Under the pieces are notes generated by a model, which was not told where the DNA came from, did no database searches, and saw only the letters and a list, made by a program, of their open reading frames with translations. A program made the translations under genes and the position numbers. From the NCBI RefSeq assembly GCF_000382245.1, contig NZ_KB907880.1, forward strand, positions 1 through 64,000: 64,000 bases of DNA, given 5' to 3'. The DNA comes from Kushneria aurantia DSM 21353. Its GTDB lineage: Bacteria; Pseudomonadota; Gammaproteobacteria; Pseudomonadales; Halomonadaceae. Shown here one piece after another: positions 1 through 64,000 of this stretch (the first letter of the stretch is position 1; the number at the start of each line of letters is the position of its first letter).

Positions 1-88
1 GCGAGCCGGACGCCCACACAAATTGCCTGATCGACTTGTTAAAGAGCGCTCCTGAAGCACCGGCCCGAATGGGCGCCGCTTCGAGAGA
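1..88 (-). other. rRNA operon leader (5' transcribed region, runs off the window)
   Basis: Read leftward, the sequence downstream of the promoter at 95-122 carries the boxA antitermination element (36-47) and then GCAATTTGTGTGGGCG, which resembles the leader preceding 16S rRNA in gammaproteobacteria. The 16S gene itself should begin to the left of base 1. No rRNA bases are present, so the identification rests on promoter plus boxA leader. The 5' end near base 88 is estimated from the -10 position. Confidence 0.8.
36..47 (-). promoter_or_regulatory. boxA antitermination element of rRNA leader
   Basis: The minus strand reads GCTCTTTAACAA, matching the gammaproteobacterial rrn boxA core bound by NusB/S10 for processive antitermination of rRNA transcription. 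Confidence 0.85.
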
Positions 89-94
89 GTGGGC

Positions 95-122
95 ATTCTA
101 CAGCCCGTCATCGAAATGTCAA
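95..122 (-). promoter_or_regulatory. rRNA operon promoter (sigma-70)
   Basis: TTGACA (117-122) and TAGAAT (95-100) lie on the minus strand with a 16-bp spacer. They are followed by a GC-rich discriminator, GCCCACTCTC, typical of stringently controlled stable-RNA promoters. The boxA element lies about 40 nt after the expected start. Confidence 0.85.
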
Positions 123-252
123 CCGTTGTGCGCTGCGCTGACCGTCGATGATGAAGTGAAACAGGGCTTTTTAAAAACCGCCTTCGACCGGAAAAACAAG
201 CCGAAACAATCACCTGCTGCACTTCCCGCTGCCGCCGTGGCCTCTTGCCCCG

Positions 253-307
253 TGACAGCGGATGCGCACTTTACCGCCCGTGGCGCCACCATGCAACCCC
301 GCTGTCA
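253..307. repeat. 9-bp inverted repeat in pssA-rrn gap
   Basis: TGACAGCGG (253-261) and its reverse complement CCGCTGTCA (299-307) flank 37 bases. The element lies just after the pssA stop but has no T-tract after either arm, so it is not a standard terminator. The remainder of 123-320 holds no gene that I can support. Confidence 0.4.
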
Positions 308-320
308 TAAAAAATTCACG

Positions 321-1241
321 TCAGGAGGCGGGATCAGTGTCGTCACCAGCAGTACTCCCGGTTTTTTTCTCCTCAGTGTCAGTCTGACCCGACCTGGCCA
401 ACTCCTCATCGACATAGGGCGAGGGAATCGGGGTGGCACGACCGGTGCGCCGCAGAATGGCCATGACCGGCCCGGAAAGACCATAGCTGCCAAACAGCAG
501 CAGCAGCATGACGGCCGGCTCCAGCGATATCAGCACGAAGGCCAGTACGATGGCCAGCAGGGCGACAAAGGGCACCGGGCTTTTGAAATCGAGCTCCTTG
601 AAGCTGTGGTAGCGAATATTGCTGACCATCAAAATACCGGCGGCGGCTACTACGACGGCCATTAATACCTTGAAAATGAAGGCGGTCGCTTCGAGGCTGT
701 GAAAGGTCCACACACAACCGGCGACAATGGCCGCGGCAGAAGGGCTGGGCAGGCCGATGAACCAGCGTTTGTCGGTGCTGCCGATCTGCACGTTGAAACG
801 CGCCAGCCGCAGGGCGGCACCGGCGACATAAACAAAGGCGGCAATCCAGCCCAGGTTGCCCACGTCCTGCAATATCCAGGCAAAGGCGACCACCGCCGGC
901 GCCACACCGAAGGAGAGCATATCGGCAAGGCTGTCGTACTCCTCGCCAAACTTGCTCTGAGTGTTGGTCAGGCGCGCCACACGACCGTCAAAACCGTCCA
1001 GCACCATGGAAACGAAGATGGCCACAGCGGCGGAGGCAAAATCGCCGTTGAGCGCCGCCACCACGGCAAAAAAGCCGGAAAAAAGCGCGGCGGTGGTAAA
1101 CAGGTTGGGCAGCAGGTAGATACCGCGGCGCCTTATCCGCTTGCCGTCGTGCAGTACGTCCTCGACTACTTCGGTATCATCCTTGAATTCGGAAAAGGGA
1201 TCGCGGGGCGGCCGATTGTCGGGTGGGGGCGTCTGCGTCAT
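321..1241 (-). CDS. pssA: CDP-diacylglycerol--serine O-phosphatidyltransferase
   Basis: Transfers phosphatidyl from CDP-diacylglycerol to L-serine, the first step to phosphatidylethanolamine, at the inner membrane. The protein has 306 aa. The CDP-alcohol phosphotransferase signature (DG-x2-AR-x8-G-x3-D-x3-D) is visible as DGRVAR followed by FGEEYDSLAD, then several hydrophobic helices. I start at the ATG at 1241 (MTQTPPP), preceded by AAAGGA; an in-frame ATG at 1277 would add 12 residues but has no Shine-Dalgarno. It is the last gene of the ilvI-ilvH-ilvC-pssA block, an order also known in pseudomonads. A strong terminator separates it from ilvC, so it probably has its own promoter in 1242-1392. 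Confidence 0.93.
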   Translation of the reverse strand: MTQTPPPDNRPPRDPFSEFKDDTEVVEDVLHDGKRIRRRGIYLLPNLFTTAALFSGFFAVVAALNGDFASAAVAIFVSMVLDGFDGRVARLTNTQSKFGEEYDSLADMLSFGVAPAVVAFAWILQDVGNLGWIAAFVYVAGAALRLARFNVQIGSTDKRWFIGLPSPSAAAIVAGCVWTFHSLEATAFIFKVLMAVVVAAAGILMVSNIRYHSFKELDFKSPVPFVALLAIVLAFVLISLEPAVMLLLLFGSYGLSGPVMAILRRTGRATPIPSPYVDEELARSGQTDTEEKKTGSTAGDDTDPAS

Positions 1242-1392
1242 GGCAATGAATATCCTTTTGAAAATCGCAACCATCAAAGCATAGACGAAGCGTCGCTGTT
1301 AATAAGACGCACGCATGGAGAAGAGACCGAGCGCAGGCGATGACAACACCATGCGCGATCCAGCAGCGTGCGCGCCATGCCTGGCGCACACG

Positions 1393-1426
1393 AAAAAAGA
1401 GCGGACGCGATAATTCGCGCCCGCTC
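1393..1426 (-). terminator. Rho-independent terminator after ilvC
   Basis: On the minus strand a 12-bp stem with one G-T pair (1399-1410 with 1415-1426, loop ATTA) is followed directly by six T residues. It ends the ilv operon 25 bases past the ilvC stop. Confidence 0.9.
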
Positions 1427-1451
1427 GATCACAACAGGTCCGGAAGAACGG

Positions 1452-2531
<1,080 letters not shown>

Positions 2532-3023
2532 TCAGAGACTCAGCACCTTGTCGCCACGCGCAATACCCGAAACGCCGGTGCGCGCCACTTCCAGCACGCC
2601 GACAGGCGCCATTGCCTGCAGAAAGGCGTCAAGCTTGGGCGCGTCACCGGTGATCTGCACCGTATAGACGCTGGGCGTAACGTCGACGATATGGGCACGG
2701 AAAATATCCGCCGTGCGCTTGACCTCTTCACGGGCACCGCCCTGCGCCTTGACCTTGACCAGCATCAACTCGCGTTCGATGTGCGCCCCTTCGGTCAGGT
2801 CGACCAGCTTGACCACATCGATCAGACGATTGAGGTGCTTGGTAATCTGCTCGATCACCCGCTCGTCGCCGTTGGTGGTCACCGTCAGACGCGACAACGT
2901 CGGGTCGTCGGTGGGCGCCACGTTGAGCGTTTCGATATTGAAATTGCGCTGCGAAAACAGCCCCACCACGCGCGACAGCGCGCCCGGCTCATTCTCAAGC
3001 AGCATCGAGATGATATGGCGCAT
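2532..3023 (-). CDS. ilvH: Acetolactate synthase small (regulatory) subunit
   Basis: Regulatory subunit that binds IlvI and confers valine feedback inhibition on acetohydroxyacid synthase. At 163 aa it has the usual IlvH length. An N-terminal ACT domain begins MRHIISMLLENEPGALSRVV and includes NIETLNVAPT; a second ACT-like half starts near residue 80 (ERELMLVKV). The ATG at 3023 overlaps the ilvI stop by one base (TGATG), implying translational coupling. A longer reading from 3059 would put 12 residues inside ilvI and is rejected. Confidence 0.96.
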   Translation of the reverse strand: MRHIISMLLENEPGALSRVVGLFSQRNFNIETLNVAPTDDPTLSRLTVTTNGDERVIEQITKHLNRLIDVVKLVDLTEGAHIERELMLVKVKAQGGAREEVKRTADIFRAHIVDVTPSVYTVQITGDAPKLDAFLQAMAPVGVLEVARTGVSGIARGDKVLSL

Positions 3024-4747
3024 CAGGTTCGCTCCGTCTTCGAAAGCAGCATGTCGCACATGGCCCCCTGCGGCACCTGCATGGGGTAGACGTGCTCGCG
3101 CGGATCGACATGAACGTCCAGAAACACCAGTTCATCCTTTGAACGGAACGTCTCTTCAAGCGCGGCGTCCAGCTCTTCAGGCGTATGCACGGTGATCGCC
3201 CGGAAGCCGTAGGCCTCGATCAGCTTTTCGAAGTCCGGCAGCGACTCCATGTAGGAGTGCGCATGACGCGACTTGTAGTTGAGATCCTGCCACTGACGCA
3301 CCATGCCCAGCGAAGCGTTGTTGAGATTGACGATCTTGACCGGAATGCCGAACTGCTTACAGGTCGACAGCTCCTGCATCATCATCTGAAAACTGCCCTC
3401 GCCGGTGAACAGCACCACATGCTCGTCGGGGTAACTCAGCTTGATGCCCATCGCCGCCGGGAAGCCGTAGCCCATCGTTCCCAGACCGCTGGAGGAGATC
3501 CAGCGATTGGGCTGATTGAACCTGTAGTACTGGGCGGCAAACATCTGGTGCTGGCCTACGTCGGTCACCACATAGGCATCGCCATGGGTGATGCGATGTA
3601 CCGCCTCGACCACCTGCTGAGGCTTGAGCGGCTCGCCGGGAGCGGCCGGCTCGTAGAGCTTGCCACGGCGCTCGTCGCGCCAGCCGTCGATCTTCGCCCA
3701 CCAGTCGTCCAGCGACACCGGCTCCGCCGGCTGGCGCTGCCCCAGCTGATTGAGCATCTCGTTAAGCACGCTGTCGGCGGCGCCGACGATGGGGACATCG
3801 GCGTGCACCGTCTTGGAGATCGAACTGGGGTCGACATCAATGTGAATAATGCGCGCGTGGGGACAGAACTTGCTGACGTTATTGGTCACCCGATCATCGA
3901 AGCGCACTCCCACGCCGAGTACCAGATCGCTCTCGTGCATGGCCATGTTGGACTCATAGGAGCCGTGCATGCCGGGCCAGCCGAGCGACCTGGGGTCGTT
4001 CTGCGGAAAGGCGCCGATGCCCATCAGCGAGGTGATAACGGGCAGATTGAGACGATGCGCCAGATCGGTCAGCGCCTCGGAAGCGCGGCCGGTGATCACC
4101 CCGCCGCCGGCGAAGATCACCGGGCGTTCGGCACTGGTCAGCAGATCCACCGCCTTGCGAATCTGACCGGTATGGCCACGACCGGCGGGATTGTAGGAGC
4201 GCAGCCTGACCTTGCGCGGATAGCTGTACTCGTAGCGCTCGGTGGGCGCGGTCATGTCCTTGGGAATATCCACCACCACCGGGCCGGGACGGCCGGACGA
4301 GGCGATATAGAACGCCTTTTTGAGTACCGTGGGGATATCGGAGGGGTGGCGAATCGAGAAGCTGTGCTTCACTATCGGACGCGTCACACCGACAATGTCG
4401 GTCTCCTGAAAGGCGTCCTCGCCGATCAGGGAACTCATCACCTGGCCGCACAGCACTACCATGGGAATGGAGTCCATGTAGGCGGTGGCGATGCCGGTGA
4501 CCGCATTGGTTGCGCCGGGGCCGGAGGTAACCAGCACCACGCCGGGTTTACCGGAAGCGCGGGCATAGCCGTCGGCCATGTGGGTAGCCGCCTGTTCATG
4601 GCGGACAAGAATATGTTTGACATCTTCCTGGCGAAACAGCGCATCGTAGATGTGCAGCGCTGCGCCGCCGGGGTAGCCGTAGATATATTCGACCCCTTCA
4701 TCCTTGAGGAAGCGGGCGATCATATCGGCGCCGGAAAGCAGTTCCAC
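3023..4747 (-). CDS. ilvI: Acetolactate synthase large (catalytic) subunit
   Basis: Thiamine-diphosphate enzyme condensing two pyruvates, or pyruvate and 2-oxobutyrate, in branched-chain amino acid synthesis. The protein has 574 aa. Visible features are the N-terminal TPP domain with the catalytic glutamate in VRHEQAATHMADGYAR, the central FAD-binding domain, and the C-terminal TPP/metal motif ending in NLNN. That motif opens GEGSF where the textbook form is GDGS, a conservative Asp-to-Glu change at a magnesium ligand that I believe also occurs in related IlvI proteins. It is the first gene of the operon. Confidence 0.96.
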   Translation of the reverse strand: MELLSGADMIARFLKDEGVEYIYGYPGGAALHIYDALFRQEDVKHILVRHEQAATHMADGYARASGKPGVVLVTSGPGATNAVTGIATAYMDSIPMVVLCGQVMSSLIGEDAFQETDIVGVTRPIVKHSFSIRHPSDIPTVLKKAFYIASSGRPGPVVVDIPKDMTAPTERYEYSYPRKVRLRSYNPAGRGHTGQIRKAVDLLTSAERPVIFAGGGVITGRASEALTDLAHRLNLPVITSLMGIGAFPQNDPRSLGWPGMHGSYESNMAMHESDLVLGVGVRFDDRVTNNVSKFCPHARIIHIDVDPSSISKTVHADVPIVGAADSVLNEMLNQLGQRQPAEPVSLDDWWAKIDGWRDERRGKLYEPAAPGEPLKPQQVVEAVHRITHGDAYVVTDVGQHQMFAAQYYRFNQPNRWISSSGLGTMGYGFPAAMGIKLSYPDEHVVLFTGEGSFQMMMQELSTCKQFGIPVKIVNLNNASLGMVRQWQDLNYKSRHAHSYMESLPDFEKLIEAYGFRAITVHTPEELDAALEETFRSKDELVFLDVHVDPREHVYPMQVPQGAMCDMLLSKTERT

Positions 4748-5328
4748 TTTGGGATTCCCCTTGAGTCATAGGTCTCGATGACAGGTCCGATGCGATGCGC
4801 ACCGGCGTTCGAGGACGGCTGTGCCGCCTGCCGCGGCCCGAGGCCAGCGACACCTGATGTTGCACGCTGATCAATCGATGCAACGAGGACCTGCTCAATC
4901 TCATGTCGGGTCGACATGTCGGGGCGTTGATCAGGCGGTGGGTGGGACCGGCCTGTTCAGGTCCGTGGGCAGGCAGACAGCGATATGGGCCGTCCATCAT
5001 GACATCGAGGGTCGCCCGATGGGTTCATGCCTGCTATCAGGAACGGCCAAGATTCTAACAGCAGTGACGCGCTGTCAACCGCCGGGGCGTTACAGAGCAC
5101 TAAAATCGGGCGCCAGCAGCAGAATTGCACCAACCTGCAGCACCGTTGCGACACAGCCCCGGGCGTCACGACAAGAGGGTCGCATGAACTAAGCTGTCTA
5201 TTTAATGTCGTCCGATAAACTCGTCAAGGAAATGTCGCCTTACTGCAAAACGGCTGGATGTGGCGGCACCTTTCACCTGTATCCTGTGTGGATCAGGCGT
5301 GCATTTTTTGTTTCAGGAATGACTTATC
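4748..5328. other. Divergent intergenic region ilvI / trehalase with long ilv leader
   Basis: This 581-bp gap holds the ilv promoter at 5052-5078, which implies a leader of roughly 300 nt before ilvI. Short open frames in the leader (for example 4720-4917) run into ilvI, have no good Shine-Dalgarno and no run of Ile/Val/Leu codons, so I do not call a leader peptide. The right-hand end must contain the trehalase promoter, which I could not place with confidence. Confidence 0.5.
5052..5078 (-). promoter_or_regulatory. Probable ilvIHC promoter
   Basis: TTGACA (5073-5078) and TAGAAT (5052-5057) on the minus strand are separated by 15 bp. Both boxes are near consensus, though the spacer is two bases short of optimum. 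Confidence 0.6.
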
Positions 5329-6927
5329 ATGACAACGAGCGCCGCTGCATCGATGCCGGGCATGCCGGACACCCGGGAGGTCGCCGAGCTTCCGCCGCTT
5401 CCCGAGCACCTCTGGGGGCAGCTGTTTCACGATGTGCAGAGCCGCGGCCTGTTCAGCGACAGCAAGACCTTTGTCGATATGGTGCCGACCCGCCCCGCCG
5501 AGGAGATCATGGCCGATTACGCCGAGCTGTGTGAGCGCCACGGCGGCTGCGACGACGTCCCCTGCATCGACAATGATGCGCTGCGCGATTTCATCGAGGC
5601 ACGCTTTGAACGTATCGAAACACGCGCCGGTGTCGAGCCCGACCAGAAGCAGACCCACATTAGCGATCATATCGATATCCTCTGGGACCTGCTGACCCGC
5701 GAACCGCGACCGCGCTATAACGGCTGCTCGTCGCGGCTGCCTCTACCTCGCCCCTACATCGTGCCCGGGGGCCGCTTCAACGAGATCTACTACTGGGACA
5801 GTTACTTCACCATGCTGGGGCTGCGCGAGAGCGGGCGCGAGGATCTGATGTGGGACATGGTCGACAACACCGCCTTTCTCATCGGTGCCTACGGTCACGT
5901 CCCCAATGGCAACCGCACCTACTACCTGTCGCGCTCACAACCGCCGTTTTTCTGCGCCATGGTCGGCCTGCTGGCCGAGCTCGAGGACAGCAGCGTCTTT
6001 CAACGCTATCTGCCGCAGATGGAGACCGAATACCACTACTGGATGGACGGTGACGACGGGCTGCATCCCGGCGAAGCCTTCAGACGCTGTGTGCGGTTAA
6101 GCGATGGCACACTGCTCAACCGCCACTGGGATGACCTCAATACGCCGCGCGAGGAAGCCTTTCGCGAAGACATGGAGACCGCCGGCAAGGACGGTCGCGA
6201 CCATATCGAGATATGGCGCAACATCCGCGCCGGCGCCGAGAGCGGCTGGGATTTCAGCTCTCGCTGGCTGGTCGACCCGCACAACCTGGCGACCATTCGC
6301 ACCGTCGATATTCTGCCGCTCGACCTCAACTGCCTGATGCACCACATGGCGACTACTATCGCCAGCACCCATCGCCACATGGGTCACAGAGAGCAGGCCG
6401 AGCGCTGGCAGCAGACCGCCGATGCCCGACTTGAGGCCTTCCATCGTATCTTCTGGTCGGAAGAGGAGCAGCGTTTCGGCGACTACCTGTGGCATGAAGA
6501 TCGCCTGACCGACAGCATCAACGCCGTCGTGGTATTTCCGCTCTACTTCGGCATTGCCCGTGACGACCAGGCCCGTCATGTCGCCAGTATGATAGAGCGC
6601 AAGCTGCTCAAACCGGGCGGCCTGATGACTTCCAACATCGATACGGTGCAGCAGTGGGACGCCCCCAACGGCTGGGCGCCACTACAGTGGATGGCGATCA
6701 TGGGCCTCAAGCGCTACGGTCATCATGAACTGGCCGACACCATCGCCCGGCGCTGGATACACACCAATGTGCGCCGCTTCGAGGTGGCCCACAAGCTGCT
6801 GGAAAAGTACAACGTGGTGGATATCGACGACGCCCCGGACGGCGGCGAATATCCCTCTCAGGACGGTTTCGGCTGGACCAATGGCGTGCTGCGCGCGCTG
6901 ATGGCGCGCTACCCGGACGCCGGCTGA
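5329..6927 (+). CDS. treF: Cytoplasmic trehalase (GH37)
   Basis: Hydrolyses alpha,alpha-trehalose to two glucoses. The 532-aa protein carries both GH37 signatures: PGGRFNEIYYWDSYF at about residues 146-160 and QWDAPNGWAP near 442-451. The catalytic acid is probably the Asp in ESGWDFSSRW (about 308) and the base the Glu in GGEYPSQDGFGW (about 507). There is no signal peptide, so it should act in the cytoplasm like E. coli TreF rather than periplasmic TreA. The start has AGGAATG eight bases upstream. In a halophile it would recycle trehalose, a compatible solute. The gene stands alone and ends eight bases from the convergent methyltransferase gene. Confidence 0.95.
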   Translation: MTTSAAASMPGMPDTREVAELPPLPEHLWGQLFHDVQSRGLFSDSKTFVDMVPTRPAEEIMADYAELCERHGGCDDVPCIDNDALRDFIEARFERIETRAGVEPDQKQTHISDHIDILWDLLTREPRPRYNGCSSRLPLPRPYIVPGGRFNEIYYWDSYFTMLGLRESGREDLMWDMVDNTAFLIGAYGHVPNGNRTYYLSRSQPPFFCAMVGLLAELEDSSVFQRYLPQMETEYHYWMDGDDGLHPGEAFRRCVRLSDGTLLNRHWDDLNTPREEAFREDMETAGKDGRDHIEIWRNIRAGAESGWDFSSRWLVDPHNLATIRTVDILPLDLNCLMHHMATTIASTHRHMGHREQAERWQQTADARLEAFHRIFWSEEEQRFGDYLWHEDRLTDSINAVVVFPLYFGIARDDQARHVASMIERKLLKPGGLMTSNIDTVQQWDAPNGWAPLQWMAIMGLKRYGHHELADTIARRWIHTNVRRFEVAHKLLEKYNVVDIDDAPDGGEYPSQDGFGWTNGVLRALMARYPDAG

Positions 6928-6935
6928 TAATCCCG

Positions 6936-8468
6936 TCAGGCGATGCCCAGCGCTTCCAGTACCGGCAGACGCACGGCCTCGAAGTGCTGCGCCTGACGCT
7001 GTAACTCATCAAGATTATCTGCCGCACTGTGCAGCGTCTCGCCATCCCTGATCACCCGCTGCTGCTGCGCCTCGATAAGTTGCCAGGCAAAGGATGCCCA
7101 CTGCACCGAGGACGCCGCCCCCTCGCTGCGGGCAAGCAGGAAAAGCTGGTCGAAGCGCGCCACATTGAGCGCACCGCCGGTCAGCGGGCTGACCAGCCAG
7201 GGCGTGTCCTGGCGGCTGCGGGACATCTTCAGGAGCGCGGCGTTGAGCCGCTGACAGCTCGGCCGCACCTGCTCGATGGTCGACGCCTCCTGTACGGCAC
7301 CCAGATGACCGGCGCCGGCCAACAGCACCACCGTATATTCGAGCTGTTCACGCCGCACCTGCCCCGCGACGCGCTGCGTCAGCTCGCCAATGCTTACTGG
7401 TTGATGATCGGAGAGTGCCGCCAGCACCGGGTGGTAGATCGCCTCGCTCATGGTCGCCTCGCCGAGGCTGCCACGCACTGTCAGCGATACCTCCTCGACC
7501 GGCGCGGTCAGCACTACCCGGATCGCATCCAGTGCCTCGTGGCGCTCCAGCGGCGCCAGCGGCCGGGCGCCGCGCACCCAGTAGTCGCGGCGAAAACTCT
7601 GGTTAACCAGAAAGTCGCGCACCGTCTGGCGAAAGTGCGGCTCATCGATCTCGGCCAGCAGCTGTTGATGCGCCGCAGTCAGATTGATGGCATCGAAATG
7701 ATCCGCCAGATGCGCTGAACAGGCGAACTCGAGCCGCGCCGACTGCAGCGACTCGGCCAGCCGTGAGAACGGCATGGGGTGCCAATCGCGATTGAGGTAC
7801 TCATGCGCCACGTAGCCCGGATCCTGCTGGGCAATGGTGTCTAGACGCTCGTTGACACCCGGATTGACCTCGGCGTAGCCGGGCTGAGCCGCCATCAAAC
7901 GCTCGGCAAAAGCCAGAGCGTCGCGGGCCTGCCTCTCGGTGCCCTGCCCCGGCGCCCCCATCGTCTCGGTGTGAGCGCGCAAAATCTCACGCATGGGTGA
8001 AAACGTCGCCCAGCCGGGCGTGGTGTTGTAGCTGATGTAGACCACCCCGCCGGTTCTGAGCTTGCGACGCAGGAAGTCGGTCAGTATTTCGCGGTTGGCC
8101 TCACTGACCCAACTCCAGACCCCGTGCAGGGCGATAAAATCGAAATCGGGCAGATCGTCGCGGGCACAGAAGGTCGCGAAATCCTCATCAAAGAGCTGCG
8201 CCTCGCTGCCGGACTGTTCAGCAAGCGACTGGGCGCCGGACGTCTGGGCGGAAATGAAATCGTTGCCGTACCAGCGGGTGACCGACGCCGCCGCGTGAGC
8301 GTTGAGCGACAACCCGTGACCGAAGCCCAGCTCACAGGCCGTCGTCACCTGCGGCGCAGCGAGGCCGCTGCGTGCCAGTGCCAGCTGCATCTGCAGCGGA
8401 TTGAGGGCGCCGTAGTAGCCCCGCGTATACAGAATGTCGGTGACGTAGCCGCCGCTCCAGTCGCTCAT
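6936..8468 (-). CDS. Class I SAM methyltransferase with methyltransferase regulatory domain
   Basis: The 510-aa protein has an N-terminal Rossmann-fold methyltransferase. SAM motif I is ACELGFGHGLSLN near residues 44-56, followed by an acidic strand end (WYGNDFIS) and motif IV-like DFDFIALHGVWSW near 108-120. The C-terminal half resembles the 'methyltransferase regulatory domain' family found fused to such enzymes. I do not know the substrate. The ATG at 8468 has GGAG upstream. It is a single-gene unit converging on trehalase, and no neighbouring pathway suggests what it methylates. Confidence 0.8.
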   Translation of the reverse strand: MSDWSGGYVTDILYTRGYYGALNPLQMQLALARSGLAAPQVTTACELGFGHGLSLNAHAAASVTRWYGNDFISAQTSGAQSLAEQSGSEAQLFDEDFATFCARDDLPDFDFIALHGVWSWVSEANREILTDFLRRKLRTGGVVYISYNTTPGWATFSPMREILRAHTETMGAPGQGTERQARDALAFAERLMAAQPGYAEVNPGVNERLDTIAQQDPGYVAHEYLNRDWHPMPFSRLAESLQSARLEFACSAHLADHFDAINLTAAHQQLLAEIDEPHFRQTVRDFLVNQSFRRDYWVRGARPLAPLERHEALDAIRVVLTAPVEEVSLTVRGSLGEATMSEAIYHPVLAALSDHQPVSIGELTQRVAGQVRREQLEYTVVLLAGAGHLGAVQEASTIEQVRPSCQRLNAALLKMSRSRQDTPWLVSPLTGGALNVARFDQLFLLARSEGAASSVQWASFAWQLIEAQQQRVIRDGETLHSAADNLDELQRQAQHFEAVRLPVLEALGIA

Positions 8469-8550
8469 CGATACTCCGGCCGGTTGGGTTGGGTGACAGC
8501 GCCATGATGGCAGTTTTGCCTCCCTTCCGGCAGTACCCGCAGCGGCGAGT

Positions 8551-8574
8551 ATAAAAACCCGGCCGAAGCCGGGT
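8551..8574 (-). terminator. Rho-independent terminator after clpB
   Basis: On the minus strand ACCCGGC-TTCG-GCCGGGT forms a 7-bp stem with a stable tetraloop, followed by a T-rich tail (8551-8557). It lies about 40 bases past the clpB stop. Confidence 0.9.
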
Positions 8575-8610
8575 CAGCAGAGAGAACTGCGGCAGCACCG
8601 AAGTCAGCCG

Positions 8611-11193
<2,583 letters not shown>

Positions 11194-11274
11194 CTGTCTA
11201 TCCTCGCTTGCACCCGGTCGTCAGCTGCCAATCGACAGTGCGTCTCGGGCGCTCTGATATCGGTTCTGATACAA

Positions 11275-11302
11275 AGATGGGGACAGCGCGTCAACTTTCA
11301 AG
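11275..11302 (-). promoter_or_regulatory. Heat-shock (sigma-32) promoter of clpB
   Basis: The minus strand reads CTTGAAA (11296-11302), 13 bases, then CCCCATCT (11275-11282). This agrees almost fully with the sigma-32 consensus, including its short spacer, and lies about 80 bases before clpB. Confidence 0.85.
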
Positions 11303-11342
11303 CCAACAAGGGTTGACAAAATGCAGGAGATCGGCAGGGCGT

Positions 11343-12098
11343 TCAGCGCAGCCAGATGACACTGGTCATGCGCCCGGTGCGACCGTCGTCACGGCGGTAT
11401 GAATAGAAGCGCGGGTCGGAAGCGGTACAGAAGTGGCCGCCGCCGATTTCGGTGATGCCCAGCGCCTCAAGGCGCAGCCGTGCCAGCCGGTAGAGATCGC
11501 CCATATAGTGCCCCAGCTTGTAGGGGCTGGTCTCGAAGGCGGTGGCGGCCTGCGGCTGAACGTTGACGAAGGCGTCATACACCTCGCGACCCACCTCGTA
11601 CTGCATGTTGGAGATCGCCGGCCCCAGCCACGCGATCACCTCCTCTCCGGGACAACCCAACGCCGCGACCGCGGCTTCCAGTACACCACCGGCCAGACCG
11701 CGCCAGCCGGCGTGGGCGGCCGCCACGCGTGTTCCGCGGCGGTCGCAGAACAGCACCGGCAGGCAGTCGGCAGTCTGAATCACACAGGCGTAGCTGCGGT
11801 CGACGGCCACCGACGCATCGGCGCTCGGCGGCGGCGTCCGGTAGTGCTGCTGCACGCGCGCGCCGTGCACCTGATCGAGCCATAAAAGCGGCCGATGGTC
11901 GCCGATGCGGGCGCTCAAAAGCTGGCGCGCATGCGCCACCACGACCGGGTCATCGCCGACGTGAGCGGCAGCGTTGAAGGCGGCGAAGTCGCCCTGGCTG
12001 GGGCCACGGGTACGGGTCGTGACAAAGGCGCCCACGCTTTCCGGCGCCAGCCACTCGGGCAGAATCAGGCTCGGCTGTTCGCTGTTCGGCGGTGTCAT
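11343..12098 (-). CDS. pgeF: Peptidoglycan editing factor PgeF / polyphenol oxidase (YfiH family)
   Basis: A 251-aa member of the multicopper polyphenol oxidase/laccase family. E. coli members act as cytoplasmic amidases that remove mis-incorporated L-Ser from peptidoglycan precursors. Family motifs visible are WLDQVHGARV near 79, ADCLPVLFCD near 110, and AAAHAGWRGLAGG near 125, supplying the Cys and His metal ligands. The start lies two bases after the rluD stop, so the two genes are co-translated. The substrate is assigned by family only. Confidence 0.9.
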   Translation of the reverse strand: MTPPNSEQPSLILPEWLAPESVGAFVTTRTRGPSQGDFAAFNAAAHVGDDPVVVAHARQLLSARIGDHRPLLWLDQVHGARVQQHYRTPPPSADASVAVDRSYACVIQTADCLPVLFCDRRGTRVAAAHAGWRGLAGGVLEAAVAALGCPGEEVIAWLGPAISNMQYEVGREVYDAFVNVQPQAATAFETSPYKLGHYMGDLYRLARLRLEALGITEIGGGHFCTASDPRFYSYRRDDGRTGRMTSVIWLR

Positions 12099-12100
12099 GC

Positions 12101-13072
12101 TCAGTGGCTCTCCCGGTCCTCGCGCAGCACATCCAGCAGCATATAGATCTCATCGGGCAACTCGCTGCTGAAGGCGAGGGTTTCACCGCTGACGGGATGG
12201 TCGAAAGCGAGCCGACGGGCGTGCAGCGCCTGGCGCGGAAACTCGCGCAGCACCTCCTTGAGCGCCTCGGTGGCGCCGGGTGGCAGCCTGGGGCGGCCGC
12301 CATAGAGCGGGTCACCGATCAGCGGCAGCCGCTGATGGGCCATGTGAACGCGAATCTGGTGGGTGCGGCCGGTTTCGAGCCGGCAGCGCACGTGGGTGTG
12401 ACCGCGAAAGCGCTCCAGCACCCGGTAGTGGGTGACCGCCGGCTTACCGCCATGGGCGACCACGGCCTGCCGCTTGCGATCGCTCGGGTGGCGGCCAATG
12501 GGCGCCTCGATGCGGCCGCCGGCGATCGGGGTGCCGGTAACGACCGCATCGTATTCGCGCTTGACGCTGCGTGCCTGCAACTGCTCGACCAGCGCAGTCT
12601 GTGCCGCCAGAGTTCGCGCCACCACCATCAGCCCGCTGGTATCCTTGTCGAGACGATGGACGATGCCGGCGCGCGGCAGCGTGGCAAGCGTCGCGTCGTA
12701 ATGCAAAAGCGCATTGAGCAGCGTACCGCTCTCGTTACCGGCGGCGGGATGCACCACCAGCCCGGCCGGCTTGTTGATCACCAGCAACTGGTCATCCGCG
12801 AACACGATCTCCAGCTCGATCGCCTCCGGCTGCCAGCTGTCACGCTCCTCCAGCACCACGTGCAGCGCCAGGGTGGCACCGCTCGGCACCGGCGACTTCG
12901 GCTGCGCGCGCTGGCCGTCGAGTGTCAGCGCCCCCTCGCGAATCCAGCTCTTGAGACGCTCGCGGGAGAAGTCGTCGAAAAGCGCCGCCGCCGCCTGGTC
13001 AAGGCGCAGGCCGATCATGGCATCGGGGACGATATGGGCTTGCTCGATGGTCTGTGAGATGGTCTGTGACAT
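12101..13072 (-). CDS. rluD: 23S rRNA pseudouridine(1911/1915/1917) synthase
   Basis: Forms pseudouridines in helix 69 of 23S rRNA. The 323 aa comprise an N-terminal S4 RNA-binding domain (about 20-80, RLDQAAAALFDDFSRERLKSWI region) and the RluA-family catalytic domain. The catalytic Asp is in HRLDKDTSGLM near residue 140. I start at the ATG at 13072 (MSQTISQ); the open frame extends 81 codons upstream with unrelated Arg-rich sequence across the promoter region, so that part is rejected. It is the first gene of an rluD-pgeF unit, divergent from bamD. Confidence 0.95.
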   Translation of the reverse strand: MSQTISQTIEQAHIVPDAMIGLRLDQAAAALFDDFSRERLKSWIREGALTLDGQRAQPKSPVPSGATLALHVVLEERDSWQPEAIELEIVFADDQLLVINKPAGLVVHPAAGNESGTLLNALLHYDATLATLPRAGIVHRLDKDTSGLMVVARTLAAQTALVEQLQARSVKREYDAVVTGTPIAGGRIEAPIGRHPSDRKRQAVVAHGGKPAVTHYRVLERFRGHTHVRCRLETGRTHQIRVHMAHQRLPLIGDPLYGGRPRLPPGATEALKEVLREFPRQALHARRLAFDHPVSGETLAFSSELPDEIYMLLDVLREDRESH

Positions 13073-13250
13073 GGCGTTTCCGTAACGCGCAGCCCCCAAA
13101 CGTTTCGCCGAGGCTGTGCAATGCTTTATAGTGCAGAGCCACTGTCGCCGGGCCGATTCGCATTGGCCGCCGCAGGCCTGTACCATTTCATGTGTCGCTG
13201 ATCGGCGGATTCTAGCACGCCGCCGCGGTATGTTTGAGACGAGGAAGACG
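13073..13250. promoter_or_regulatory. Divergent rluD / bamD promoter region
   Basis: The minus strand has TAGAAT at 13209-13214, a good -10 for rluD, with a weak TCAAAC -35 17 bases upstream. On the plus strand TATAGT near 13127 is a possible bamD -10 with a poor -35. Only the rluD -10 is convincing. Confidence 0.45.
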
Positions 13251-14057
13251 ATGCGTGCCATCTCCCTGAGCGCCCTTGCGCTGGCGGCGGTTCTGCTGGT
13301 CGGCTGTGCCGGCAACCAGAGCCGGGAAGAGGATTCACAGCTCAGCGAGCAGCAGCTCTATCAGAACATTCAGCAGGCGCTGGATGACGGACGCTACTCG
13401 CGAGCGGTAACGCTGCTGGAAACGCTGGACAGCCGCTTTCCGTTCGGTGAATACGCCGAGCAGTCGCAGCTCGAGCTGATCTACGGCTACTACCAGGTCA
13501 ATAACTGGGAAGCGACCCGCGCTGCCGCGAGTCGCTTCATTCGCCTGCACCCCGACAATCCCCAGGTGGATTACGCCTACTATATGCGCGGCCTGGCCGC
13601 CTGGCAGTCGGGGCGTTTCAGCCTTGAAACCCTCGAGCTGATCGATATCTCCAAACGCGATCTGGGGGCTACCCGTGACGCCTACGTCGACTTCGGCGAA
13701 GTAGCGCGTCGCTTCCCGGACAGCCCCTATGCCGCGGACGCCCGCCAGCGCATTATCTACCTGCGCAACGTGCTGGCGCGTCATGAGCTGCAGGTGGCCG
13801 ACTTCTACCTGCGCAAGGAGGCCTATGTGGCCGCCGTCAATCGCGGTCAGTGGGTGATTGATTACTATCCGCAGACGCCGGCTTCCCGCGATGCCCTGGC
13901 GGTTATCGTGGAGGGCTACATGGGGCTCAACATGCCGGCCGAGGCGCGCGAGGCGCTGGCTCAGCTGATCAACAACGATCCTGACAACGCCCGTCTCGAC
14001 GGCGACACCTTCGACCCTCGCTATGTAGGCGGCTCGCTGTCACTCAAGGGTTCATGA
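13251..14057 (+). CDS. bamD: Outer membrane assembly lipoprotein BamD
   Basis: Essential subunit of the BAM complex that inserts beta-barrel proteins in the outer membrane. The 268-aa protein has a lipoprotein signal ending LLVGC (Cys at about residue 18) with Ala at +2, consistent with outer-membrane sorting. It is followed by tetratricopeptide-like repeats (for example LYQNIQQALDDGRYSRAV and VDYAYYMRGLAAW). The start is the ATG at 13251, preceded by GAGGA; an in-frame start at 13116 would bury the signal peptide. A strong hairpin terminator follows. Confidence 0.96.
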   Translation: MRAISLSALALAAVLLVGCAGNQSREEDSQLSEQQLYQNIQQALDDGRYSRAVTLLETLDSRFPFGEYAEQSQLELIYGYYQVNNWEATRAAASRFIRLHPDNPQVDYAYYMRGLAAWQSGRFSLETLELIDISKRDLGATRDAYVDFGEVARRFPDSPYAADARQRIIYLRNVLARHELQVADFYLRKEAYVAAVNRGQWVIDYYPQTPASRDALAVIVEGYMGLNMPAEAREALAQLINNDPDNARLDGDTFDPRYVGGSLSLKGS

Positions 14058-14088
14058 GCCGGCGGCCGAACCCGGCGCTTTTGATATC

Positions 14089-14125
14089 ACGACAAACCCG
14101 GCGACGGTGTCGCCGGGTTTGTCGT
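14089..14125. terminator. Bidirectional terminator between bamD and nadE
   Basis: A perfect 17-bp inverted repeat (14089-14105 with 14109-14125, loop GGT) lies between the two convergent genes. The arms end in GGGTTTGTCGT, so there is only a short T-run. It touches the nadE stop codon and probably serves both genes. Confidence 0.75.
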
Positions 14126-14126
14126 A

Positions 14127-15782
14127 TCAATCGCCCGGCTGCCAGCCGTTGACGATCGGATAGCGTCGGTCACGGCCGAAGCCGCGCAGGGTGGCACGCA
14201 CACCCGGAGGCGCCTGGCGTCGCTTGTACTCGGTGCGGTCGACCAGTTTGACCACCTTCTCCACCGCGTCGCGATCGAAGCCGGCGGCGATGATCGCCTC
14301 CTGACTCTGATCGCCTTCGATGTAGCGCTCGAGAATCTCGTCCAGCACGTCGTAATCCGGCAGCGAGTCGCTGTCGAGCTGATCCTCGGAGAGCTCCGCC
14401 GAGGGGGGCCGCTCGATCACCCGAGCGGGCACACACTCTGCCTCGCCCTCCTCGAGCGCCTGGCGGTTGCGCCAGCGCGCCAGGCGGTAGACCCATGTCT
14501 TGTAGACATCCTTGAGGGCGTTATAGCCGCCGACCATATCGCCGTAGAGCGTGGCGTAGCCCACCGCCATCTCGCTCTTGTTGCCGGTGGTCAGCACCAT
14601 CAGCCCCTTCTTGTTGGAGAGCGCCATCAACAGCGTGCCGCGGATGCGCGACTGCAGGTTCTCCTCGGTGGTATCCGCTGCGCTGCCCTCGAAGCTGGCT
14701 GCCAGGGTGGCGGTGAAGGCCTCGACCATGGGCGCGATCTCCAGCACCTCGTAGTGCACGCCCAGCGTTCGAGCCTGCTCGGCGGCGTCCTCGCGCGAAA
14801 TCTCGGCGGTGTAGTGATAGGGCATCATCACCGCCTGCACCCGGTCGGGGCCCAGCGCGTCCACCGCGATCGCCAGCGACAGCGCCGAATCGATGCCGCC
14901 GGAGAGACCCAGCACCACGCCGTGGAAACCGCTCTTGTTGACGTAGTCGCGCACCCCGGTCACCAATGCGCAGTAGAGCGACTCCTCCGCTGTCGCCGGC
15001 AGCGGCATCAGCTCGCCGTCGACGATATCGACCCCACCGTCGTCGTTGCGGGTCAGTCGAATCGGCATCAGCCCCGGCTGCCAGGCCAGCGCCTGCACGC
15101 GACACTCGCCGCCGGCATCGAGGGCGAAGGAGGCGCCGTCGAATACCAGTTCGTCCTGCCCACCGATCTGATTGACGTAGATCAGTGGACACTGTGCCCG
15201 GCGGGCGCTTTCGGCGAACAGCTCGACCCGCTCGGTGGATTTACCGCGATGCCAGGGAGAGGCATTGAGCGAGACGATCACCTCGGCGCCGGCCGCCACG
15301 GTATCGGCGATCGGCTCATCGACCCACAGGTCCTCACAGATCAGCACACCCAGCCGTATGCCGCGATGTTCGATCACGCAGCTGCGATCGCCCACCTCGA
15401 AATAGCGCTTCTCATCGAACACCCGGTAGTTGGGCAGCGCACGCTTGGCGTACTCATCGCGCCATTCACCGTTGAGCAGTGCCCCGGCCATGTTGAAGCG
15501 GCGGCCGTCACGCTCGGCGGGATAGCCCACCAGCACCAGCACGTCGCGCACCGTCTTCTCCGCCATACGCTGGCGCGCCTGCTCGATTCGCGCGGCCATC
15601 GACTCGCGCAGCAGCAGGTCTTCCGGCGGGTAGCCGGCAAGGAAGAGCTCGGGCAGCACCACTACATCGGCGCCGTGTTCGATCTTCGCCTCGCGCACCG
15701 CTTCGATAGCGCGCTCCGCGTTACCCGGAATGTCGCCCGTCAGCGGATCGAGCTGGGCCATGACCAGGGTTAGCTCTTGCAT
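14127..15782 (-). CDS. nadE: Glutamine-dependent NAD+ synthase
   Basis: Makes NAD+ from deamido-NAD+, ATP and glutamine in the cytoplasm. The 551 aa consist of an N-terminal nitrilase-type glutaminase (about 1-260; VVVLPELFLAGYPPEDL holds the Glu and GVLICEDLWV the Cys) and a C-terminal ATP-pyrophosphatase synthetase with the P-loop-like LSGGIDSALS near 292. It is therefore the large two-domain form that uses glutamine rather than free ammonia. I start at the ATG at 15782 (MQELTLV); the 23 upstream in-frame codons are Arg-rich and not conserved-looking. Confidence 0.95.
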   Translation of the reverse strand: MQELTLVMAQLDPLTGDIPGNAERAIEAVREAKIEHGADVVVLPELFLAGYPPEDLLLRESMAARIEQARQRMAEKTVRDVLVLVGYPAERDGRRFNMAGALLNGEWRDEYAKRALPNYRVFDEKRYFEVGDRSCVIEHRGIRLGVLICEDLWVDEPIADTVAAGAEVIVSLNASPWHRGKSTERVELFAESARRAQCPLIYVNQIGGQDELVFDGASFALDAGGECRVQALAWQPGLMPIRLTRNDDGGVDIVDGELMPLPATAEESLYCALVTGVRDYVNKSGFHGVVLGLSGGIDSALSLAIAVDALGPDRVQAVMMPYHYTAEISREDAAEQARTLGVHYEVLEIAPMVEAFTATLAASFEGSAADTTEENLQSRIRGTLLMALSNKKGLMVLTTGNKSEMAVGYATLYGDMVGGYNALKDVYKTWVYRLARWRNRQALEEGEAECVPARVIERPPSAELSEDQLDSDSLPDYDVLDEILERYIEGDQSQEAIIAAGFDRDAVEKVVKLVDRTEYKRRQAPPGVRATLRGFGRDRRYPIVNGWQPGD

Positions 15783-15888
15783 GAAAAAGGCTCTTTGAAC
15801 GGGAATGGATAAAAACCGACAGCGGCGCCGGATTCGGCGGCCCGACGCCACAGCGATAATTATCCATGACCCGCGCCCTCGTGGCGAG

Positions 15889-16740
15889 TCAGCGCCCCGA
15901 GCCTGCGGTCAGACCGCTGACCAGATACTTCTGGGTGAAACCAAAGACCACCGCCACCGGCAGTACGATCAGCACCGCTGCCGACATCAGGCTGCCCCAG
16001 TTTACCGTCCACAGACCCATGAAGCTGAAAACGCCGGTCGACAGGGTGCGCATCGAATCGTCGGAAATCAGGGTGAAGGCAAGCACGAATTCGCTCCAGG
16101 CGAGAATCAGCGCGTAGATCGCCGCGGCCATGATCGCCGGTGTCGACAGCGGCAGAATGATACGCAGCACGATATAGAGACGACTACAGCCATCAAGGCG
16201 CGCCGCCTCCTCGATCTCGATCGGCACAGTGTCGAAAAAGCCCTTCATCATCCAGGTGATGATGGGGATCGCAAATACCGTGTAGGTCATGATCAGGGCG
16301 ATATAGGTATTCAACAGCCCGGTCGCCTGCATGAACTGATAGAGCGGCATGATCAGCAACACCACCGGTACCATCTGCCCCACCAGCATGGCAACGCCGA
16401 TGGCCCTGATGCCCGGTGTACGATCCAGCCGGCTGATGGCGTAGGCCGCAAAGATGCCAACCGCCAGCGACACCACCACGGTGGCGAGGGAGACAATCAC
16501 GCTGTTGACGAAATAGGTGGGAAAGGCCGTCTCGAACAGCACCTCACGGAAATGCGCAAGGGTGGGATGGGCGGTGAAGAAGGTCGGCGTATCGCTGAGA
16601 ATCTCGCCGCTCGGCTTGAGCGCGGTAGCCAGCGCCCACGCCAGCGGAAAAAGCGCATAGACGCTGGCGACGAGCAGACCGGCATAGGTCAGCAGATGGC
16701 GCATTCGGCGGCGACTAGCCCTTGTTCGCAGTATACGCAT
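15889..16740 (-). CDS. Sugar ABC transporter permease (MalG/AglG type)
   Basis: Second inner-membrane permease of the carbohydrate importer encoded at 15889-21773. The 283-aa protein has six predicted membrane segments and the cytoplasmic EAA loop EEAARLDGCSRLYIVLRIILP (near 190-210), which docks on the ATPase. The start at 16740 has a strong AGGAGG six bases upstream and lies 26 bases inside the upstream permease gene, so translation is coupled. It is the last gene of the operon; nadE follows after about 100 bases. Confidence 0.9.
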   Translation of the reverse strand: MRILRTRASRRRMRHLLTYAGLLVASVYALFPLAWALATALKPSGEILSDTPTFFTAHPTLAHFREVLFETAFPTYFVNSVIVSLATVVVSLAVGIFAAYAISRLDRTPGIRAIGVAMLVGQMVPVVLLIMPLYQFMQATGLLNTYIALIMTYTVFAIPIITWMMKGFFDTVPIEIEEAARLDGCSRLYIVLRIILPLSTPAIMAAAIYALILAWSEFVLAFTLISDDSMRTLSTGVFSFMGLWTVNWGSLMSAAVLIVLPVAVVFGFTQKYLVSGLTAGSGR

Positions 16741-17737
16741 CGATCCTCCTCGCCCGGCGGCGCTGAATGTAGAAGTAGAGGCCGATAGCCACCAGCAGCA
16801 TCAGCAGCATGATCACTGCCACTGCGGAAGCCTCGCCGAAACGGTACTGCTCGAAGGCCAGCAGATAGGTCTGGATCGCCAGCGTTTCGGTGGCGTTGAG
16901 GGGGCCGCCCTGGGTCATCAGCCAGATAAAGTCGAAGTTGTTGAATACCCAGATCACATTGAGGATGCTCAGAATCAGGGTGATCCCCTTGAGCTTGGGC
17001 AGCACGATGTACCACAGCCGCTGTAGCGCATTGGCACCGTCAAGCTCGGCGGCCTCCAGCTCGGCGCGGTCGATGGTCTGCAGCACCGCCAGATAGGAGA
17101 GCGTCCAGAACGGAAAGCTGCGCCAGACATTGGTGTTGATGACCGCCAGCATCGCAGTCCATTTATTGCCCAGCCAGCTGACGTTGTCGGAGATGATCCC
17201 CAGCTCCCTGAGAATGGCATTGAGAATGCCGTACTCACCGTTGAGTATCCAGCTCCAGGTCATGGCGGCCACCACGATCGGCACCACCCAGGGCGTAATC
17301 ATGATGGCGCGAAACAGGGCACGGCCGCGCACCTGCTGGTTGAGCAGCAGCGCCGTGGCGAGACCCACGACGAACTCACCGAACACCGAGCCGACCGTCC
17401 ACACCACCCCGTTCCAGACGTTGGACCAGAACAGCGGCTCGGAGACCGCCCGCACGAAATTGTCGAGGCCGACGAAACCATTGGCATCCGGTCGCAGCAG
17501 ATTGACGTTAAAGAAACTGTCGACGATAACGTTGACGATTGGAATGAGCAGCAGCCCGACCAGAAACACCACCGCAGGCAATACAAACAGATAAGAGATC
17601 CAGTGCCGTTTCAGAAAGCGCATTACCGGCGTGCCGCGCCGCGAGCGGGCAGCGGCTGCTGGCTGCAAGGCGCCGGCCGAGTCGACACTCTTGTACTCAC
17701 TGTCGCGGCGGCGAATGGAGTCGTGGAAATGGGCCAT
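16715..17737 (-). CDS. Sugar ABC transporter permease (MalF/UgpA type)
   Basis: First permease subunit of the importer, 340 aa. About 38 hydrophilic, Ser/Arg-rich residues precede the first membrane helix (ISYLFVLPAVVFLVGLLLI). Five further helices follow, and the EAA motif EAAELDGANALQRLWYIVLP lies near 235-255. Its ATG overlaps the ATPase stop by one base (TGATG). An internal ATG at 17623 (MRFLKRHW) would remove the N-terminal tail, so the exact start is a little uncertain. Confidence 0.9.
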   Translation of the reverse strand: MAHFHDSIRRRDSEYKSVDSAGALQPAAAARSRRGTPVMRFLKRHWISYLFVLPAVVFLVGLLLIPIVNVIVDSFFNVNLLRPDANGFVGLDNFVRAVSEPLFWSNVWNGVVWTVGSVFGEFVVGLATALLLNQQVRGRALFRAIMITPWVVPIVVAAMTWSWILNGEYGILNAILRELGIISDNVSWLGNKWTAMLAVINTNVWRSFPFWTLSYLAVLQTIDRAELEAAELDGANALQRLWYIVLPKLKGITLILSILNVIWVFNNFDFIWLMTQGGPLNATETLAIQTYLLAFEQYRFGEASAVAVIMLLMLLVAIGLYFYIQRRRARRIDAYTANKG

Positions 17738-18837
17738 CAGGAGACTCGCGCATGTTGTTGGTTGAACACATGGAGATGTTGCACATCAACGCGAAGCTGT
17801 AGCCGATCGCCGACAGCCCCCCTGAAATCGCTGGCACAGATGGCATTGAGCGCGCCTCCCGAGGGGGTGACGGTTTCAACGATACGTGAATTGCCCACGT
17901 TCTCGATCAGCTCGATATGTACCGGCACTTCGATCGCGGACGTCGTCGAGGGCGACGATGACGAGCAGAGATGCACGTGCTCGGGGCGAAAGCCAAGCTC
18001 GATCGGCCCGGACGCCACATCGGCGCGCAGTCTGGCGGCGCGCGCCGATTCCAGCGGCACCGGCTCACCCCAGAGCCGCAGCTCGTCATGCTCCGCCGCC
18101 CACTCGCCGCTGGCAAAGTTCATCGGCGGCGTACCGATGAACTCGGCAACGAAACGGTTGGCGGGCCGGTCGTAGATCTGTTCGGGGGTGCCGATCTGCT
18201 GCACCACGCCATCCTTCATGACCACGATGCGATGGCCCATGGTCATCGCCTCGACCTGATCATGGGTGACATAAACGGTGGTAATCCCCAGTTGACGCTG
18301 CAGTTTGACGATCTCGGCGCGCATTGCCACGCGTAGTTTGGCGTCGAGATTGGACAGCGGCTCGTCCATCAGAAACAGCTTCGGCTGGCGCACGATGGCG
18401 CGCCCCAGCGCCACCCGCTGCCGCTGGCCGCCCGACAGCTCACGCGGCTTGCGCCCCAGCAGATGGCTGATGCCCAGCAGTTCGGCGACATCGCGGGCCT
18501 GGTGCTCACGCGCGTCGCGCGATACGCCGCGCATCTTGAGACTGAAGGCGATGTTGTCGAGCACCGACATATGGGGATAGAGGGCGTAGTTCTGAAACAC
18601 CATGGCGACATCGCGGTCGCGGGCCGGTACCTCGGTGATATCAAGGTCGCCGAGCGCAATAGTGCCGGCGGTGACGTCCTCCAGCCCGGCAATCATGCGC
18701 ATGGTGGTGGTCTTGCCGCAGCCCGAAGGGCCGACCAGCACGATGAACTCGCCCGGCTCGGCCTCGAGGCAGAAATCCTCGACGGCCAGGGTGCCACCAA
18801 ACCCTTTCGATACATGACTCAGATTCAGATCCGTCAT
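17737..18837 (-). CDS. Sugar ABC transporter ATP-binding protein (MalK/UgpC family)
   Basis: ATPase of the importer, 366 aa. Visible motifs are Walker A GPSGCGKTT (near 38), Q-loop FQNYALYPH, signature LSGGQRQRV (near 134), Walker B LFLMDEP and the switch His in VYVTHDQ. About 130 C-terminal residues form the regulatory OB-fold typical of MalK/UgpC. Such subunits energise uptake of di- or oligosaccharides and can be shared between systems. It lies between the binding-protein gene and the two permease genes. Confidence 0.93.
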   Translation of the reverse strand: MTDLNLSHVSKGFGGTLAVEDFCLEAEPGEFIVLVGPSGCGKTTTMRMIAGLEDVTAGTIALGDLDITEVPARDRDVAMVFQNYALYPHMSVLDNIAFSLKMRGVSRDAREHQARDVAELLGISHLLGRKPRELSGGQRQRVALGRAIVRQPKLFLMDEPLSNLDAKLRVAMRAEIVKLQRQLGITTVYVTHDQVEAMTMGHRIVVMKDGVVQQIGTPEQIYDRPANRFVAEFIGTPPMNFASGEWAAEHDELRLWGEPVPLESARAARLRADVASGPIELGFRPEHVHLCSSSSPSTTSAIEVPVHIELIENVGNSRIVETVTPSGGALNAICASDFRGAVGDRLQLRVDVQHLHVFNQQHARVS

Positions 18838-18895
18838 GACATGACTCCAGAGTGGCGGCGAACGCTCCTGCCCGGGGCGTCGCCGACAACGACTT

Positions 18896-20227
18896 TCAGG
18901 AACCGGATTCGGCGAACAGGCCGTTATCCTTCAGCGACTGATTGATCTGATCGGAAAGCCAGATGGCAGTATCGCGCGGCGAGCTGTCGCCAATCAGGAC
19001 ACGCTGGATGGCTTCCGACATCGCCTTGTTGATGGCGCCGAGCGGCACCGGCGGCCAGCTGCGGCCGTACTGAATCAGTGCCGAGAAGCCTTTTCCCCAC
19101 TGATCGTCGACCACCACGTCTCGCCGCGGCGATCGATTGGCGGCGTAAAGGCGCTGCGCTTCGGCGCTATCGGCCCACTTGAGAAACTCGACGGCGGCCT
19201 CGTGGTGAGGTGACTTGCGGAAGGTGATGCCCGGCCGCACTTCGAGGAAGGTGACCGGCGTGCGGTTGTAGACCGGCACCCCACCGACGCGCAGATCGGC
19301 CATGCTGTCCGGGTTGGTCTGGGTATATTCACTGATCCAGCTGCCGTCCTGGGTGATGGCGACGTTGCCGAGCGCCAGATTCTGGTCCAGGTCCTGGTAG
19401 CTCCAGTTGGCCTGCACCCGGCCGATGGCGCCGCTGTCGAGCAGGTCGCGGTAAAAACCGAACACTTCACTGGCACGCGCCAGCGTCGCGGGGTCGTCCT
19501 GCCAGTCGTTGCGATACCGCCCCTCCCCCTTGCGCGTGGCGATCGACAGGTCATTGCCCCACAGATAGATCGCCAGCTCCTGCGGACCGCGCGCGGCATC
19601 AGTGGAGATGCCATAGGGATATTTCACGCCGCTCTCTTTCAACTGCGGCGCCATCGTCAGCAGCTGCTGCCAGGTCTCGGGCGGCGCCTCGATGCCGGCC
19701 CGGTCGAGATCGTCGTGATGGTAGAGGGTGGCACGCAGGCCCACATAGAGCGGGAAAGCGATGATCTCCTGGTTGATGGTCAGCGCCGACCATACCGAGT
19801 CGTAAATCTGTTTGGACTCCGGCCACTGGGCGATGTCACTGCTCAGATCGGGCAGTGCGTTCATGCGATAGAGATCGGGCAGCCACGAGTCCAGCCCGAT
19901 GACAACATCCGGCGGATTGCCCGCCATCACCGCATTGGTCATTTTCTGGCGCATCTGGTCATAGGGCAGCGACTGGGTATCGAAACTGACCTCGGGATGC
20001 AGCTGCTGATAGCGGTCGAGCAGCCTGTACCAGCCGGCATAGAGGGGGTCGTCGCGGCCGCCGGCCACGTCCCACCACAGCGAGATCACCGTTTTACTGT
20101 CGGCGGACGGCTTATCGCCGGTGTCGCTGGCGGTCTGCTGATCCTCACTGCCTCCCGAGCAGCCGCTCAGCATCAGCAGGCTGCCCAGCACCAGAGGGGT
20201 CAGATATTTCATTGAAGGATATCGCAT
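18896..20227 (-). CDS. Sugar ABC transporter substrate-binding lipoprotein
   Basis: Extracytoplasmic binding protein of family 1 (MalE-like), 443 aa. The start at 20227 is set by GGAGG eight bases upstream. The signal peptide is followed by a lipobox, LMLSGC, with Ser at +2, so the mature protein should be a lipoprotein. That is unusual for this transporter type in Gram-negative bacteria, where the binding protein is normally soluble; the mannitol-type binding protein at 60408 has an ordinary signal. A Ser/Asp/Lys-rich linker of about 25 residues precedes the fold. The 135-codon upstream extension is rejected because it lies inside the glycosidase gene in another frame. Confidence 0.88.
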   Translation of the reverse strand: MRYPSMKYLTPLVLGSLLMLSGCSGGSEDQQTASDTGDKPSADSKTVISLWWDVAGGRDDPLYAGWYRLLDRYQQLHPEVSFDTQSLPYDQMRQKMTNAVMAGNPPDVVIGLDSWLPDLYRMNALPDLSSDIAQWPESKQIYDSVWSALTINQEIIAFPLYVGLRATLYHHDDLDRAGIEAPPETWQQLLTMAPQLKESGVKYPYGISTDAARGPQELAIYLWGNDLSIATRKGEGRYRNDWQDDPATLARASEVFGFYRDLLDSGAIGRVQANWSYQDLDQNLALGNVAITQDGSWISEYTQTNPDSMADLRVGGVPVYNRTPVTFLEVRPGITFRKSPHHEAAVEFLKWADSAEAQRLYAANRSPRRDVVVDDQWGKGFSALIQYGRSWPPVPLGAINKAMSEAIQRVLIGDSSPRDTAIWLSDQINQSLKDNGLFAESGS

Positions 20228-20288
20228 TGTAAGTACCTCCCCACGCTCAATCGTCCGCTTACGGCGGCTCCTTGTGATAATCGACAGG

Positions 20289-21773
20289 CTATTCGATGCC
20301 CTGACCCAGCGGCCGCTGCTGGCCGCTACGCTCGCGACGCAGGGTCTCGACATCGCGTACCGGCAGCCGCGCCGCGCCCTGCCAGTCGCGCGTTGCCACC
20401 TTCGAGTGGCGCATGCGCTCGCGCGCGGCATCGATCTCGCCGGCATACTGCGGCAGCCACTGCGCCTGGGCGACCACCATCTCGTCGACCATCGCCCACA
20501 CCTCGTCAGGCGTGCACAGCGCGCCCACCAGCGGGTCGTGCAGCACGGCCAGCTTGAGCTTGTCGATATCGCCGGATATCGCCGCCTCCACCGCCAGCCG
20601 CTGCACGTTGATCGATGCCGTACAGCTCGCCGCACAGGCGCCGGGCAGGGTCACGTCGGCGACCATGTTGATGCCGAAACGATCGACAAAACCGGGCGAC
20701 TCGATGATGGCGTCGTCGGCGAGATTGGTAATCACGCCGCGATTTCTGACGTTGAAATGGCCGCGGTAGACACGTCCGGTCTCCAGCGCTTCGATGATGT
20801 GACTGGCGTGCTCATCGGTACGTCGGGCGGGGTCGAGAGGCTGACCGGCGCGCTCCAGAAATTCGGGGAAGGTCTCCTCGAACCAGTGCTGATTCTCGGT
20901 GCAGTAGCGCAGATAGCCGCCGGTTTCGCCGTGAATCCAGTCCGACAGATCGATCCAGCGGCGAATGTTGTCCTCACCCTTGCGATACCAGGGGAGATAC
21001 TCCGAAAGGTGGCCGTTCGATTCGGTGGAGTAGTAGCCAAAGCGCTTGAGCACATCGATGCGCACCTTCTCCTCGCGGGAAAACTGCGGATGGCGCTCGA
21101 ACGCCTCGATCAGCTCGTCACGGCCGACACGCCGGCCGCGCAGGCGGATATCCGTGTACCAGGTCTGGTGGTTGATGCCGGTGCAGAAGATATCCACCTC
21201 GTCCTTCGTCGTGCCCAGCGCCTCGGCGATCTGACGCCAGCCGTTCTGCACCCCGTGACACAGCCCCACGGTATTGACGCGGCCGTACTCGAGCGCCACC
21301 CAGGTATTGATTGCCATCGGGTTGGCGTAGTTGAGCAGCAGCGCATCGCTTTCCGCGACTTCGTTGATATCGCGACAGAAATCGAGCAGCGCCGGCACAT
21401 TGCGCTGCCCGTAGAGAAGTCCGCCGGCGCAGATGGTATCGCCGACGCACTGATCGACACCGTACTTCAGCGGAATTTCGATATCGCTGCGGTAGGCCTC
21501 CAGACCGCCGATGCGTGAGCAGTTGATGACATAGCGCGCGTCCGCCAGCGCCACTCGACGGTCGGTACTGGCTGTGACCCGAGTGGGCAGGCGGTTGGCC
21601 TCGACGATACGGTCGAGCAGTTCGCGCACCTGCTCCAGTTTGTGCGCATCGATATCGGTGAGGGCAAACTCGATATTGTGCAGCTCGGGGACCGCCAGGA
21701 TGTCGGCGAAAAGCTTGCGCGTAAAGCCCAGGCTGCCGCCGCCAATAACGGCTATCTTGAATGTTGTGCTCAT
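20289..21773 (-). CDS. GH4 family glycosidase (alpha-galactosidase/alpha-uronidase type)
   Basis: NAD- and Mn-dependent glycosidase, 494 aa. The N-terminal Rossmann motif AVIGGGSLGFTRKL (8-21) binds NAD+; NYANPM (148-153), CHGV (172-175) and CTGINH (197-202) supply the metal-binding Cys and His. The CHGV motif differs from the CHSV that I recall for MelA-type alpha-galactosidases and is closer to the CHG form of alpha-uronidases, so the substrate is open. It opens a five-gene operon with the ABC importer and is divergent from an AraC regulator. GGAG lies eight bases before the ATG. Confidence 0.85.
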   Translation of the reverse strand: MSTTFKIAVIGGGSLGFTRKLFADILAVPELHNIEFALTDIDAHKLEQVRELLDRIVEANRLPTRVTASTDRRVALADARYVINCSRIGGLEAYRSDIEIPLKYGVDQCVGDTICAGGLLYGQRNVPALLDFCRDINEVAESDALLLNYANPMAINTWVALEYGRVNTVGLCHGVQNGWRQIAEALGTTKDEVDIFCTGINHQTWYTDIRLRGRRVGRDELIEAFERHPQFSREEKVRIDVLKRFGYYSTESNGHLSEYLPWYRKGEDNIRRWIDLSDWIHGETGGYLRYCTENQHWFEETFPEFLERAGQPLDPARRTDEHASHIIEALETGRVYRGHFNVRNRGVITNLADDAIIESPGFVDRFGINMVADVTLPGACAASCTASINVQRLAVEAAISGDIDKLKLAVLHDPLVGALCTPDEVWAMVDEMVVAQAQWLPQYAGEIDAARERMRHSKVATRDWQGAARLPVRDVETLRRERSGQQRPLGQGIE

Positions 21774-21788
21774 ACATTTGTCTCCATT

Positions 21789-21817
21789 GCGATATCGCCA
21801 AAGCCCATGCAGGGCAA
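21789..21817 (-). promoter_or_regulatory. Possible promoter of GH4-ABC operon
   Basis: The minus strand reads TTGCCC (21812-21817), 17 bases, then TATCGC (21789-21794). Match to consensus is weak, as expected for an activator-dependent promoter, but this is only a guess from position. Confidence 0.3.
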
Positions 21818-21851
21818 TTTATGGAGGTCCATGAGCGCCGAATAGAGGATA

Positions 21852-21878
21852 TTTGTGCCGGCAGGAGTATTTTTGTGC
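21852..21878. promoter_or_regulatory. Candidate AraC-type operator (direct repeats)
   Basis: TTTGTGC occurs at 21852-21858 and again at 21872-21878, a 20-bp period close to two helical turns. It lies between the GH4 operon and the AraC regulator. Tandem same-strand half sites are typical for AraC-family activators. Confidence 0.4.
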
Positions 21879-21907
21879 TATCGCGACTAAAGGCTATATC
21901 GCCCGCC

Positions 21908-22753
21908 ATGAAAACCATCTCGCTACCGCGCGGGCGCCATCGATTGCACGTCATGCCCACCAGCGCCGGCTGCGAGAGGCGCGATGACAGCGGCTATTAC
22001 TGGGACGGACTGAAACGCGGGCGGCTGCCGTTCACGGTGCTGCAGTACAGCCTGGCAGGGACGGGCTACCTGAATTTCGAACATCGCGACTACAGTCTGC
22101 CGGCGGGTACCCTGATGATCGTTGATATCCCCGGCAATCATCGCTACTGGGCCGAAGCGGGGCAGCCCTGGCACTTTTTCTGGCTGGCCACCGCAGGCCA
22201 GGAGGCGCTGCGCCTGCAGCGCATGCTGCAGCGAGCGGTCGGACCGGCCTATCGCCCCGCGCAAGGCACTGTCGACGCCCTGGCAGGCTGCTGTCTATCA
22301 CTGCTCGAGGGTGAGGCCCGTGCCAGCGGTCACGCCTCCGCACTGGTCTATCATGCCCTGATGGTGCTTTATGACGATGTCATGGGGGCCAACGGCCGGG
22401 ACCGTGAAGGTCTCGATGACAAACTGCAGCAGGTGCTCGACTACATCCGTGAACACCTCGACCGGCCCATCTCGGTGGAAGCGCTGGCCTCGCTGGCCGG
22501 TATGAGCCGGGCACACTTCACACGCTATTTCACCACCTGCAGGGGACAGCCCCCCGGCGAATTCATCATGCACAAGCGCATGCGGCGAGCGAGTCGTCTA
22601 CTGGCCGAGCAGGAGTCCAGCGTGCGCGAGATCGCACGCCAGTGTGGCTTCGCCGATGCCAACTATTTTGCCAAGGCGTTCAAACGCTACTTCGGTATTA
22701 CCCCGACAGAGTTCCGCACCACCGGGATGTATCTCTCCACCACGGCGAACTGA
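21908..22753 (+). CDS. AraC family transcriptional regulator
   Basis: The 281-aa protein has an N-terminal cupin-like sensor (about 20-140; LQYSLAGTGYLNFEHRDYSL) and a C-terminal pair of helix-turn-helix motifs (about 185-275; ISVEALASLAGMSRAHFTRYF, then SVREIARQCGFADANYFAKAF). It is transcribed away from the GH4-ABC operon and most likely activates it when the sugar is present. The start is uncertain: ATG 21908 has a distant AAAGG, whereas an in-frame GTG at 21875 has AGGAG seven bases upstream and would add 11 residues. Confidence 0.87.
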   Translation: MKTISLPRGRHRLHVMPTSAGCERRDDSGYYWDGLKRGRLPFTVLQYSLAGTGYLNFEHRDYSLPAGTLMIVDIPGNHRYWAEAGQPWHFFWLATAGQEALRLQRMLQRAVGPAYRPAQGTVDALAGCCLSLLEGEARASGHASALVYHALMVLYDDVMGANGRDREGLDDKLQQVLDYIREHLDRPISVEALASLAGMSRAHFTRYFTTCRGQPPGEFIMHKRMRRASRLLAEQESSVREIARQCGFADANYFAKAFKRYFGITPTEFRTTGMYLSTTAN

Positions 22754-22946
22754 AACGTCTCGGGCAAGGCGCGACAAACTCAGCGGAACGGACAGGTTAC
22801 TGTGACATCAGGACTTTCAGCGCCTCGGGGTGGCAGCAAAGTCTTCTCACCGCCACCGATAAAGCATCTCCGGCGACTGAAGGTTCTACCTCTCCCTGCC
22901 GTTGGGTACCTTGTCACCACAAAACAAAACGGGCGGGAGGAAGGTC

Positions 22947-23444
22947 ATGCAGTCACAAAAAGGGGTAAGCCTGGCCGAGATGCTGGTCGCCGTCATGCTT
23001 GTCGCGCTGCTGGCAACGTTCGGGCTGCCGGCGCTGCAGCGGTGGCAGCTCAACGCCCGCATCAATCAGCAGTCGCATGCCCTGACGGGGTTGGTCCAGC
23101 AGGCACGCAGTGGGGCGCTGGAGAGCGGGCGACACTGGACGCTATGTGGCAGTGGCGACGGCCAGCGCTGCGGTAAAAATCGTGATGCCGATTGGCGCTA
23201 CGCACTGCTGCTCAACGCCAGTGGCAACATCGTACAGCGCCTCAGGGTCGACAACCGCCTTGCCGTCTACTGGCACGGTTTCAGAAACAGACTGCACTTC
23301 TCACCGCGGCTGGCCAGCGCCATGCTCAACGGCTCCTTTTACGTCTGCGCCGACCGTGCCGACAGAGCGAAGCGCATCGTCATCAACCGGCTGGGCCGCA
23401 TCCGCCACGAAAGCGTCGCCGCCGGCGTCTACTGCGGTACTTGA
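22947..23444 (+). CDS. Type IV minor prepilin, FimT/GspH family
   Basis: The 165-aa minor pseudopilin has a class III signal KG/VSLAEMLVAVML, with Glu at +5 after the PilD cleavage site and a long hydrophobic helix. Four Cys in the mature part may form disulfides. GGGAGGAAGG precedes the ATG at 22947. In Pseudomonas the equivalent fimU/fimT gene is in the same operon as pilVWXY1. Here it lies on the opposite strand, converging on pilY1 with nine bases between stops, so it must be expressed separately. Confidence 0.85.
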   Translation: MQSQKGVSLAEMLVAVMLVALLATFGLPALQRWQLNARINQQSHALTGLVQQARSGALESGRHWTLCGSGDGQRCGKNRDADWRYALLLNASGNIVQRLRVDNRLAVYWHGFRNRLHFSPRLASAMLNGSFYVCADRADRAKRIVINRLGRIRHESVAAGVYCGT

Positions 23445-23453
23445 CGGTGGCAG

Positions 23454-26400
23454 TCACTGCTGCCCCTGCCGCCACCATACCGACTCACTGATCCGGCAGG
23501 AGCTGAAGCGCCCCTCCTCGGCATCATAGTCACCGCAGCTGCGGCCATCCTCGCTGCCGCCGTCTTTCAGCACACTGTTGACGGCATCGATGGCGCTGTT
23601 ACCGAGCACGCTGACGCCTTCGTCACGTACCAGCAGGGAGGGTGTGTCCTGAATATAGCGCCCCATCCCGGTCTGGTTGACCTCCCCCGCCTGCTGAACG
23701 CGGACACCCTGCTCGTTGACGACGAAGCGGGGCAGCCGGAAGCCGAACAGGGTGCTGCGCCCGGCGGCCACTTCGCACATACTCGCCGCACTGGTGGGGG
23801 TGTAGGTGGTAAAGAGCGTACTGCCACCCACGGTGGAAGCGTCGGAAAACACCTTGTCGCCGGGCGGCAGCGTCAGCCGCCAGCCCTTGAAGCCCCGGGC
23901 ATCCTCATCGCTGAAGCGCTCATTGCCCCGGGCATCTTCACTGCTGGGCACCCTCAGCAGCGGCCGGGCATCATTGGCGACCACATTTGTCAGCTTATCG
24001 TCGCTGAGTGGCGGCGGCGCTGCGGTGCCGTTCAGCCAGGGTGACACTTCGAGAATATAAAAGGCGTTCTGTGTCGACGGCACGAGCGGCGCGGCGCGGT
24101 TGCCGCTGCCGATCAGCAAAAGATCCACCGGCCGACGGTCGATGTAGGTGCGTACCAGGTTGGCACGATTGAAAAAACGCCGGTCGGCGGCACCGCTACC
24201 GGCGTGGCGTCCGAGAGTTGCGACCCGGCGCAGCGTCCAATTGTCGCTGTCGGCGAGATCGGCAAACCAGACGTTACCCCCCACATCGCCGAAAAAGGCG
24301 CCATCCGGGCGGCCGTCGAAGTCGCGGTCTACCGGCGTAATATCAGCGGCGACGCTGTCGACCAGTTCGTTATGGGTCAGCTGGCTGACGATTTCGCCGC
24401 TGCGGGCATTCAACACGTTAAAACTCGCGCCCAGTGCGCTGGCGGCCGGCAGGCCGCTGTCGTAGGCGATATCGTAGCCGCCACCGAACATGAAAACAGG
24501 CGTTTCAACAGTATTTGTCTCATTCAGACGGCGACGCTCGATCCTGAGCTGCGCCGCTACCGGCGTCGACCAGCTCTGCCCCCAGTGCTTCTCCATGGCG
24601 CGCCACTTGAGCTGCGGGCGATCCATCTGCGTGACATCGAGACCGTAATAGCCGCGCCCGCCGCGACGAAAGCCAAAGGTGAGGATCGCCTCCTCCAGCC
24701 GGCGGCGGCGCTGGCCGCTGTCGTTGACCTCCTCACGGTAGTCAAGCCAGGCAACCGGGCTGCCATCAATGCCATAGCGGGCCGACTGCTCGATATAGCG
24801 GGTGTCGTCGTCCCCGTCCGGCCAGGGGTAAACCGCATCGGCATTGAGCATGCGATAGACCGCCATGGCGGCGCTCTCCTGCGGCCAGAAGGCCCACTGT
24901 TCTATACCGCTGCTGTCATCGAAGGCGTGCAGCACGCCTTCATTGGTGCCCACGAAAACCCGCAGGCGCTGATCGCTTTCGCCACAATTGTCGAGGCTCC
25001 CGGCGCAGCCGTAGTTGATCGCCAGCGGCCGCGAATGCAGGATATCGCCCATCATCCAGGCGCGCGCTTCGGTCTCGCTGGCATCGGTCACATCGAACCC
25101 CATCAGCCAGTCACCCAGGTTGCGCATATCGATATCCCAGCGACCGTAGGGGGCCTCGGCAAGCGTCTGTGCGGCGCGGGGGTGAAGCGCTTCAAACAGG
25201 GTCTGCAACGTCTGCCAGCGCTGATCGTCAGCGCCTATGGCGTGCAGATCGAGCAGGCCGTCAGGCCCCATATCAGTATAGAAGTTGGTTCGGTTACCAA
25301 GATAACCGCCCGAGTCACTCACTACCTTGTCGAGCAGCCGCGCACCGGCGCCGCCCTGCATCACAGCGCCCGGCGCCTGCTGTTCGGTCGTTCCGCGACT
25401 CCATAGATCGCGCTCGCTGATATTGTCTTTCTCGCTGCTACCGTCGCTCTCGAAAGCAAACTTCTTGAGATTGCCCGTCCAGGGCAGGTAGCTGCGGGGC
25501 AGAAAAAGCGAGCGGTAAACGCCCTCGAGATTGCGCGTCCCGGCCACATTGGAAGCGGCGGAGTAGTTCTCCTGACGTATCTCGTTGTCGATGATATCGC
25601 CCAGAATATCGCCGAAGGCTCTGGTGAGCTGTTCGCTGTTGCGAGCGGTATAGTAGCCCCTTTCGATCCCGTCCGGCGGTTGAGCGGCATCCAGCAGCAG
25701 CTGCTGATCGGTATTGAAGCCGAGGGTAAAGGTATAGGCGCGCTGGTCGCCGGCAAGCTGCGGTCGACCGTTTTCACCGTCGGCGAGATCGTGATTGGCC
25801 ATGAAAGCCGTCAGCTGCGGCAGGCAGTTTTCGATCCGCTCATCAAAAGCGGCCTCGTAGATATCGCATGACGCGCCGGGCCCCAACAGGTTTTTGACAT
25901 ACTCATTGGCGCGGGTATCAAACTGCGGTAGACCATCCGTCATGTAGATGACGTAAACGTTTTCGCAGGGGCGCAGGGGCGACACATAACGCCCGCTTTG
26001 TTCGACGCTGGGCGACTGATCCCGCTCGGGCGGCACGCCGCCTGACTCAAGGCCGTATTGCACCTCTTCACCGATGAAATAGCGATACACCTCGGACATG
26101 GTTTCGCATAGCGGTGTCGAGGCATTGTTTTGCAGCGCCGCAACCATTGACAGCAGCTGCTGGCGCTCATCGCCACTCTGGATCGCGCTGGCGGGGAAGC
26201 CCTGCACAACGCGGCCACCGTTATTGATCTCTACACAGCCTTGCGGAGTGCAGTCGCTGATGTAATTGTCGTTGAACGCCGTTAATGCAAAATTGACCCC
26301 CGGATACTGACGCACAAGATCGGAGACGATATCGCGGGCAATGGCGATGCGCGTTCTCGATCCGCTGTCGGTCGGCTCCTCCTGGCCCATACTGAAGGAC

Positions 26401-26546
26401 GTATCGAAAATCACCATCACCTGCGGCTGGCCGCCCAGCCCCTCGGCCTGGTATTCGGGCAGATAAATATCGACGTCGTCGGCCCACCCCGAAGCGGGCA
26501 GCAGCACCAGCAGCAGTGCCCGCCGCATGAACTGGCGAATTCTCAC
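23454..26546 (-). CDS. pilY1: Type IV pilus tip adhesin / biogenesis factor PilY1
   Basis: Large secreted pilus-tip protein needed for pilus extension, adhesion and surface sensing. The 1030 aa start with a signal peptide (cleavage likely after GWA, residue 22). A von Willebrand A domain follows with MIDAS motif DTSFS at 48-52, then a C-terminal beta-propeller with a calcium loop, DRDFDGRPD, near residue 739. The start is a GTG at 26546 overlapping the pilX stop by four bases (GTGA), with GGGAGG upstream. An ATG six codons later would still keep the signal peptide. Confidence 0.92.
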   Translation of the reverse strand: MRIRQFMRRALLLVLLPASGWADDVDIYLPEYQAEGLGGQPQVMVIFDTSFSMGQEEPTDSGSRTRIAIARDIVSDLVRQYPGVNFALTAFNDNYISDCTPQGCVEINNGGRVVQGFPASAIQSGDERQQLLSMVAALQNNASTPLCETMSEVYRYFIGEEVQYGLESGGVPPERDQSPSVEQSGRYVSPLRPCENVYVIYMTDGLPQFDTRANEYVKNLLGPGASCDIYEAAFDERIENCLPQLTAFMANHDLADGENGRPQLAGDQRAYTFTLGFNTDQQLLLDAAQPPDGIERGYYTARNSEQLTRAFGDILGDIIDNEIRQENYSAASNVAGTRNLEGVYRSLFLPRSYLPWTGNLKKFAFESDGSSEKDNISERDLWSRGTTEQQAPGAVMQGGAGARLLDKVVSDSGGYLGNRTNFYTDMGPDGLLDLHAIGADDQRWQTLQTLFEALHPRAAQTLAEAPYGRWDIDMRNLGDWLMGFDVTDASETEARAWMMGDILHSRPLAINYGCAGSLDNCGESDQRLRVFVGTNEGVLHAFDDSSGIEQWAFWPQESAAMAVYRMLNADAVYPWPDGDDDTRYIEQSARYGIDGSPVAWLDYREEVNDSGQRRRRLEEAILTFGFRRGGRGYYGLDVTQMDRPQLKWRAMEKHWGQSWSTPVAAQLRIERRRLNETNTVETPVFMFGGGYDIAYDSGLPAASALGASFNVLNARSGEIVSQLTHNELVDSVAADITPVDRDFDGRPDGAFFGDVGGNVWFADLADSDNWTLRRVATLGRHAGSGAADRRFFNRANLVRTYIDRRPVDLLLIGSGNRAAPLVPSTQNAFYILEVSPWLNGTAAPPPLSDDKLTNVVANDARPLLRVPSSEDARGNERFSDEDARGFKGWRLTLPPGDKVFSDASTVGGSTLFTTYTPTSAASMCEVAAGRSTLFGFRLPRFVVNEQGVRVQQAGEVNQTGMGRYIQDTPSLLVRDEGVSVLGNSAIDAVNSVLKDGGSEDGRSCGDYDAEEGRFSSCRISESVWWRQGQQ

Positions 26547-27043
26547 GAGGCGCCTCCCGTTCCCAGGCTGAGAATGCCCTGATAGAGATTGTCGTTGCCG
26601 CCGCTATTGCCGCCGTCAGCCGCCGGCGGCTCGGCGCGCAGCTCGAAGTAGCGGAAGTTACTCAGCCCCTGGTTGTCGCGGGCGCCAAAGCTGGTGGAAT
26701 AGCGACGCTCGAGATGCTCGCGTATTTCAGCCGGGGGCGTCGGCATGCGCGCCGTGTCGCACAGCTGGCGCATCTCGAGGCGCTCACTGCCGGTGGCGGC
26801 ATACTGCTGACCACAGGCCAGGTCCAGGTGATCGCGTACCAGCTCATCGATATCGCCGCGCCGGCTCTCGAGGCTGCCCTCCTGCTGTTGAAAATCGGTG
26901 GTACCCTCCATCGCCCGATAGGCGAAGCGGGTATCCAGCAGGCCACGCTGCACCAACGACAGCGCCAGCAGCGTCATGCCGGAGAGCAGTATCAGGCCGA
27001 TCAGCAGCGCAAAGCCGCCCTGGCGCCGGATCTCAGTAGCCAT
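26543..27043 (-). CDS. pilX: Type IV pilus assembly protein PilX
   Basis: Minor pilin-like protein, 166 aa. The N-terminus QGG/FALLIGLILLSGMTLLAL is a cleavable prepilin leader plus helix but lacks the Glu at +5, as I understand is usual for PilX. PilX helps prime pilus assembly with PilV, PilW and PilY1. It overlaps pilW by 11 bases and pilY1 by four, so the four genes are tightly coupled. Confidence 0.87.
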   Translation of the reverse strand: MATEIRRQGGFALLIGLILLSGMTLLALSLVQRGLLDTRFAYRAMEGTTDFQQQEGSLESRRGDIDELVRDHLDLACGQQYAATGSERLEMRQLCDTARMPTPPAEIREHLERRYSTSFGARDNQGLSNFRYFELRAEPPAADGGNSGGNDNLYQGILSLGTGGAS

Positions 27044-27941
27044 TGCCCTGTTGCCTCAAACGGTTGTTGCGGATCGTCACGGTGGTGGTGAACAGGCGAC
27101 GCAGATAGCCGTCATCACGGGTGACAGACTGCCCGCCGATCATGAAGTCACGCGCCGGTGCATTGAGTACCGGGCGCTCGCTGCGTACCAGCACATAAAG
27201 ACGCGCCGCCACCACCTGCCGCCAGGCGTTTATCGACCAGCTGCGCGCTTCGACGCCGTTGCCGGAAAAGAAATGATCGGCGCTGCCGTCCCGGTTGCTG
27301 TCGATCCCCCACTCCACCTCGAGACGTTCCACATAGCGCACCACCTCACTCGTCTCCGAGGCATTGCCACTGCCGCGGCGGGTGACATAGAGCGCCGGCG
27401 CACCGCCGTCGACCCGGCGCAGATGATAAAGCGCCTGGGCCAGCCGCCAGTGCGTGCAGCTGCCGGTCGAGACCGTCAGCCTGCGATTGTCATCGACATC
27501 AAGGCAGGGCCCTCGGCTTTCGTTGGCATAGCGCACGCCCACGGCCTGCGATCCCGGTATCATGCTGTCCGCCATCGGCAGCCCGATTCTGCCCGCCTCC
27601 TCGGCGTTGCCTCCCCATACCGGCAGGGCGTTTTCGATAGCGAACAGATCAAAGCCGGCATTGGCAGGGAAGTCGTCGTTGGCGATGTCATCGGGTACTT
27701 CGGGAGCAATGACCTCGCCCCAGAAACCGCTCTGACGCAGGTCGCCGGCGATCAGCTGGGTCGCGAGCCGCCCGCGCGCCTGTAGATCGGCCATCGCCTG
27801 CTGCTGCACGAAGGCCCGGCTGGTCTGCATGTAAAGCATCACCATGCCGGCGACTACCACGGCGCCGATGGCCATGGCGATCATCAGCTCCAGCAGGGTG
27901 GCGCCCCCCTGGCGATGCCGGTCGAGGGACGCGCGCCTCAT
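27033..27941 (-). CDS. pilW: Type IV pilus assembly protein PilW
   Basis: Minor pilin of 302 aa with prepilin signal QGG/ATLLELMIAMAIGAVV (Glu at +5). The long C-terminal domain contains a PilW-type segment (AFVQQQAMADLQARGRLA then LRQSGFWG). Its ATG overlaps the pilV stop as ATGA. With PilV and PilX it forms the priming complex at the pilus tip. Confidence 0.88.
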   Translation of the reverse strand: MRRASLDRHRQGGATLLELMIAMAIGAVVVAGMVMLYMQTSRAFVQQQAMADLQARGRLATQLIAGDLRQSGFWGEVIAPEVPDDIANDDFPANAGFDLFAIENALPVWGGNAEEAGRIGLPMADSMIPGSQAVGVRYANESRGPCLDVDDNRRLTVSTGSCTHWRLAQALYHLRRVDGGAPALYVTRRGSGNASETSEVVRYVERLEVEWGIDSNRDGSADHFFSGNGVEARSWSINAWRQVVAARLYVLVRSERPVLNAPARDFMIGGQSVTRDDGYLRRLFTTTVTIRNNRLRQQGNGY

Positions 27942-28507
27942 GACGTCTCCTCTTCCACGAAAAAGCGGCTACTGATGGCGACACCCTGGCGAGCGTTGGC
28001 AATATCACTGCTGCCGCAGTTATTCGACGCGGCGCCGGGGCCGGTACCCTGCCACACCAGGCTGACCGTCACCTGGCTGACCGGGGTCGCGCCGTCGCTG
28101 CTGATACAGGCGCGGGCGTCGGGCAGGCCGTCATTGTTGGCCGGCGAGATCTGGCGCTCCCAGTCCTCGAGATCGGAGCGTGCCATTTCGATGCTGCTGC
28201 AGGGCTCCCAACGGCCGCGGCAATCGATACCTCCCGCCTGTTGACCGCCGCCGATGGGCGCACTGGCACCCTCGCCAACGGCGTAGACCGCCAGCGCTTC
28301 GCTGGTGGCATTGGCGCGGATGCGCTCCAGCATATCGTTGACCAGCAGAGTGGCGCGCCCGCGCTGCAGCGCCTGCTCGTTGCTCTGCTGGGCGCTCACC
28401 ACCAGCCCGATGACACCCAGCGCCCCCACGCTGAGCACCACCAGTGCGACCAGCGCTTCCAGCAGTGAGAAGCCGTGCTGCCTGTCTTTAACGGGATAAC
28501 GAAACAT
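27938..28507 (-). CDS. pilV: Type IV pilus modification/minor pilin PilV
   Basis: Minor pilin of 189 aa with prepilin signal QHG/FSLLEALVALVVLSVGALG (Glu at +5) and four Cys in the mature domain. It is the first gene of the leftward pilVWXY1 operon. No pilE gene is present in this window. The upstream stretch 28529-28560 is AT-rich with a CGATAG/CTATCG inverted repeat, where the promoter may lie. Confidence 0.88.
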   Translation of the reverse strand: MFRYPVKDRQHGFSLLEALVALVVLSVGALGVIGLVVSAQQSNEQALQRGRATLLVNDMLERIRANATSEALAVYAVGEGASAPIGGGQQAGGIDCRGRWEPCSSIEMARSDLEDWERQISPANNDGLPDARACISSDGATPVSQVTVSLVWQGTGPGAASNNCGSSDIANARQGVAISSRFFVEEETS

Positions 28508-28626
28508 GGCGATGCCGATTGGGAGAGTCGATAGAGAAATCGATATCTATCGTTTTATCGGCATTGCGAAGGAGAACTGAAGCGCAGGCAGAGGGCAGAG
28601 TGGCAGGGCAGAAAGCAGACGCCGTT

Positions 28627-29103
28627 TCAGCGTCGCCGGCGTGATGCCAGCTCCTGTTTCAGCTTCGACACGGGGCGCACCAGCAGAAAACCGAAGGAGA
28701 CCGCGCCCTCTCTGGTCTCCACCGCGTGGTGCAGGCGGTGGGCCTGAATGCGCTTTTTCCAGAAGGCGCGCTGACGGTCGAAGGGCACCGGAAAGCGCCG
28801 GTGCACCAGGCCATCGTGGAACATGAAGTAAACCAGCCCGTAGGCGGCAATTCCCAGCCCCAGTGCCAACAGCAGCGGATAGCCGTTGAGACCGAAATAG
28901 ATCAGCACCACCGACGGCAGCGCGAACACCACGGCAAAGAGGTCGTTGAGTTCGAAGGCGCCGTGGCGCTCGCTGTGGTGCGACTTGTGCCAGCACCACA
29001 AAAAACCGTGCATGACGTAGCGATGGGTCAGCCAGGCGACGACCTCCATGCCGCCAAGGCCGACCAGAAACAGCGCTATCCACAGCAGCAGATCCAGCAT
29101 CAC
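28627..29103 (-). CDS. crtZ: Beta-carotene hydroxylase (CrtZ-like, fatty acid hydroxylase superfamily)
   Basis: Di-iron membrane enzyme expected to hydroxylate beta-carotene rings to zeaxanthin. The 158-aa protein has the full histidine set: HRYVMHG (27-33), HKSHHSERHG (39-48), FHDGLVHRRF (about 94-103) and HRLHH (about 121-125). Four hydrophobic segments are visible. No other carotenoid gene (crtE, crtB, crtI, crtY) lies in the window, so its substrate must come from elsewhere in the genome. It sits between ispH and the pilin operon, 40 bases after ispH, and could be the last gene of the ispH operon. Confidence 0.82.
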   Translation of the reverse strand: MMLDLLLWIALFLVGLGGMEVVAWLTHRYVMHGFLWCWHKSHHSERHGAFELNDLFAVVFALPSVVLIYFGLNGYPLLLALGLGIAAYGLVYFMFHDGLVHRRFPVPFDRQRAFWKKRIQAHRLHHAVETREGAVSFGFLLVRPVSKLKQELASRRRR

Positions 29104-29143
29104 TCTCTCCCGGGTATTTCACGCCGCTCGCCGGCGGCGCGGC

Positions 29144-30097
29144 TCAGGCGCTGGCGATCACCTTTTCGCGCAGCTCGCGCGGCATGGTGAAGGTAATCGT
29201 CTCCTCGCGCCCGGCGATCTCTTCCGGCGCACTGCCGCCCAGCTCGCGCAGCCGGGCAATCACGCCCTCGACCAGCACCTCGGGAGCGCTGGCACCGGCG
29301 GTAACGCCTACGGTAGCGCAGTTCTCGAACCACTCGGCCTGCATCGTTTCAGCGTTGTCGATCAGCCAGGCGGGGGTACCCATGCGCTGCGAAAGCTCGG
29401 CCAGCCGGTTGGAGTTGGAGCTGTTGGCACTGCCCACCACCAGCACCACATCGCACTGCTCGGCGAGTATCCGCACCGCATCCTGACGGTTCTGGGTGGC
29501 ATAGCAGATATCGTCCTTGCGCGGCCCCTGGATCGCCGGAAAGGTCTCGCGCAGGGCATCGATCACCTTCGAGGTGTCATCCATCGACAGCGTCGTCTGG
29601 GTCACGAAGGAGAGATTGGCAGGATCCTTCACCTGCAGCTGGCGGGCATCCTCTTCATCCTCGACCAGATAGATGGCACCGCCGTAGCTGGCGTCATAGC
29701 GCCCCATGGTGCCTTCCACCTCGGGGTGGCCGGCATGGCCGATCAGGATGCACTCACGGCCGCGTTTGGCGTAGCGCAACACCTCCATGTGCACCTTGGT
29801 CACCAGCGGACAGGTGGCATCGAAGATACGCAGGCCGCGCCGCTCGGCCTCCTGCTGCACCGCCCTGGAAACACCGTGGGCGGAGAAGATCACGATGTTG
29901 TCGTCGGGAATCTCGTCGAGCTCCTCGACGAAGATGGCGCCGCGATCGCGCAGCGTGTCGACTACGTAGCGGTTATGTACCACTTCATGGCGCACATAGA
30001 TGGGCGCGCCGAACACATCGATCGCCCGGTCGACGATATCGATGGCGCGGTCGACGCCGGCGCAGAAACCACGTGGATTGGCCAGCCTGATCTGCAT
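29144..30097 (-). CDS. ispH: 4-hydroxy-3-methylbut-2-enyl diphosphate reductase
   Basis: Iron-sulfur enzyme making IPP and DMAPP in the last MEP-pathway step. The 317 aa begin [18 protein letters not shown], with the first cluster Cys in GFCAGV. The second and third cluster Cys are in [11 protein letters not shown] and ICYATQNRQ, and the catalytic Glu is in TQTTLSMDD-type context near 126. I use the ATG at 30097 with GAGGTGG upstream rather than 30151. It ends the conserved ribF-ileS-lspA-fkpB-ispH block. Confidence 0.96.
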
Positions 30098-30189
30098 GGG
30101 CCACCTCACTGTTGAAAAACTGGCGGAAAGGGATGAGTCAGTGTCGCACACTGCGACGGTCGCGGGCGAATAGCGCGCGATGCGATGCG

Positions 30190-30654
30190 TCAGTGGGTGG
30201 CGGCAGGCGCCACCTCCAGCACCTCGACCTCGAAAGTGAGAGTGCGCCCGGCCAGTGGATGATTGAAGTCCACCTCCACGCCCTGCTCATCCATGGCGCG
30301 CACCACGCCGGGCAGCTCGCCGCCGCCGGCAGGGTCGGCAAAGGACATCACCACACCCTCCTCCAGCTCGTCCTGATTGCTGAAATCGCTGCGCTTGAGC
30401 CTCTGCACGTTGTGCGGATTCCAGGGGCCGAAGGCGTGCTCGGGAGCCACCTCGACCGTGCGGGTGTCACCGGCGCGCATGCCGCGAATCGGCTTTTCGA
30501 ATCCCGGCGGCAGGTTGCCGTCGCCGAACGCGAACTCGGCGGCGCGCTTGCCACGGGTGGTATCCACTTCGCTGCCGTCCTCGAGTCGTAGCGTGAAGTG
30601 AATAGTCACCGTCGTATGGTCGCCTGCCGGCAGTTCACCCGATTCACTTTTCAT
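30190..30654 (-). CDS. fkpB: FKBP-type peptidyl-prolyl cis-trans isomerase (SlpA/FkpB)
   Basis: The 154-aa SlyD-like prolyl isomerase opens with [19 protein letters not shown], the FKBP first strand. It has the inserted-in-flap domain ([20 protein letters not shown]) and the closing strand [11 protein letters not shown]. It lacks the His-rich metal-binding tail of SlyD. I chose the ATG at 30654 with TGAGGG just upstream; another ATG at 30672 with GGAG would add six residues and overlap lspA by 11 bases. Confidence 0.92.
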
Positions 30655-30661
30655 ATGACCC

Positions 30662-31201
30662 TCACCGCTCATGGTGTTGCTCCGTCTGCGCGCGCTCTCT
30701 TCTGCCGGCGCGGAAGGATTCGATGATGATGCCGATCGCGCCGACGGTGATCGCTGCATCCGCCAGATTGAAGGCCGGGTAGTACCAGCCCTGCCAGTGG
30801 AAGGAGAGATAGTCGATGACATAGCCGTGCACCAGGCGATCGAACAGGTTGCCCAGCGCGCCGCCGATGATCAGCGCGATCGAGATCGGCATCAGCCGCT
30901 CGTAACGCGACAGCCGCGCCAGCCAGATCGTCAGCGCCGTGACCGCGACCATCGCCACGAGGGCAAACAACCAGCGCTGCCAGCCGGCATGCTCGGCGAG
31001 AAAACTGAAGGCCGCGCCGGTGTTGTGCAGAAGCGTCAGATTGAAAAAGGGCGTCACCTCCAGCGGCCGGGCATAGATTAACGCGGCGCTGGCCCAGGCC
31101 TTGAGCGCCAGGTCGAGCGCAATCACCAGCACCGACAGCAAAAGCCAGCGCAGGGTGTAGCGCGCATGGGCGTAGCGACTAACCTGCCCGCGCTCAGGCA
31201 T
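30662..31201 (-). CDS. lspA: Lipoprotein signal peptidase (signal peptidase II)
   Basis: Inner-membrane aspartyl protease that removes lipoprotein signals after lipidation. The 179-aa protein has four membrane helices and the family blocks [18 protein letters not shown] and FNLADAAI; the two catalytic Asp are in the last two. The ATG at 31201 overlaps the ileS stop by eight bases. The 40 residues encoded upstream in frame are inside ileS and rejected. Confidence 0.95.
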
Positions 31202-34043
31202 AGCGACGCACCTCGCCCGGGCCGCCGGGCAGGTTGGCGATGGAGCGGGCCGACAGCGTCGGATGCGCAGGATCGGCCCCCACATCGGCACGCCGCTCCC
31301 AACTGCGCTCATCCTTCTCATATGGGCTCAGGCGCACCGCCAGCTTGAGCCCCTCAAGCTCGGTCGGCTGGGCATCAGCGCCCTCATTCAGTGGTCTGAG
31401 CGTCGCTTCGGAGGTGATCAGTACAAAGCGCAGCTCATCACCGAGCTTTTCCAGCAGCGCACGCTGGGCCTCGTCAACGAACAGGGTCACCTCACTATCC
31501 AGCGCGCCCTTGATCAGCCCGTCGTTGCGCGCCTCTTCGAGACGTTTGTTGACCGCGTGCTTGACCGCCAGCACCGTCTCCCAGAAGTCGCGCCCCATTT
31601 CGGCATCCGCCGGCAGCCTGGCCAGACCGTCGTAGAAGGTTTCCAGAAAGATGGAGTCGCTGCGCGCACCGGGGATATGCTCGTGAATCTCCTCGGCGGT
31701 AAACGACAGGATCGGTGCGATCCAGCGCGACAGCGCTTCGATGACGTGATAGAGCGCGCTCTGGCAGCTTCTGCGCGCCAGCGAGTCGGGCTGGGTGGTG
31801 TACTGACGATCCTTGATCACATCCAGGTAGAAGCCGCCGAGATCGCGGGCACAGAAGTCATGCACCTGCTGGTAGATGTCACGGAAGCGATACTCGGCGT
31901 AAGCCGCCTCGACGCTCTCCTGCAGCAGGGCGGCGCGGTCCACCACCCAGCGATCCAACGCAATCATCTCCTCGAACGCCACCATGTCACGCGCCGGCTC
32001 GAAACCGGTCAGGTTGCCGAGCAGAAAGCGCGAGGTGTTGCGAATGCGGCGATACACATCGGCCGTACGCTTCAATATCTCATCGGAAACGGCCATTTCG
32101 CCGGAATAGTCGGTCGAGGCGACCCACAGGCGCAGAATATCGGCGCCCAGGGTATCGATGACCTTTTGTGGCGCCACCACATTGCCCAGCGACTTGGACT
32201 GCTTGCGACCCTTCTCGTCGACCGTGAAACCATGGGTCAAAAGCGCCCTGTAGGGGGCATGGCCGTCGATCGCGCAGCCGGTCAGCAAAGACGAGTGGAA
32301 CCAGCCGCGGTGCTGATCCGACCCCTCGAGATAGAGATCCGCACGCGGCCCCTCCGCGTGACCGAGCGGGTGCGAGCCACGCAGCACATGAAAGTGGGTG
32401 GTTCCCGAGTCGAACCAAACATCAAGGGTATCGGTGACCTTCTCGTACTGATCGGCCTCGTCGCCCAGCAGCTCGCTGGGGTCGAGCTTGAACCAGGCCT
32501 CGATCCCTTCGACCTCGACGCGGCTTGCCACCGCCTCCATCAGCTCGACGGTGCGCGGATGCAGCTCGCCGCTGGCCTTGTGCAGGAAGAACGGGATCGG
32601 CACCCCCCAGCTGCGCTGGCGCGAGATGCACCAGTCGGGGCGATTGGCGATCATGCTGTGCAGCCGCGCCTTGCCCCAGCTCGGCGTGAACTGCGTGGCC
32701 TCGATACCCGCCAGCGCCTGCTCGCGAAGCGTTTTACCTTCCCGGCCGCGGATATCCATGCCGACGAACCACTGCGCCGTGGCGCGATAGATCACCGGCG
32801 TCTTGTGGCGCCAGCAGTGCATATAACTGTGAGTGATCTCGTCGTGCGCCAGCAGCGCTCCAGCCTCTTCCAGGGCGGTGACGATCTGCGGATTGGCCTT
32901 CCAGATCATCATGCCGCCGAACAGCGCGAGATCATCGACATAGACACCGTTGCCCTGCACCGGATTGAGGATCTCGTCGAAGCTCATGCCGTAACGGCGG
33001 CAGGAGTGGAAGTCATCCTCGCCGTAGGCCGGCGCCGAGTGCACGATGCCGGTACCCGCGCCCAGCTCGACGTAGTCGGCCAGATAGAGCGGCGAGCGCC
33101 GCGCATAGCCTGCGTCGACCGTGGCCAGCGGATGCTCGAAGGCGATGTGTTCCAGGCTCGCGCCGGGCGCGGTGGCAAGCGTCTCGCCCTCAAGTCCGTA
33201 ACGCGCAAGGCAGCTCTCCACCAGCGCCTCGGCCAGCAGCAGCAGGCGCTCGCCGGTATCGACCAGGGCGTAGGTGAACTCCGGGTGCACGTTCATCGCC
33301 TGGTTGGCCGGAATGGTCCAGGGGGTGGTGGTCCAGATCACCGCGCTGGCCGACCCGGGCAGCGTGTCAAGGCCGAAGGCCGCGGCCAGCGCCTCGGGCT
33401 GGGCGCAGGGGAAGGCGACGTCGATCGCATCGGACTGCTTGTCCTGATACTCGACCTCCGCCTCGGCCAGCGCCGAGCCGCAGTCGAAGCACCAGTTGAC
33501 CGGCTTGAGCCCCTTGAACACATAGCCCCCCTTGACCATCTCGGCCAGGGCGCGAATCTCGCCCGCCTCGTTGGCGAAGTTCATGGTCAGATAGGGGTGG
33601 TCCCAGTCGCCCTGGACGCCAAGACGCACGAAGCCCTCTTTCTGCACCTCGACCTGGGCGGCGGCATACTCGCGGCACAGCGCGCGGGCCTGGTCGGCGG
33701 GCAGGTGCTTGCCGTGGGTGGTCTCGACCTTGTGCTCGATAGGCAGGCCGTGGCAGTCCCAACCCGGCACATAGGGGGCATCGAAACCGGCCAGGGTTTT
33801 CGACTTGACCACGATATCCTTGAGGATCTTGTCGAGCGCATGACCGATATGAATGCTGCCATTGGCGTAGGGCGGGCCATCGTGCAGCACAAACAGTGGG
33901 GCACCGGCGCGCGCTTCACGCAGGCGCTGGTACAGATTCATGTCCTGCCACCGCGAGACCCGGCCCGGCTCCTGTTTGGGCAGCATGCCACGCATGGGGA
34001 AATCGGTATGGGGCAGATTCAACGTGTGCTTGTAGTCGCTCAT
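31194..34043 (-). CDS. ileS: Isoleucyl-tRNA synthetase with altered C-terminal zinc module
   Basis: Charges tRNA-Ile and edits valine. The 949 aa show the class I HIGH motif (65-68) and KQSKS loop (near 610), the CP1 editing domain, and a C-terminal segment aligning with the gammaproteobacterial zinc module. In relatives that module has a CxRCW pair and a CGRC pair. Here the same places read DERSW (911-915) and SARSI (931-935), while flanking residues ([14 protein letters not shown] and GEVRRYA) are retained. All four zinc cysteines are thus missing. The gene is otherwise full length and lies in the conserved ribF-ileS-lspA operon, so it should be functional. Confidence 0.96.
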
Positions 34044-34054
34044 AGCCTGATTGG

Positions 34055-35110
34055 TCAGCCGTCACTGTGGATGTCGGGGGCACTGCCCGAATGGGTGTGG
34101 GTGCTGCGTCCGCCGGCGCTGTCGCCATGCGGCGAAGTCAGCGGCGCCGAGGCGAGCGCAGGACGCTGCGCCGCCGACGCCGGGTGGCGGCGAAAGTAGT
34201 CGCGCGCCTGGTCAAGATCGAGATGGATGCGTCGCTTGAGCGCCTCGATGGAGTCGAAGGTCTCCTCGCCGCGCAGGCGAGCGCAGGGCATCACCGACAG
34301 CCGCTGACCGTAGAGCGATTCATCGAAATCGAAAAGATGCACCTCCAGCACCGGCCGATGCGAGCCCACCGTGGGCCGCCAGCCGATGTTGAGCACGCCC
34401 TTGATCTCGCGGCCATCTTCCAGCCGGGTCACGGCAGCCAGTACGCCGCGCAGCATCAACGGTCTGTTCAGCAGCGGGATGTTGGCGGTCGGTACGCCGA
34501 TGGTACGCCCCAGCTGGCGATCCTGCACCACCCGGCCGGCTATCGCGAAGGGGCGGCCCAGCAGCCGCGCCGCCTGCTCGAAGTTACCCGACGCCAGCAG
34601 GGTGCGCACCCGGCTGCTGGAGACGCGCTCGCCGGAAAGCATGAAGGTGCGCGTATGCTCGACCTCGAAGCCGCGCTGCGCACCGATGTCGCGCAGCAGA
34701 TCGAAATCGCCGGCGCGGTCGCAGCCAAAACGGAAGTCGTCACCGACCACCAGGTGGCGCACTCCCAGCCCCTCGATCAGTACCCGCTCGATGAAATCCC
34801 GCGCCGACAGCTCGCGCAGCCGACGGTTGAACGGCAGGCAGAGCACCCGGTCGGCACCGTAATCGGCCAGCAGCCGTACCTTGTCGGCCAGCCGGGTGAG
34901 CCGCGGCGGGGCCTGTTCGCCGGCGAAATATTCACGCGGCTGCGGCTCGAACACCACTACCACGGCGGGCAGCCCGAGGCGGCGGGCGTGGGCGCCAAGC
35001 TGGTCGAGAATCGCCTGGTGGCCGCGATGCACGCCGTCAAAATTGCCGATGGTAACGACGCTGCCCCGGTGTCGGGGGCGCAGGTTGTGCAAGCCTCTGA
35101 TCAGTTCCAT
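34055..35110 (-). CDS. ribF: Bifunctional riboflavin kinase / FAD synthetase
   Basis: Converts riboflavin to FMN and FAD. The 351 aa have an N-terminal nucleotidyltransferase domain ([18 protein letters not shown], 18-35, with the HxGH motif) and a C-terminal flavokinase domain from about residue 180 ([13 protein letters not shown] near 205). The last 35 residues are Ser/Ala/His-rich and look like an unstructured tail. It is first in the ribF-ileS-lspA-fkpB-ispH block, 11 bases before ileS. Confidence 0.95.
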
Positions 35111-35238
35111 GGGCCCTCACCGGCATCAAAGGGGGCATTATAGCGAAGCCGGCGAGGCTTATCAGCCGGATAAGCGTGCCGCAGTGCCGGTACCGGCCAC
35201 GCCAGCGGCATGGCCGGGGTGTTGTGATACGACCGCGC

Positions 35239-35850
35239 TCAGACGCTCTGCGCCAATGAGAAACACGGCGCTGTCGCCGAGGCCAGCAGCCAGTCGCCGC
35301 GCCCGCGCGACTTGACCGCATAGAGCGCCCCGTCGGCGGCGCCATAGGCCCTTGTCAGCGCCTCGTGGCTGGCCTCGAAAAGCGTGGCGCCCACGCTCAC
35401 CGTGACCCGATCGCTGTCGGGATGGGCGGGATGCGGGCAGGGAGGCGCCGCCACCGTCTCCATCAGCTGCCTGCAGTAGTCGGCAACGCCGCTGTCGTCT
35501 CGGCAGGGCAAAAGTACGGCGAACTCATCGCCGCCCAGCCGAAACGGCATGGCCCTCTGATCGCACTGTCTCAGCCGCTCCACAAGGGTTTTCAACAGCA
35601 CATCACCGGCGGGATGGCTCTGCTGCAGCGCAGCGCGAATCTCGCGGACGGCATTCTGGCGCCCGGCCAACAAACCATCGAGCTGCACATAGCGGTCCAT
35701 ATCCGCCCGCGTATCCCCCTGCTGATGAACCAGCAGCAGCAACAACAGCAGCAACAGCACAAGATTGGTCGTACAGAAGGCCAGCAGAAATATTCGCCCT
35801 CGACGGCGCTGGCGACGTATGTCGGGTGGCGGGTCTGGAAGCATATCCAC
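35239..35850 (-). CDS. Membrane protein with shortened GGDEF domain
   Basis: From the GTG at 35850 (GGAG seven bases upstream) the protein has 203 aa: a basic N-terminus, one very Leu-rich membrane helix (about 20-40), then a GGDEF-like domain. The signature LGGDEFAVLLP (105-109 for GGDEF) and the preceding SHPAGDVLLKTLVERLR are well kept. However, the front of a normal GGDEF domain, including the strand with the metal-binding Asp (D-x-FK-x2-ND), is missing; only about 45 residues separate helix and signature region. Diguanylate cyclase activity is therefore doubtful. An ATG at 35931 would add 27 residues but lacks a Shine-Dalgarno. It lies beside a two-component system and may be related to it. 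Confidence 0.65.
   Translation of the reverse strand: MDMLPDPPPDIRRQRRRGRIFLLAFCTTNLVLLLLLLLLLVHQQGDTRADMDRYVQLDGLLAGRQNAVREIRAALQQSHPAGDVLLKTLVERLRQCDQRAMPFRLGGDEFAVLLPCRDDSGVADYCRQLMETVAAPPCPHPAHPDSDRVTVSVGATLFEASHEALTRAYGAADGALYAVKSRGRGDWLLASATAPCFSLAQSV
35731..35757. repeat. CAG/CAA trinucleotide tract (9 units)
   Basis: Nine consecutive CAG or CAA triplets on the plus strand encode the Leu run of the membrane helix in the leftward GGDEF-like gene. Slippage would change helix length without shifting frame. Confidence 0.7.
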
Positions 35851-35958
35851 GCCGAGTCTCCGGAGGTAATGATCTGCCGGGGTATGGCCGATATACGGTA
35901 TGTTGCCCGGCAAAAGTTGCCCATAGTCCATCAGGACTGCTTGCCCGACATGCCGGAA

Positions 35959-35975
35959 GGCGCTTTGATAGCGCC
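35959..35975 (+). other. Small hairpin abutting the response-regulator start codon
   Basis: GGCGCT (35959-35964), loop TTGAT, AGCGCC (35970-35975), and then ATG at 35976. The arm partly covers the only candidate Shine-Dalgarno (GGAAGG, 35955-35960), so it could limit initiation or serve as an operator. Confidence 0.35.
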
Positions 35976-36572
35976 ATGAAGACCATCCTGCTGATAGACG
36001 ACCACGCCCTCTTTCGCTGCGGCATCGCCATGATGCTGTCGGCCGGGCTGGAACACGTCGATATTCTGCAGACCGCCTCGCTTGAAGAGACCCTGAGCCT
36101 GCAGGTCGCCGCCCCCCATCTGCTGCTGCTGGATATCAGACTGCAGGGATTGAGCGGGCTTGAAGGCATTACTCTGCTGAAACAGAAATGGCCGACCGCG
36201 CGAATCGCCATGCTCTCCGCCTTCGACCTGCCCGCCACCATAAGCGAAGCGGTCGAGCGAGGCGCGCTGGCCTTTATTGCCAAGACCGAAACCCCCGAGC
36301 GCCTGCTGTTGCAGGTGGGCACCCTGCTGAACAGCAATCCTCCCGCAAGCGCCGTTTCCGGTGAGATCGGTGCACGACCGAAACTGACACCCCGCCAGCG
36401 CGATGTGCTGACGCTGCTTTGCCAGGGGCTGTCGAACAAGGCGATCGGCCGCCATATGGGCCTCTCGGAGCACACGGTACGCGGTCACGTGCAGGCCATT
36501 CTGGCAGCCCTGCAGGTCTCCAGCCGCTCGGAGGCGATTTTTGCCTCGCACCGCCTGGGGCTGACGCTTTGA
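35976..36572 (+). CDS. LuxR/NarL-type response regulator
   Basis: The 198-aa protein has an N-terminal receiver with acidic pocket IDDH (7-10), phospho-acceptor Asp in LLLLDIRLQG (about 52), Ser in MLSAFD and Lys in FIAKTE. It also has a C-terminal LuxR-type helix-turn-helix (LTPRQRDVLTLLCQGLSNKA then HMGLSEHTVRGHV). It precedes and overlaps the kinase gene, so the two form a two-component pair. The start at 35976 removes 50 upstream in-frame codons that lie over the divergent gene. Confidence 0.92.
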   Translation: MKTILLIDDHALFRCGIAMMLSAGLEHVDILQTASLEETLSLQVAAPHLLLLDIRLQGLSGLEGITLLKQKWPTARIAMLSAFDLPATISEAVERGALAFIAKTETPERLLLQVGTLLNSNPPASAVSGEIGARPKLTPRQRDVLTLLCQGLSNKAIGRHMGLSEHTVRGHVQAILAALQVSSRSEAIFASHRLGLTL

Positions 36573-38389
36573 CCGGCGACCAGAGGGTCGACATCGAACG
36601 CCTGCAGCTGGTGCTGGGCGGCATCGGTCAGTCGCTGCCGATCGGTCTGTTACTGTCGACGCTGCTGCTGGGAGTCTTCTGGTTTTCCATTAACAATCCC
36701 GAGGCGCCCCTGTGGCGCCACTATCATCTGGCGCTGCTGCTCTGGTATCCGGCCTTCATGGCGCTGCGCGTCACAGTGGTTGTGTTTTCGCGCTACTGGC
36801 TGCAGCGAGGGTTCAGCGCTGAGCGTGTCATGGCCCTGCTTCACTGGCTGCTGCTCTTCAAGGGGCTCGAAGGCGTGATGTGGGGGGCCCTGAGCTGGAT
36901 CGTGCTGCGCGATGGTGTCAGTCCTGCTGCCTTTGCCCTGCTGCTGGCGCTGATGGCGGCCATCAGCAGCAACGCGGTGGCGATGCTCTCGCCCTTCATG
37001 ACGCTCTATCTGACGTTTATCGCCCCCAACCTGGTACTGACCACGAGCGGTTTTTTATGGTTGGATGGGCTGGCCTACAAGGCCATGGGCATCTGCTGTC
37101 TGATCTATGTACTCGGCCAATACTGGCAGGCCAGGCTGGTAGGACGAGGTCTCAACGATTCGATCACGCTGCGTTTTGCCAATCTCGATCTGGTCGCGCG
37201 GCTGGAGACCGAAAAAGCAACGGCCAGCGCCGCCCGTGAACAGGCCGAGCAGGCCAATCGAGCCAAATCGCGCTTTCTCGCCGCCGCCAGCCACGACCTG
37301 CGCCAGCCGATCCATGCCCTCGGACTGTTTCTGGAAACGCTCTCCTTCAGTGCCCTGAACGTCACCCAGCATCATGTGCTCGACAGTGCCAGAAGCGCCC
37401 ATCAAGGCTCGGCGGAGATGCTCAACACCCTGCTCGACTTTTCACGCATCGAGGCCGGAGTCATCAAACCGCGGCGACGCTTCTGTGCGCTGCAGCCGCT
37501 GCTCTACAAGCTGGAGAGCGAACTGGCCCCCCAGGCCGACGCCCGCGGACTGGTCTATCGTACGCGTGAGACGCGACTTGCCGTCATCTCCGACCCGGCG
37601 CTGCTGGAGCTTATCCTGCGCAATCTGATTGCCAACGCCATTCGCTACACCGAAAGCGGCGGCCTGCTGGTCGCCTGTCGCAGGCGCACCGGGTGTGTAT
37701 CGATCGAGGTGATCGATACCGGTATCGGCATCGCCCCCGATCAGCATCAGGATATTTTTCGCGAGTTCCACCAGCTGGGCAATCCGGAGCGCGACCGCAG
37801 CAAGGGGCTGGGACTGGGGCTGGCGATCGCCCGAGGGCTGGCGCACTCGCTGGGCCACACGCTGACGCTGCGCTCACGGCCGGGGCGCGGCAGTCTTTTT
37901 CGACTGATGGTGGCGTGCGCCACCGAAGGGCCGGCGCCGGATATCGATGGCGAATCGGCTGGCAGCCTGGAGCAGTCGCTGGTCGGACGTCGGCTGCTGG
38001 TGTTGGACGATGACAGCGCCGTGCGGCTGGGCATGCACCTGCTGCTGAGCGGCTGGGGCTGCAATACCCGCGAGGCCGGCTCCCTCGACGAAGCGCTGGC
38101 CCTCGACTGGCCGACACCGCCGGAAGCGATCATCTGCGACTACCGCCTGCGTGAAGAACAGAACGGCGTGAGTGTCATTCGACATCTGCGCGAGCATTTC
38201 CATGCCGATGTACCGGCGCTCCTGATTACCGGCGACACGGCCCCCGAACGGCTGCGCGAGGCGGCATCCAGCGAACTGCCGCTGCTGCACAAACCGGTCT
38301 CGGCAGCCGCCCTGCAGCAGACACTGAAAACAATGCTGCCGGAACGGACACCTTCTCTCAGCCCCTCAGCCGAAAGTGACGCACCCTGA
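36569..38389 (+). CDS. Hybrid sensor histidine kinase
   Basis: From a TTG at 36569, overlapping the response-regulator stop as TTGA, the protein has 606 aa. It has about seven membrane helices (10-200), a short coiled coil, a HisKA domain with phospho-His in SHDLRQPIHALG (about 242), an HATPase domain (NLIANAIRY near 355, DTGIGIA, GLGLGLAIA), and a C-terminal receiver with Asp in ICDYRL (about 523). No ATG or GTG with a Shine-Dalgarno fits, so TTG is my best start; the frame is open back to 36419. The 3' end overlaps convergent murJ by 32 bases. The stimulus is unknown. Confidence 0.87.
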   Translation: MTGDQRVDIERLQLVLGGIGQSLPIGLLLSTLLLGVFWFSINNPEAPLWRHYHLALLLWYPAFMALRVTVVVFSRYWLQRGFSAERVMALLHWLLLFKGLEGVMWGALSWIVLRDGVSPAAFALLLALMAAISSNAVAMLSPFMTLYLTFIAPNLVLTTSGFLWLDGLAYKAMGICCLIYVLGQYWQARLVGRGLNDSITLRFANLDLVARLETEKATASAAREQAEQANRAKSRFLAAASHDLRQPIHALGLFLETLSFSALNVTQHHVLDSARSAHQGSAEMLNTLLDFSRIEAGVIKPRRRFCALQPLLYKLESELAPQADARGLVYRTRETRLAVISDPALLELILRNLIANAIRYTESGGLLVACRRRTGCVSIEVIDTGIGIAPDQHQDIFREFHQLGNPERDRSKGLGLGLAIARGLAHSLGHTLTLRSRPGRGSLFRLMVACATEGPAPDIDGESAGSLEQSLVGRRLLVLDDDSAVRLGMHLLLSGWGCNTREAGSLDEALALDWPTPPEAIICDYRLREEQNGVSVIRHLREHFHADVPALLITGDTAPERLREAASSELPLLHKPVSAAALQQTLKTMLPERTPSLSPSAESDAP

Positions 38390-39920
38390 CGCCGGCCAGC
38401 CCCAGCCATCCGAAATAGACCACCACGGAGGCCGCAATCAGACCACCCAGCACCCCCAGCCGGCCGGCGATACCCCACTCAAGCCACTGCTGCCAGCCGG
38501 GTGATACCAGCAGCAACAGTGCGCCCAGTAGCGCACAGCCCACCGTCAACTGCAGCGCAAGTCGCCCCCAACCGGGCTGGAACCGCAGTACGCCGCGGCG
38601 GATCAGCCCGCGGGCCAGCAGACCGGCGTTGAGCCAGGCCGACAGCGCGGTAGCCAACGCCAGCCCGGCATGGGCCAGCGGCCACATCAGGATCAGGTTG
38701 AAGACCATATTGGCGACCATGGCGATAATGCCGATGGTGACCGGCGTTTTGGTGTCCTGGCGGGCGTAGTAGCCCGGTGCCAGCACCTTGATCAGCATGA
38801 AGGCGATCAGTCCCAGCGCATAGGCGCGCAGGCTCATCGCCGCCATATTGATGTCATGATCGGTCATCGCGCCGTAGTGGAACAGCGTGATCAAAAGCGG
38901 CTCGGCCAGCACGATCAGCGCCAACGCCGCCGGCACGCCGATCAGCAGCACGGCGCGAATGCCCCAGTCGATCATGCGCGCAAAGTGGGTCGGATCGTCG
39001 GTGGCGTGCTGGCGCGACAGCGCCGGCAGTATCACGGTGCCGATGGCCACGCCGAACACGCCCAGCGGCAGCTCCACCAGCCGGTCGGAGTAGTAGAGCC
39101 AGGAGACGCTGCCGCCCACCAGCAGTGAGGCGAGCACGGTATCCAGCAGCAGATTGATCTGCGACACCGACACGCCGAACATCGCCGGCCCCATCAGGCG
39201 CAGAATGCGGCGCACCCCCTCGTGGCGAAAGGCAGGGCGAAAGCGCGGCAGCAGGCCGATGCGGGTCAGGAAGGGAATCTGGAACAGCAGCTGGGCGATG
39301 CCGGCGATCAGCACGCCCCAGGCAAGCGACATGATCGGCACCTCGAGCAGCGGCGCCAGCCACAGCGCCGCGCCGATCATCGACAGGTTGAGCAGCACCG
39401 GCGTGAAGGCCGGCACCGCGAAGCGCCCGTAGCTGTTGAGCACGCTGCCGCTGAAGGCGGTCAGCGAAATCAGCAGCAGATAGGGAAAGGTGATCTGCAG
39501 CATTTCGGCGGTCAGCGCCAGTTTGCCGGGCTCGTCGCTGTGAAAGCCGGGGGCGAACAGCCACACCAGCCAGGGGGCACCGGCGATGGCGATTGCGGTG
39601 ATCGCCACCAGCACCACGGCCAGGCTTCCGGCGGTGGCGTCGAGCAGCTCGCGCACCTCGCACCGCTCGCGCTGGCTGGCGTACTCGGAAAGAATCGGCA
39701 CAAAGGCCTGGTTGAAGGCGCCCTCGGCGAACAGACGACGCAGAAAGTTGGGAATGCGAAAGGCAATGAAGAAGGCATCGGCGCCGCTGCCGGCGCCGAA
39801 CAGCGTAGCGATCACCACATCCCGCGCCAGTCCCAGCACGCGCGACATCATGGTCATCACCCCCACCACCAGGCCGGAGCGCAAAAGCCCGGTACCCCTG
39901 CGAATCACCTCGTCACTCAT
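38358..39920 (-). CDS. murJ: Lipid II flippase MurJ
   Basis: Flips lipid II across the inner membrane for peptidoglycan synthesis. The 520-aa MOP-superfamily protein has about 14 helices. Family hallmarks are SRVLGLARDVVIATLFGAG (26-44) with the key Arg, and FRIPNFLRRLFAEGAFNQAF (52-71). In many relatives murJ is directly followed by ribF; here a GGDEF-like gene and a two-component system lie between them. The 3' end overlaps the opposing kinase gene. Confidence 0.95.
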   Translation of the reverse strand: MSDEVIRRGTGLLRSGLVVGVMTMMSRVLGLARDVVIATLFGAGSGADAFFIAFRIPNFLRRLFAEGAFNQAFVPILSEYASQRERCEVRELLDATAGSLAVVLVAITAIAIAGAPWLVWLFAPGFHSDEPGKLALTAEMLQITFPYLLLISLTAFSGSVLNSYGRFAVPAFTPVLLNLSMIGAALWLAPLLEVPIMSLAWGVLIAGIAQLLFQIPFLTRIGLLPRFRPAFRHEGVRRILRLMGPAMFGVSVSQINLLLDTVLASLLVGGSVSWLYYSDRLVELPLGVFGVAIGTVILPALSRQHATDDPTHFARMIDWGIRAVLLIGVPAALALIVLAEPLLITLFHYGAMTDHDINMAAMSLRAYALGLIAFMLIKVLAPGYYARQDTKTPVTIGIIAMVANMVFNLILMWPLAHAGLALATALSAWLNAGLLARGLIRRGVLRFQPGWGRLALQLTVGCALLGALLLLVSPGWQQWLEWGIAGRLGVLGGLIAASVVVYFGWLGLAGVRVRHFRLRG

Positions 39921-39943
39921 GGCTCATTCACCTTTATAAGACG

Positions 39944-39969
39944 AAAAAACCGGCCTAAGCCGGTTTTTT
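39944..39969. terminator. Rho-independent terminator after rpsT
   Basis: Symmetrical AAAAAACCGGC / GCCGGTTTTTT arms (39944-39954 and 39959-39969, loop CTAA). In the leftward direction it ends rpsT, 25 bases past the stop. murJ starts just beyond and therefore needs its own promoter or read-through. Confidence 0.9.
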
Positions 39970-39994
39970 CGTTCCCTCGGGCAGGCATCCGAAG

Positions 39995-40261
39995 TCAGGC
40001 TGCCAGCGCCTTGATGCGCGCGTTGAGGCGGCTCTTGACGCGAGCGGCCCGTTTTTTGTCAAAAGCGGGCTTGTCGGCAATGCGGTCGATGACGCGCTGC
40101 GCGGTACGGAACTCGGCCATGGCAGCGGCGTGGTCGCCGGTGTTGATCGCCTTGATCACGCGCTTGACGTGAGTGCGCACCATGGAACGCTGCGAGGCGT
40201 TGTGGCGGCGGCGCTGTTCGGCCTGAAGCGCGCGCTTACGCGCCTGACGGGTATTGGCCAT
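39995..40261 (-). CDS. rpsT: 30S ribosomal protein S20
   Basis: Small-subunit protein binding 16S rRNA, 88 aa and very basic. It opens MANTRQARKRALQAEQRRR and ends with a Lys/Arg-rich helix (KKRAARVKSRLNARIKALAA), the usual S20 pattern and length. It has its own promoter and terminator. Confidence 0.97.
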   Translation of the reverse strand: MANTRQARKRALQAEQRRRHNASQRSMVRTHVKRVIKAINTGDHAAAMAEFRTAQRVIDRIADKPAFDKKRAARVKSRLNARIKALAA

Positions 40262-40341
40262 CGTCTACTCCCTGGAGTCTGGACGTTGAGAATTATCAAA
40301 AAGCGCCTCTTGAGCGGGCACCTTCATCACAAGGGTGCAGC

Positions 40342-40371
40342 ATTCTATCAGCGCCGACACGGCAATGCCAG
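40342..40371 (-). promoter_or_regulatory. Possible rpsT promoter
   Basis: TAGAAT (40342-40347) is a good -10 on the minus strand. CTGGCA (40366-40371), 18 bases upstream, is a poor -35. This implies an 80-nt leader for rpsT. Confidence 0.4.
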
Positions 40372-40392
40372 TCGCCAGCGTACGCTGAACGA

Positions 40393-41550
40393 TCAATCAG
40401 CGCCGATGATCACCATATTGTCGCGGTGGATCAGCTCCGGCGCCTCGATGTAGCCCAGCTGAGCGGCGATATCACGACTCGCGACGCCCTGAATACGGCG
40501 AGCGTCGAAGGCATCGTAGTTGACCAGCCCCTTGGCGACCGGCTCGCCGACGCTATCGACGCAGAGTACCATATCGCCGCGGCGAAACTCGCCCTCGACG
40601 GCGACCACCCCCACCGCCAGCAGGCTGGATCCCTGGCGGCGCAGCTGGCGCACCGCGCCGTCATCCAGCGTCAACCGCCCGCGCACCTGAAGCTGCCCTG
40701 CCAACCAGCGCTTGCGCGCGGTTATCGGGGCGTGATCCGGGGTCAGCAGCGTGCCGACCGACTCCCCGTCGAGCAGCCGTGACAGTACGTGCGGTTGATG
40801 GCCGCTGGCGATCAGGGTCAGCGCCCCGGAGCGCGCCGCCAGTCGCGCCGCCCGCACCTTGGTGGCCATGCCGCCACGCCCCAGCCGGCCGCCGTCACCG
40901 GCCACCACCGCCCAGCGTGGATCGTCGGCCTTGCCCTCGCCGATCAGCGCGGCTTCCGGATTGCTGCGCGGGTCGGCATCGTATAGCCCCTCCTGATCGG
41001 TCAGGATAACCAGCGCATCCGCCTCCAGCAGATTGACCACCAGCGCACCGAGGGTGTCATTGTCGCCGAAGCGAATCTCGTCGGTGACCACGGTGTCGTT
41101 TTCGTTGACGATCGGCACCACGCCGAGGCCGAGCAGGGTGCGCAGCGCCGAGCGAGCGTTGAGGTAGCGCTTGCGATTGGAAAGATCGTCATGCGTCAGC
41201 AGAATCTGGGCGGTGCGCACGCCGTGGCGAGCAAAGTGATCCTCGTAGCTGCGCACCAGCCCGGTCTGCCCCACCGCGGCGGCGGCCTGTAGATCGTGCA
41301 GCGCCGAAGGGCGCACCTGCCAGCCCAGGCGCACCATACCCTCGGCCACCGCGCCGGAGGAGACCAGCACCACCTCGACACCACGCGCGTGAAGTTCGGC
41401 AAGCTGATCGACCCATTCGCCGATCGCGCGCTCATCGAGGCCGCGACCGTCATCGGTCAGCAGCGAACTGCCGATCTTGACCACTACCCGGCGCGCACCG
41501 CTCACGGCGTCGCGGGCGGCAGCGGGTCGAGTCACCGTGGCATCCGTCAT
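40393..41550 (-). CDS. proB: Glutamate 5-kinase
   Basis: Phosphorylates glutamate in the first step of proline synthesis, a pathway also used for osmoprotection. The 385 aa comprise an amino-acid kinase domain ([14 protein letters not shown] near 22; [12 protein letters not shown] near 225) and a C-terminal PUA domain from about 280. I start at the ATG at 41550, 23 bases after obgE; the 56 upstream in-frame codons lie inside obgE. The order rplU-rpmA-obgE-proB is common in gammaproteobacteria. Confidence 0.95.
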
Positions 41551-41572
41551 GGCGGTAGTTACTCCTGCTCGC

Positions 41573-42766
41573 TCAGGGGCGGTACTCGACCTCGACGTCG
41601 TGATCGTCGTCGAAGTCGTCATCATCGTCTTCATCGCGGCGCTTGCGCCCGGCCATGAAGGCCAATCGCGCCTCGGTGCGCGCCACCGCTTCCTCCTCCA
41701 TCCGGCTGCGCACAGCACGCATGCGCTCGGCGAAGGCCTCGTCTTCCTGCTCCAGCCGGCGCTGCTCGGTCAGCCAGCGGTGCACCGCCTGCACCAGTTC
41801 GTCAGTGCCCTGACCGGCAATGGCGGCGATGCGAAAGATCGGCCCCTGCCAGTCGAGGCGCTCGACGATACGCATCTCGATCGCCGCGCACTGTTCGTCG
41901 TCGAGCAGGTCGCACTTGTTGAGTACCAGCCAGCGGGGACTGTCGGCCAGCGCCGGCGAGAAACGCGCCAGTTCGTGAATGATCTTCTCCGCCGCCTCGG
42001 CCGGATCGCTCTCGTCGAAGGGCGCCAGATCGATGACATGCAGCAGCAGCCGGGTGCGGGTGAGGTGCTTGAGAAAGCGCAGGCCAAGCCCGGCGCCGTC
42101 GGCGGCGCCCTCGATCAGGCCGGGAATATCGGCCATCACGAAGTGCTCGTGGCGCCCCAGCTGCACCACACCGAGATTGGGCACCAGGGTGGTAAAGGGG
42201 TAGTCCGCTACCTTCGGCTTCGCCGCCGACACGGCACGAATCAGGGTCGACTTGCCGGCGTTGGGCATGCCCAATAGCCCCACATCGGCCATCACCTTCA
42301 TTTCAAGGCGCAGTTGACGCCGATCACCCTCGCCCGCCGGCACGCTCTGACGCGGTGCGCGGTTGGTGGAGGACTTGAAGTGGACATTGCCCATACCACG
42401 GCGCCCTCCCTGGGCGACCTTGAGCTGCTGCCCCACCTCGGTGATATCACCAATCACCTCCAGGGTATCGACATCGATCACGGTAGTGCCCACCGGCACC
42501 TGAACCAGCAGATCCTCCCCCTGACGACCGTTCATCTGGCTGCCGCGACCGGGCTGGCCGTTGGCCGCCTTGTAAAAGCGCTGAAACTTGAAATCGACCA
42601 GGGTGTTGAGCGACTCATCACCGATCAGCACAACACTGCCGCCGTGGCCACCGTCGCCGCCATCGGGGCCACCGCGCGGCACGTACTTCTCGCGGCGAAA
42701 GCTGACGCAGCCGCTGCCCCCGTTACCTGCCTCGACCGTAATCGAGGCCTCATCGACGAACTGCAT
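41573..42766 (-). CDS. obgE: GTPase Obg/CgtA
   Basis: Essential GTPase in 50S assembly and stress control. The 397 aa consist of the Gly-rich Obg fold (1-158; [16 protein letters not shown]), the G domain with G1 GMPNAGKST (near 166), G3 DIPGLIEGA and G4 NKCD, and an acidic C-terminal tail. The tail contains DDDDDFDDD near residues 380-388, a strong negative cluster consistent with known Obg tails. Confidence 0.96.
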
Positions 42767-42807
42767 GCCACTACTCCCGGCGCTGGCCGCCCTGGCAGAT
42801 CATGGAT

Positions 42808-42833
42808 ATAAAAAAGCCCCGCCTGAGCGGGGC
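42808..42833 (-). terminator. Rho-independent terminator after rpmA
   Basis: GCCCCGC / GCGGGGC stem (42816-42822 and 42827-42833) is followed on the minus strand by a TTTTTTATA tail. It lies between rpmA and obgE and would reduce, but need not abolish, read-through into obgE. Confidence 0.88.
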
Positions 42834-42856
42834 CCTTTCATCACGGTCAAGCGCGC

Positions 42857-43114
42857 TCAGGCAGAGACGATGCTGACGTGCTTGCGCTTTTTCGGTCCCT
42901 TGACCTCGAACTTCACCGCGCCATCGCGCAGGGCGAAGAGGGTGTAGTCACGACCGACACCAACGCCTTCACCGGCGTGGAAGCGAGTGCCGCGCTGACG
43001 CACGATGATGCTGCCGGCAGACGCCTGCTGACCACCGAAGAGCTTGACGCCAAGGCGCTTGGACTGTGAGTCGCGACCGTTACGGGTACTACCTGCGGCC
43101 TTTTTATGTGCCAT
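42857..43114 (-). CDS. rpmA: 50S ribosomal protein L27
   Basis: L27 reaches the peptidyl-transferase centre through its N-terminus. The 85-aa sequence begins [16 protein letters not shown] with the usual Gly/Lys-rich N-terminus and no cleavable extension. It includes [20 protein letters not shown]. It follows rplU in the same operon. Confidence 0.97.
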
Positions 43115-43180
43115 GAGGCTGCCTCCTGAAAATGCGGAAAATTGCCGGGAAAGTCCGGCGACGCCGAAAGAGCGTCCTGC

Positions 43181-43489
43181 TTATGCAGAGATTCCGGTGA
43201 TTTTGACTTCAGTGTACCACTGACGGTGGCCCTGACGCTTCATATGATGCTTGCGGCGGCGGAACTTGAGGATATGTACCTTCTCGCCGCGACCGTGCGA
43301 CACCACCTCGGCACTGACCTTCGCACCGTCGACCAGCGGCGCACCGATCTGAACATCGTCGCCGCCAACCATCAGTACCTGGTCGAAATCGAGGCTGTCG
43401 CCGGTGGCCACATCCAGCTTTTCGAGCCTGACGCGCTGGCCTTCCTGGACGCGGTACTGCTTGCCGCCGCTCTTGATAACTGCGTACAT
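43181..43489 (-). CDS. rplU: 50S ribosomal protein L21
   Basis: 23S rRNA-binding protein of 102 aa. It begins [18 protein letters not shown] and contains the C-terminal signature [16 protein letters not shown]. The ATG at 43489 has GGAG six bases upstream; an in-frame TTG four codons earlier is rejected. It is the first gene of rplU-rpmA. Confidence 0.97.
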
Positions 43490-43629
43490 GACTGTCTCCA
43501 ACTACTCATCCAATGGGCTGCTTCATCGACCTGTGGCAAATGGCAAACCGCAACGCGCAGGATACCGATACGGGTTCCATGCCTGCGCGCGTGCCATCTT
43601 ACAGGGAGCACGATGAGTCAAGGGCGCGG

Positions 43630-43659
43630 ATTATAAACCCGTTGCCGGCCCGGGCTCAA
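43630..43659 (-). promoter_or_regulatory. rplU promoter
   Basis: TTGAGC (43654-43659), 18 bases, TATAAT (43630-43635) on the minus strand. The implied leader of about 130 nt could hold autoregulatory structure. The gap 43490-43891 otherwise contains only this promoter and the one for ispB. Confidence 0.75.
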
Positions 43660-43742
43660 GCGCCGATGTCGTGTCCTTCTGTCGGCCATCTCCCTCGCCG
43701 CGAGCAGTCGCCGCAAAACCGGTGTGGCCTGCAACGCCAACC

Positions 43743-43771
43743 TTGAACCCCATCTCGACAGGCCCTAGCAT
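43743..43771 (+). promoter_or_regulatory. ispB promoter
   Basis: TTGAAC (43743-43748), a 17-base spacer and TAGCAT (43766-43771) on the plus strand, about 115 bases before the ispB start. Confidence 0.6.
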
Positions 43772-43891
43772 ACCGGACAACGCCAACGATCAACGCCCAG
43801 CGGGGGCCGGCCAGCACTGCCCGGCCATTCCGGCTCCCTCTCTCCTGCCGGTCCGGGCGCCCGCCTGCAGGGATAAAACCCGAGGTTCATC

Positions 43892-44881
43892 GTGAACAGC
43901 CAAGCCGTTCCATCTGCCGTCGCCAGGCCCCATGACCCTGTCATGGAGGACTTTGCCGCGGTTGATCGCACTATCCGCGCTCAACTCGCCTCTCGGGTAC
44001 CGCTGATCGAGACCATCGGCCACTACATTATCGACAGCGGCGGCAAGCGCGTGCGGCCGCTGCTGTCGCTGCTCTGCGCCCGCGCGCTGGGCTATCAGGG
44101 CGACAGGCATATTCTGCTGGCGGCACTGATCGAATTCATGCACACCTCGACGCTGCTACACGATGACGTCGTCGACGAATCCCACCTGCGCCGTGGCAGA
44201 CCCACCGCCAACGACACCTGGGGCAACGCGCCCTCGGTGCTGGTGGGCGACTTCCTCTATTCGCGCTCGTTCGAAATGATGGTCGACGTCGGCTCGATGC
44301 CGATCATGGCGATTCTCTCCCACGCCACCTCGGTAATCGCCGAGGGCGAAGTGCTGCAGCTGACCAATATCGGCAATGCCGATATCGACGAAGAGGCCTA
44401 CTTCGCTACCATTCGCGGCAAGACCGCCATGCTGTTCGAGGCCGCGTCCCACACCGGCGCGGTGGTGGCCGAAGGCAGCGATGAACAGGTCGAGGCGCTG
44501 CGCCGCTACGGCAGCTACCTGGGGCTCGCCTTTCAGTTGATCGACGATCTGCTCGACTACCAGGGCAACGCCGGCGAAATGGGCAAGAACGTCGGTGACG
44601 ACCTCGCCGAGGGCAAGCCGACCCTGCCACTGATTTACGCCATGGCGGTCGGCACCCCGGCTCAGGCGGAGACCGTACGCAGCGCGATCAGTGAAGGCGG
44701 CCTGTCGCGATTGGAGGAAGTGCTGGCCATCGTGCGCGATACCGGCGCACTCGACTACACCCGCCGGCGCGCCGTCGAGATGGTCGACCAGGCGCTGCAA
44801 CAACTGACCTGCCTGCCGCCCTCCCCCTATCGCGAGAGCCTTGAAATGCTGGTGCGTCAGGCGGTCGACCGCCACGCCTGA
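43892..44881 (+). CDS. ispB: Octaprenyl diphosphate synthase
   Basis: Makes the side chain of ubiquinone by chain elongation of farnesyl diphosphate. The 329 aa contain the first aspartate-rich motif HDDVVDESHLRRGRP (near 90) and the second, LIDDLLDYQGN (near 217). It starts with GTG at 43892, preceded by GAGG. It is divergent from rplU, the usual arrangement in gammaproteobacteria. The product length is inferred from context. Confidence 0.93.
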   Translation: MNSQAVPSAVARPHDPVMEDFAAVDRTIRAQLASRVPLIETIGHYIIDSGGKRVRPLLSLLCARALGYQGDRHILLAALIEFMHTSTLLHDDVVDESHLRRGRPTANDTWGNAPSVLVGDFLYSRSFEMMVDVGSMPIMAILSHATSVIAEGEVLQLTNIGNADIDEEAYFATIRGKTAMLFEAASHTGAVVAEGSDEQVEALRRYGSYLGLAFQLIDDLLDYQGNAGEMGKNVGDDLAEGKPTLPLIYAMAVGTPAQAETVRSAISEGGLSRLEEVLAIVRDTGALDYTRRRAVEMVDQALQQLTCLPPSPYRESLEMLVRQAVDRHA

Positions 44882-44886
44882 GAGCC

Positions 44887-44914
44887 TTGCATTACAGCGC
44901 ACAGGCCGTATAAT
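44887..44914 (+). promoter_or_regulatory. tRNA-Pro promoter
   Basis: TTGCAT (44887-44892), 16 bases, TATAAT (44909-44914), then a GC-rich discriminator GCGCCCC typical of stable RNA genes. Confidence 0.8.
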
Positions 44915-44958
44915 GCGCCCCGTCAATCAGGCACGCCAAACGGCGTTGCCATAGTAAA

Positions 44959-45035
44959 CGGAATATAGCTCAGCTTGGTAGAGCGCTGCCTTCGGGAGGC
45001 AGAGGTCGCAGGTTCGAATCCTGCTATTCCGACCA
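44959..45035 (+). tRNA. tRNA-Pro (anticodon CGG)
   Basis: A 77-base cloverleaf with acceptor stem CGGAATA/TATTCCG, D-arm GCTC..GAGC, anticodon stem CTGCC/GGCAG with loop TTCGGGA (anticodon CGG), T-arm GCAGG-TTCGAAT-CCTGC and encoded CCA. It has its own promoter and terminator. Confidence 0.96.
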
Positions 45036-45041
45036 GATTTG

Positions 45042-45080
45042 AAAACGGCCACTCTGCGAAAGCAGCGGTGGCCGTTTTTT
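45042..45080 (+). terminator. Terminator of tRNA-Pro
   Basis: AAACGGCCAC pairs with GTGGCCGTTT, enclosing a smaller CTGCGAAAGCAG hairpin, and is followed by a six-T run. Confidence 0.9.
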
Positions 45081-45138
45081 GTGTGCCTTCAATCAGGAAC
45101 CCCGGGGGCAGCGTGATGCAACAGAAGCGGCGATACCC

Positions 45139-45273
45139 GTGAAACGCGACCTCGAGAGGCGGTCGATCTTCATTGTTTACCTCGCGATCGCTCTCATCCT
45201 CGGCGTCCGGTTCGCTTTTCGCCACCCTGAAACCCATCCATTAAAAGAGATACCCGCGCGCTGCATCGGATGA
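45139..45273 (+). CDS. Possible small single-pass membrane protein (doubtful)
   Basis: A GTG-started frame of 44 codons would encode a charged N-terminus (KRDLERRS), one hydrophobic segment (IFIVYLAIALILGVRFAF) and a short tail. No convincing Shine-Dalgarno precedes it. It ends over the hicA remnant. It might be chance coding in the spacer after the tRNA; I recognise no family. Confidence 0.2.
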   Translation: MKRDLERRSIFIVYLAIALILGVRFAFRHPETHPLKEIPARCIG

Positions 45274-45386
45274 AAGCAGGGGATCGAGGAGAGACCAGGT
45301 CCGGCATCGTTACGGTGCCTCATCCGAAAAAGGATCTAAACAAGGGCCTGGCACAAGCAATCAGGAAAAGCGCCGGCCTCAAATGA
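45270..45386 (+). pseudogene. 5'-truncated hicA toxin remnant
   Basis: This 38-codon frame ends with a clear HicA C-terminus: GIVTVPHPKKDLNKG followed by LAQAIRKSAGLK and a stop, 35 bases before hicB, the normal hicA-hicB order. The first half of HicA, with the catalytic His region (GSHH), is missing. Upstream residues MKAGDRGETRS show no HicA similarity and no Shine-Dalgarno precedes the ATG. The toxin is therefore probably lost. Confidence 0.7.
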
Positions 45387-45421
45387 GACCGGACACTGCT
45401 GCCCCACTACAGGAGAGAGCC

Positions 45422-45841
45422 ATGTTGTTTCCCATTGCCATCGAACGCGGTGACGAAGATCACGCCTACGGCGTTGCCGTGCCGGATCTGCCCGGCTGCT
45501 TCTCGGCGGGTGGCACCTTCGAGGAAGCGCTGGCCAATGTTCGAGAAGCCATTGACGGCTGGCTGACGGTCGCGGTCGAGCACGGCGATCCCATCCCCGA
45601 AGCGACCAACATCGAGAACCATGTCGACGATCCCGACTACGCCGGCTGGATCTGGGCAATCGTCGACATCGACGTGACCCCCTACCTGGGCAAGAGCCAC
45701 AAGATCAACGTCACCCTCCCCGACCTGCTGCTCAAGCAGATCGACGACTTCGTGGCGACCCACGCCAGCGACAGGACCCGTTCCGGCTTTCTGTCTCGGG
45801 TCGCCATGCAAGAGCTGGCGCGGTCGAAAAAAATCGCATAA
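45422..45841 (+). CDS. hicB: HicB family antitoxin (orphan)
   Basis: The 139-aa antitoxin has an N-terminal HicB RNase-H-like domain (AYGVAVPDLPGCFSAGGTFE) and a C-terminal ribbon-helix-helix DNA-binding segment (INVTLPDLLLKQIDDFV then RSGFLSRVAMQELA). The ATG at 45422 has AGGAG seven bases upstream. It would normally neutralise HicA and repress its own operon, but only a hicA fragment remains upstream. A terminator follows. It may be kept as a regulator or as an anti-addiction remnant. Confidence 0.88.
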   Translation: MLFPIAIERGDEDHAYGVAVPDLPGCFSAGGTFEEALANVREAIDGWLTVAVEHGDPIPEATNIENHVDDPDYAGWIWAIVDIDVTPYLGKSHKINVTLPDLLLKQIDDFVATHASDRTRSGFLSRVAMQELARSKKIA

Positions 45842-45846
45842 CTCAA

Positions 45847-45882
45847 AGCGAGCCGTTACCACGAGGGCGGCTCGCTGTTTTT
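45847..45882 (+). terminator. Terminator after hicB
   Basis: AGCGAGCCG (45847-45855) and CGGCTCGCT (45868-45876), with a 12-base loop, followed by GTTTTTG. Confidence 0.85.
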
Positions 45883-45962
45883 GACGGGTAAACGCCGCGC
45901 TTTCTGCTCATGTCAATACCTGAGTGGCGGCAAAAGCGCCGGGCGTAGCGAAAGCGGACACG

Positions 45963-46829
45963 TCACCCCTCCTCCACCGGCGCCACATCCACCGACACTT
46001 CCAGTTGATGACTGCTGCCGCCGTTCATCACCCCCTTCAGCGGCGGCACGTCACCGTAGTCGCGTCCCCAGCCCAGCACCAGATGGCGAGTGCCCGGCAG
46101 CGAGCCGTTGGTGGGGTCGAGCTCCAGCCAGCCCCAGCCGGGCAGATAGAGCGCCACCCAGGCGTGAGAGGCGTCGGCTCCCACCAACCGCGGCTGGCCC
46201 GGCGGCGGCAGGGTTTCGAGGTAGCCGCTGACGTAGCGCGCCGCCAGGCCCATAGAGCGCAGCGCGCCGATCATCAGATGGGCGAAGTCCTGACAGACGC
46301 CGCGCCGCTCGACAAGTACCTCATGGATCGGCGTGGCCAGCGTCGAGAAACCGGGAGCGTAGGTGAACTCTTCGAAAATGCGGCGGTTGAGATCGCATAC
46401 CGCATCGAACAGGGCACGGCCCGGCGGAAAGCTCGGCAGGGCAAAATCGCGCAGGGCGTCGCTGCGCGCCACAAAGGGAGAGTCGAGCTGGAACTGACGC
46501 AGCTCGGGCGAATGCCGCGCCTCCTCCACCGCTGCTTCACGGGTCGGCCGATAGCTCTCCGGCGGGTCGGGGCGCGGCAGGGTTTCCACTTCGCTGACGG
46601 CGGTGACCGTCATGCTGTGGTGAATTTTCTGAATGCTGAAGGCCGTCACGCCGTTGCCGAAAAAATCCGGCCGCTGCTGACGAACCGCCGGGCGCGGCAC
46701 GATATCGATCCGACTGCCGGTAATCTGCTGCCAGTCGAGCTGACGCAGTGCCAGGCGCGCTTCGTTATGGCACAGCGAGACCGGCGCGGCGTAGTCGTAA
46801 CGGGTCATATGACGAACGCGATAGCGCAT
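45963..46829 (-). CDS. Transglutaminase-like cysteine peptidase family protein
   Basis: The 288-aa protein begins with the bacterial transglutaminase N-terminal domain (MRYRVRHMTRYDYAAPVSLCHNE region). It then has a transglutaminase core with Cys in RRGVCQDFAH (near 175), His in ADASHAWVAL (near 220) and Asp in LELDPTNGS (near 237). The full triad suggests an active protease or amidase; family members are rarely characterised. It is the last gene of a leftward operon with an ATP-grasp/alpha-E fusion and a transglutaminase/amidoligase fusion. Confidence 0.88.
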   Translation of the reverse strand: MRYRVRHMTRYDYAAPVSLCHNEARLALRQLDWQQITGSRIDIVPRPAVRQQRPDFFGNGVTAFSIQKIHHSMTVTAVSEVETLPRPDPPESYRPTREAAVEEARHSPELRQFQLDSPFVARSDALRDFALPSFPPGRALFDAVCDLNRRIFEEFTYAPGFSTLATPIHEVLVERRGVCQDFAHLMIGALRSMGLAARYVSGYLETLPPPGQPRLVGADASHAWVALYLPGWGWLELDPTNGSLPGTRHLVLGWGRDYGDVPPLKGVMNGGSSHQLEVSVDVAPVEEG

Positions 46830-46843
46830 GTAAGACCTCCCCC

Positions 46844-49354
46844 TCAGGGCGCCTGCATGGGAATCAGCTGACGCGGCGGTTCGGCATGACTGAAGTGGTT
46901 GAGCTCGATCGCCCGCGGCAACGCCGCTATCGGCGTCAGCAGGGCATCGAGTAGCGCCGCCAGCGCCGCACGGGCGCCATCATCCTCGTCCACCCGCACC
47001 AGCGTCGCCAGGTCCGCCAGATGCAGCGTCGAGCGAGCGCGAATCAAAAGCTGCGTCTCCTCGCTGCGGTAGGGGGTGTTGCCGGGCTGCGGCAGATGCT
47101 CGATCTGACGCGCCAGCCGCTTGCACATGTACCCCACCGAGCGCGGGTTGCCTTCGTCGAACAGCAGCAGATCGAGGATCGCCGCCGGATGCAGCGCGCT
47201 GCGATAGCGGCGCCGATAAGCGGTGGCGTTGTCGGTGCTGGCCAGCATGATTTCACATAGCGGATCGCGCACGAGACAGGCATCGACCAGCGCGAAGCGC
47301 AGTAGGCCAAGGGTGGTCAGAGTGCGTTCGATAAAGCGGCCGATATCCATGAAGCGCCAGCCATAGTGGTGCGGCATGGTCTCGTTGCAGAGGCCGAAAA
47401 AGGCCGCCAGCCGCGACACCATGGTCTCGGTGGCGCGGCGCGCCCCGGCGACATCGAGCCGGGCAAGGCCTGTCGCCTCCTGACGCATGCGGTTGAATAC
47501 CCACCAGGCGTCGTCACCGAGGTAGTCGCGCACGGCGCGGCCATTGCTGATCATGCGATGAACCAGCGTCGGCAGGGCGTCCTCCGGCCCCTCCCGCAGC
47601 AGTGCCAGCAGCCGCTGCTGATCGCTGCCGACGGGCGCAACGCCGGCGGCCGTGGCCGCATCCTCGCCCTCCAGAAGCTTCAGGAGCTCGGCCAGACTCT
47701 CATCCCGGAACGCCTCCTGATCCTGCTCCATCAGCCGGTAGAAGCCTTCGCGCAGCAGCCGCGTACGACCGTCGAGACGCTCACCGTAGCGCCCCAGCCA
47801 GAACAGGCTGTCCGCCACCCGGCTGGGCAGATCATCGCCATCACGGGTGACCACCAGCGGCTGCCGCGAGCGCCGCAGACGGCTGACGTGAGGCTGCGGC
47901 GTCTCGGCGGTGACCCATACATCGCGCACGCACTGGCTGGCCTGCAGTGCCGTGCCGGGAGCGCCCCGCCACGCCAGGCCACCGGGCATCACCTCGTGGT
48001 GGGAGAACTGCGCCTGATCGTCGAACAGGGCCTGGCTGAAGCAGCGCATATTGAAAGGCGCGGGATGCAGGGAAGCACTGTCGGCACCGACAAAGGGTGC
48101 GGTGGCGCCGGCCACCGGCCGCGACGCCACGAAACGCTCCGGCTCGGCCTCGACGGCGCGGCGCAGGGCACGCGCCTGTGCCTCATCGAGCGCCGACGGC
48201 CTCGGCTCGGCCGTGTCGCCATCGAGGCGCTGAAAGTGCAGCGCGTCGAAATCGTCGAGCGCCCACTCGCGGCCCGCTTCGCTGCCGCACCAGTGGCGCT
48301 CGACACCGTCGATCATGAGGCTCTCGCCCAGCAGTCTCTCGCACAGAATGGGCAGATGAGCGGCGATCAGCGGATGCTCCAGCGCCCCTACGCCGGGCAG
48401 GTTGGTGACGCTGACGCCGCCGGCGCGAATCGCCTGCAGAAGCCCCGGCACGCCAATCAGGGAGTCACCTCGCAGCTCCAGCGGGTCGCACCAGGCGTCG
48501 CCAATGCGGCGCGTCAGCACGTCGATGGGCTCGAGCCCGCCCAGGGTGCGCATCCACAGGCGGTTATCGCGCACCACCAGGTCGCTCCCCTCGACCAGCA
48601 CGAGGTTGAGATAATGCGCCAGGTAGGCGTGCTCGAAGTGACCGTCGCGGGCATGGCCGGGGGCCAGCAGGGCAATAACGGGATGGTCGAGATTGAGCTT
48701 CGACAGCGCCGACAGTGATTCATGGCGCCGGCCCAGGAAGGGAGCAAGGCGCTTGAGCGGGGCATCGCGATAGATATCCGGCAGCACCCGCGCCATCACG
48801 ATCCGGTTTTCCAGCGCATAGCCCATACCGGCCGGGGTCTGCAGATGGTCGGCGAGCACCCGCCAGCGGCCGTCGGCGTCGAGGGTGAGATCGACGCCGT
48901 GCAGCGTCAGGGCGCTCTCCTCATCGCCCACCAGCGGCGCGCAGGGCAGCCAGAAGGCGGGGTTGGCGAACAGCGCGTCGGCCGGCAGCACGGCCTGGTT
49001 CAGCATCCGCCGCGGGCCGTACAGGTCGGCCAGCAGCGCCTTCATCAGGCGGGAGCGCTGCACCAGCCCCTTTTCCAGCTCGCGCCACTGCGCCGGCGCC
49101 ATCATCAGCGGCAGCGGGTCGATCTGCCACGGCCGGCCGCTCTCGGCGTCCTCGGTGAGCGGCCCGTGGGTAACACCGTTTTCGAACAGCAGACGCTGAA
49201 TCTCGTCGCGCCGGCGCCCCAGTTCCTCCCGGCCCAGGCCTTCCAGCGCGGTCAGCAGCGGCTGCCAGCGCGCCTCCGGCGCGGCGGTCATGAGATCAAG
49301 ACCACTGCCGACGACATAGCGCTCGGCCCAGGCATTCATCAGCGCATCGCTCAC
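46844..49354 (-). CDS. Circularly permuted ATP-grasp / alpha-E fusion protein
   Basis: The 836-aa protein has an N-terminal circularly permuted ATP-grasp domain (about 1-470; RWRVLADHLQTPAGMGYALENR region near 165-185, EHAYLAHYLNLVLVEGSDLV near 245) and a C-terminal alpha-E domain from about 515 (SRVADSLFWLGRYGERLDGRTRLLR region). Its two halves match the two separate proteins encoded at 52986 and 54444. At the place where the separate protein has VVKPANESGGYGM, this copy reads DALHFQRLDGD (about 362-372), so the usual Lys-Pro and Gly-rich nucleotide loop is not evident. No biochemical role is established; these proteins are predicted to form peptide or amide bonds. Confidence 0.85.
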   Translation of the reverse strand: MSDALMNAWAERYVVGSGLDLMTAAPEARWQPLLTALEGLGREELGRRRDEIQRLLFENGVTHGPLTEDAESGRPWQIDPLPLMMAPAQWRELEKGLVQRSRLMKALLADLYGPRRMLNQAVLPADALFANPAFWLPCAPLVGDEESALTLHGVDLTLDADGRWRVLADHLQTPAGMGYALENRIVMARVLPDIYRDAPLKRLAPFLGRRHESLSALSKLNLDHPVIALLAPGHARDGHFEHAYLAHYLNLVLVEGSDLVVRDNRLWMRTLGGLEPIDVLTRRIGDAWCDPLELRGDSLIGVPGLLQAIRAGGVSVTNLPGVGALEHPLIAAHLPILCERLLGESLMIDGVERHWCGSEAGREWALDDFDALHFQRLDGDTAEPRPSALDEAQARALRRAVEAEPERFVASRPVAGATAPFVGADSASLHPAPFNMRCFSQALFDDQAQFSHHEVMPGGLAWRGAPGTALQASQCVRDVWVTAETPQPHVSRLRRSRQPLVVTRDGDDLPSRVADSLFWLGRYGERLDGRTRLLREGFYRLMEQDQEAFRDESLAELLKLLEGEDAATAAGVAPVGSDQQRLLALLREGPEDALPTLVHRMISNGRAVRDYLGDDAWWVFNRMRQEATGLARLDVAGARRATETMVSRLAAFFGLCNETMPHHYGWRFMDIGRFIERTLTTLGLLRFALVDACLVRDPLCEIMLASTDNATAYRRRYRSALHPAAILDLLLFDEGNPRSVGYMCKRLARQIEHLPQPGNTPYRSEETQLLIRARSTLHLADLATLVRVDEDDGARAALAALLDALLTPIAALPRAIELNHFSHAEPPRQLIPMQAP

Positions 49355-49384
49355 CTGTCGTTCATCTCCGGGTTACCGAGCGAC

Positions 49385-52300
49385 TCATCCACGCACCGAC
49401 ATGCGTCGCAGATCAAGGGTAAAGGGGTAGTCGCGGGTGACCGCCGCCGCCGGCAGCTCGGTGCTGCCCTGGCGGTGGCCGTAAGCTTCGAAACGCGCCA
49501 GCCGTCGTCCCTCGGCCTCGTTGGCATTGACCGGGAAAGTATCGAAATTACGCCCGCCCGGATGCGCCACGTGATAGGTGCAGCCGCCGATCGAGCGGCC
49601 GTTCCATGTATCAAGGATATCGAAGACCAGCGGCGCATGCACCGCAATCAGCGGATGCAGCGCCGAACTCGGCTGCCAGGCGCGAAAGCGCACCCCGGCG
49701 ACCCGCTCGCCGTTGCGATCGGTCTCGCGCAGCGGCACCCGGTGCCCGTTGCAGGTCACCACGTAGCGGTCACCGCTCATGCCGGTCACGCGCACCTGAA
49801 CGCGCTCCAGCGAGGCGTCGACGTAGCGCGAGGTACCGCCACCGCTGGCCTCCTCGCCGAGCACGTGCCAGGGTTCCAGCGCCTGGCGCAGCTCCAGCTC
49901 GACGCCCTGGTAGTGCACCCGCCCCAGTACCGGACAGCGGAACTCCAGAAAGGGCGCGAACCACTCGGGCTCGAAGTGCATGCCATCGGCATCGAGATCG
50001 GCCAGTACCTCCTCGAGATCCTGCCAGAGGTAGTGCGGCAGCATCCAGCGATCGTGCAGCGCCGTGCCCCAGCGCACCAGCCCGGTAGGCGCCGGGCGCT
50101 CCCAGAAACGTACCACCAGGGCGCGTATCAGCAGCCCCTGCATCAGGCTCATGCGCGGATGAGGCGGCATCTCGAGGCCGCGCAGTTCGAGCAGCCCCAA
50201 CCGGCCGCTGTCGCTGTCCGGCGAGTAGAGCTTGTCGATACAGAACTCGGCGCGGTGGGTGTTGCCGGTCAGATCGGTGAGCAAATGGCGAAACAGCCGG
50301 TCGACCTGCCACGGTGCCGCTGTCGCCCCGTCGGGCAGCTGGGCAAGCGCCAGCTCCAGTTCGTGAAGCGACTCGTGGCGCGCCTCGTCGACGCGCGGCG
50401 CCTGGCTGGTCGGGCCGATGAAAAGCCCCGAAAAAAGATACGAGAGTGCCGGATGACGCTGCCAGTAGCTGATCATGCCGGCCAGCAGCGACGGGCGGCG
50501 CAAAAAGGGCGAGTCGGCCGGCGTGGCGCCGCCGAGGGTGACGTGGCTACCGCCGCCGGTCCCGGTGTGGCGGCCGTCGAGCATGAACTTCTCCGCCCCC
50601 AGCCGGGTCAGCCGCGCCTGCTCATAGAGGGTCTGCGTCTGCGCCACCAGCGCCGGCCAGCTCTCCGCCGGCATGATGTTGACCTCGATCACGCCCGGGT
50701 CGGGGGTAATCATGAACTGCCTGAGACGTGCATCCGCCGGCGGCGGATAGCCCTCGATGAACACCGGCATCGAGAGTTCGGCGGCGCTCGCTTCCACCGC
50801 CGCGATCAGCTCGAGATAGTGTGCCAGCTGCGTCAGCGGCGGTACGAAGACATAGAGCTGGCCGTCGCGGGTTTCAAGGCAGAGGCTGGTCACAATGGTC
50901 TCGGCATGGCCCGTGCGCTCGTTCACCGCGGCGTGGTGGGCGCCGCTGCCCTCTCCGTCGCCGGCATGGCGCGTTCTGCTTGCGCCCAGGGCGTTATAGG
51001 GCAGACTCTCGGCGTTCTCGACGCGCTCGCCACCATGCGATCGGTCCTGCGCCGCCCCTGACATCTGACGCACCGCGTGATAGCGGCGGGTGACGGTGTC
51101 GTGGGGGTCGGGCAACGCCGTCGGCGGTGCCCAGAGTGAATGCGGCTGATCGGGGTCGAGAAACCCGGCCTGTGGCAGCGACGAAAGCGGTAGCCGCAGC
51201 CCCATCGGCGAGTCGCCGGGAATCAGATAGAGATGATCGCGCCGCAGCGGCCAGTCACCGCTCTCCCAACCCTGACGTTCAGCGTCGAAGCGCAGCGGCA
51301 GCGCATAGCCCACCACGCTGCCCAGCCCCTGCTCCAGCAACCGCGCCAGCCGGCGGCGCTCCTCGTCGTCATCGAGGTTATGCTGGCGCGGGTCGATATC
51401 AACGGCCAGGCTGCGCTCGCGCCATAAATAGTAGAAGGCGTCCTCGTAACCGGGCAGCAGATGATCCGCCTCGACGCCCAGGTGCGCGGCCAGCACCCGG
51501 CCAAAGCGCAGCGCCTCGTCGGCGCCGAAGCCGGGGTTGTCGCCCTCGCGCGCCAGCCAGCGCTCGTCGCGCCACAGCGGTACGCCGTCACGGCGCCAGT
51601 AGCAGGCCAGCGCCCAGCGCGGCAGCGGCTCGCCCGGGTACCACTTGCCCTGGCGATAGTGCAAAAGCCCATGCGGGGCGAAAGCATGGCGCAGCCGCCC
51701 CAGCAATTCGCCCGCCAGCCGGCGCTTGTTGGCCCCCTGAGCCGCGGTATTCCACTCCGGCGCCTCCATGTCGTCGATCGACACGAAGGTCGGCTCGCCG
51801 CCCATGGTAAGGCGCACATCACCCGCCGCCAGACGCTGGTCGACCTGTGCGCCGAGGCGCTCGATCGCCGCCCACTGCGTCTCGCTGTAAGGCAGCGTGA
51901 CACGCGGCGTCTCGTGAATGCGGGTCACGCTCATGGCGAAATCGAAGCTCACCTCGCACTCGTCGGACATCCCCTCGATGGGGGCCGCGCCGGAGGGTTC
52001 CGGAGTGGCGGCCAGCGGAATATGGCCCTCGCCGGCCAGCAGACCTGAAGTGGGATCGAGGCCGATCCAGCCGGCACCGGGAATATAGACCTCGGTCCAG
52101 GCATGCAGGTCGGTGAAGTCGGACTCGCTGCCGGAGGGGCCATCAAGCGCTTTTACATCGGCGGTGAGCTGGATCAGATAGCCCGACACGAAGCGCGCTG
52201 CCAGCCCCAGCCGGCGCAGCGCCTGTACCAGCAACCAGGCGGAGTCGCGGCACGAGCCGCTGCCTTTTTCCAGCGTCTGCTCGGCGCTCTGCACGCCCGG

Positions 52301-52789
52301 CGCCATACGCACCAGATAGTTGATATCGTCCTGCACCCGGCGGTTAAGCATGACCAGAAAGTCGGTAATCGGCTGCGACTCGCGCGGCACCTCGGCAAGC
52401 CAGGCCTCCAACCGTGCGCTCTCTTCACTGATCACCAGACAGGGTGCCAGCTCGTCGGCCAGCGCCGGCGGATAGCTGAAGGGGAAGTGGTCGGCATACG
52501 CCTCGACGAAGAAGTCGAAGGGGTTGATCACCGTCATCGCCGCGATCACCTCGACCGCGATATCCAGCCGCGTCACCGGTTCGGGAAAGACCACCCGCGC
52601 GACGAAGTTGCCAAACGGATCCTGCTGCCAGTTGATAAAATGCGGACGGGCAGAGATATCCAGTGACCACGCCTCGATCGGCGTGCGCGTATGAGGCGCC
52701 GGGCGCAGGCGAATCAGATGGGGCGAAAGCCTGACCGGACGGTCGAAGATGTAGGCGGTGCGATGAGACAGGGCAACGCTAAGCGTCAT
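49385..52789 (-). CDS. Transglutaminase-like / DUF2126 putative amidoligase fusion
   Basis: The 1134-aa protein has an N-terminal transglutaminase module with Cys in GSGSCRDSAWLL (near 178), His in FTDLHAWTEVY (near 225) and Asp in GWIGLDPTSG (near 243). A long C-terminal DUF2126 domain follows, annotated in Pfam as a putative amidoligase, with HTGTGGGSHVTLGG near 760 resembling the glutamine-synthetase/GCS-type nucleotide site. One polypeptide could thus both cleave and form amide bonds. The ATG at 52789 has GGGAGG upstream. It is first in the leftward three-gene operon. Confidence 0.88.
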   Translation of the reverse strand: MTLSVALSHRTAYIFDRPVRLSPHLIRLRPAPHTRTPIEAWSLDISARPHFINWQQDPFGNFVARVVFPEPVTRLDIAVEVIAAMTVINPFDFFVEAYADHFPFSYPPALADELAPCLVISEESARLEAWLAEVPRESQPITDFLVMLNRRVQDDINYLVRMAPGVQSAEQTLEKGSGSCRDSAWLLVQALRRLGLAARFVSGYLIQLTADVKALDGPSGSESDFTDLHAWTEVYIPGAGWIGLDPTSGLLAGEGHIPLAATPEPSGAAPIEGMSDECEVSFDFAMSVTRIHETPRVTLPYSETQWAAIERLGAQVDQRLAAGDVRLTMGGEPTFVSIDDMEAPEWNTAAQGANKRRLAGELLGRLRHAFAPHGLLHYRQGKWYPGEPLPRWALACYWRRDGVPLWRDERWLAREGDNPGFGADEALRFGRVLAAHLGVEADHLLPGYEDAFYYLWRERSLAVDIDPRQHNLDDDEERRRLARLLEQGLGSVVGYALPLRFDAERQGWESGDWPLRRDHLYLIPGDSPMGLRLPLSSLPQAGFLDPDQPHSLWAPPTALPDPHDTVTRRYHAVRQMSGAAQDRSHGGERVENAESLPYNALGASRTRHAGDGEGSGAHHAAVNERTGHAETIVTSLCLETRDGQLYVFVPPLTQLAHYLELIAAVEASAAELSMPVFIEGYPPPADARLRQFMITPDPGVIEVNIMPAESWPALVAQTQTLYEQARLTRLGAEKFMLDGRHTGTGGGSHVTLGGATPADSPFLRRPSLLAGMISYWQRHPALSYLFSGLFIGPTSQAPRVDEARHESLHELELALAQLPDGATAAPWQVDRLFRHLLTDLTGNTHRAEFCIDKLYSPDSDSGRLGLLELRGLEMPPHPRMSLMQGLLIRALVVRFWERPAPTGLVRWGTALHDRWMLPHYLWQDLEEVLADLDADGMHFEPEWFAPFLEFRCPVLGRVHYQGVELELRQALEPWHVLGEEASGGGTSRYVDASLERVQVRVTGMSGDRYVVTCNGHRVPLRETDRNGERVAGVRFRAWQPSSALHPLIAVHAPLVFDILDTWNGRSIGGCTYHVAHPGGRNFDTFPVNANEAEGRRLARFEAYGHRQGSTELPAAAVTRDYPFTLDLRRMSVRG

Positions 52790-52896
52790 GACGACCTCCC
52801 GGGGCGAACAGCATACGGTAATGACCTGAAACGGCAGGGGCAGGGCGACCCGAACACAGAACCTGCCCATTTTACTATACTGATTGATAGTGGCTC

Positions 52897-52925
52897 GTGA
52901 CGTTTATAACCCTACCTATCGTCAC
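52897..52925. promoter_or_regulatory. Inverted repeat in divergent promoter of the ATP-grasp/alpha-E cluster
   Basis: GTGACG (52897-52902) and CGTCAC (52920-52925), separated by 17 bases, lie in the only AT-rich part of the 196-bp divergent gap. Promoter-like TTGATA/TATAAC (rightward, 15-base spacing) and TATAGT (leftward, 52874-52879) overlap or flank it. It is a candidate operator controlling both arms. Confidence 0.4.
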
Positions 52926-52985
52926 AGGCTTTATAGATAAAGAACAGATAGCAGTTGTATTCCTTCTCACAGGGAGTCTTTCGAG

Positions 52986-54440
52986 ATGGGCAATGTGGAC
53001 TGGACGCAATATCCCAGCGCGGCGTTCTACGATGAACTGCTCGCTACCGGCGGCGCCCCACGCACTGCCGCCCGGCCATTATGCGACATGCTCGCCGGTT
53101 TTACGCCACAGGAGCTGCAGGAGCGCAAGAACGCCGCCGAAATCGCCATTCGCACCATGGGCATTACCTTCACGGTCTACTCCGAAGGCAGCATGATCGA
53201 CCGCGCCTGGCCCTTCGACATCGTCCCGCGCATCATTCCCGCCGGTGAGTGGCGCACCATCGAGGCGGGCCTCAAGCAGCGCGTCGATGCCCTCAATCTC
53301 TTTATCGACGACCTCTATCACGACCAGAAGGTCATCCGTGACGGCATATTGCCGCGTGAAATCCTCGATCAGTCGGTCAATTTCCGCCCCCAGTGCATGG
53401 GCATCAGCCCGCCCCATGGAGTCTGGGCACACATCTGCGGCTCCGACCTGGTGCGCGGCGGCGACGGTACCGTCTACGTGCTGGAGGACAACCTGCGGGT
53501 GCCCTCGGGTGTCTCCTACATGCTGGAGAATCGCAACGTCACCAAGCGGGTGCTGCCGGAGCTGTTTCAGACCGGCCGCATTCTGCCGGTGGACGACTAT
53601 CCGGCGCAGCTCTACGACATGCTGGCCAGCATGTCGCCGCGCCCCGGCGATGACCCGCGCATCGTGGTACTGACACCCGGTATCTACAACTCGGCCTACT
53701 ACGAGCACGCCTATCTGGCACAGCAGATCGGCGCCGAACTGGTGCAGGGTTCCGACCTGGTGGTCGACGACAACGACATCGTCTACATGCATACCGTGGA
53801 AGGACTGGAACGGGTCGACGTGATCTACCGTCGAGTCGACGATCTGTTCCTCGACCCGGAGACCTTCCGGGCCGACTCGATGCTGGGCACGCCGGGACTG
53901 ATGCGCGCCTGGCGCGCCGGCAAAGTAGCACTGGCCAACGCCCCCGGTGCCGGCGTCGCCGATGACAAGGTGGTCTACGCCTTCGTGCCCCAACTGATCC
54001 GCTACTATCTCGATCAGGAAGCGCTGCTGCCCAACGTGCCGAGCTATCTGTGCATGTTCGAGGAGGACCGCCGCTATGTGCTCGACCATCTCGACGAGCT
54101 GGTGGTCAAGCCGGCCAACGAGTCCGGCGGCTACGGCATGCTGATCGGCCCGCGCGCCAGTGCCGAGGAGCGTGCCGAGTTCGCCCGCCGTATCGAGCAC
54201 GATCCGCGCAACTACATGGCACAGCCGACGCTGGCACTCTCCACCGCACCCACCCTGTTCGACGGCAGCCCCGAGCCGCGCCACGTCGATCTGCGCCCCT
54301 TCATCCTCTCCGGCCCCGACACCCAGGTCACCATGGGCGGTCTGACCCGCGTGGCGCTGGTCAAGAACTCGCTGGTGGTCAACTCTTCCCAGGGGGGTGG
54401 CAGCAAGGACACCTGGATCGTCGAAACGGAGGAGGACTAA
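52986..54440 (+). CDS. Circularly permuted ATP-grasp protein (stand-alone)
   Basis: The 484-aa protein of the DUF404/DUF407 type has TVYVLEDNLRVPSGVSYMLE (near 160-180), EHAYLAQQIGAELVQGSDLVV near 240-260, and VVKPANESGGYGMLIG near 373-388, the last resembling the ATP-grasp nucleotide-binding loop. Such proteins are predicted to ligate carboxyl to amino groups using ATP; the substrate is unknown. AGGGAG lies nine bases before the ATG. It is followed after three bases by the alpha-E gene. Confidence 0.9.
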   Translation: MGNVDWTQYPSAAFYDELLATGGAPRTAARPLCDMLAGFTPQELQERKNAAEIAIRTMGITFTVYSEGSMIDRAWPFDIVPRIIPAGEWRTIEAGLKQRVDALNLFIDDLYHDQKVIRDGILPREILDQSVNFRPQCMGISPPHGVWAHICGSDLVRGGDGTVYVLEDNLRVPSGVSYMLENRNVTKRVLPELFQTGRILPVDDYPAQLYDMLASMSPRPGDDPRIVVLTPGIYNSAYYEHAYLAQQIGAELVQGSDLVVDDNDIVYMHTVEGLERVDVIYRRVDDLFLDPETFRADSMLGTPGLMRAWRAGKVALANAPGAGVADDKVVYAFVPQLIRYYLDQEALLPNVPSYLCMFEEDRRYVLDHLDELVVKPANESGGYGMLIGPRASAEERAEFARRIEHDPRNYMAQPTLALSTAPTLFDGSPEPRHVDLRPFILSGPDTQVTMGGLTRVALVKNSLVVNSSQGGGSKDTWIVETEED

Positions 54441-54443
54441 GCC

Positions 54444-55448
54444 ATGCTGTCACGTGTTGCCGAAAACCTGTACTGGATGGCGCGCTACGTCGAGCGTGCC
54501 GAGGACACCGCCCGGCTGGTGAGCGTCAACGCCAATCTGCTGCTCGATATGCCCAGCCGAGCGGCGTTGAGCTGGTCGACGCTGATCGACATTACCGGTA
54601 ACGGCGAGCAGTTCGACTCGCTCTACGAGCGCCGCAGCGAAGCGAACGTTGTCGAATTTTTGTGCGTGTCGCCGCAAAACGGCGGCTCGATCCTGTCGTC
54701 GCTGGCTGCCGCGCGCGAGAATCTGCGCACTACCCGCGACGTGGTACCGCGCGAAATCTGGGAAGAGATCAACCTGTGCTATCTGGAGCTCGGCGAGCAG
54801 AGCCGCAAGAGCTTCGGCACCCGCCAGCGCGATGATTTTCTCAAACGGGTCGTGCGCGCCTGCCAGCACCTGACCGGGCTGATCGAGGGCACCCTGAGCT
54901 ACTCCGAGGCGCGTACCTTCATGTCACTGGGGCGCTATCTGGAGCGCGCCGACATGACCACCCGCATTATCGACGTGCGCTCCGAGAATCTGCTGCCGCG
55001 CAGCCCGGGCGAACTGATCCCCTTCGAGCACCTGCAGTGGATGAGCGTGCTCAAGTCGCTGACCGCTTATCAGATGTACCGTCAGGAGGTGCGGCTGCGG
55101 GTGCGCGGACCGGACGTGCTGCACTTTGTGCTGCAGAGCCGCACTCTGCCGCGCTCGGTGCTGTGCAGCCTGGAGGAGGCGAGCCTGGAACTTCAGCACC
55201 TGCCTCACCACGACCGCCCGCTGGCGATGGCCACCCTGGTGCGCGCCGAGGTCGCCGAAGCCGACGTACAGAAGCTGGCCCACTCACCGGACGAGCTGCA
55301 TCAACTGATCGACGACTTCCAGATCGGTTTCAACAACCTTCATGAAGCGATCGCCAGCACCTGGTTTGCCGTGCCGGAGCGGCCGCTGCGCGCCTCGCCG
55401 GCTCAGGCGCAGGACAACAGCGCCGAACACGACCCGGACGAAGACTGA
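54444..55448 (+). CDS. Alpha-E domain protein (stand-alone)
   Basis: The 334-aa all-helical alpha-E (DUF403) protein begins MLSRVAENLYWMARYVERAE, the typical family start, with several conserved Arg/Glu pairs (for example FMSLGRYLERADMTTRIIDV). Its function is unknown; it almost always accompanies circularly permuted ATP-grasp proteins. The start lies three bases after the ATP-grasp stop, indicating coupling. A strong terminator follows. Confidence 0.9.
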   Translation: MLSRVAENLYWMARYVERAEDTARLVSVNANLLLDMPSRAALSWSTLIDITGNGEQFDSLYERRSEANVVEFLCVSPQNGGSILSSLAAARENLRTTRDVVPREIWEEINLCYLELGEQSRKSFGTRQRDDFLKRVVRACQHLTGLIEGTLSYSEARTFMSLGRYLERADMTTRIIDVRSENLLPRSPGELIPFEHLQWMSVLKSLTAYQMYRQEVRLRVRGPDVLHFVLQSRTLPRSVLCSLEEASLELQHLPHHDRPLAMATLVRAEVAEADVQKLAHSPDELHQLIDDFQIGFNNLHEAIASTWFAVPERPLRASPAQAQDNSAEHDPDED

Positions 55449-55454
55449 GCCACT

Positions 55455-55481
55455 CCCGGCGCGGCGATCCGCCGCGCCGGG
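55455..55481 (+). terminator. Terminator after alpha-E gene
   Basis: Perfect 12-bp stem CCCGGCGCGGCG / CGCCGCGCCGGG (55455-55466, 55470-55481) with a three-base loop, followed by ACTTTT. It lies between two convergent genes. Confidence 0.75.
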
Positions 55482-55492
55482 ACTTTTACCTG

Positions 55493-56590
55493 TTACGCCG
55501 CAGCCACCTCCTGCGCCGTCGGCGGCGTGGCGTGACGCCCCACCAGCTCGTGTACCCAGCGCAGCTTGTCGAGAATCGCCGGTGTAATCACTTCCGGTAC
55601 CACGTCCATCAGCCCCATCTCGCGATTGAGCTCATTGAGCGCCATGCCGACCTGCTGGTAGGCCTTCAGCATGCCTTCGATGGTGCCGTTATGGCGCGCC
55701 CGCCACATGCCCAGGTGGCTACCGGTATCCAGCACCGCGACAGTATCCTGATAGGCGGCGAAGGTTTCGGCGAAATCCTCCCAGGGGTGCATGGTGGCGT
55801 AGGCCGAGATGTAGCTCTCATTCCAGTCGACCGCCGGCCCCTGCGCGTAATAGCGCTCCAGCGCCTCGCTGTAGGTGGGATTGTCGTGGTCGCCGAACAT
55901 CTCGCGGCTGCCCTGCTCCTCCTCCGGCCGGCCGCGTACCAGCAGCTCCCAGTAGTAGTGGCCGATCTCATGGCGAAAATGGCCGATCAGGGTACGCTGC
56001 GCCTCGTTGAGATCGACTCGCAACCGCTCGCGCTCGACGTCGTCGGTCTCCATTAAATTGATGGTGATCAGGCCGTTGGCGTGACCGGTATAGACCTTCT
56101 GGCGGTTGCCGGTGGCGCGCCACAGGCCGTTGTCGGGCAGGGCATCGGCCATGAAGGAGAAGGCGAGCGGCAGCGCCGCGCTGTTATCCTGCGGCGCCGG
56201 ATGGGGCAGGCCAATCAGATCGAGGGTATAGAACAGCCGCCGTTTGGCAGCTTCCAGCGCCGCCCAGCGCTCGCGATGCCCTTCGATGGAAAGATCGGGG
56301 ATTACGCTGTTGTGGCGGCAGCAGTCACACAGGCCGCCGTACTCGGCGTGCTCTTCGGGCGGCAACATGCGATTGCAGACCGCTTCGACGGCATAGTTGT
56401 GGCATTTTTTGAGCACCGCACCGCAGTCGGAATTGGCGCAGCGATACTGGTCATCGCCCTCCGGCAGCATCGCTTCGATACTGTGACATCGCGGACACCA
56501 GCCCACCTCGGACTGGCAGCCCAGGCAGAGGGTATTATCGAAAAAGAGCCGACTGGTCGGCTCGCAGTGATGGCATTCGAAAGTCTGCAT
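55493..56590 (-). CDS. Zinc-ribbon HExxH putative metallopeptidase
   Basis: The 365-aa protein starts with Cys-rich zinc-ribbon motifs (MQTFECHHC, NTLCLGCQSEVGWCPRC, CANSDCGAVLKKC, GLCDCCRHN; residues 1-95). The C-terminal part has a zincin motif, HFRHEIGHYYW, near residue 218 (HEIGH) and a downstream Glu-rich helix. It matches the 'putative zinc-binding metallopeptidase' family (DUF2248 as I recall). The ATG at 56590 starts at MQTFEC; 13 upstream codons are rejected. It converges on the alpha-E gene, so it is next to, but not in, the ATP-grasp operon. Confidence 0.85.
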   Translation of the reverse strand: MQTFECHHCEPTSRLFFDNTLCLGCQSEVGWCPRCHSIEAMLPEGDDQYRCANSDCGAVLKKCHNYAVEAVCNRMLPPEEHAEYGGLCDCCRHNSVIPDLSIEGHRERWAALEAAKRRLFYTLDLIGLPHPAPQDNSAALPLAFSFMADALPDNGLWRATGNRQKVYTGHANGLITINLMETDDVERERLRVDLNEAQRTLIGHFRHEIGHYYWELLVRGRPEEEQGSREMFGDHDNPTYSEALERYYAQGPAVDWNESYISAYATMHPWEDFAETFAAYQDTVAVLDTGSHLGMWRARHNGTIEGMLKAYQQVGMALNELNREMGLMDVVPEVITPAILDKLRWVHELVGRHATPPTAQEVAAA

Positions 56591-56715
56591 GGCCCTGCTC
56601 CTGAACTCATCAGGGGGTGAGTCGATCACCCCGTCATCCTGACAACATCGCCAGCAAGATTAGCAGAACCACGGCGCTGCAAGAGGGTTTCAAAAGGCCT
56701 GACGACACGGCTTTT

Positions 56716-57573
56716 TCAATCGGCGCTGTTCAGGCTCGCCTCGATGTAGAGGCGACGCAGCTCGCGGGCAAAGGGGCCGGGCGTGCCATCACCGACGGGT
56801 CGCTCATCGATGGCCACCACCGGATGCACCAGCGCCGTGGAAGAGGTCACAAAGGCCTCACGGGCGTTTTGCGCCTCCTTGATGGTAAAACCGCGCTCCT
56901 CGACCTTCATGTCGTGGGAGTTGGCCAACGCCATGACGGTGGCACGGGTAATGCCGTGCAGCAGTGCCCGGGAGAGCTCGCGGGTCACCAGGGTATTGTC
57001 GTTATCGACAATCCAGGCGTTGCTGGACGTGCCCTCGGTCACCAGCCCCGACTCCACCAGCCAGGCGTCATCGGCGCCGCGCTTTTTGGCCTCCATCTTG
57101 GCCATCGAGGGGTAGAGCAGCTGCACCGTCTTGATATCCCGACGGCTCCAGCGCATATCCGGCAGCGAGGCGATCTTCAGGCCGCGCTCGGCCACCGGCG
57201 AGTCGATAATCGACTTCTCCTGAGTGAACATCACCAGGCTGGCAGGCGTGCCGGGTGCCGGATAGGCGAAGTCGCGATCCGCCGCGCCACGGCTTACCTG
57301 CATATAAACCAGACCCTCCTGAAGCGCGTTTTTGTCGATCAGCTCAAGGTGAATCTCGCGCAGGCGCTGGTCGCTGGTCGGCAGTCCCATTTCGAGCTCG
57401 CGCAGCGAACGGCGCAGGCGCGCCATATGGCCGTCAAAACCGACCATGCGACCGTTGAGCACGGCAGTGACCTCATAGATGGCATCAGCAAACAGAAAGC
57501 CGCGGTCGAATACCGAAATTTCGGCTTCGTTTTCCGGCACGAAGTGGCCGTTGACATACACAGTGCGTGACAT
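56716..57573 (-). CDS. dat: D-amino acid aminotransferase
   Basis: Fold-type IV PLP transaminase of 285 aa, expected to interconvert D-alanine and D-glutamate with 2-oxo acids. The PLP Lys is in RRDIKTVQLLYPSMAK (near 147), and EGTSSNAWIVD binds the cofactor phosphate. N-terminal YVNGHFVPENEAEISVFDRG is typical for D-Ala transaminases. Branched-chain or aminodeoxychorismate lyase relatives cannot be excluded, but the Arg-Asp-Ile-Lys context favours Dat. It stands alone. Confidence 0.85.
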   Translation of the reverse strand: MSRTVYVNGHFVPENEAEISVFDRGFLFADAIYEVTAVLNGRMVGFDGHMARLRRSLRELEMGLPTSDQRLREIHLELIDKNALQEGLVYMQVSRGAADRDFAYPAPGTPASLVMFTQEKSIIDSPVAERGLKIASLPDMRWSRRDIKTVQLLYPSMAKMEAKKRGADDAWLVESGLVTEGTSSNAWIVDNDNTLVTRELSRALLHGITRATVMALANSHDMKVEERGFTIKEAQNAREAFVTSSTALVHPVVAIDERPVGDGTPGPFARELRRLYIEASLNSAD

Positions 57574-57716
57574 AAGCGTTTCCGTTACGTTGGAAATAGC
57601 CTGATTCTACTCTCTTATCGACGCGTAACCGAATCCTTTGCAGGTGAACCCATTACGCCACTTGAGTTGCCGACGATCGCCAAATGGATGATGTCCAGTT
57701 ACCTGTTCGATCGCCC

Positions 57717-57722
57717 TATAAT
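57717..57722 (+). promoter_or_regulatory. -10 element before mannitol dehydrogenase
   Basis: TATAAT at 57717-57722, about 30 bases before the start codon, without a clear -35, suggesting an activator-dependent promoter. Confidence 0.4.
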
Positions 57723-57750
57723 CACCGGGTCAACCCAGGGAGAAACCTTC

Positions 57751-59226
57751 ATGCAATCACTCCATATGGCCACTCTGAACCATCTCGACGCGGCCGTAGC
57801 GGTTCCGGCCTACGACCGCCGCCAACTCAAGCCCGGCATCGCCCACTTCGGGGTCGGCGGCTTCCATCGCGCGCATCAGGCCATGTATCTCGATGAACTG
57901 ATGAATCGCGGCGAGGCGCTGGACTGGGGTATTCTGGGCATCGGGGTAATGCCGGGCGATCGCCGCATGCAGGAAGCGCTCAGCGCCCAGGATCATCTCT
58001 ACACACTGGTGGTCAAGCATCCCGACGGCGATTATCAGGCACGCGTCATCGGCTCGATCGTCGACTATCTGTTTGCTCCCGACGATGTCGAGAAGGTTCT
58101 GGAAACGCTGGCCGATGCGCAGATTCGCATCGTATCGCTCACGGTGACCGAAGGCGGCTATAACTTTCATCACGTCACCGGTGAGTTCAACCTGGAAAAC
58201 CCCGATGTGCGCCACGACCTGACGTCGCCGGAGAGCCCCCGAACCACTTTCGGCATTATCGTTGAAGCGCTGGCGCGCCGCCGCAAACGCGGCATCGAGC
58301 CCTTCACGGTGATGTCCTGCGACAATATCCAGGGCAATGGCGAAATCGCTCATCAGACATTCACCGCCTACGCCCGCGCCCGGGATGAAGAGTTGGGCGC
58401 CTGGATCGACGCCCATGTGTTATTCCCCAACTCCATGGTTGATCGCATCACACCGGTGACCACCGAGGACGATATCGAGGAGATTCGTCAACGCTTCGCC
58501 CTCGATGATCGCTGGCCGGTGGTGTGTGAACCCTTCACACAGTGGGTACTGGAGGATCACTTCAAACTCGGTCGTCCCGCTTACGACAGGGTCGGCGTGC
58601 AGGTGGTCGAGGACGTCCTGCCCTACGAACTGATGAAGCTGAGGCTGCTCAATGCCAGCCATCAGGCGCTGACGTACTTCGGCTACCTGGCCGGCTACCG
58701 CTATGCTCACGAAGTATGCCAGGACACGTTGTTCGTGGCCTTTCTGCGCGATTTCATGGACAGGGAGAGTACGCCCACTCTGCGCCCGGTACCGGGCGTC
58801 GATCTCGACGACTACAAGCGCACGCTCATCAAGCGGTTCGCCAACCCGGAGATCCGGGATACCCTGGCGAGACTGTGCGCCGAGAGTTCGGACCGTATTC
58901 CCAAATGGCTACTGCCAGTGGTCCGCGAGCAGCTGCAACAGGGTGGCGAAATACAGCGCAGCGCCGCCATCGTCGCCAGTTGGGCACGCTACGCCGAGGG
59001 TAGCGATGAACAGGGCGAGCCGATCAGGGTGGTCGACCGGCTCGCCGATGAACTGACGGCGATTGCCGCTCGCAATCGTAGCGATCCCACGGCATTCATC
59101 GACAATCGACAGCTGTTCGGCGACCTGATCGACGATGACCGTTTTCGTACCGCCTATCTCGATGCCCTGACGCGGCTTCACCGCGATGGCGCCCGCGCCT
59201 GTGTCGAACATCTGGTGAAGGATTGA
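57751..59226 (+). CDS. Mannitol 2-dehydrogenase family polyol dehydrogenase
   Basis: Oxidises D-mannitol to fructose with NAD+ (relatives take arabinitol or sorbitol). The 491-aa protein of the long-chain polyol dehydrogenase family has the NAD loop GVGGFHRAHQAMYLDEL (near 28-44) and the catalytic signature KLRLLNASHQALTYFGYL, with Lys, Asn and His of the K-x4-N-x2-H pattern (near 298-306). I start at ATG 57751 with GGGAG upstream; 28 further codons to 57667 cover the -10 element and are rejected. It is first in the polyol cluster. Confidence 0.92.
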   Translation: MQSLHMATLNHLDAAVAVPAYDRRQLKPGIAHFGVGGFHRAHQAMYLDELMNRGEALDWGILGIGVMPGDRRMQEALSAQDHLYTLVVKHPDGDYQARVIGSIVDYLFAPDDVEKVLETLADAQIRIVSLTVTEGGYNFHHVTGEFNLENPDVRHDLTSPESPRTTFGIIVEALARRRKRGIEPFTVMSCDNIQGNGEIAHQTFTAYARARDEELGAWIDAHVLFPNSMVDRITPVTTEDDIEEIRQRFALDDRWPVVCEPFTQWVLEDHFKLGRPAYDRVGVQVVEDVLPYELMKLRLLNASHQALTYFGYLAGYRYAHEVCQDTLFVAFLRDFMDRESTPTLRPVPGVDLDDYKRTLIKRFANPEIRDTLARLCAESSDRIPKWLLPVVREQLQQGGEIQRSAAIVASWARYAEGSDEQGEPIRVVDRLADELTAIAARNRSDPTAFIDNRQLFGDLIDDDRFRTAYLDALTRLHRDGARACVEHLVKD

Positions 59227-59318
59227 GGATGTCTCCTGCCGCGAAGGCCGGGCAGCACCACGACGCTTTCACTCCCACGCAAACCACTACGACAACGGCG
59301 GTCAAGGGCGAATGACCC

Positions 59319-60293
59319 ATGGATAAACATGAACAGAAACTGGACCAGGCGGCGCGCGCGGCCTGGCTCTCCTACGTGGGCGGACGTACCCAGGACGAAA
59401 TCGCCGCACACCTCGGGGTCTCCCGTCCCGGCGTACAGCGCCTGCTGGCACTGGCGCGCCAGGAGGGGCTGGTGCGCCTCGAAATCGATCACCCCATCGC
59501 CGGCTGCATGGCCATGTCACAGGCTATTGCGGAACGCTTCGGCCTCGAGTTCTGCGACGTAGTGCCTGCCATGCCGCAGGATAGCGGCAGCGAAGAAGAT
59601 GTCACCCGACTGATTGGCCAGGCCGGCGCCAAAAGGCTTTTGCACTACCTCAAAGGCAAAACGTCACTGACGCTGTCACTGGGCTCCGGACGCACGATGC
59701 GCGCTACCGTGGAGGCACTGGAACGCATTGAGCGGCCCCAGCACCGCTTCGTCTCGCTGGTGGGCAATATTGCCCGCGACGGTTCGGCCAATCGCCATGA
59801 CGGGATGATGGTGCTGGCCGACAAGACTGGCGGCACGCGCTTTCTGCTACCGGCGCCGATCTTTGCCGCCACCGAAGCCGAGAAGGAAGCGCTGCTTTCC
59901 CAGCATCTGCTCAAGGTAGTCGAACGGGTCGCCCTGGAGGCCGAGGCAGGGTTTCTCGGCATCGGCCGCATCGATCGACAGGCTACCCTGTTTCAGAATC
60001 ACTTCATCAGCGAAGCCGAACGCGACGAGCTTTTGAGGGCCGGCGCGGTGGGCGAGCTGCTGGGCTGGCCACTGAATGACCGGGGACAGCTGGTCGACAC
60101 GCCCATTACCCAGCGCCTGACCAGCCTGCCGCTGCCGCGACTTGAGCGCCAGCTGCTGATCGGTCTCGCCGGCGGCAGCAGCAAGGGGCCGGCGGTTCTG
60201 GCGGCGCTGCGCGGCGGCTGGCTCGGCGGGCTGGTCACCGACGAAACCGCGGCACGCTACATCCTGCACAAGGAAGGGAGCCAGCATGGCTGA
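59319..60293 (+). CDS. SorC/DeoR-type sugar-binding transcriptional regulator
   Basis: The 324-aa protein has an N-terminal helix-turn-helix (TQDEIAAHLGVSRPGVQRLL, 24-43) and a C-terminal SorC sugar-binding domain (SLGSGRTMRATVEAL near 125; ending GGLVTDETAARYIL). It lies between the mannitol dehydrogenase and ABC genes, 92 bases after the former, and most likely controls both by sensing a polyol or its phosphate. Confidence 0.9.
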   Translation: MDKHEQKLDQAARAAWLSYVGGRTQDEIAAHLGVSRPGVQRLLALARQEGLVRLEIDHPIAGCMAMSQAIAERFGLEFCDVVPAMPQDSGSEEDVTRLIGQAGAKRLLHYLKGKTSLTLSLGSGRTMRATVEALERIERPQHRFVSLVGNIARDGSANRHDGMMVLADKTGGTRFLLPAPIFAATEAEKEALLSQHLLKVVERVALEAEAGFLGIGRIDRQATLFQNHFISEAERDELLRAGAVGELLGWPLNDRGQLVDTPITQRLTSLPLPRLERQLLIGLAGGSSKGPAVLAALRGGWLGGLVTDETAARYILHKEGSQHG

Positions 60294-60343
60294 ACCAGGC
60301 CAAAATATTAGGGCCCGGCAGTTGCTTTTTCAGGGCCACAAAA

Positions 60344-60377
60344 TGATCATTCGCATTCAGTATGAATCAATTGATCA
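60344..60377. promoter_or_regulatory. Candidate SorC-type operator upstream of polyol ABC genes
   Basis: TGATCA at 60344-60349 and 60372-60377, with internal ATTCA and TGAAT, form an imperfect inverted repeat of 34 bases ending 30 bases before the binding-protein start. The 114-bp gap is AT-rich compared with its surroundings. Confidence 0.45.
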
Positions 60378-60407
60378 AAATCAAATCATAACGCCGGGAG
60401 ATTCACC

Positions 60408-61715
60408 ATGCGCTTACATCACGGGCTTTCTCTGTTCGGCATGCTCGCGCTGGCTTCAGCCTCTGTGCAGGCCGAAACCATTACGGTGGCAACGGTCAAC
60501 AACAACGACATGATCGTCATGCAGAGCCTGACCGATGCCTTCGAGAAGTCGCATCCGGACATCAAGGTCAACTGGGTGGTGCTCGAAGAGAACGTGCTGC
60601 GCCAGCGTCTGACAACCGACATCGCGACCAACGGCGGCCAGTACGACGTGATGACCATCGGTAATTATGAAGTTCCCATCTGGGCGCGCCAGAACTGGCT
60701 GGAGCCGCTGAACGACCTTCCCGCCAATTACAGGGTCGATGACCTGCTCAAGCCCGTGCGCGACGCTCTGACCGTCAATGACACGCTCTACGCCCTGCCC
60801 TTTTACGCCGAAAGCTCGATGACCTACTACCGCACCGACCTTTTCGACAAGGCGGGCATCAGGATGTCCGAGCATCCGACCTGGGATGAGGTGCGCGGCT
60901 GGGCGGAAAAGATCAATGATCCGCAAAATGAGGTCTATGGCATCTGTCTGCGCGGCAAGCCGGGCTGGGGCGAGAACATGGCCTTCCTGTCGACACTGGT
61001 GAACACCTACGGCGGCCGCTGGTTCGATACCGACTGGCATCCCGAGATCAACTCCCGGGCGTGGCAGGATGCCGTCAGCTTTTACGTTGACCTGATGAAC
61101 CAATATGGGCCGCCGGGGGCCTCCTCCAACGGCTACAATGAAAACCAGGCCCTGTTTGCCAGCGGTAAATGCGGCATGTGGGTCGACTCTACGGCCGCTG
61201 CCGGACGTCTTTTCAATCCGCAGGAGTCGCAGGTCGCCGACAAGCTCGGCTTCGCTCCGGCACCGGTGGCCAAAACGCCAAAAGGCGCCAACTGGCTATG
61301 GTCGTGGAACCTTGCTATTCCCGCCTCTTCGGATGCCAAAGACGCCGCCAGACAGTTCGTTACCTGGGCCACCTCAGAGGAATACGTCGATCTGGTGGGC
61401 AAGGACAAGGGCTGGACCAGTGTACCGCCGGGCACTCGCACCTCGACCTATGACAACAAGCAGTATCAGCAGGCAGCGCCCTTCGCCAGCTTCGTACTCA
61501 ATGCGATCGAGTCCGCCACCCCCAACGACCCTACCCAGCCGCCGGTACCCTACACGGGCGTACAGTTCGTCTCGATTCCGGAGTTTCAGTCTATCGGCAC
61601 TCAGACCGGGCAGATGATCGCCGCCGCCCTGTCCGGACAGCGCAGTGTCAAGGACGCGCTGGACGAGGCGCAAAGAAGCGCTGAAAGAACCATGCGTCAG
61701 GCCGGCTACTACTGA
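60408..61715 (+). CDS. smoE: Polyol (mannitol/sorbitol) ABC transporter substrate-binding protein
   Basis: Periplasmic family 1 binding protein, 435 aa, with a classical signal peptide cleaved after ASVQA (about residue 22). The mature part resembles SmoE/MtlE (ITVATVNNNDMIVMQSL, then YDVMTIGNYEVPIWARQNWL). CGGGAG precedes the ATG. It starts a four-gene importer operon downstream of the mannitol dehydrogenase and SorC regulator, which supports polyol rather than sugar uptake. The gene symbol is assigned by family and context. Confidence 0.88.
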   Translation: MRLHHGLSLFGMLALASASVQAETITVATVNNNDMIVMQSLTDAFEKSHPDIKVNWVVLEENVLRQRLTTDIATNGGQYDVMTIGNYEVPIWARQNWLEPLNDLPANYRVDDLLKPVRDALTVNDTLYALPFYAESSMTYYRTDLFDKAGIRMSEHPTWDEVRGWAEKINDPQNEVYGICLRGKPGWGENMAFLSTLVNTYGGRWFDTDWHPEINSRAWQDAVSFYVDLMNQYGPPGASSNGYNENQALFASGKCGMWVDSTAAAGRLFNPQESQVADKLGFAPAPVAKTPKGANWLWSWNLAIPASSDAKDAARQFVTWATSEEYVDLVGKDKGWTSVPPGTRTSTYDNKQYQQAAPFASFVLNAIESATPNDPTQPPVPYTGVQFVSIPEFQSIGTQTGQMIAAALSGQRSVKDALDEAQRSAERTMRQAGYY

Positions 61716-61742
61716 GTCGCGCCGCACGCTCTCGATCGCAGG

Positions 61743-61761
61743 CCGGGACCAGGTGTCCCGG
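61743..61761 (+). other. Intercistronic hairpin after binding-protein gene
   Basis: CCGGGAC (61743-61749), loop CAGGT, GTCCCGG (61755-61761), in the 72-base gap before the first permease gene. Such structures commonly protect the upstream message so that binding protein is made in excess. Confidence 0.5.
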
Positions 61762-61787
61762 TTTCACCTGATGGATGGACGTAACCC

Positions 61788-62675
61788 ATGCAACGAAGAG
61801 CTTCCGGTCGAACCGTTGGCGGCATGCGTGCGCTGCTCCTGCAGGCCCCAGCCGTTTCCCTGTTACTGGTCTGGATGCTGATCCCGCTGGGCATGACCCT
61901 CTGGTTCTCCTTTCAGCGCTATAACCTGCTCAACCCGATGATCTCCGGCTTCGCCGGCTGGAATAACTACACCTTTCTGTTGACCGACCCGGCGCTCTGG
62001 ATAGCGATAGGCAACACGCTTTTAATGGTCTGCTGGGTGCTGGGCATTACCGTTATCGGCGGCGTTCTGCTGGCAGTGCTCTTTCATCAGGAGTTCTTCG
62101 GTCGTGGTATTGCCCGACTGCTGGTCATCTCCCCCTTTTTCATCATGCCGACCGTCAGTGCGCTGGTGTGGAAAAACATGATGATGCACCCGGTCAATGG
62201 TATCTTCGCCTGGCTTTTCAAACTGGCAGGGCTGCAACCCATCGACTGGTTCTCCTCCTATCCACTCACCTCGATCGTCATCATTGTGTCGTGGGAGTGG
62301 CTGCCCTTTGCCCTCCTTATTCTGTTAACCGCCATTCAGTCGCTGGATGACGATCAGATCGAAGCGGCACGCATGGATGGCGCAGGACCACTGGCGATTT
62401 TCTGGTTTATTACGCTGCCGCACCTCAAGCGCGCCATTAGCGTCGTGGTCATGATCGAAATGATCTTTCTGCTGACTATCTTCGCCGAGATATTCGTAAC
62501 CACTTCCGGCGGACCGGGACTTGCCTCGACGACGCTGGCCTATCTCATTTATCTGCGCGCCCTGCTTGACTTCAATATCGGTATCGCCTCCGCGGGCGGG
62601 GTAATCGCCATCATTCTGGCCAATCTGGTCGCGATCTTTTTGATTCGTACCGTTGCCAGAAATCTCGAGACCTGA
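61788..62675 (+). CDS. smoF: Polyol ABC transporter permease (SmoF type)
   Basis: Inner-membrane permease, 295 aa, six helices. It has the EAA loop [20 protein letters not shown] near 190-210 and the N-terminal half LLLQAPAVSLLLVWMLIPLG. It pairs with the following permease to form the pore. Confidence 0.9.
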   Translation: MQRRASGRTVGGMRALLLQAPAVSLLLVWMLIPLGMTLWFSFQRYNLLNPMISGFAGWNNYTFLLTDPALWIAIGNTLLMVCWVLGITVIGGVLLAVLFHQEFFGRGIARLLVISPFFIMPTVSALVWKNMMMHPVNGIFAWLFKLAGLQPIDWFSSYPLTSIVIIVSWEWLPFALLILLTAIQSLDDDQIEAARMDGAGPLAIFWFITLPHLKRAISVVVMIEMIFLLTIFAEIFVTTSGGPGLASTTLAYLIYLRALLDFNIGIASAGGVIAIILANLVAIFLIRTVARNLET

Positions 62676-62688
62676 GGCGAGGGCCGTC

Positions 62689-63510
62689 ATGTATACATCG
62701 CTATCCAGAAAACTGCTTTTGACCCTGCTGGCATGGCTGATCGCATTGATCATCTTCTTCCCCATCTTCTGGATGATACTGACCAGCTTCAAGACCGAAT
62801 TCGAGGCGATATCCACACCGCCTACCCTCTTTTTCGAACCGACCCTGGCCGGCTACCGCGAGGTGATGGCACGCGCCGACTACAACACCTTCGCCTTCAA
62901 CAGCTTTGCGGTGTCGGTCGGTTCGACGCTGCTGGCGCTGTTGGTGGGTCTTCCGGCCGCCTACTCGATGGCCTTTCTGCCCACCAAACGCACCCGCGGC
63001 ACGCTGCTATGGATGCTCTCGACCAAAATGTTGCCGCCAGTGGGCGTGTTGATGCCGATCTATCTGATCTTCCGTGACCTCGGCCTGCTCGACAGCCTGA
63101 CGGGGCTGATCGTGATCTATATGCTGATGAACCTGCCGATCGTGGTATGGATGCTCTATACCTTCTTTCGTGATGTGCCGCGCGAAATTCTGGAAGCGGC
63201 GCGCATGGATGGCGCCGGTACGCTACAGGAGGTGCTCTATCTGCTGGTACCGCTGACTCTTCCCGGCATCGCCTCAACCGGCCTTCTTTCCGTCATATTG
63301 AGCTGGAACGAAGCGTTCTGGAGCATCAATCTCACCACCTCGGATGCTGCCCCCCTGACCGCTTTCATCGCTTCCTTCTCGAGCCCCGAAGGGCTTTTCT
63401 GGGCCAGGCTCTCGGCCGCTTCGACCATGGCCGTTGCACCGATTCTGCTCTTCGGCTGGATGACACAGAAACAAATGGTGCGCGGCCTGACTTTCGGCGC
63501 CGTCAAATAA
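62689..63510 (+). CDS. smoG: Polyol ABC transporter permease (SmoG type)
   Basis: Second permease, 273 aa, six helices, with EAA loop [20 protein letters not shown] near 182-202. The ATG at 62689 (MYTSLSRK) has GAGGCGAGGG upstream and lies 13 bases after smoF. A longer reading from 62653 would overlap smoF and is rejected. Confidence 0.9.
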
Positions 63511-63520
63511 GGAGTCCGAT

Positions 63521-64000
63521 ATGGCAACCCTGAAACTCGATCACATCGTCAAGGAATTCGACGGCGCCGAGGTTATCAAGGGCGTCGATCTTATCGTGGA
63601 GGATCGCGAATTCGTGGTTTTCGTGGGGCCCTCGGGCTGCGGTAAATCGACCCTTCTGCGCATGATCGCAGGCCTCGAGAGCGTTTCCGACGGCGATATC
63701 CTGATCGACGGCAAAAAGGTCAACCAGATCGGGCCGGCACAGCGCGATCTGGCCATGGTATTTCAGAGCTACGCGCTCTATCCGCATATGACGGTTGCCA
63801 ACAATATGGGCTTCAGCATGCGCCTGGCCGGGGTACCGAAAGCCGATCGCGATGCCCGCGTGCGCGAAGCGGCGCGCATTCTCAAGCTCGAAGAGCTTCT
63901 CGATCGCAAACCGGGAGCGCTCTCCGGTGGCCAGCGTCAGCGCGTGGCGATCGGCCGCGCCATTGTCCGAAACCCCGGCATTTTCCTTTTCGACGAGCCT
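63521..64000 (+). CDS. smoK: Polyol ABC transporter ATP-binding protein (3' end outside window)
   Basis: The first 160 codons of a MalK/UgpC-type ATPase, open to the window end. Walker [10 protein letters not shown] (37-45), Q-loop FQSYALYPH, signature LSGGQRQRV (134-142) and Walker B IFLFDEP (154-160) are present. The switch His and regulatory domain must lie beyond base 64000. AGGAG precedes the ATG, ten bases after smoG. Confidence 0.92.

Follow-up and report, generated by a model that had tools for sequence, protein, structure and literature searches.

The window, a 64,000-nt stretch of Kushneria aurantia DNA, contains ileS, the gene for isoleucyl-tRNA synthetase (IleRS), in a run of genes (Table 1). 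A frame that we take to be ribF-like lies upstream of ileS; lspA, a gene for an FKBP-type isomerase and a presumably ispH-like gene lie downstream in the same run. The probable lspA start overlaps the ileS stop at 31194-31201 (ATGCCTGA), which suggests translational coupling. A small frame beside the ispH-like gene (28627-29118) presumably resembles a carotenoid hydroxylase, and the frames at 22881-28546 resemble what we take to be minor type IV pilins and a PilY1-like protein.

Table 1. Features of the ileS locus (window coordinates) and of ribosomal protein loci of Kushneria
Feature	Position	Strand	Remarks
lspA (signal peptidase II)	30662..31201	-	PF01252; probable start ATG 31199-31201
ileS, type 1 isoleucyl-tRNA synthetase, 949 aa	31194..34043	-	complete; sole copy found in genome
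Remodelled C-terminal module, residues 910-949 (KDERSWERR...RRYA)	31197..31316	-	alignment with relatives and 8c9e
S934 (TCC), ligand position Cys4	31242..31244	-	
S931 (TCG), ligand position Cys3	31251..31253	-	
E916 (GAG), His after Trp in canonical relatives	31296..31298	-	
S914 (AGT), ligand position Cys2	31302..31304	-	
D911 (GAT), ligand position Cys1	31311..31313	-	
C410, presumed first zinc site (HCWRHK)	32814..32816	-	intact
C185-F-D-C188, presumed first zinc site	33480..33491	-	intact
ribF-like frame (presumed name) upstream of ileS	34055..35116	-	stop to stop
L31, G000	G000:C9:52617-52850 (L307)		G001 counterpart L305
L36, G000	G000:C18:67700-67822 (L326)		G001 counterpart L325
secY-rpsM gap loci	L331, L333		without Cys-type rpmJ

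Filed on whole-protein similarity, the encoded enzyme is a type 1 IleRS (IleRS1). Specifically, it contains the class I catalytic and anticodon-binding domains (PF00133, 452.8 bits; PF08264, 91.2 bits), it matches the IleRS1 structures 8c9e and 1ffy with E values of 7.2e-246 and 2.9e-216 versus 2e-98 for the IleRS2 structure 8c9d, and the best Foldseek matches of its model are IleRS1 structures. Its length of 949 residues compares with 1,038-1,159 residues for nine type-2-like frames, which are 27-32% identical. The IHIG motif is present, and the counterpart of KMSKS reads KQSKS, as it does in 26 of 149 IleRS loci (the window's own included) with canonical and altered tails alike, the canonical-tailed G017, G019 and G027 among them. 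The Cys4 zinc motif at the C-terminus is absent, a loss that we treat as a variant feature of an IleRS1. The zinc-finger profile PF06827 (zf-FPG_IleRS) is not among the Pfam matches of the protein at an E value of 0.001 and so does not pick up the altered module of the window IleRS; its two matches in the genome are proteins that we take to be Fpg- and Nei-like, and both keep four Cys. A second ileS, sought across the K. aurantia assembly (G000; 61 contigs, 99.98% complete) as the initial annotation had proposed, was not found; the five further matches are short, 26-42% identical and located in other large frames.

The C-terminal module reads KDERSWERR...PTLSARSI, and the same stretch reads KCERCWHHR...LCGRC in canonical relatives. 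It aligns with these relatives and, without gaps, with P. megaterium IleRS1 (8c9e; EKCERCW...LCTRC). Because the canonical CERCW...CGRC and the 8c9e sequence align there, D911, S914, S931 and S934 occupy the four ligand positions. Cys1 is thus replaced by Asp, Cys2, Cys3 and Cys4 by Ser, and the His after the Trp by Glu. Translation of the frame confirms, at exactly the same bases, the initial annotation's reading that the module is kept in outline with all four cysteines lost, and the relatives and the solved structure agree that these are the zinc ligand sites. Thirty-nine loci were read with the D-S-S-S state, counting repeated genomes.

To call the protein a zinc-free version of an essential enzyme, as had been proposed, is too strong, since the other zinc site keeps its cysteines. 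C185, C188 and C410, which we take to be zinc-binding, are present in the window IleRS and invariant in a 32-row IleRS alignment. A pattern for the first-site CxxC failed in 9 of 54 IleRS, one of which (G011) has CxxC in another setting. WSVVG replaces this CxxC in G016 and G167, which have altered tails, and in G013, G032, G036 and G043, which have canonical tails. G016 combines WSVVG with a CSSS tail, so few ligands are left at either zinc site, and its sequence may represent a nearly zinc-free IleRS.

An IleRS match was found in 58 of 58 genomes searched (K. aurantia included). A tail search of the family Halomonadaceae gave a match in 269 of 275 genomes and none in six. The tail is altered in 46 of the 275, and all 46 were read: 45 are among the 51 best-scoring tails, of which the other six are canonical, and the 46th is G214. 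The remaining 229 genomes are canonical by reading in 29 cases (those six and 23 lower-scoring tails) and by lower score in the rest. In G214, ileS lies in several frames, two pieces of which read DERSWER and LSARSI and are of the 0-Cys kind; the broken frame may be an assembly error. Altered tails occur in all genomes of Kushneria (g1, 10/10), Salinicola (g4, 18/18), g8 (3/3), Halotalea (g16, 2/2) and g10, g17 and g18 (1/1 each), and in 10 genomes of g11. The Salinicola label is taken from the named loci L080 and L038, whose ileS is the same as that of G201 and G204 over its last 1,200 bases; the Halotalea locus in g16 is L055, and over the same length L039 of Vreelandella malpeensis agrees with G238 of g11. 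The altered tail is genuine and conserved, and several genera share this variant of a known enzyme.

The Halomonadaceae tails form a series with 4, 3, 2, 1 and 0 Cys, and mapping of the losses, a check that the initial annotation had called for, shows a stepwise pattern. Written in the order Cys1 to Cys4, the tail is CSCC in g18; CSCS in g16, g17, a subset of g11 and two of the g8 genomes; CSSS in one g8 genome; CSTS in two Kushneria (G002 and G007); and DSSS in the other eight Kushneria, Salinicola and g10. Cys2 is replaced by an AGY Ser in every codon row examined, and its loss is paired with the His-to-Glu change at 916 in all 46 altered family genomes; one loss event therefore suffices. 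Cys4 is replaced by an AGY Ser in g16 and g17 and by a TCN Ser in the others, and Cys3 by a TCN Ser, an AGC Ser or Thr. These codon classes suggest that Cys2 was lost once and that Cys3 and Cys4 were each lost at least twice, with a switch of Ser codon class via Thr as a possible alternative to the repeated losses.

A profile of 14 canonical tails matched 334 of 369 genomes of the class. Thirty genomes, namely 14 of the 35 without a match and 16 low-scoring ones, were searched again with the whole protein, which left 21 no-match genomes and low scorers such as G470, G644 and G318 unread. Twenty-six of the 30 gave a match: nine are type-2-like, twelve have four Cys, three (G382, G357 and G485) run off the contig end before the tail, and the other two are G313 and G342. 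G319, G332, G368 and G448 gave no whole-IleRS match at an E value of 1e-60. G313, a 0.4 Mb genome that we take to be Portiera-like, retains an altered 2-Cys module, CSCS. G342 belongs to a different family, and its IleRS is 51% identical; its tail reads CERSWHRR...DSRSI (C-S-D-S), with Asp at Cys3 and the His kept. In this distantly related gammaproteobacterium three zinc ligands were lost independently, and further losses may exist in the class; within the order of G342 the survey covered G342 alone. Cys1 is the ligand kept longest in both lineages.

The trees point to a mixed ancestry of the gene. IleRS trees were built without the tail from 54 rows, 30 of them altered, with G342 placed with the 24 others and the long rows G313 and G342 flagged by the tool. 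A single clade of the 30 altered rows is rejected for residues 1-640 (AU p 1e-7) and is not rejected for the anticodon domain, residues 671-900 (AU p 0.37). Tail state changes number six on the former tree and three on the latter, G342 being counted as altered there. Sliding identity between the 2-Cys G238 and the canonical G019 falls from 93% at the N-terminus to 60-61% over residues 826-949, and the last 49 residues of G238 are 83% like those of Halotalea. Between G016 and G238, identity is 40-53% over residues 151-525 and 68-83% over residues 676-949. A ClpB tree likewise rejects the altered genomes as one clade (AU p 5e-5). From the conflicting trees and sliding identities, ileS in the family is mosaic, the catalytic and editing part (1-640) and the anticodon domain (671-949) having separate histories.

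Co-change of the tRNA, considered as a cause of the tail change, was not seen for the GAU isoacceptor in relatives. Of 36 genomes, 15 yielded the tRNA-Ile(GAU) gene, namely eight Halomonadaceae-type altered genomes, G342 and six canonical genomes; the K. aurantia copy is not among them. The gene is letter-identical in K. konosiri G001 and G004 (0 Cys), G016 (CSSS), G026 (CSCC) and the canonical G020, a second identical set comprises G002, G007, G167 and the canonical G019, and all 15 have one and the same anticodon stem and loop. As it is the same in altered and canonical relatives, this tRNA does not explain the change in the enzyme.

In their AlphaFold models, the window protein and the canonical Chromohalobacter protein (L045) have the main elements of the tail in common, among them a short helix that covers the second knuckle (residues 932-936 and 929-933, respectively). 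Ten-residue pLDDT means are 85, 89, 80 and 69 over residues 911-949 of the window model and 74-87 over residues 901-945 of the L045 model; large parts of the catalytic domains are poorly modelled in both. Because AlphaFold ignores metals and both input alignments mixed canonical and altered rows, the matching folds are weak evidence, and nothing in these predictions forbids the same fold for altered and canonical tails.

Zinc-site cysteines are also missing from ribosomal proteins of Kushneria. All ten Kushneria genomes have a single, low-scoring L31 match of the long type (by score), and the three that were read (G000, G001 and G002) contain no Cys. Among the 272 family genomes with L31, this single long-type pattern is exclusive to Kushneria. 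Two L31 matches are found in Salinicola (18/18), g10, g16, g17, g18 and two of the three g8 genomes. The five second copies read (G012, G018, G024, G025 and G026) are without the Cys; those of 16 canonical two-copy genomes were left unread. In g11, nine of the ten altered genomes show a single L31 match, as does G016, and by score these matches are of the Cys type (G238 and G016 read).

For L36, 14 genomes were tested: the long type, which we take to be zinc-free, stands alone in G000 and G001 (K. konosiri), G025 and G026 have both types, and ten have only the Cys type. The long type is thus found in two of three Kushneria genomes tested, and G002, whose IleRS has one Cys, retains a Cys-type L36. 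The long-type L36 of G000, which lies right behind a presumably S1-like frame, still has two Cys. Cys-type rpmJ lies between secY and rpsM in G002 and G012; the same gap in G000 and G001 contains no Cys-type rpmJ, and no such frame is left. A palindrome search with the Zur motif (two mismatches or fewer) at the stretches of the C- type (Cys-replaced) L31 and L36 found no site in G000, G001, G002, G012 or G018, found Zur-like sites in G024 and G025, and found weak ones in G026.

We favour, with a probability of roughly 0.6, the reading that the C-terminal tRNA-binding zinc module of an IleRS1 has become a folded module without zinc at the site, through permanent zinc economy in translation. The starting change would be the loss of Cys2 along with the His-to-Glu change at 916. 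Side-chain hydrogen bonds and salt bridges of D911, E916, R917 and S914/S931/S934 with R913, R918 and R933 would hold the fold instead of the Zn-S4 cluster, and the anticodon region would still meet an unchanged basic surface on the remodelled tail. Permanent zinc economy in the translation machinery is the probable driving force, because Kushneria has also fixed a Cys-free-type L31, and K. aurantia and K. konosiri a zinc-free-type L36. A fuller version, which we put forward tentatively and at slightly less than even odds, is that the economy is permanent in Kushneria, where the IleRS tail, L31 and, in K. aurantia and K. konosiri, L36 exist only in zinc-free form; that the paired Cys2 and His changes acted as a ratchet that made the other ligands dispensable, several lineages then losing them and Cys1 being the last to go; and that the zinc-free anticodon block was passed between genera by recombination.

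The link between the IleRS tail and L31 is correlational. A Cys-free-type or second L31 is found in 36 of the 46 altered genomes versus 16 of the 229 others (kinship not removed; three of the 229 without an L31 match). On a ClpB tree of 45 genomes, the C- type L31 is found in 23 of the 28 altered genomes and in none of the 17 canonical ones, which amounts to about four independent pairs, 2.2 in the expected direction and 0 against. With so few pairs significance is out of reach, and the L31 link is not significant. The earlier suggestion of a lineage adaptation to low zinc therefore holds in part: the state of L31 and L36 in Kushneria speaks for it, and the tree test does not establish it. Against zinc economy as the driving force stand the intact Fpg- and Nei-like zinc fingers of K. 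aurantia, the two Cys left in its L36, the Cys-type L36 of G002 and the single Cys-type L31 of most altered g11 genomes and of G016. For Kushneria, zinc sparing explains the data best at present; for the tail it is not proven.

The cysteines may instead have gone through a cause unrelated to zinc supply: oxidation or thiol chemistry could, for example, have acted in salty, oxidising niches, or drift could have set in once a first change had compensated, and the L31 and L36 types would then be a coincidence. The repeated losses of Cys3 and Cys4 suggested by the codon classes, which a ratchet would give, are consistent with this explanation, as are the predominance of Cys-type L31 alone in altered g11 genomes and the non-significant phylogenetic test. 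We nevertheless consider it unlikely, given that up to three translation proteins are zinc-poor or zinc-free in Kushneria, that the L31 counts differ between altered and other genomes (kinship uncorrected), and that the other Cys of the window IleRS are retained.

Somewhat less likely still, a metal, perhaps one harder than zinc, is bound at the site through other ligands (Asp911, Glu916, H927 or Ser); forms with two or three Cys would in that case be Cys/Glu zinc sites. Metal sites are known that use Asp, Glu or His. Wherever the family has an altered tail, the His-to-Glu change goes with the first Cys loss, Asp stands at Cys1 in all 0-Cys forms read, and G342 has Asp at Cys3 with its His kept, but Ser, a poor zinc ligand, occupies three of the four positions. 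H927 is also found in many canonical four-Cys tails and thus is not newly recruited.

That the module is dispensable and drifting is very improbable, although all four ligands are gone from a motif that the available part of PMC4861432, citing Glasfeld 1996, calls essential for aminoacylation. pN/pS was calculated on the codon alignment, uncorrected for multiple hits, for residues 1-669, 670-869, 870-909 and 910-949. The tail (910-949) gives 0.13 in 13 distinct DSSS sequences, below the 0.20 of residues 670-869 and the 0.19 of residues 1-669, and again 0.13 in 13 CSCS sequences, below 0.27 and 0.26, respectively. Residues 870-909, just before the tail, are looser (0.31 for DSSS and 0.37 for CSCS). 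The canonical Halomonadaceae (35 rows) give 0.22 for the tail, and all 30 altered rows pooled, whose Cys states differ among rows, give 0.21, no lower than canonical. Slow evolution of the tail within the 0-Cys and 2-Cys groups indicates a module that was remodelled and is not decaying, which contradicts the relaxed tail that the initial annotation had offered as an alternative. The stretch ending PTLSARSI is also near-invariant across genera, and the altered module is retained even in the 0.4 Mb genome of G313. An error in the sequence or its assembly, or a pseudogene that accompanies a canonical copy, can be set aside, since the frame is intact, the copy is the only one and the D-S-S-S state recurs over its 39 loci in many separate assemblies, the frame-broken ileS in the assembly of one relative, G214, being the one such case and not that of the window.

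The family provides a natural 4-3-2-1-0 ligand series on an unchanged tRNA-Ile(GAU), in which the way a protein gives up a structural metal without losing function, and the order of the steps, become testable. Kushneria has been cultured, and its zinc-free-type translation parts are seemingly fixed and are not kept as second copies, which would let the zinc cost and benefit in ribosomes and synthetases be measured.

E. coli IleRS is a type 1 enzyme with a Cys4 C-terminal module. The window IleRS has its whole architecture in common with IleRS1 of P. megaterium (8c9e, whose tail aligns gap-free) and S. aureus (1ffy), and differs from an IleRS1 with a Cys4 module in that the four zinc ligands and the neighbouring His are replaced. 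The C- paralogues of L31 and L36, which spare zinc in translation, follow the same logic, namely replacement of the zinc-site Cys with the protein kept. They are usually Zur-regulated second copies, whereas ileS has changed in place as a single copy; in Kushneria, the C- L31 is also the only one found.

Stepwise, in-place loss of zinc ligands in a type 1 IleRS was not found in the open-licence literature searched. The eukaryote-like type 2 IleRS also has no Cys4 motif at its C-terminus, as described in the available parts of PMC4861432 and PMC10485003, but its third subdomain differs in size and fold, whereas the window IleRS keeps the type 1 module. The Zur-linked duplicates of CysRS and ThrRS retain their zinc ligands, according to the available part of PMC2770081. 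A precedent is the naturally zinc-free putative zinc-binding domain of a bacterial GluRS (PMC4381286, available part). It belongs to another enzyme and domain and acts on the acceptor side and not the anticodon side, and the dispensability of zinc was shown by experiment there. Like the IleRS module, it is a tRNA-touching synthetase domain that lost its ligands naturally; held by hydrogen bonds and cation-pi contacts, it keeps its fold, is fully active and works as well as the zinc-bound one (PMC4381286, same part).
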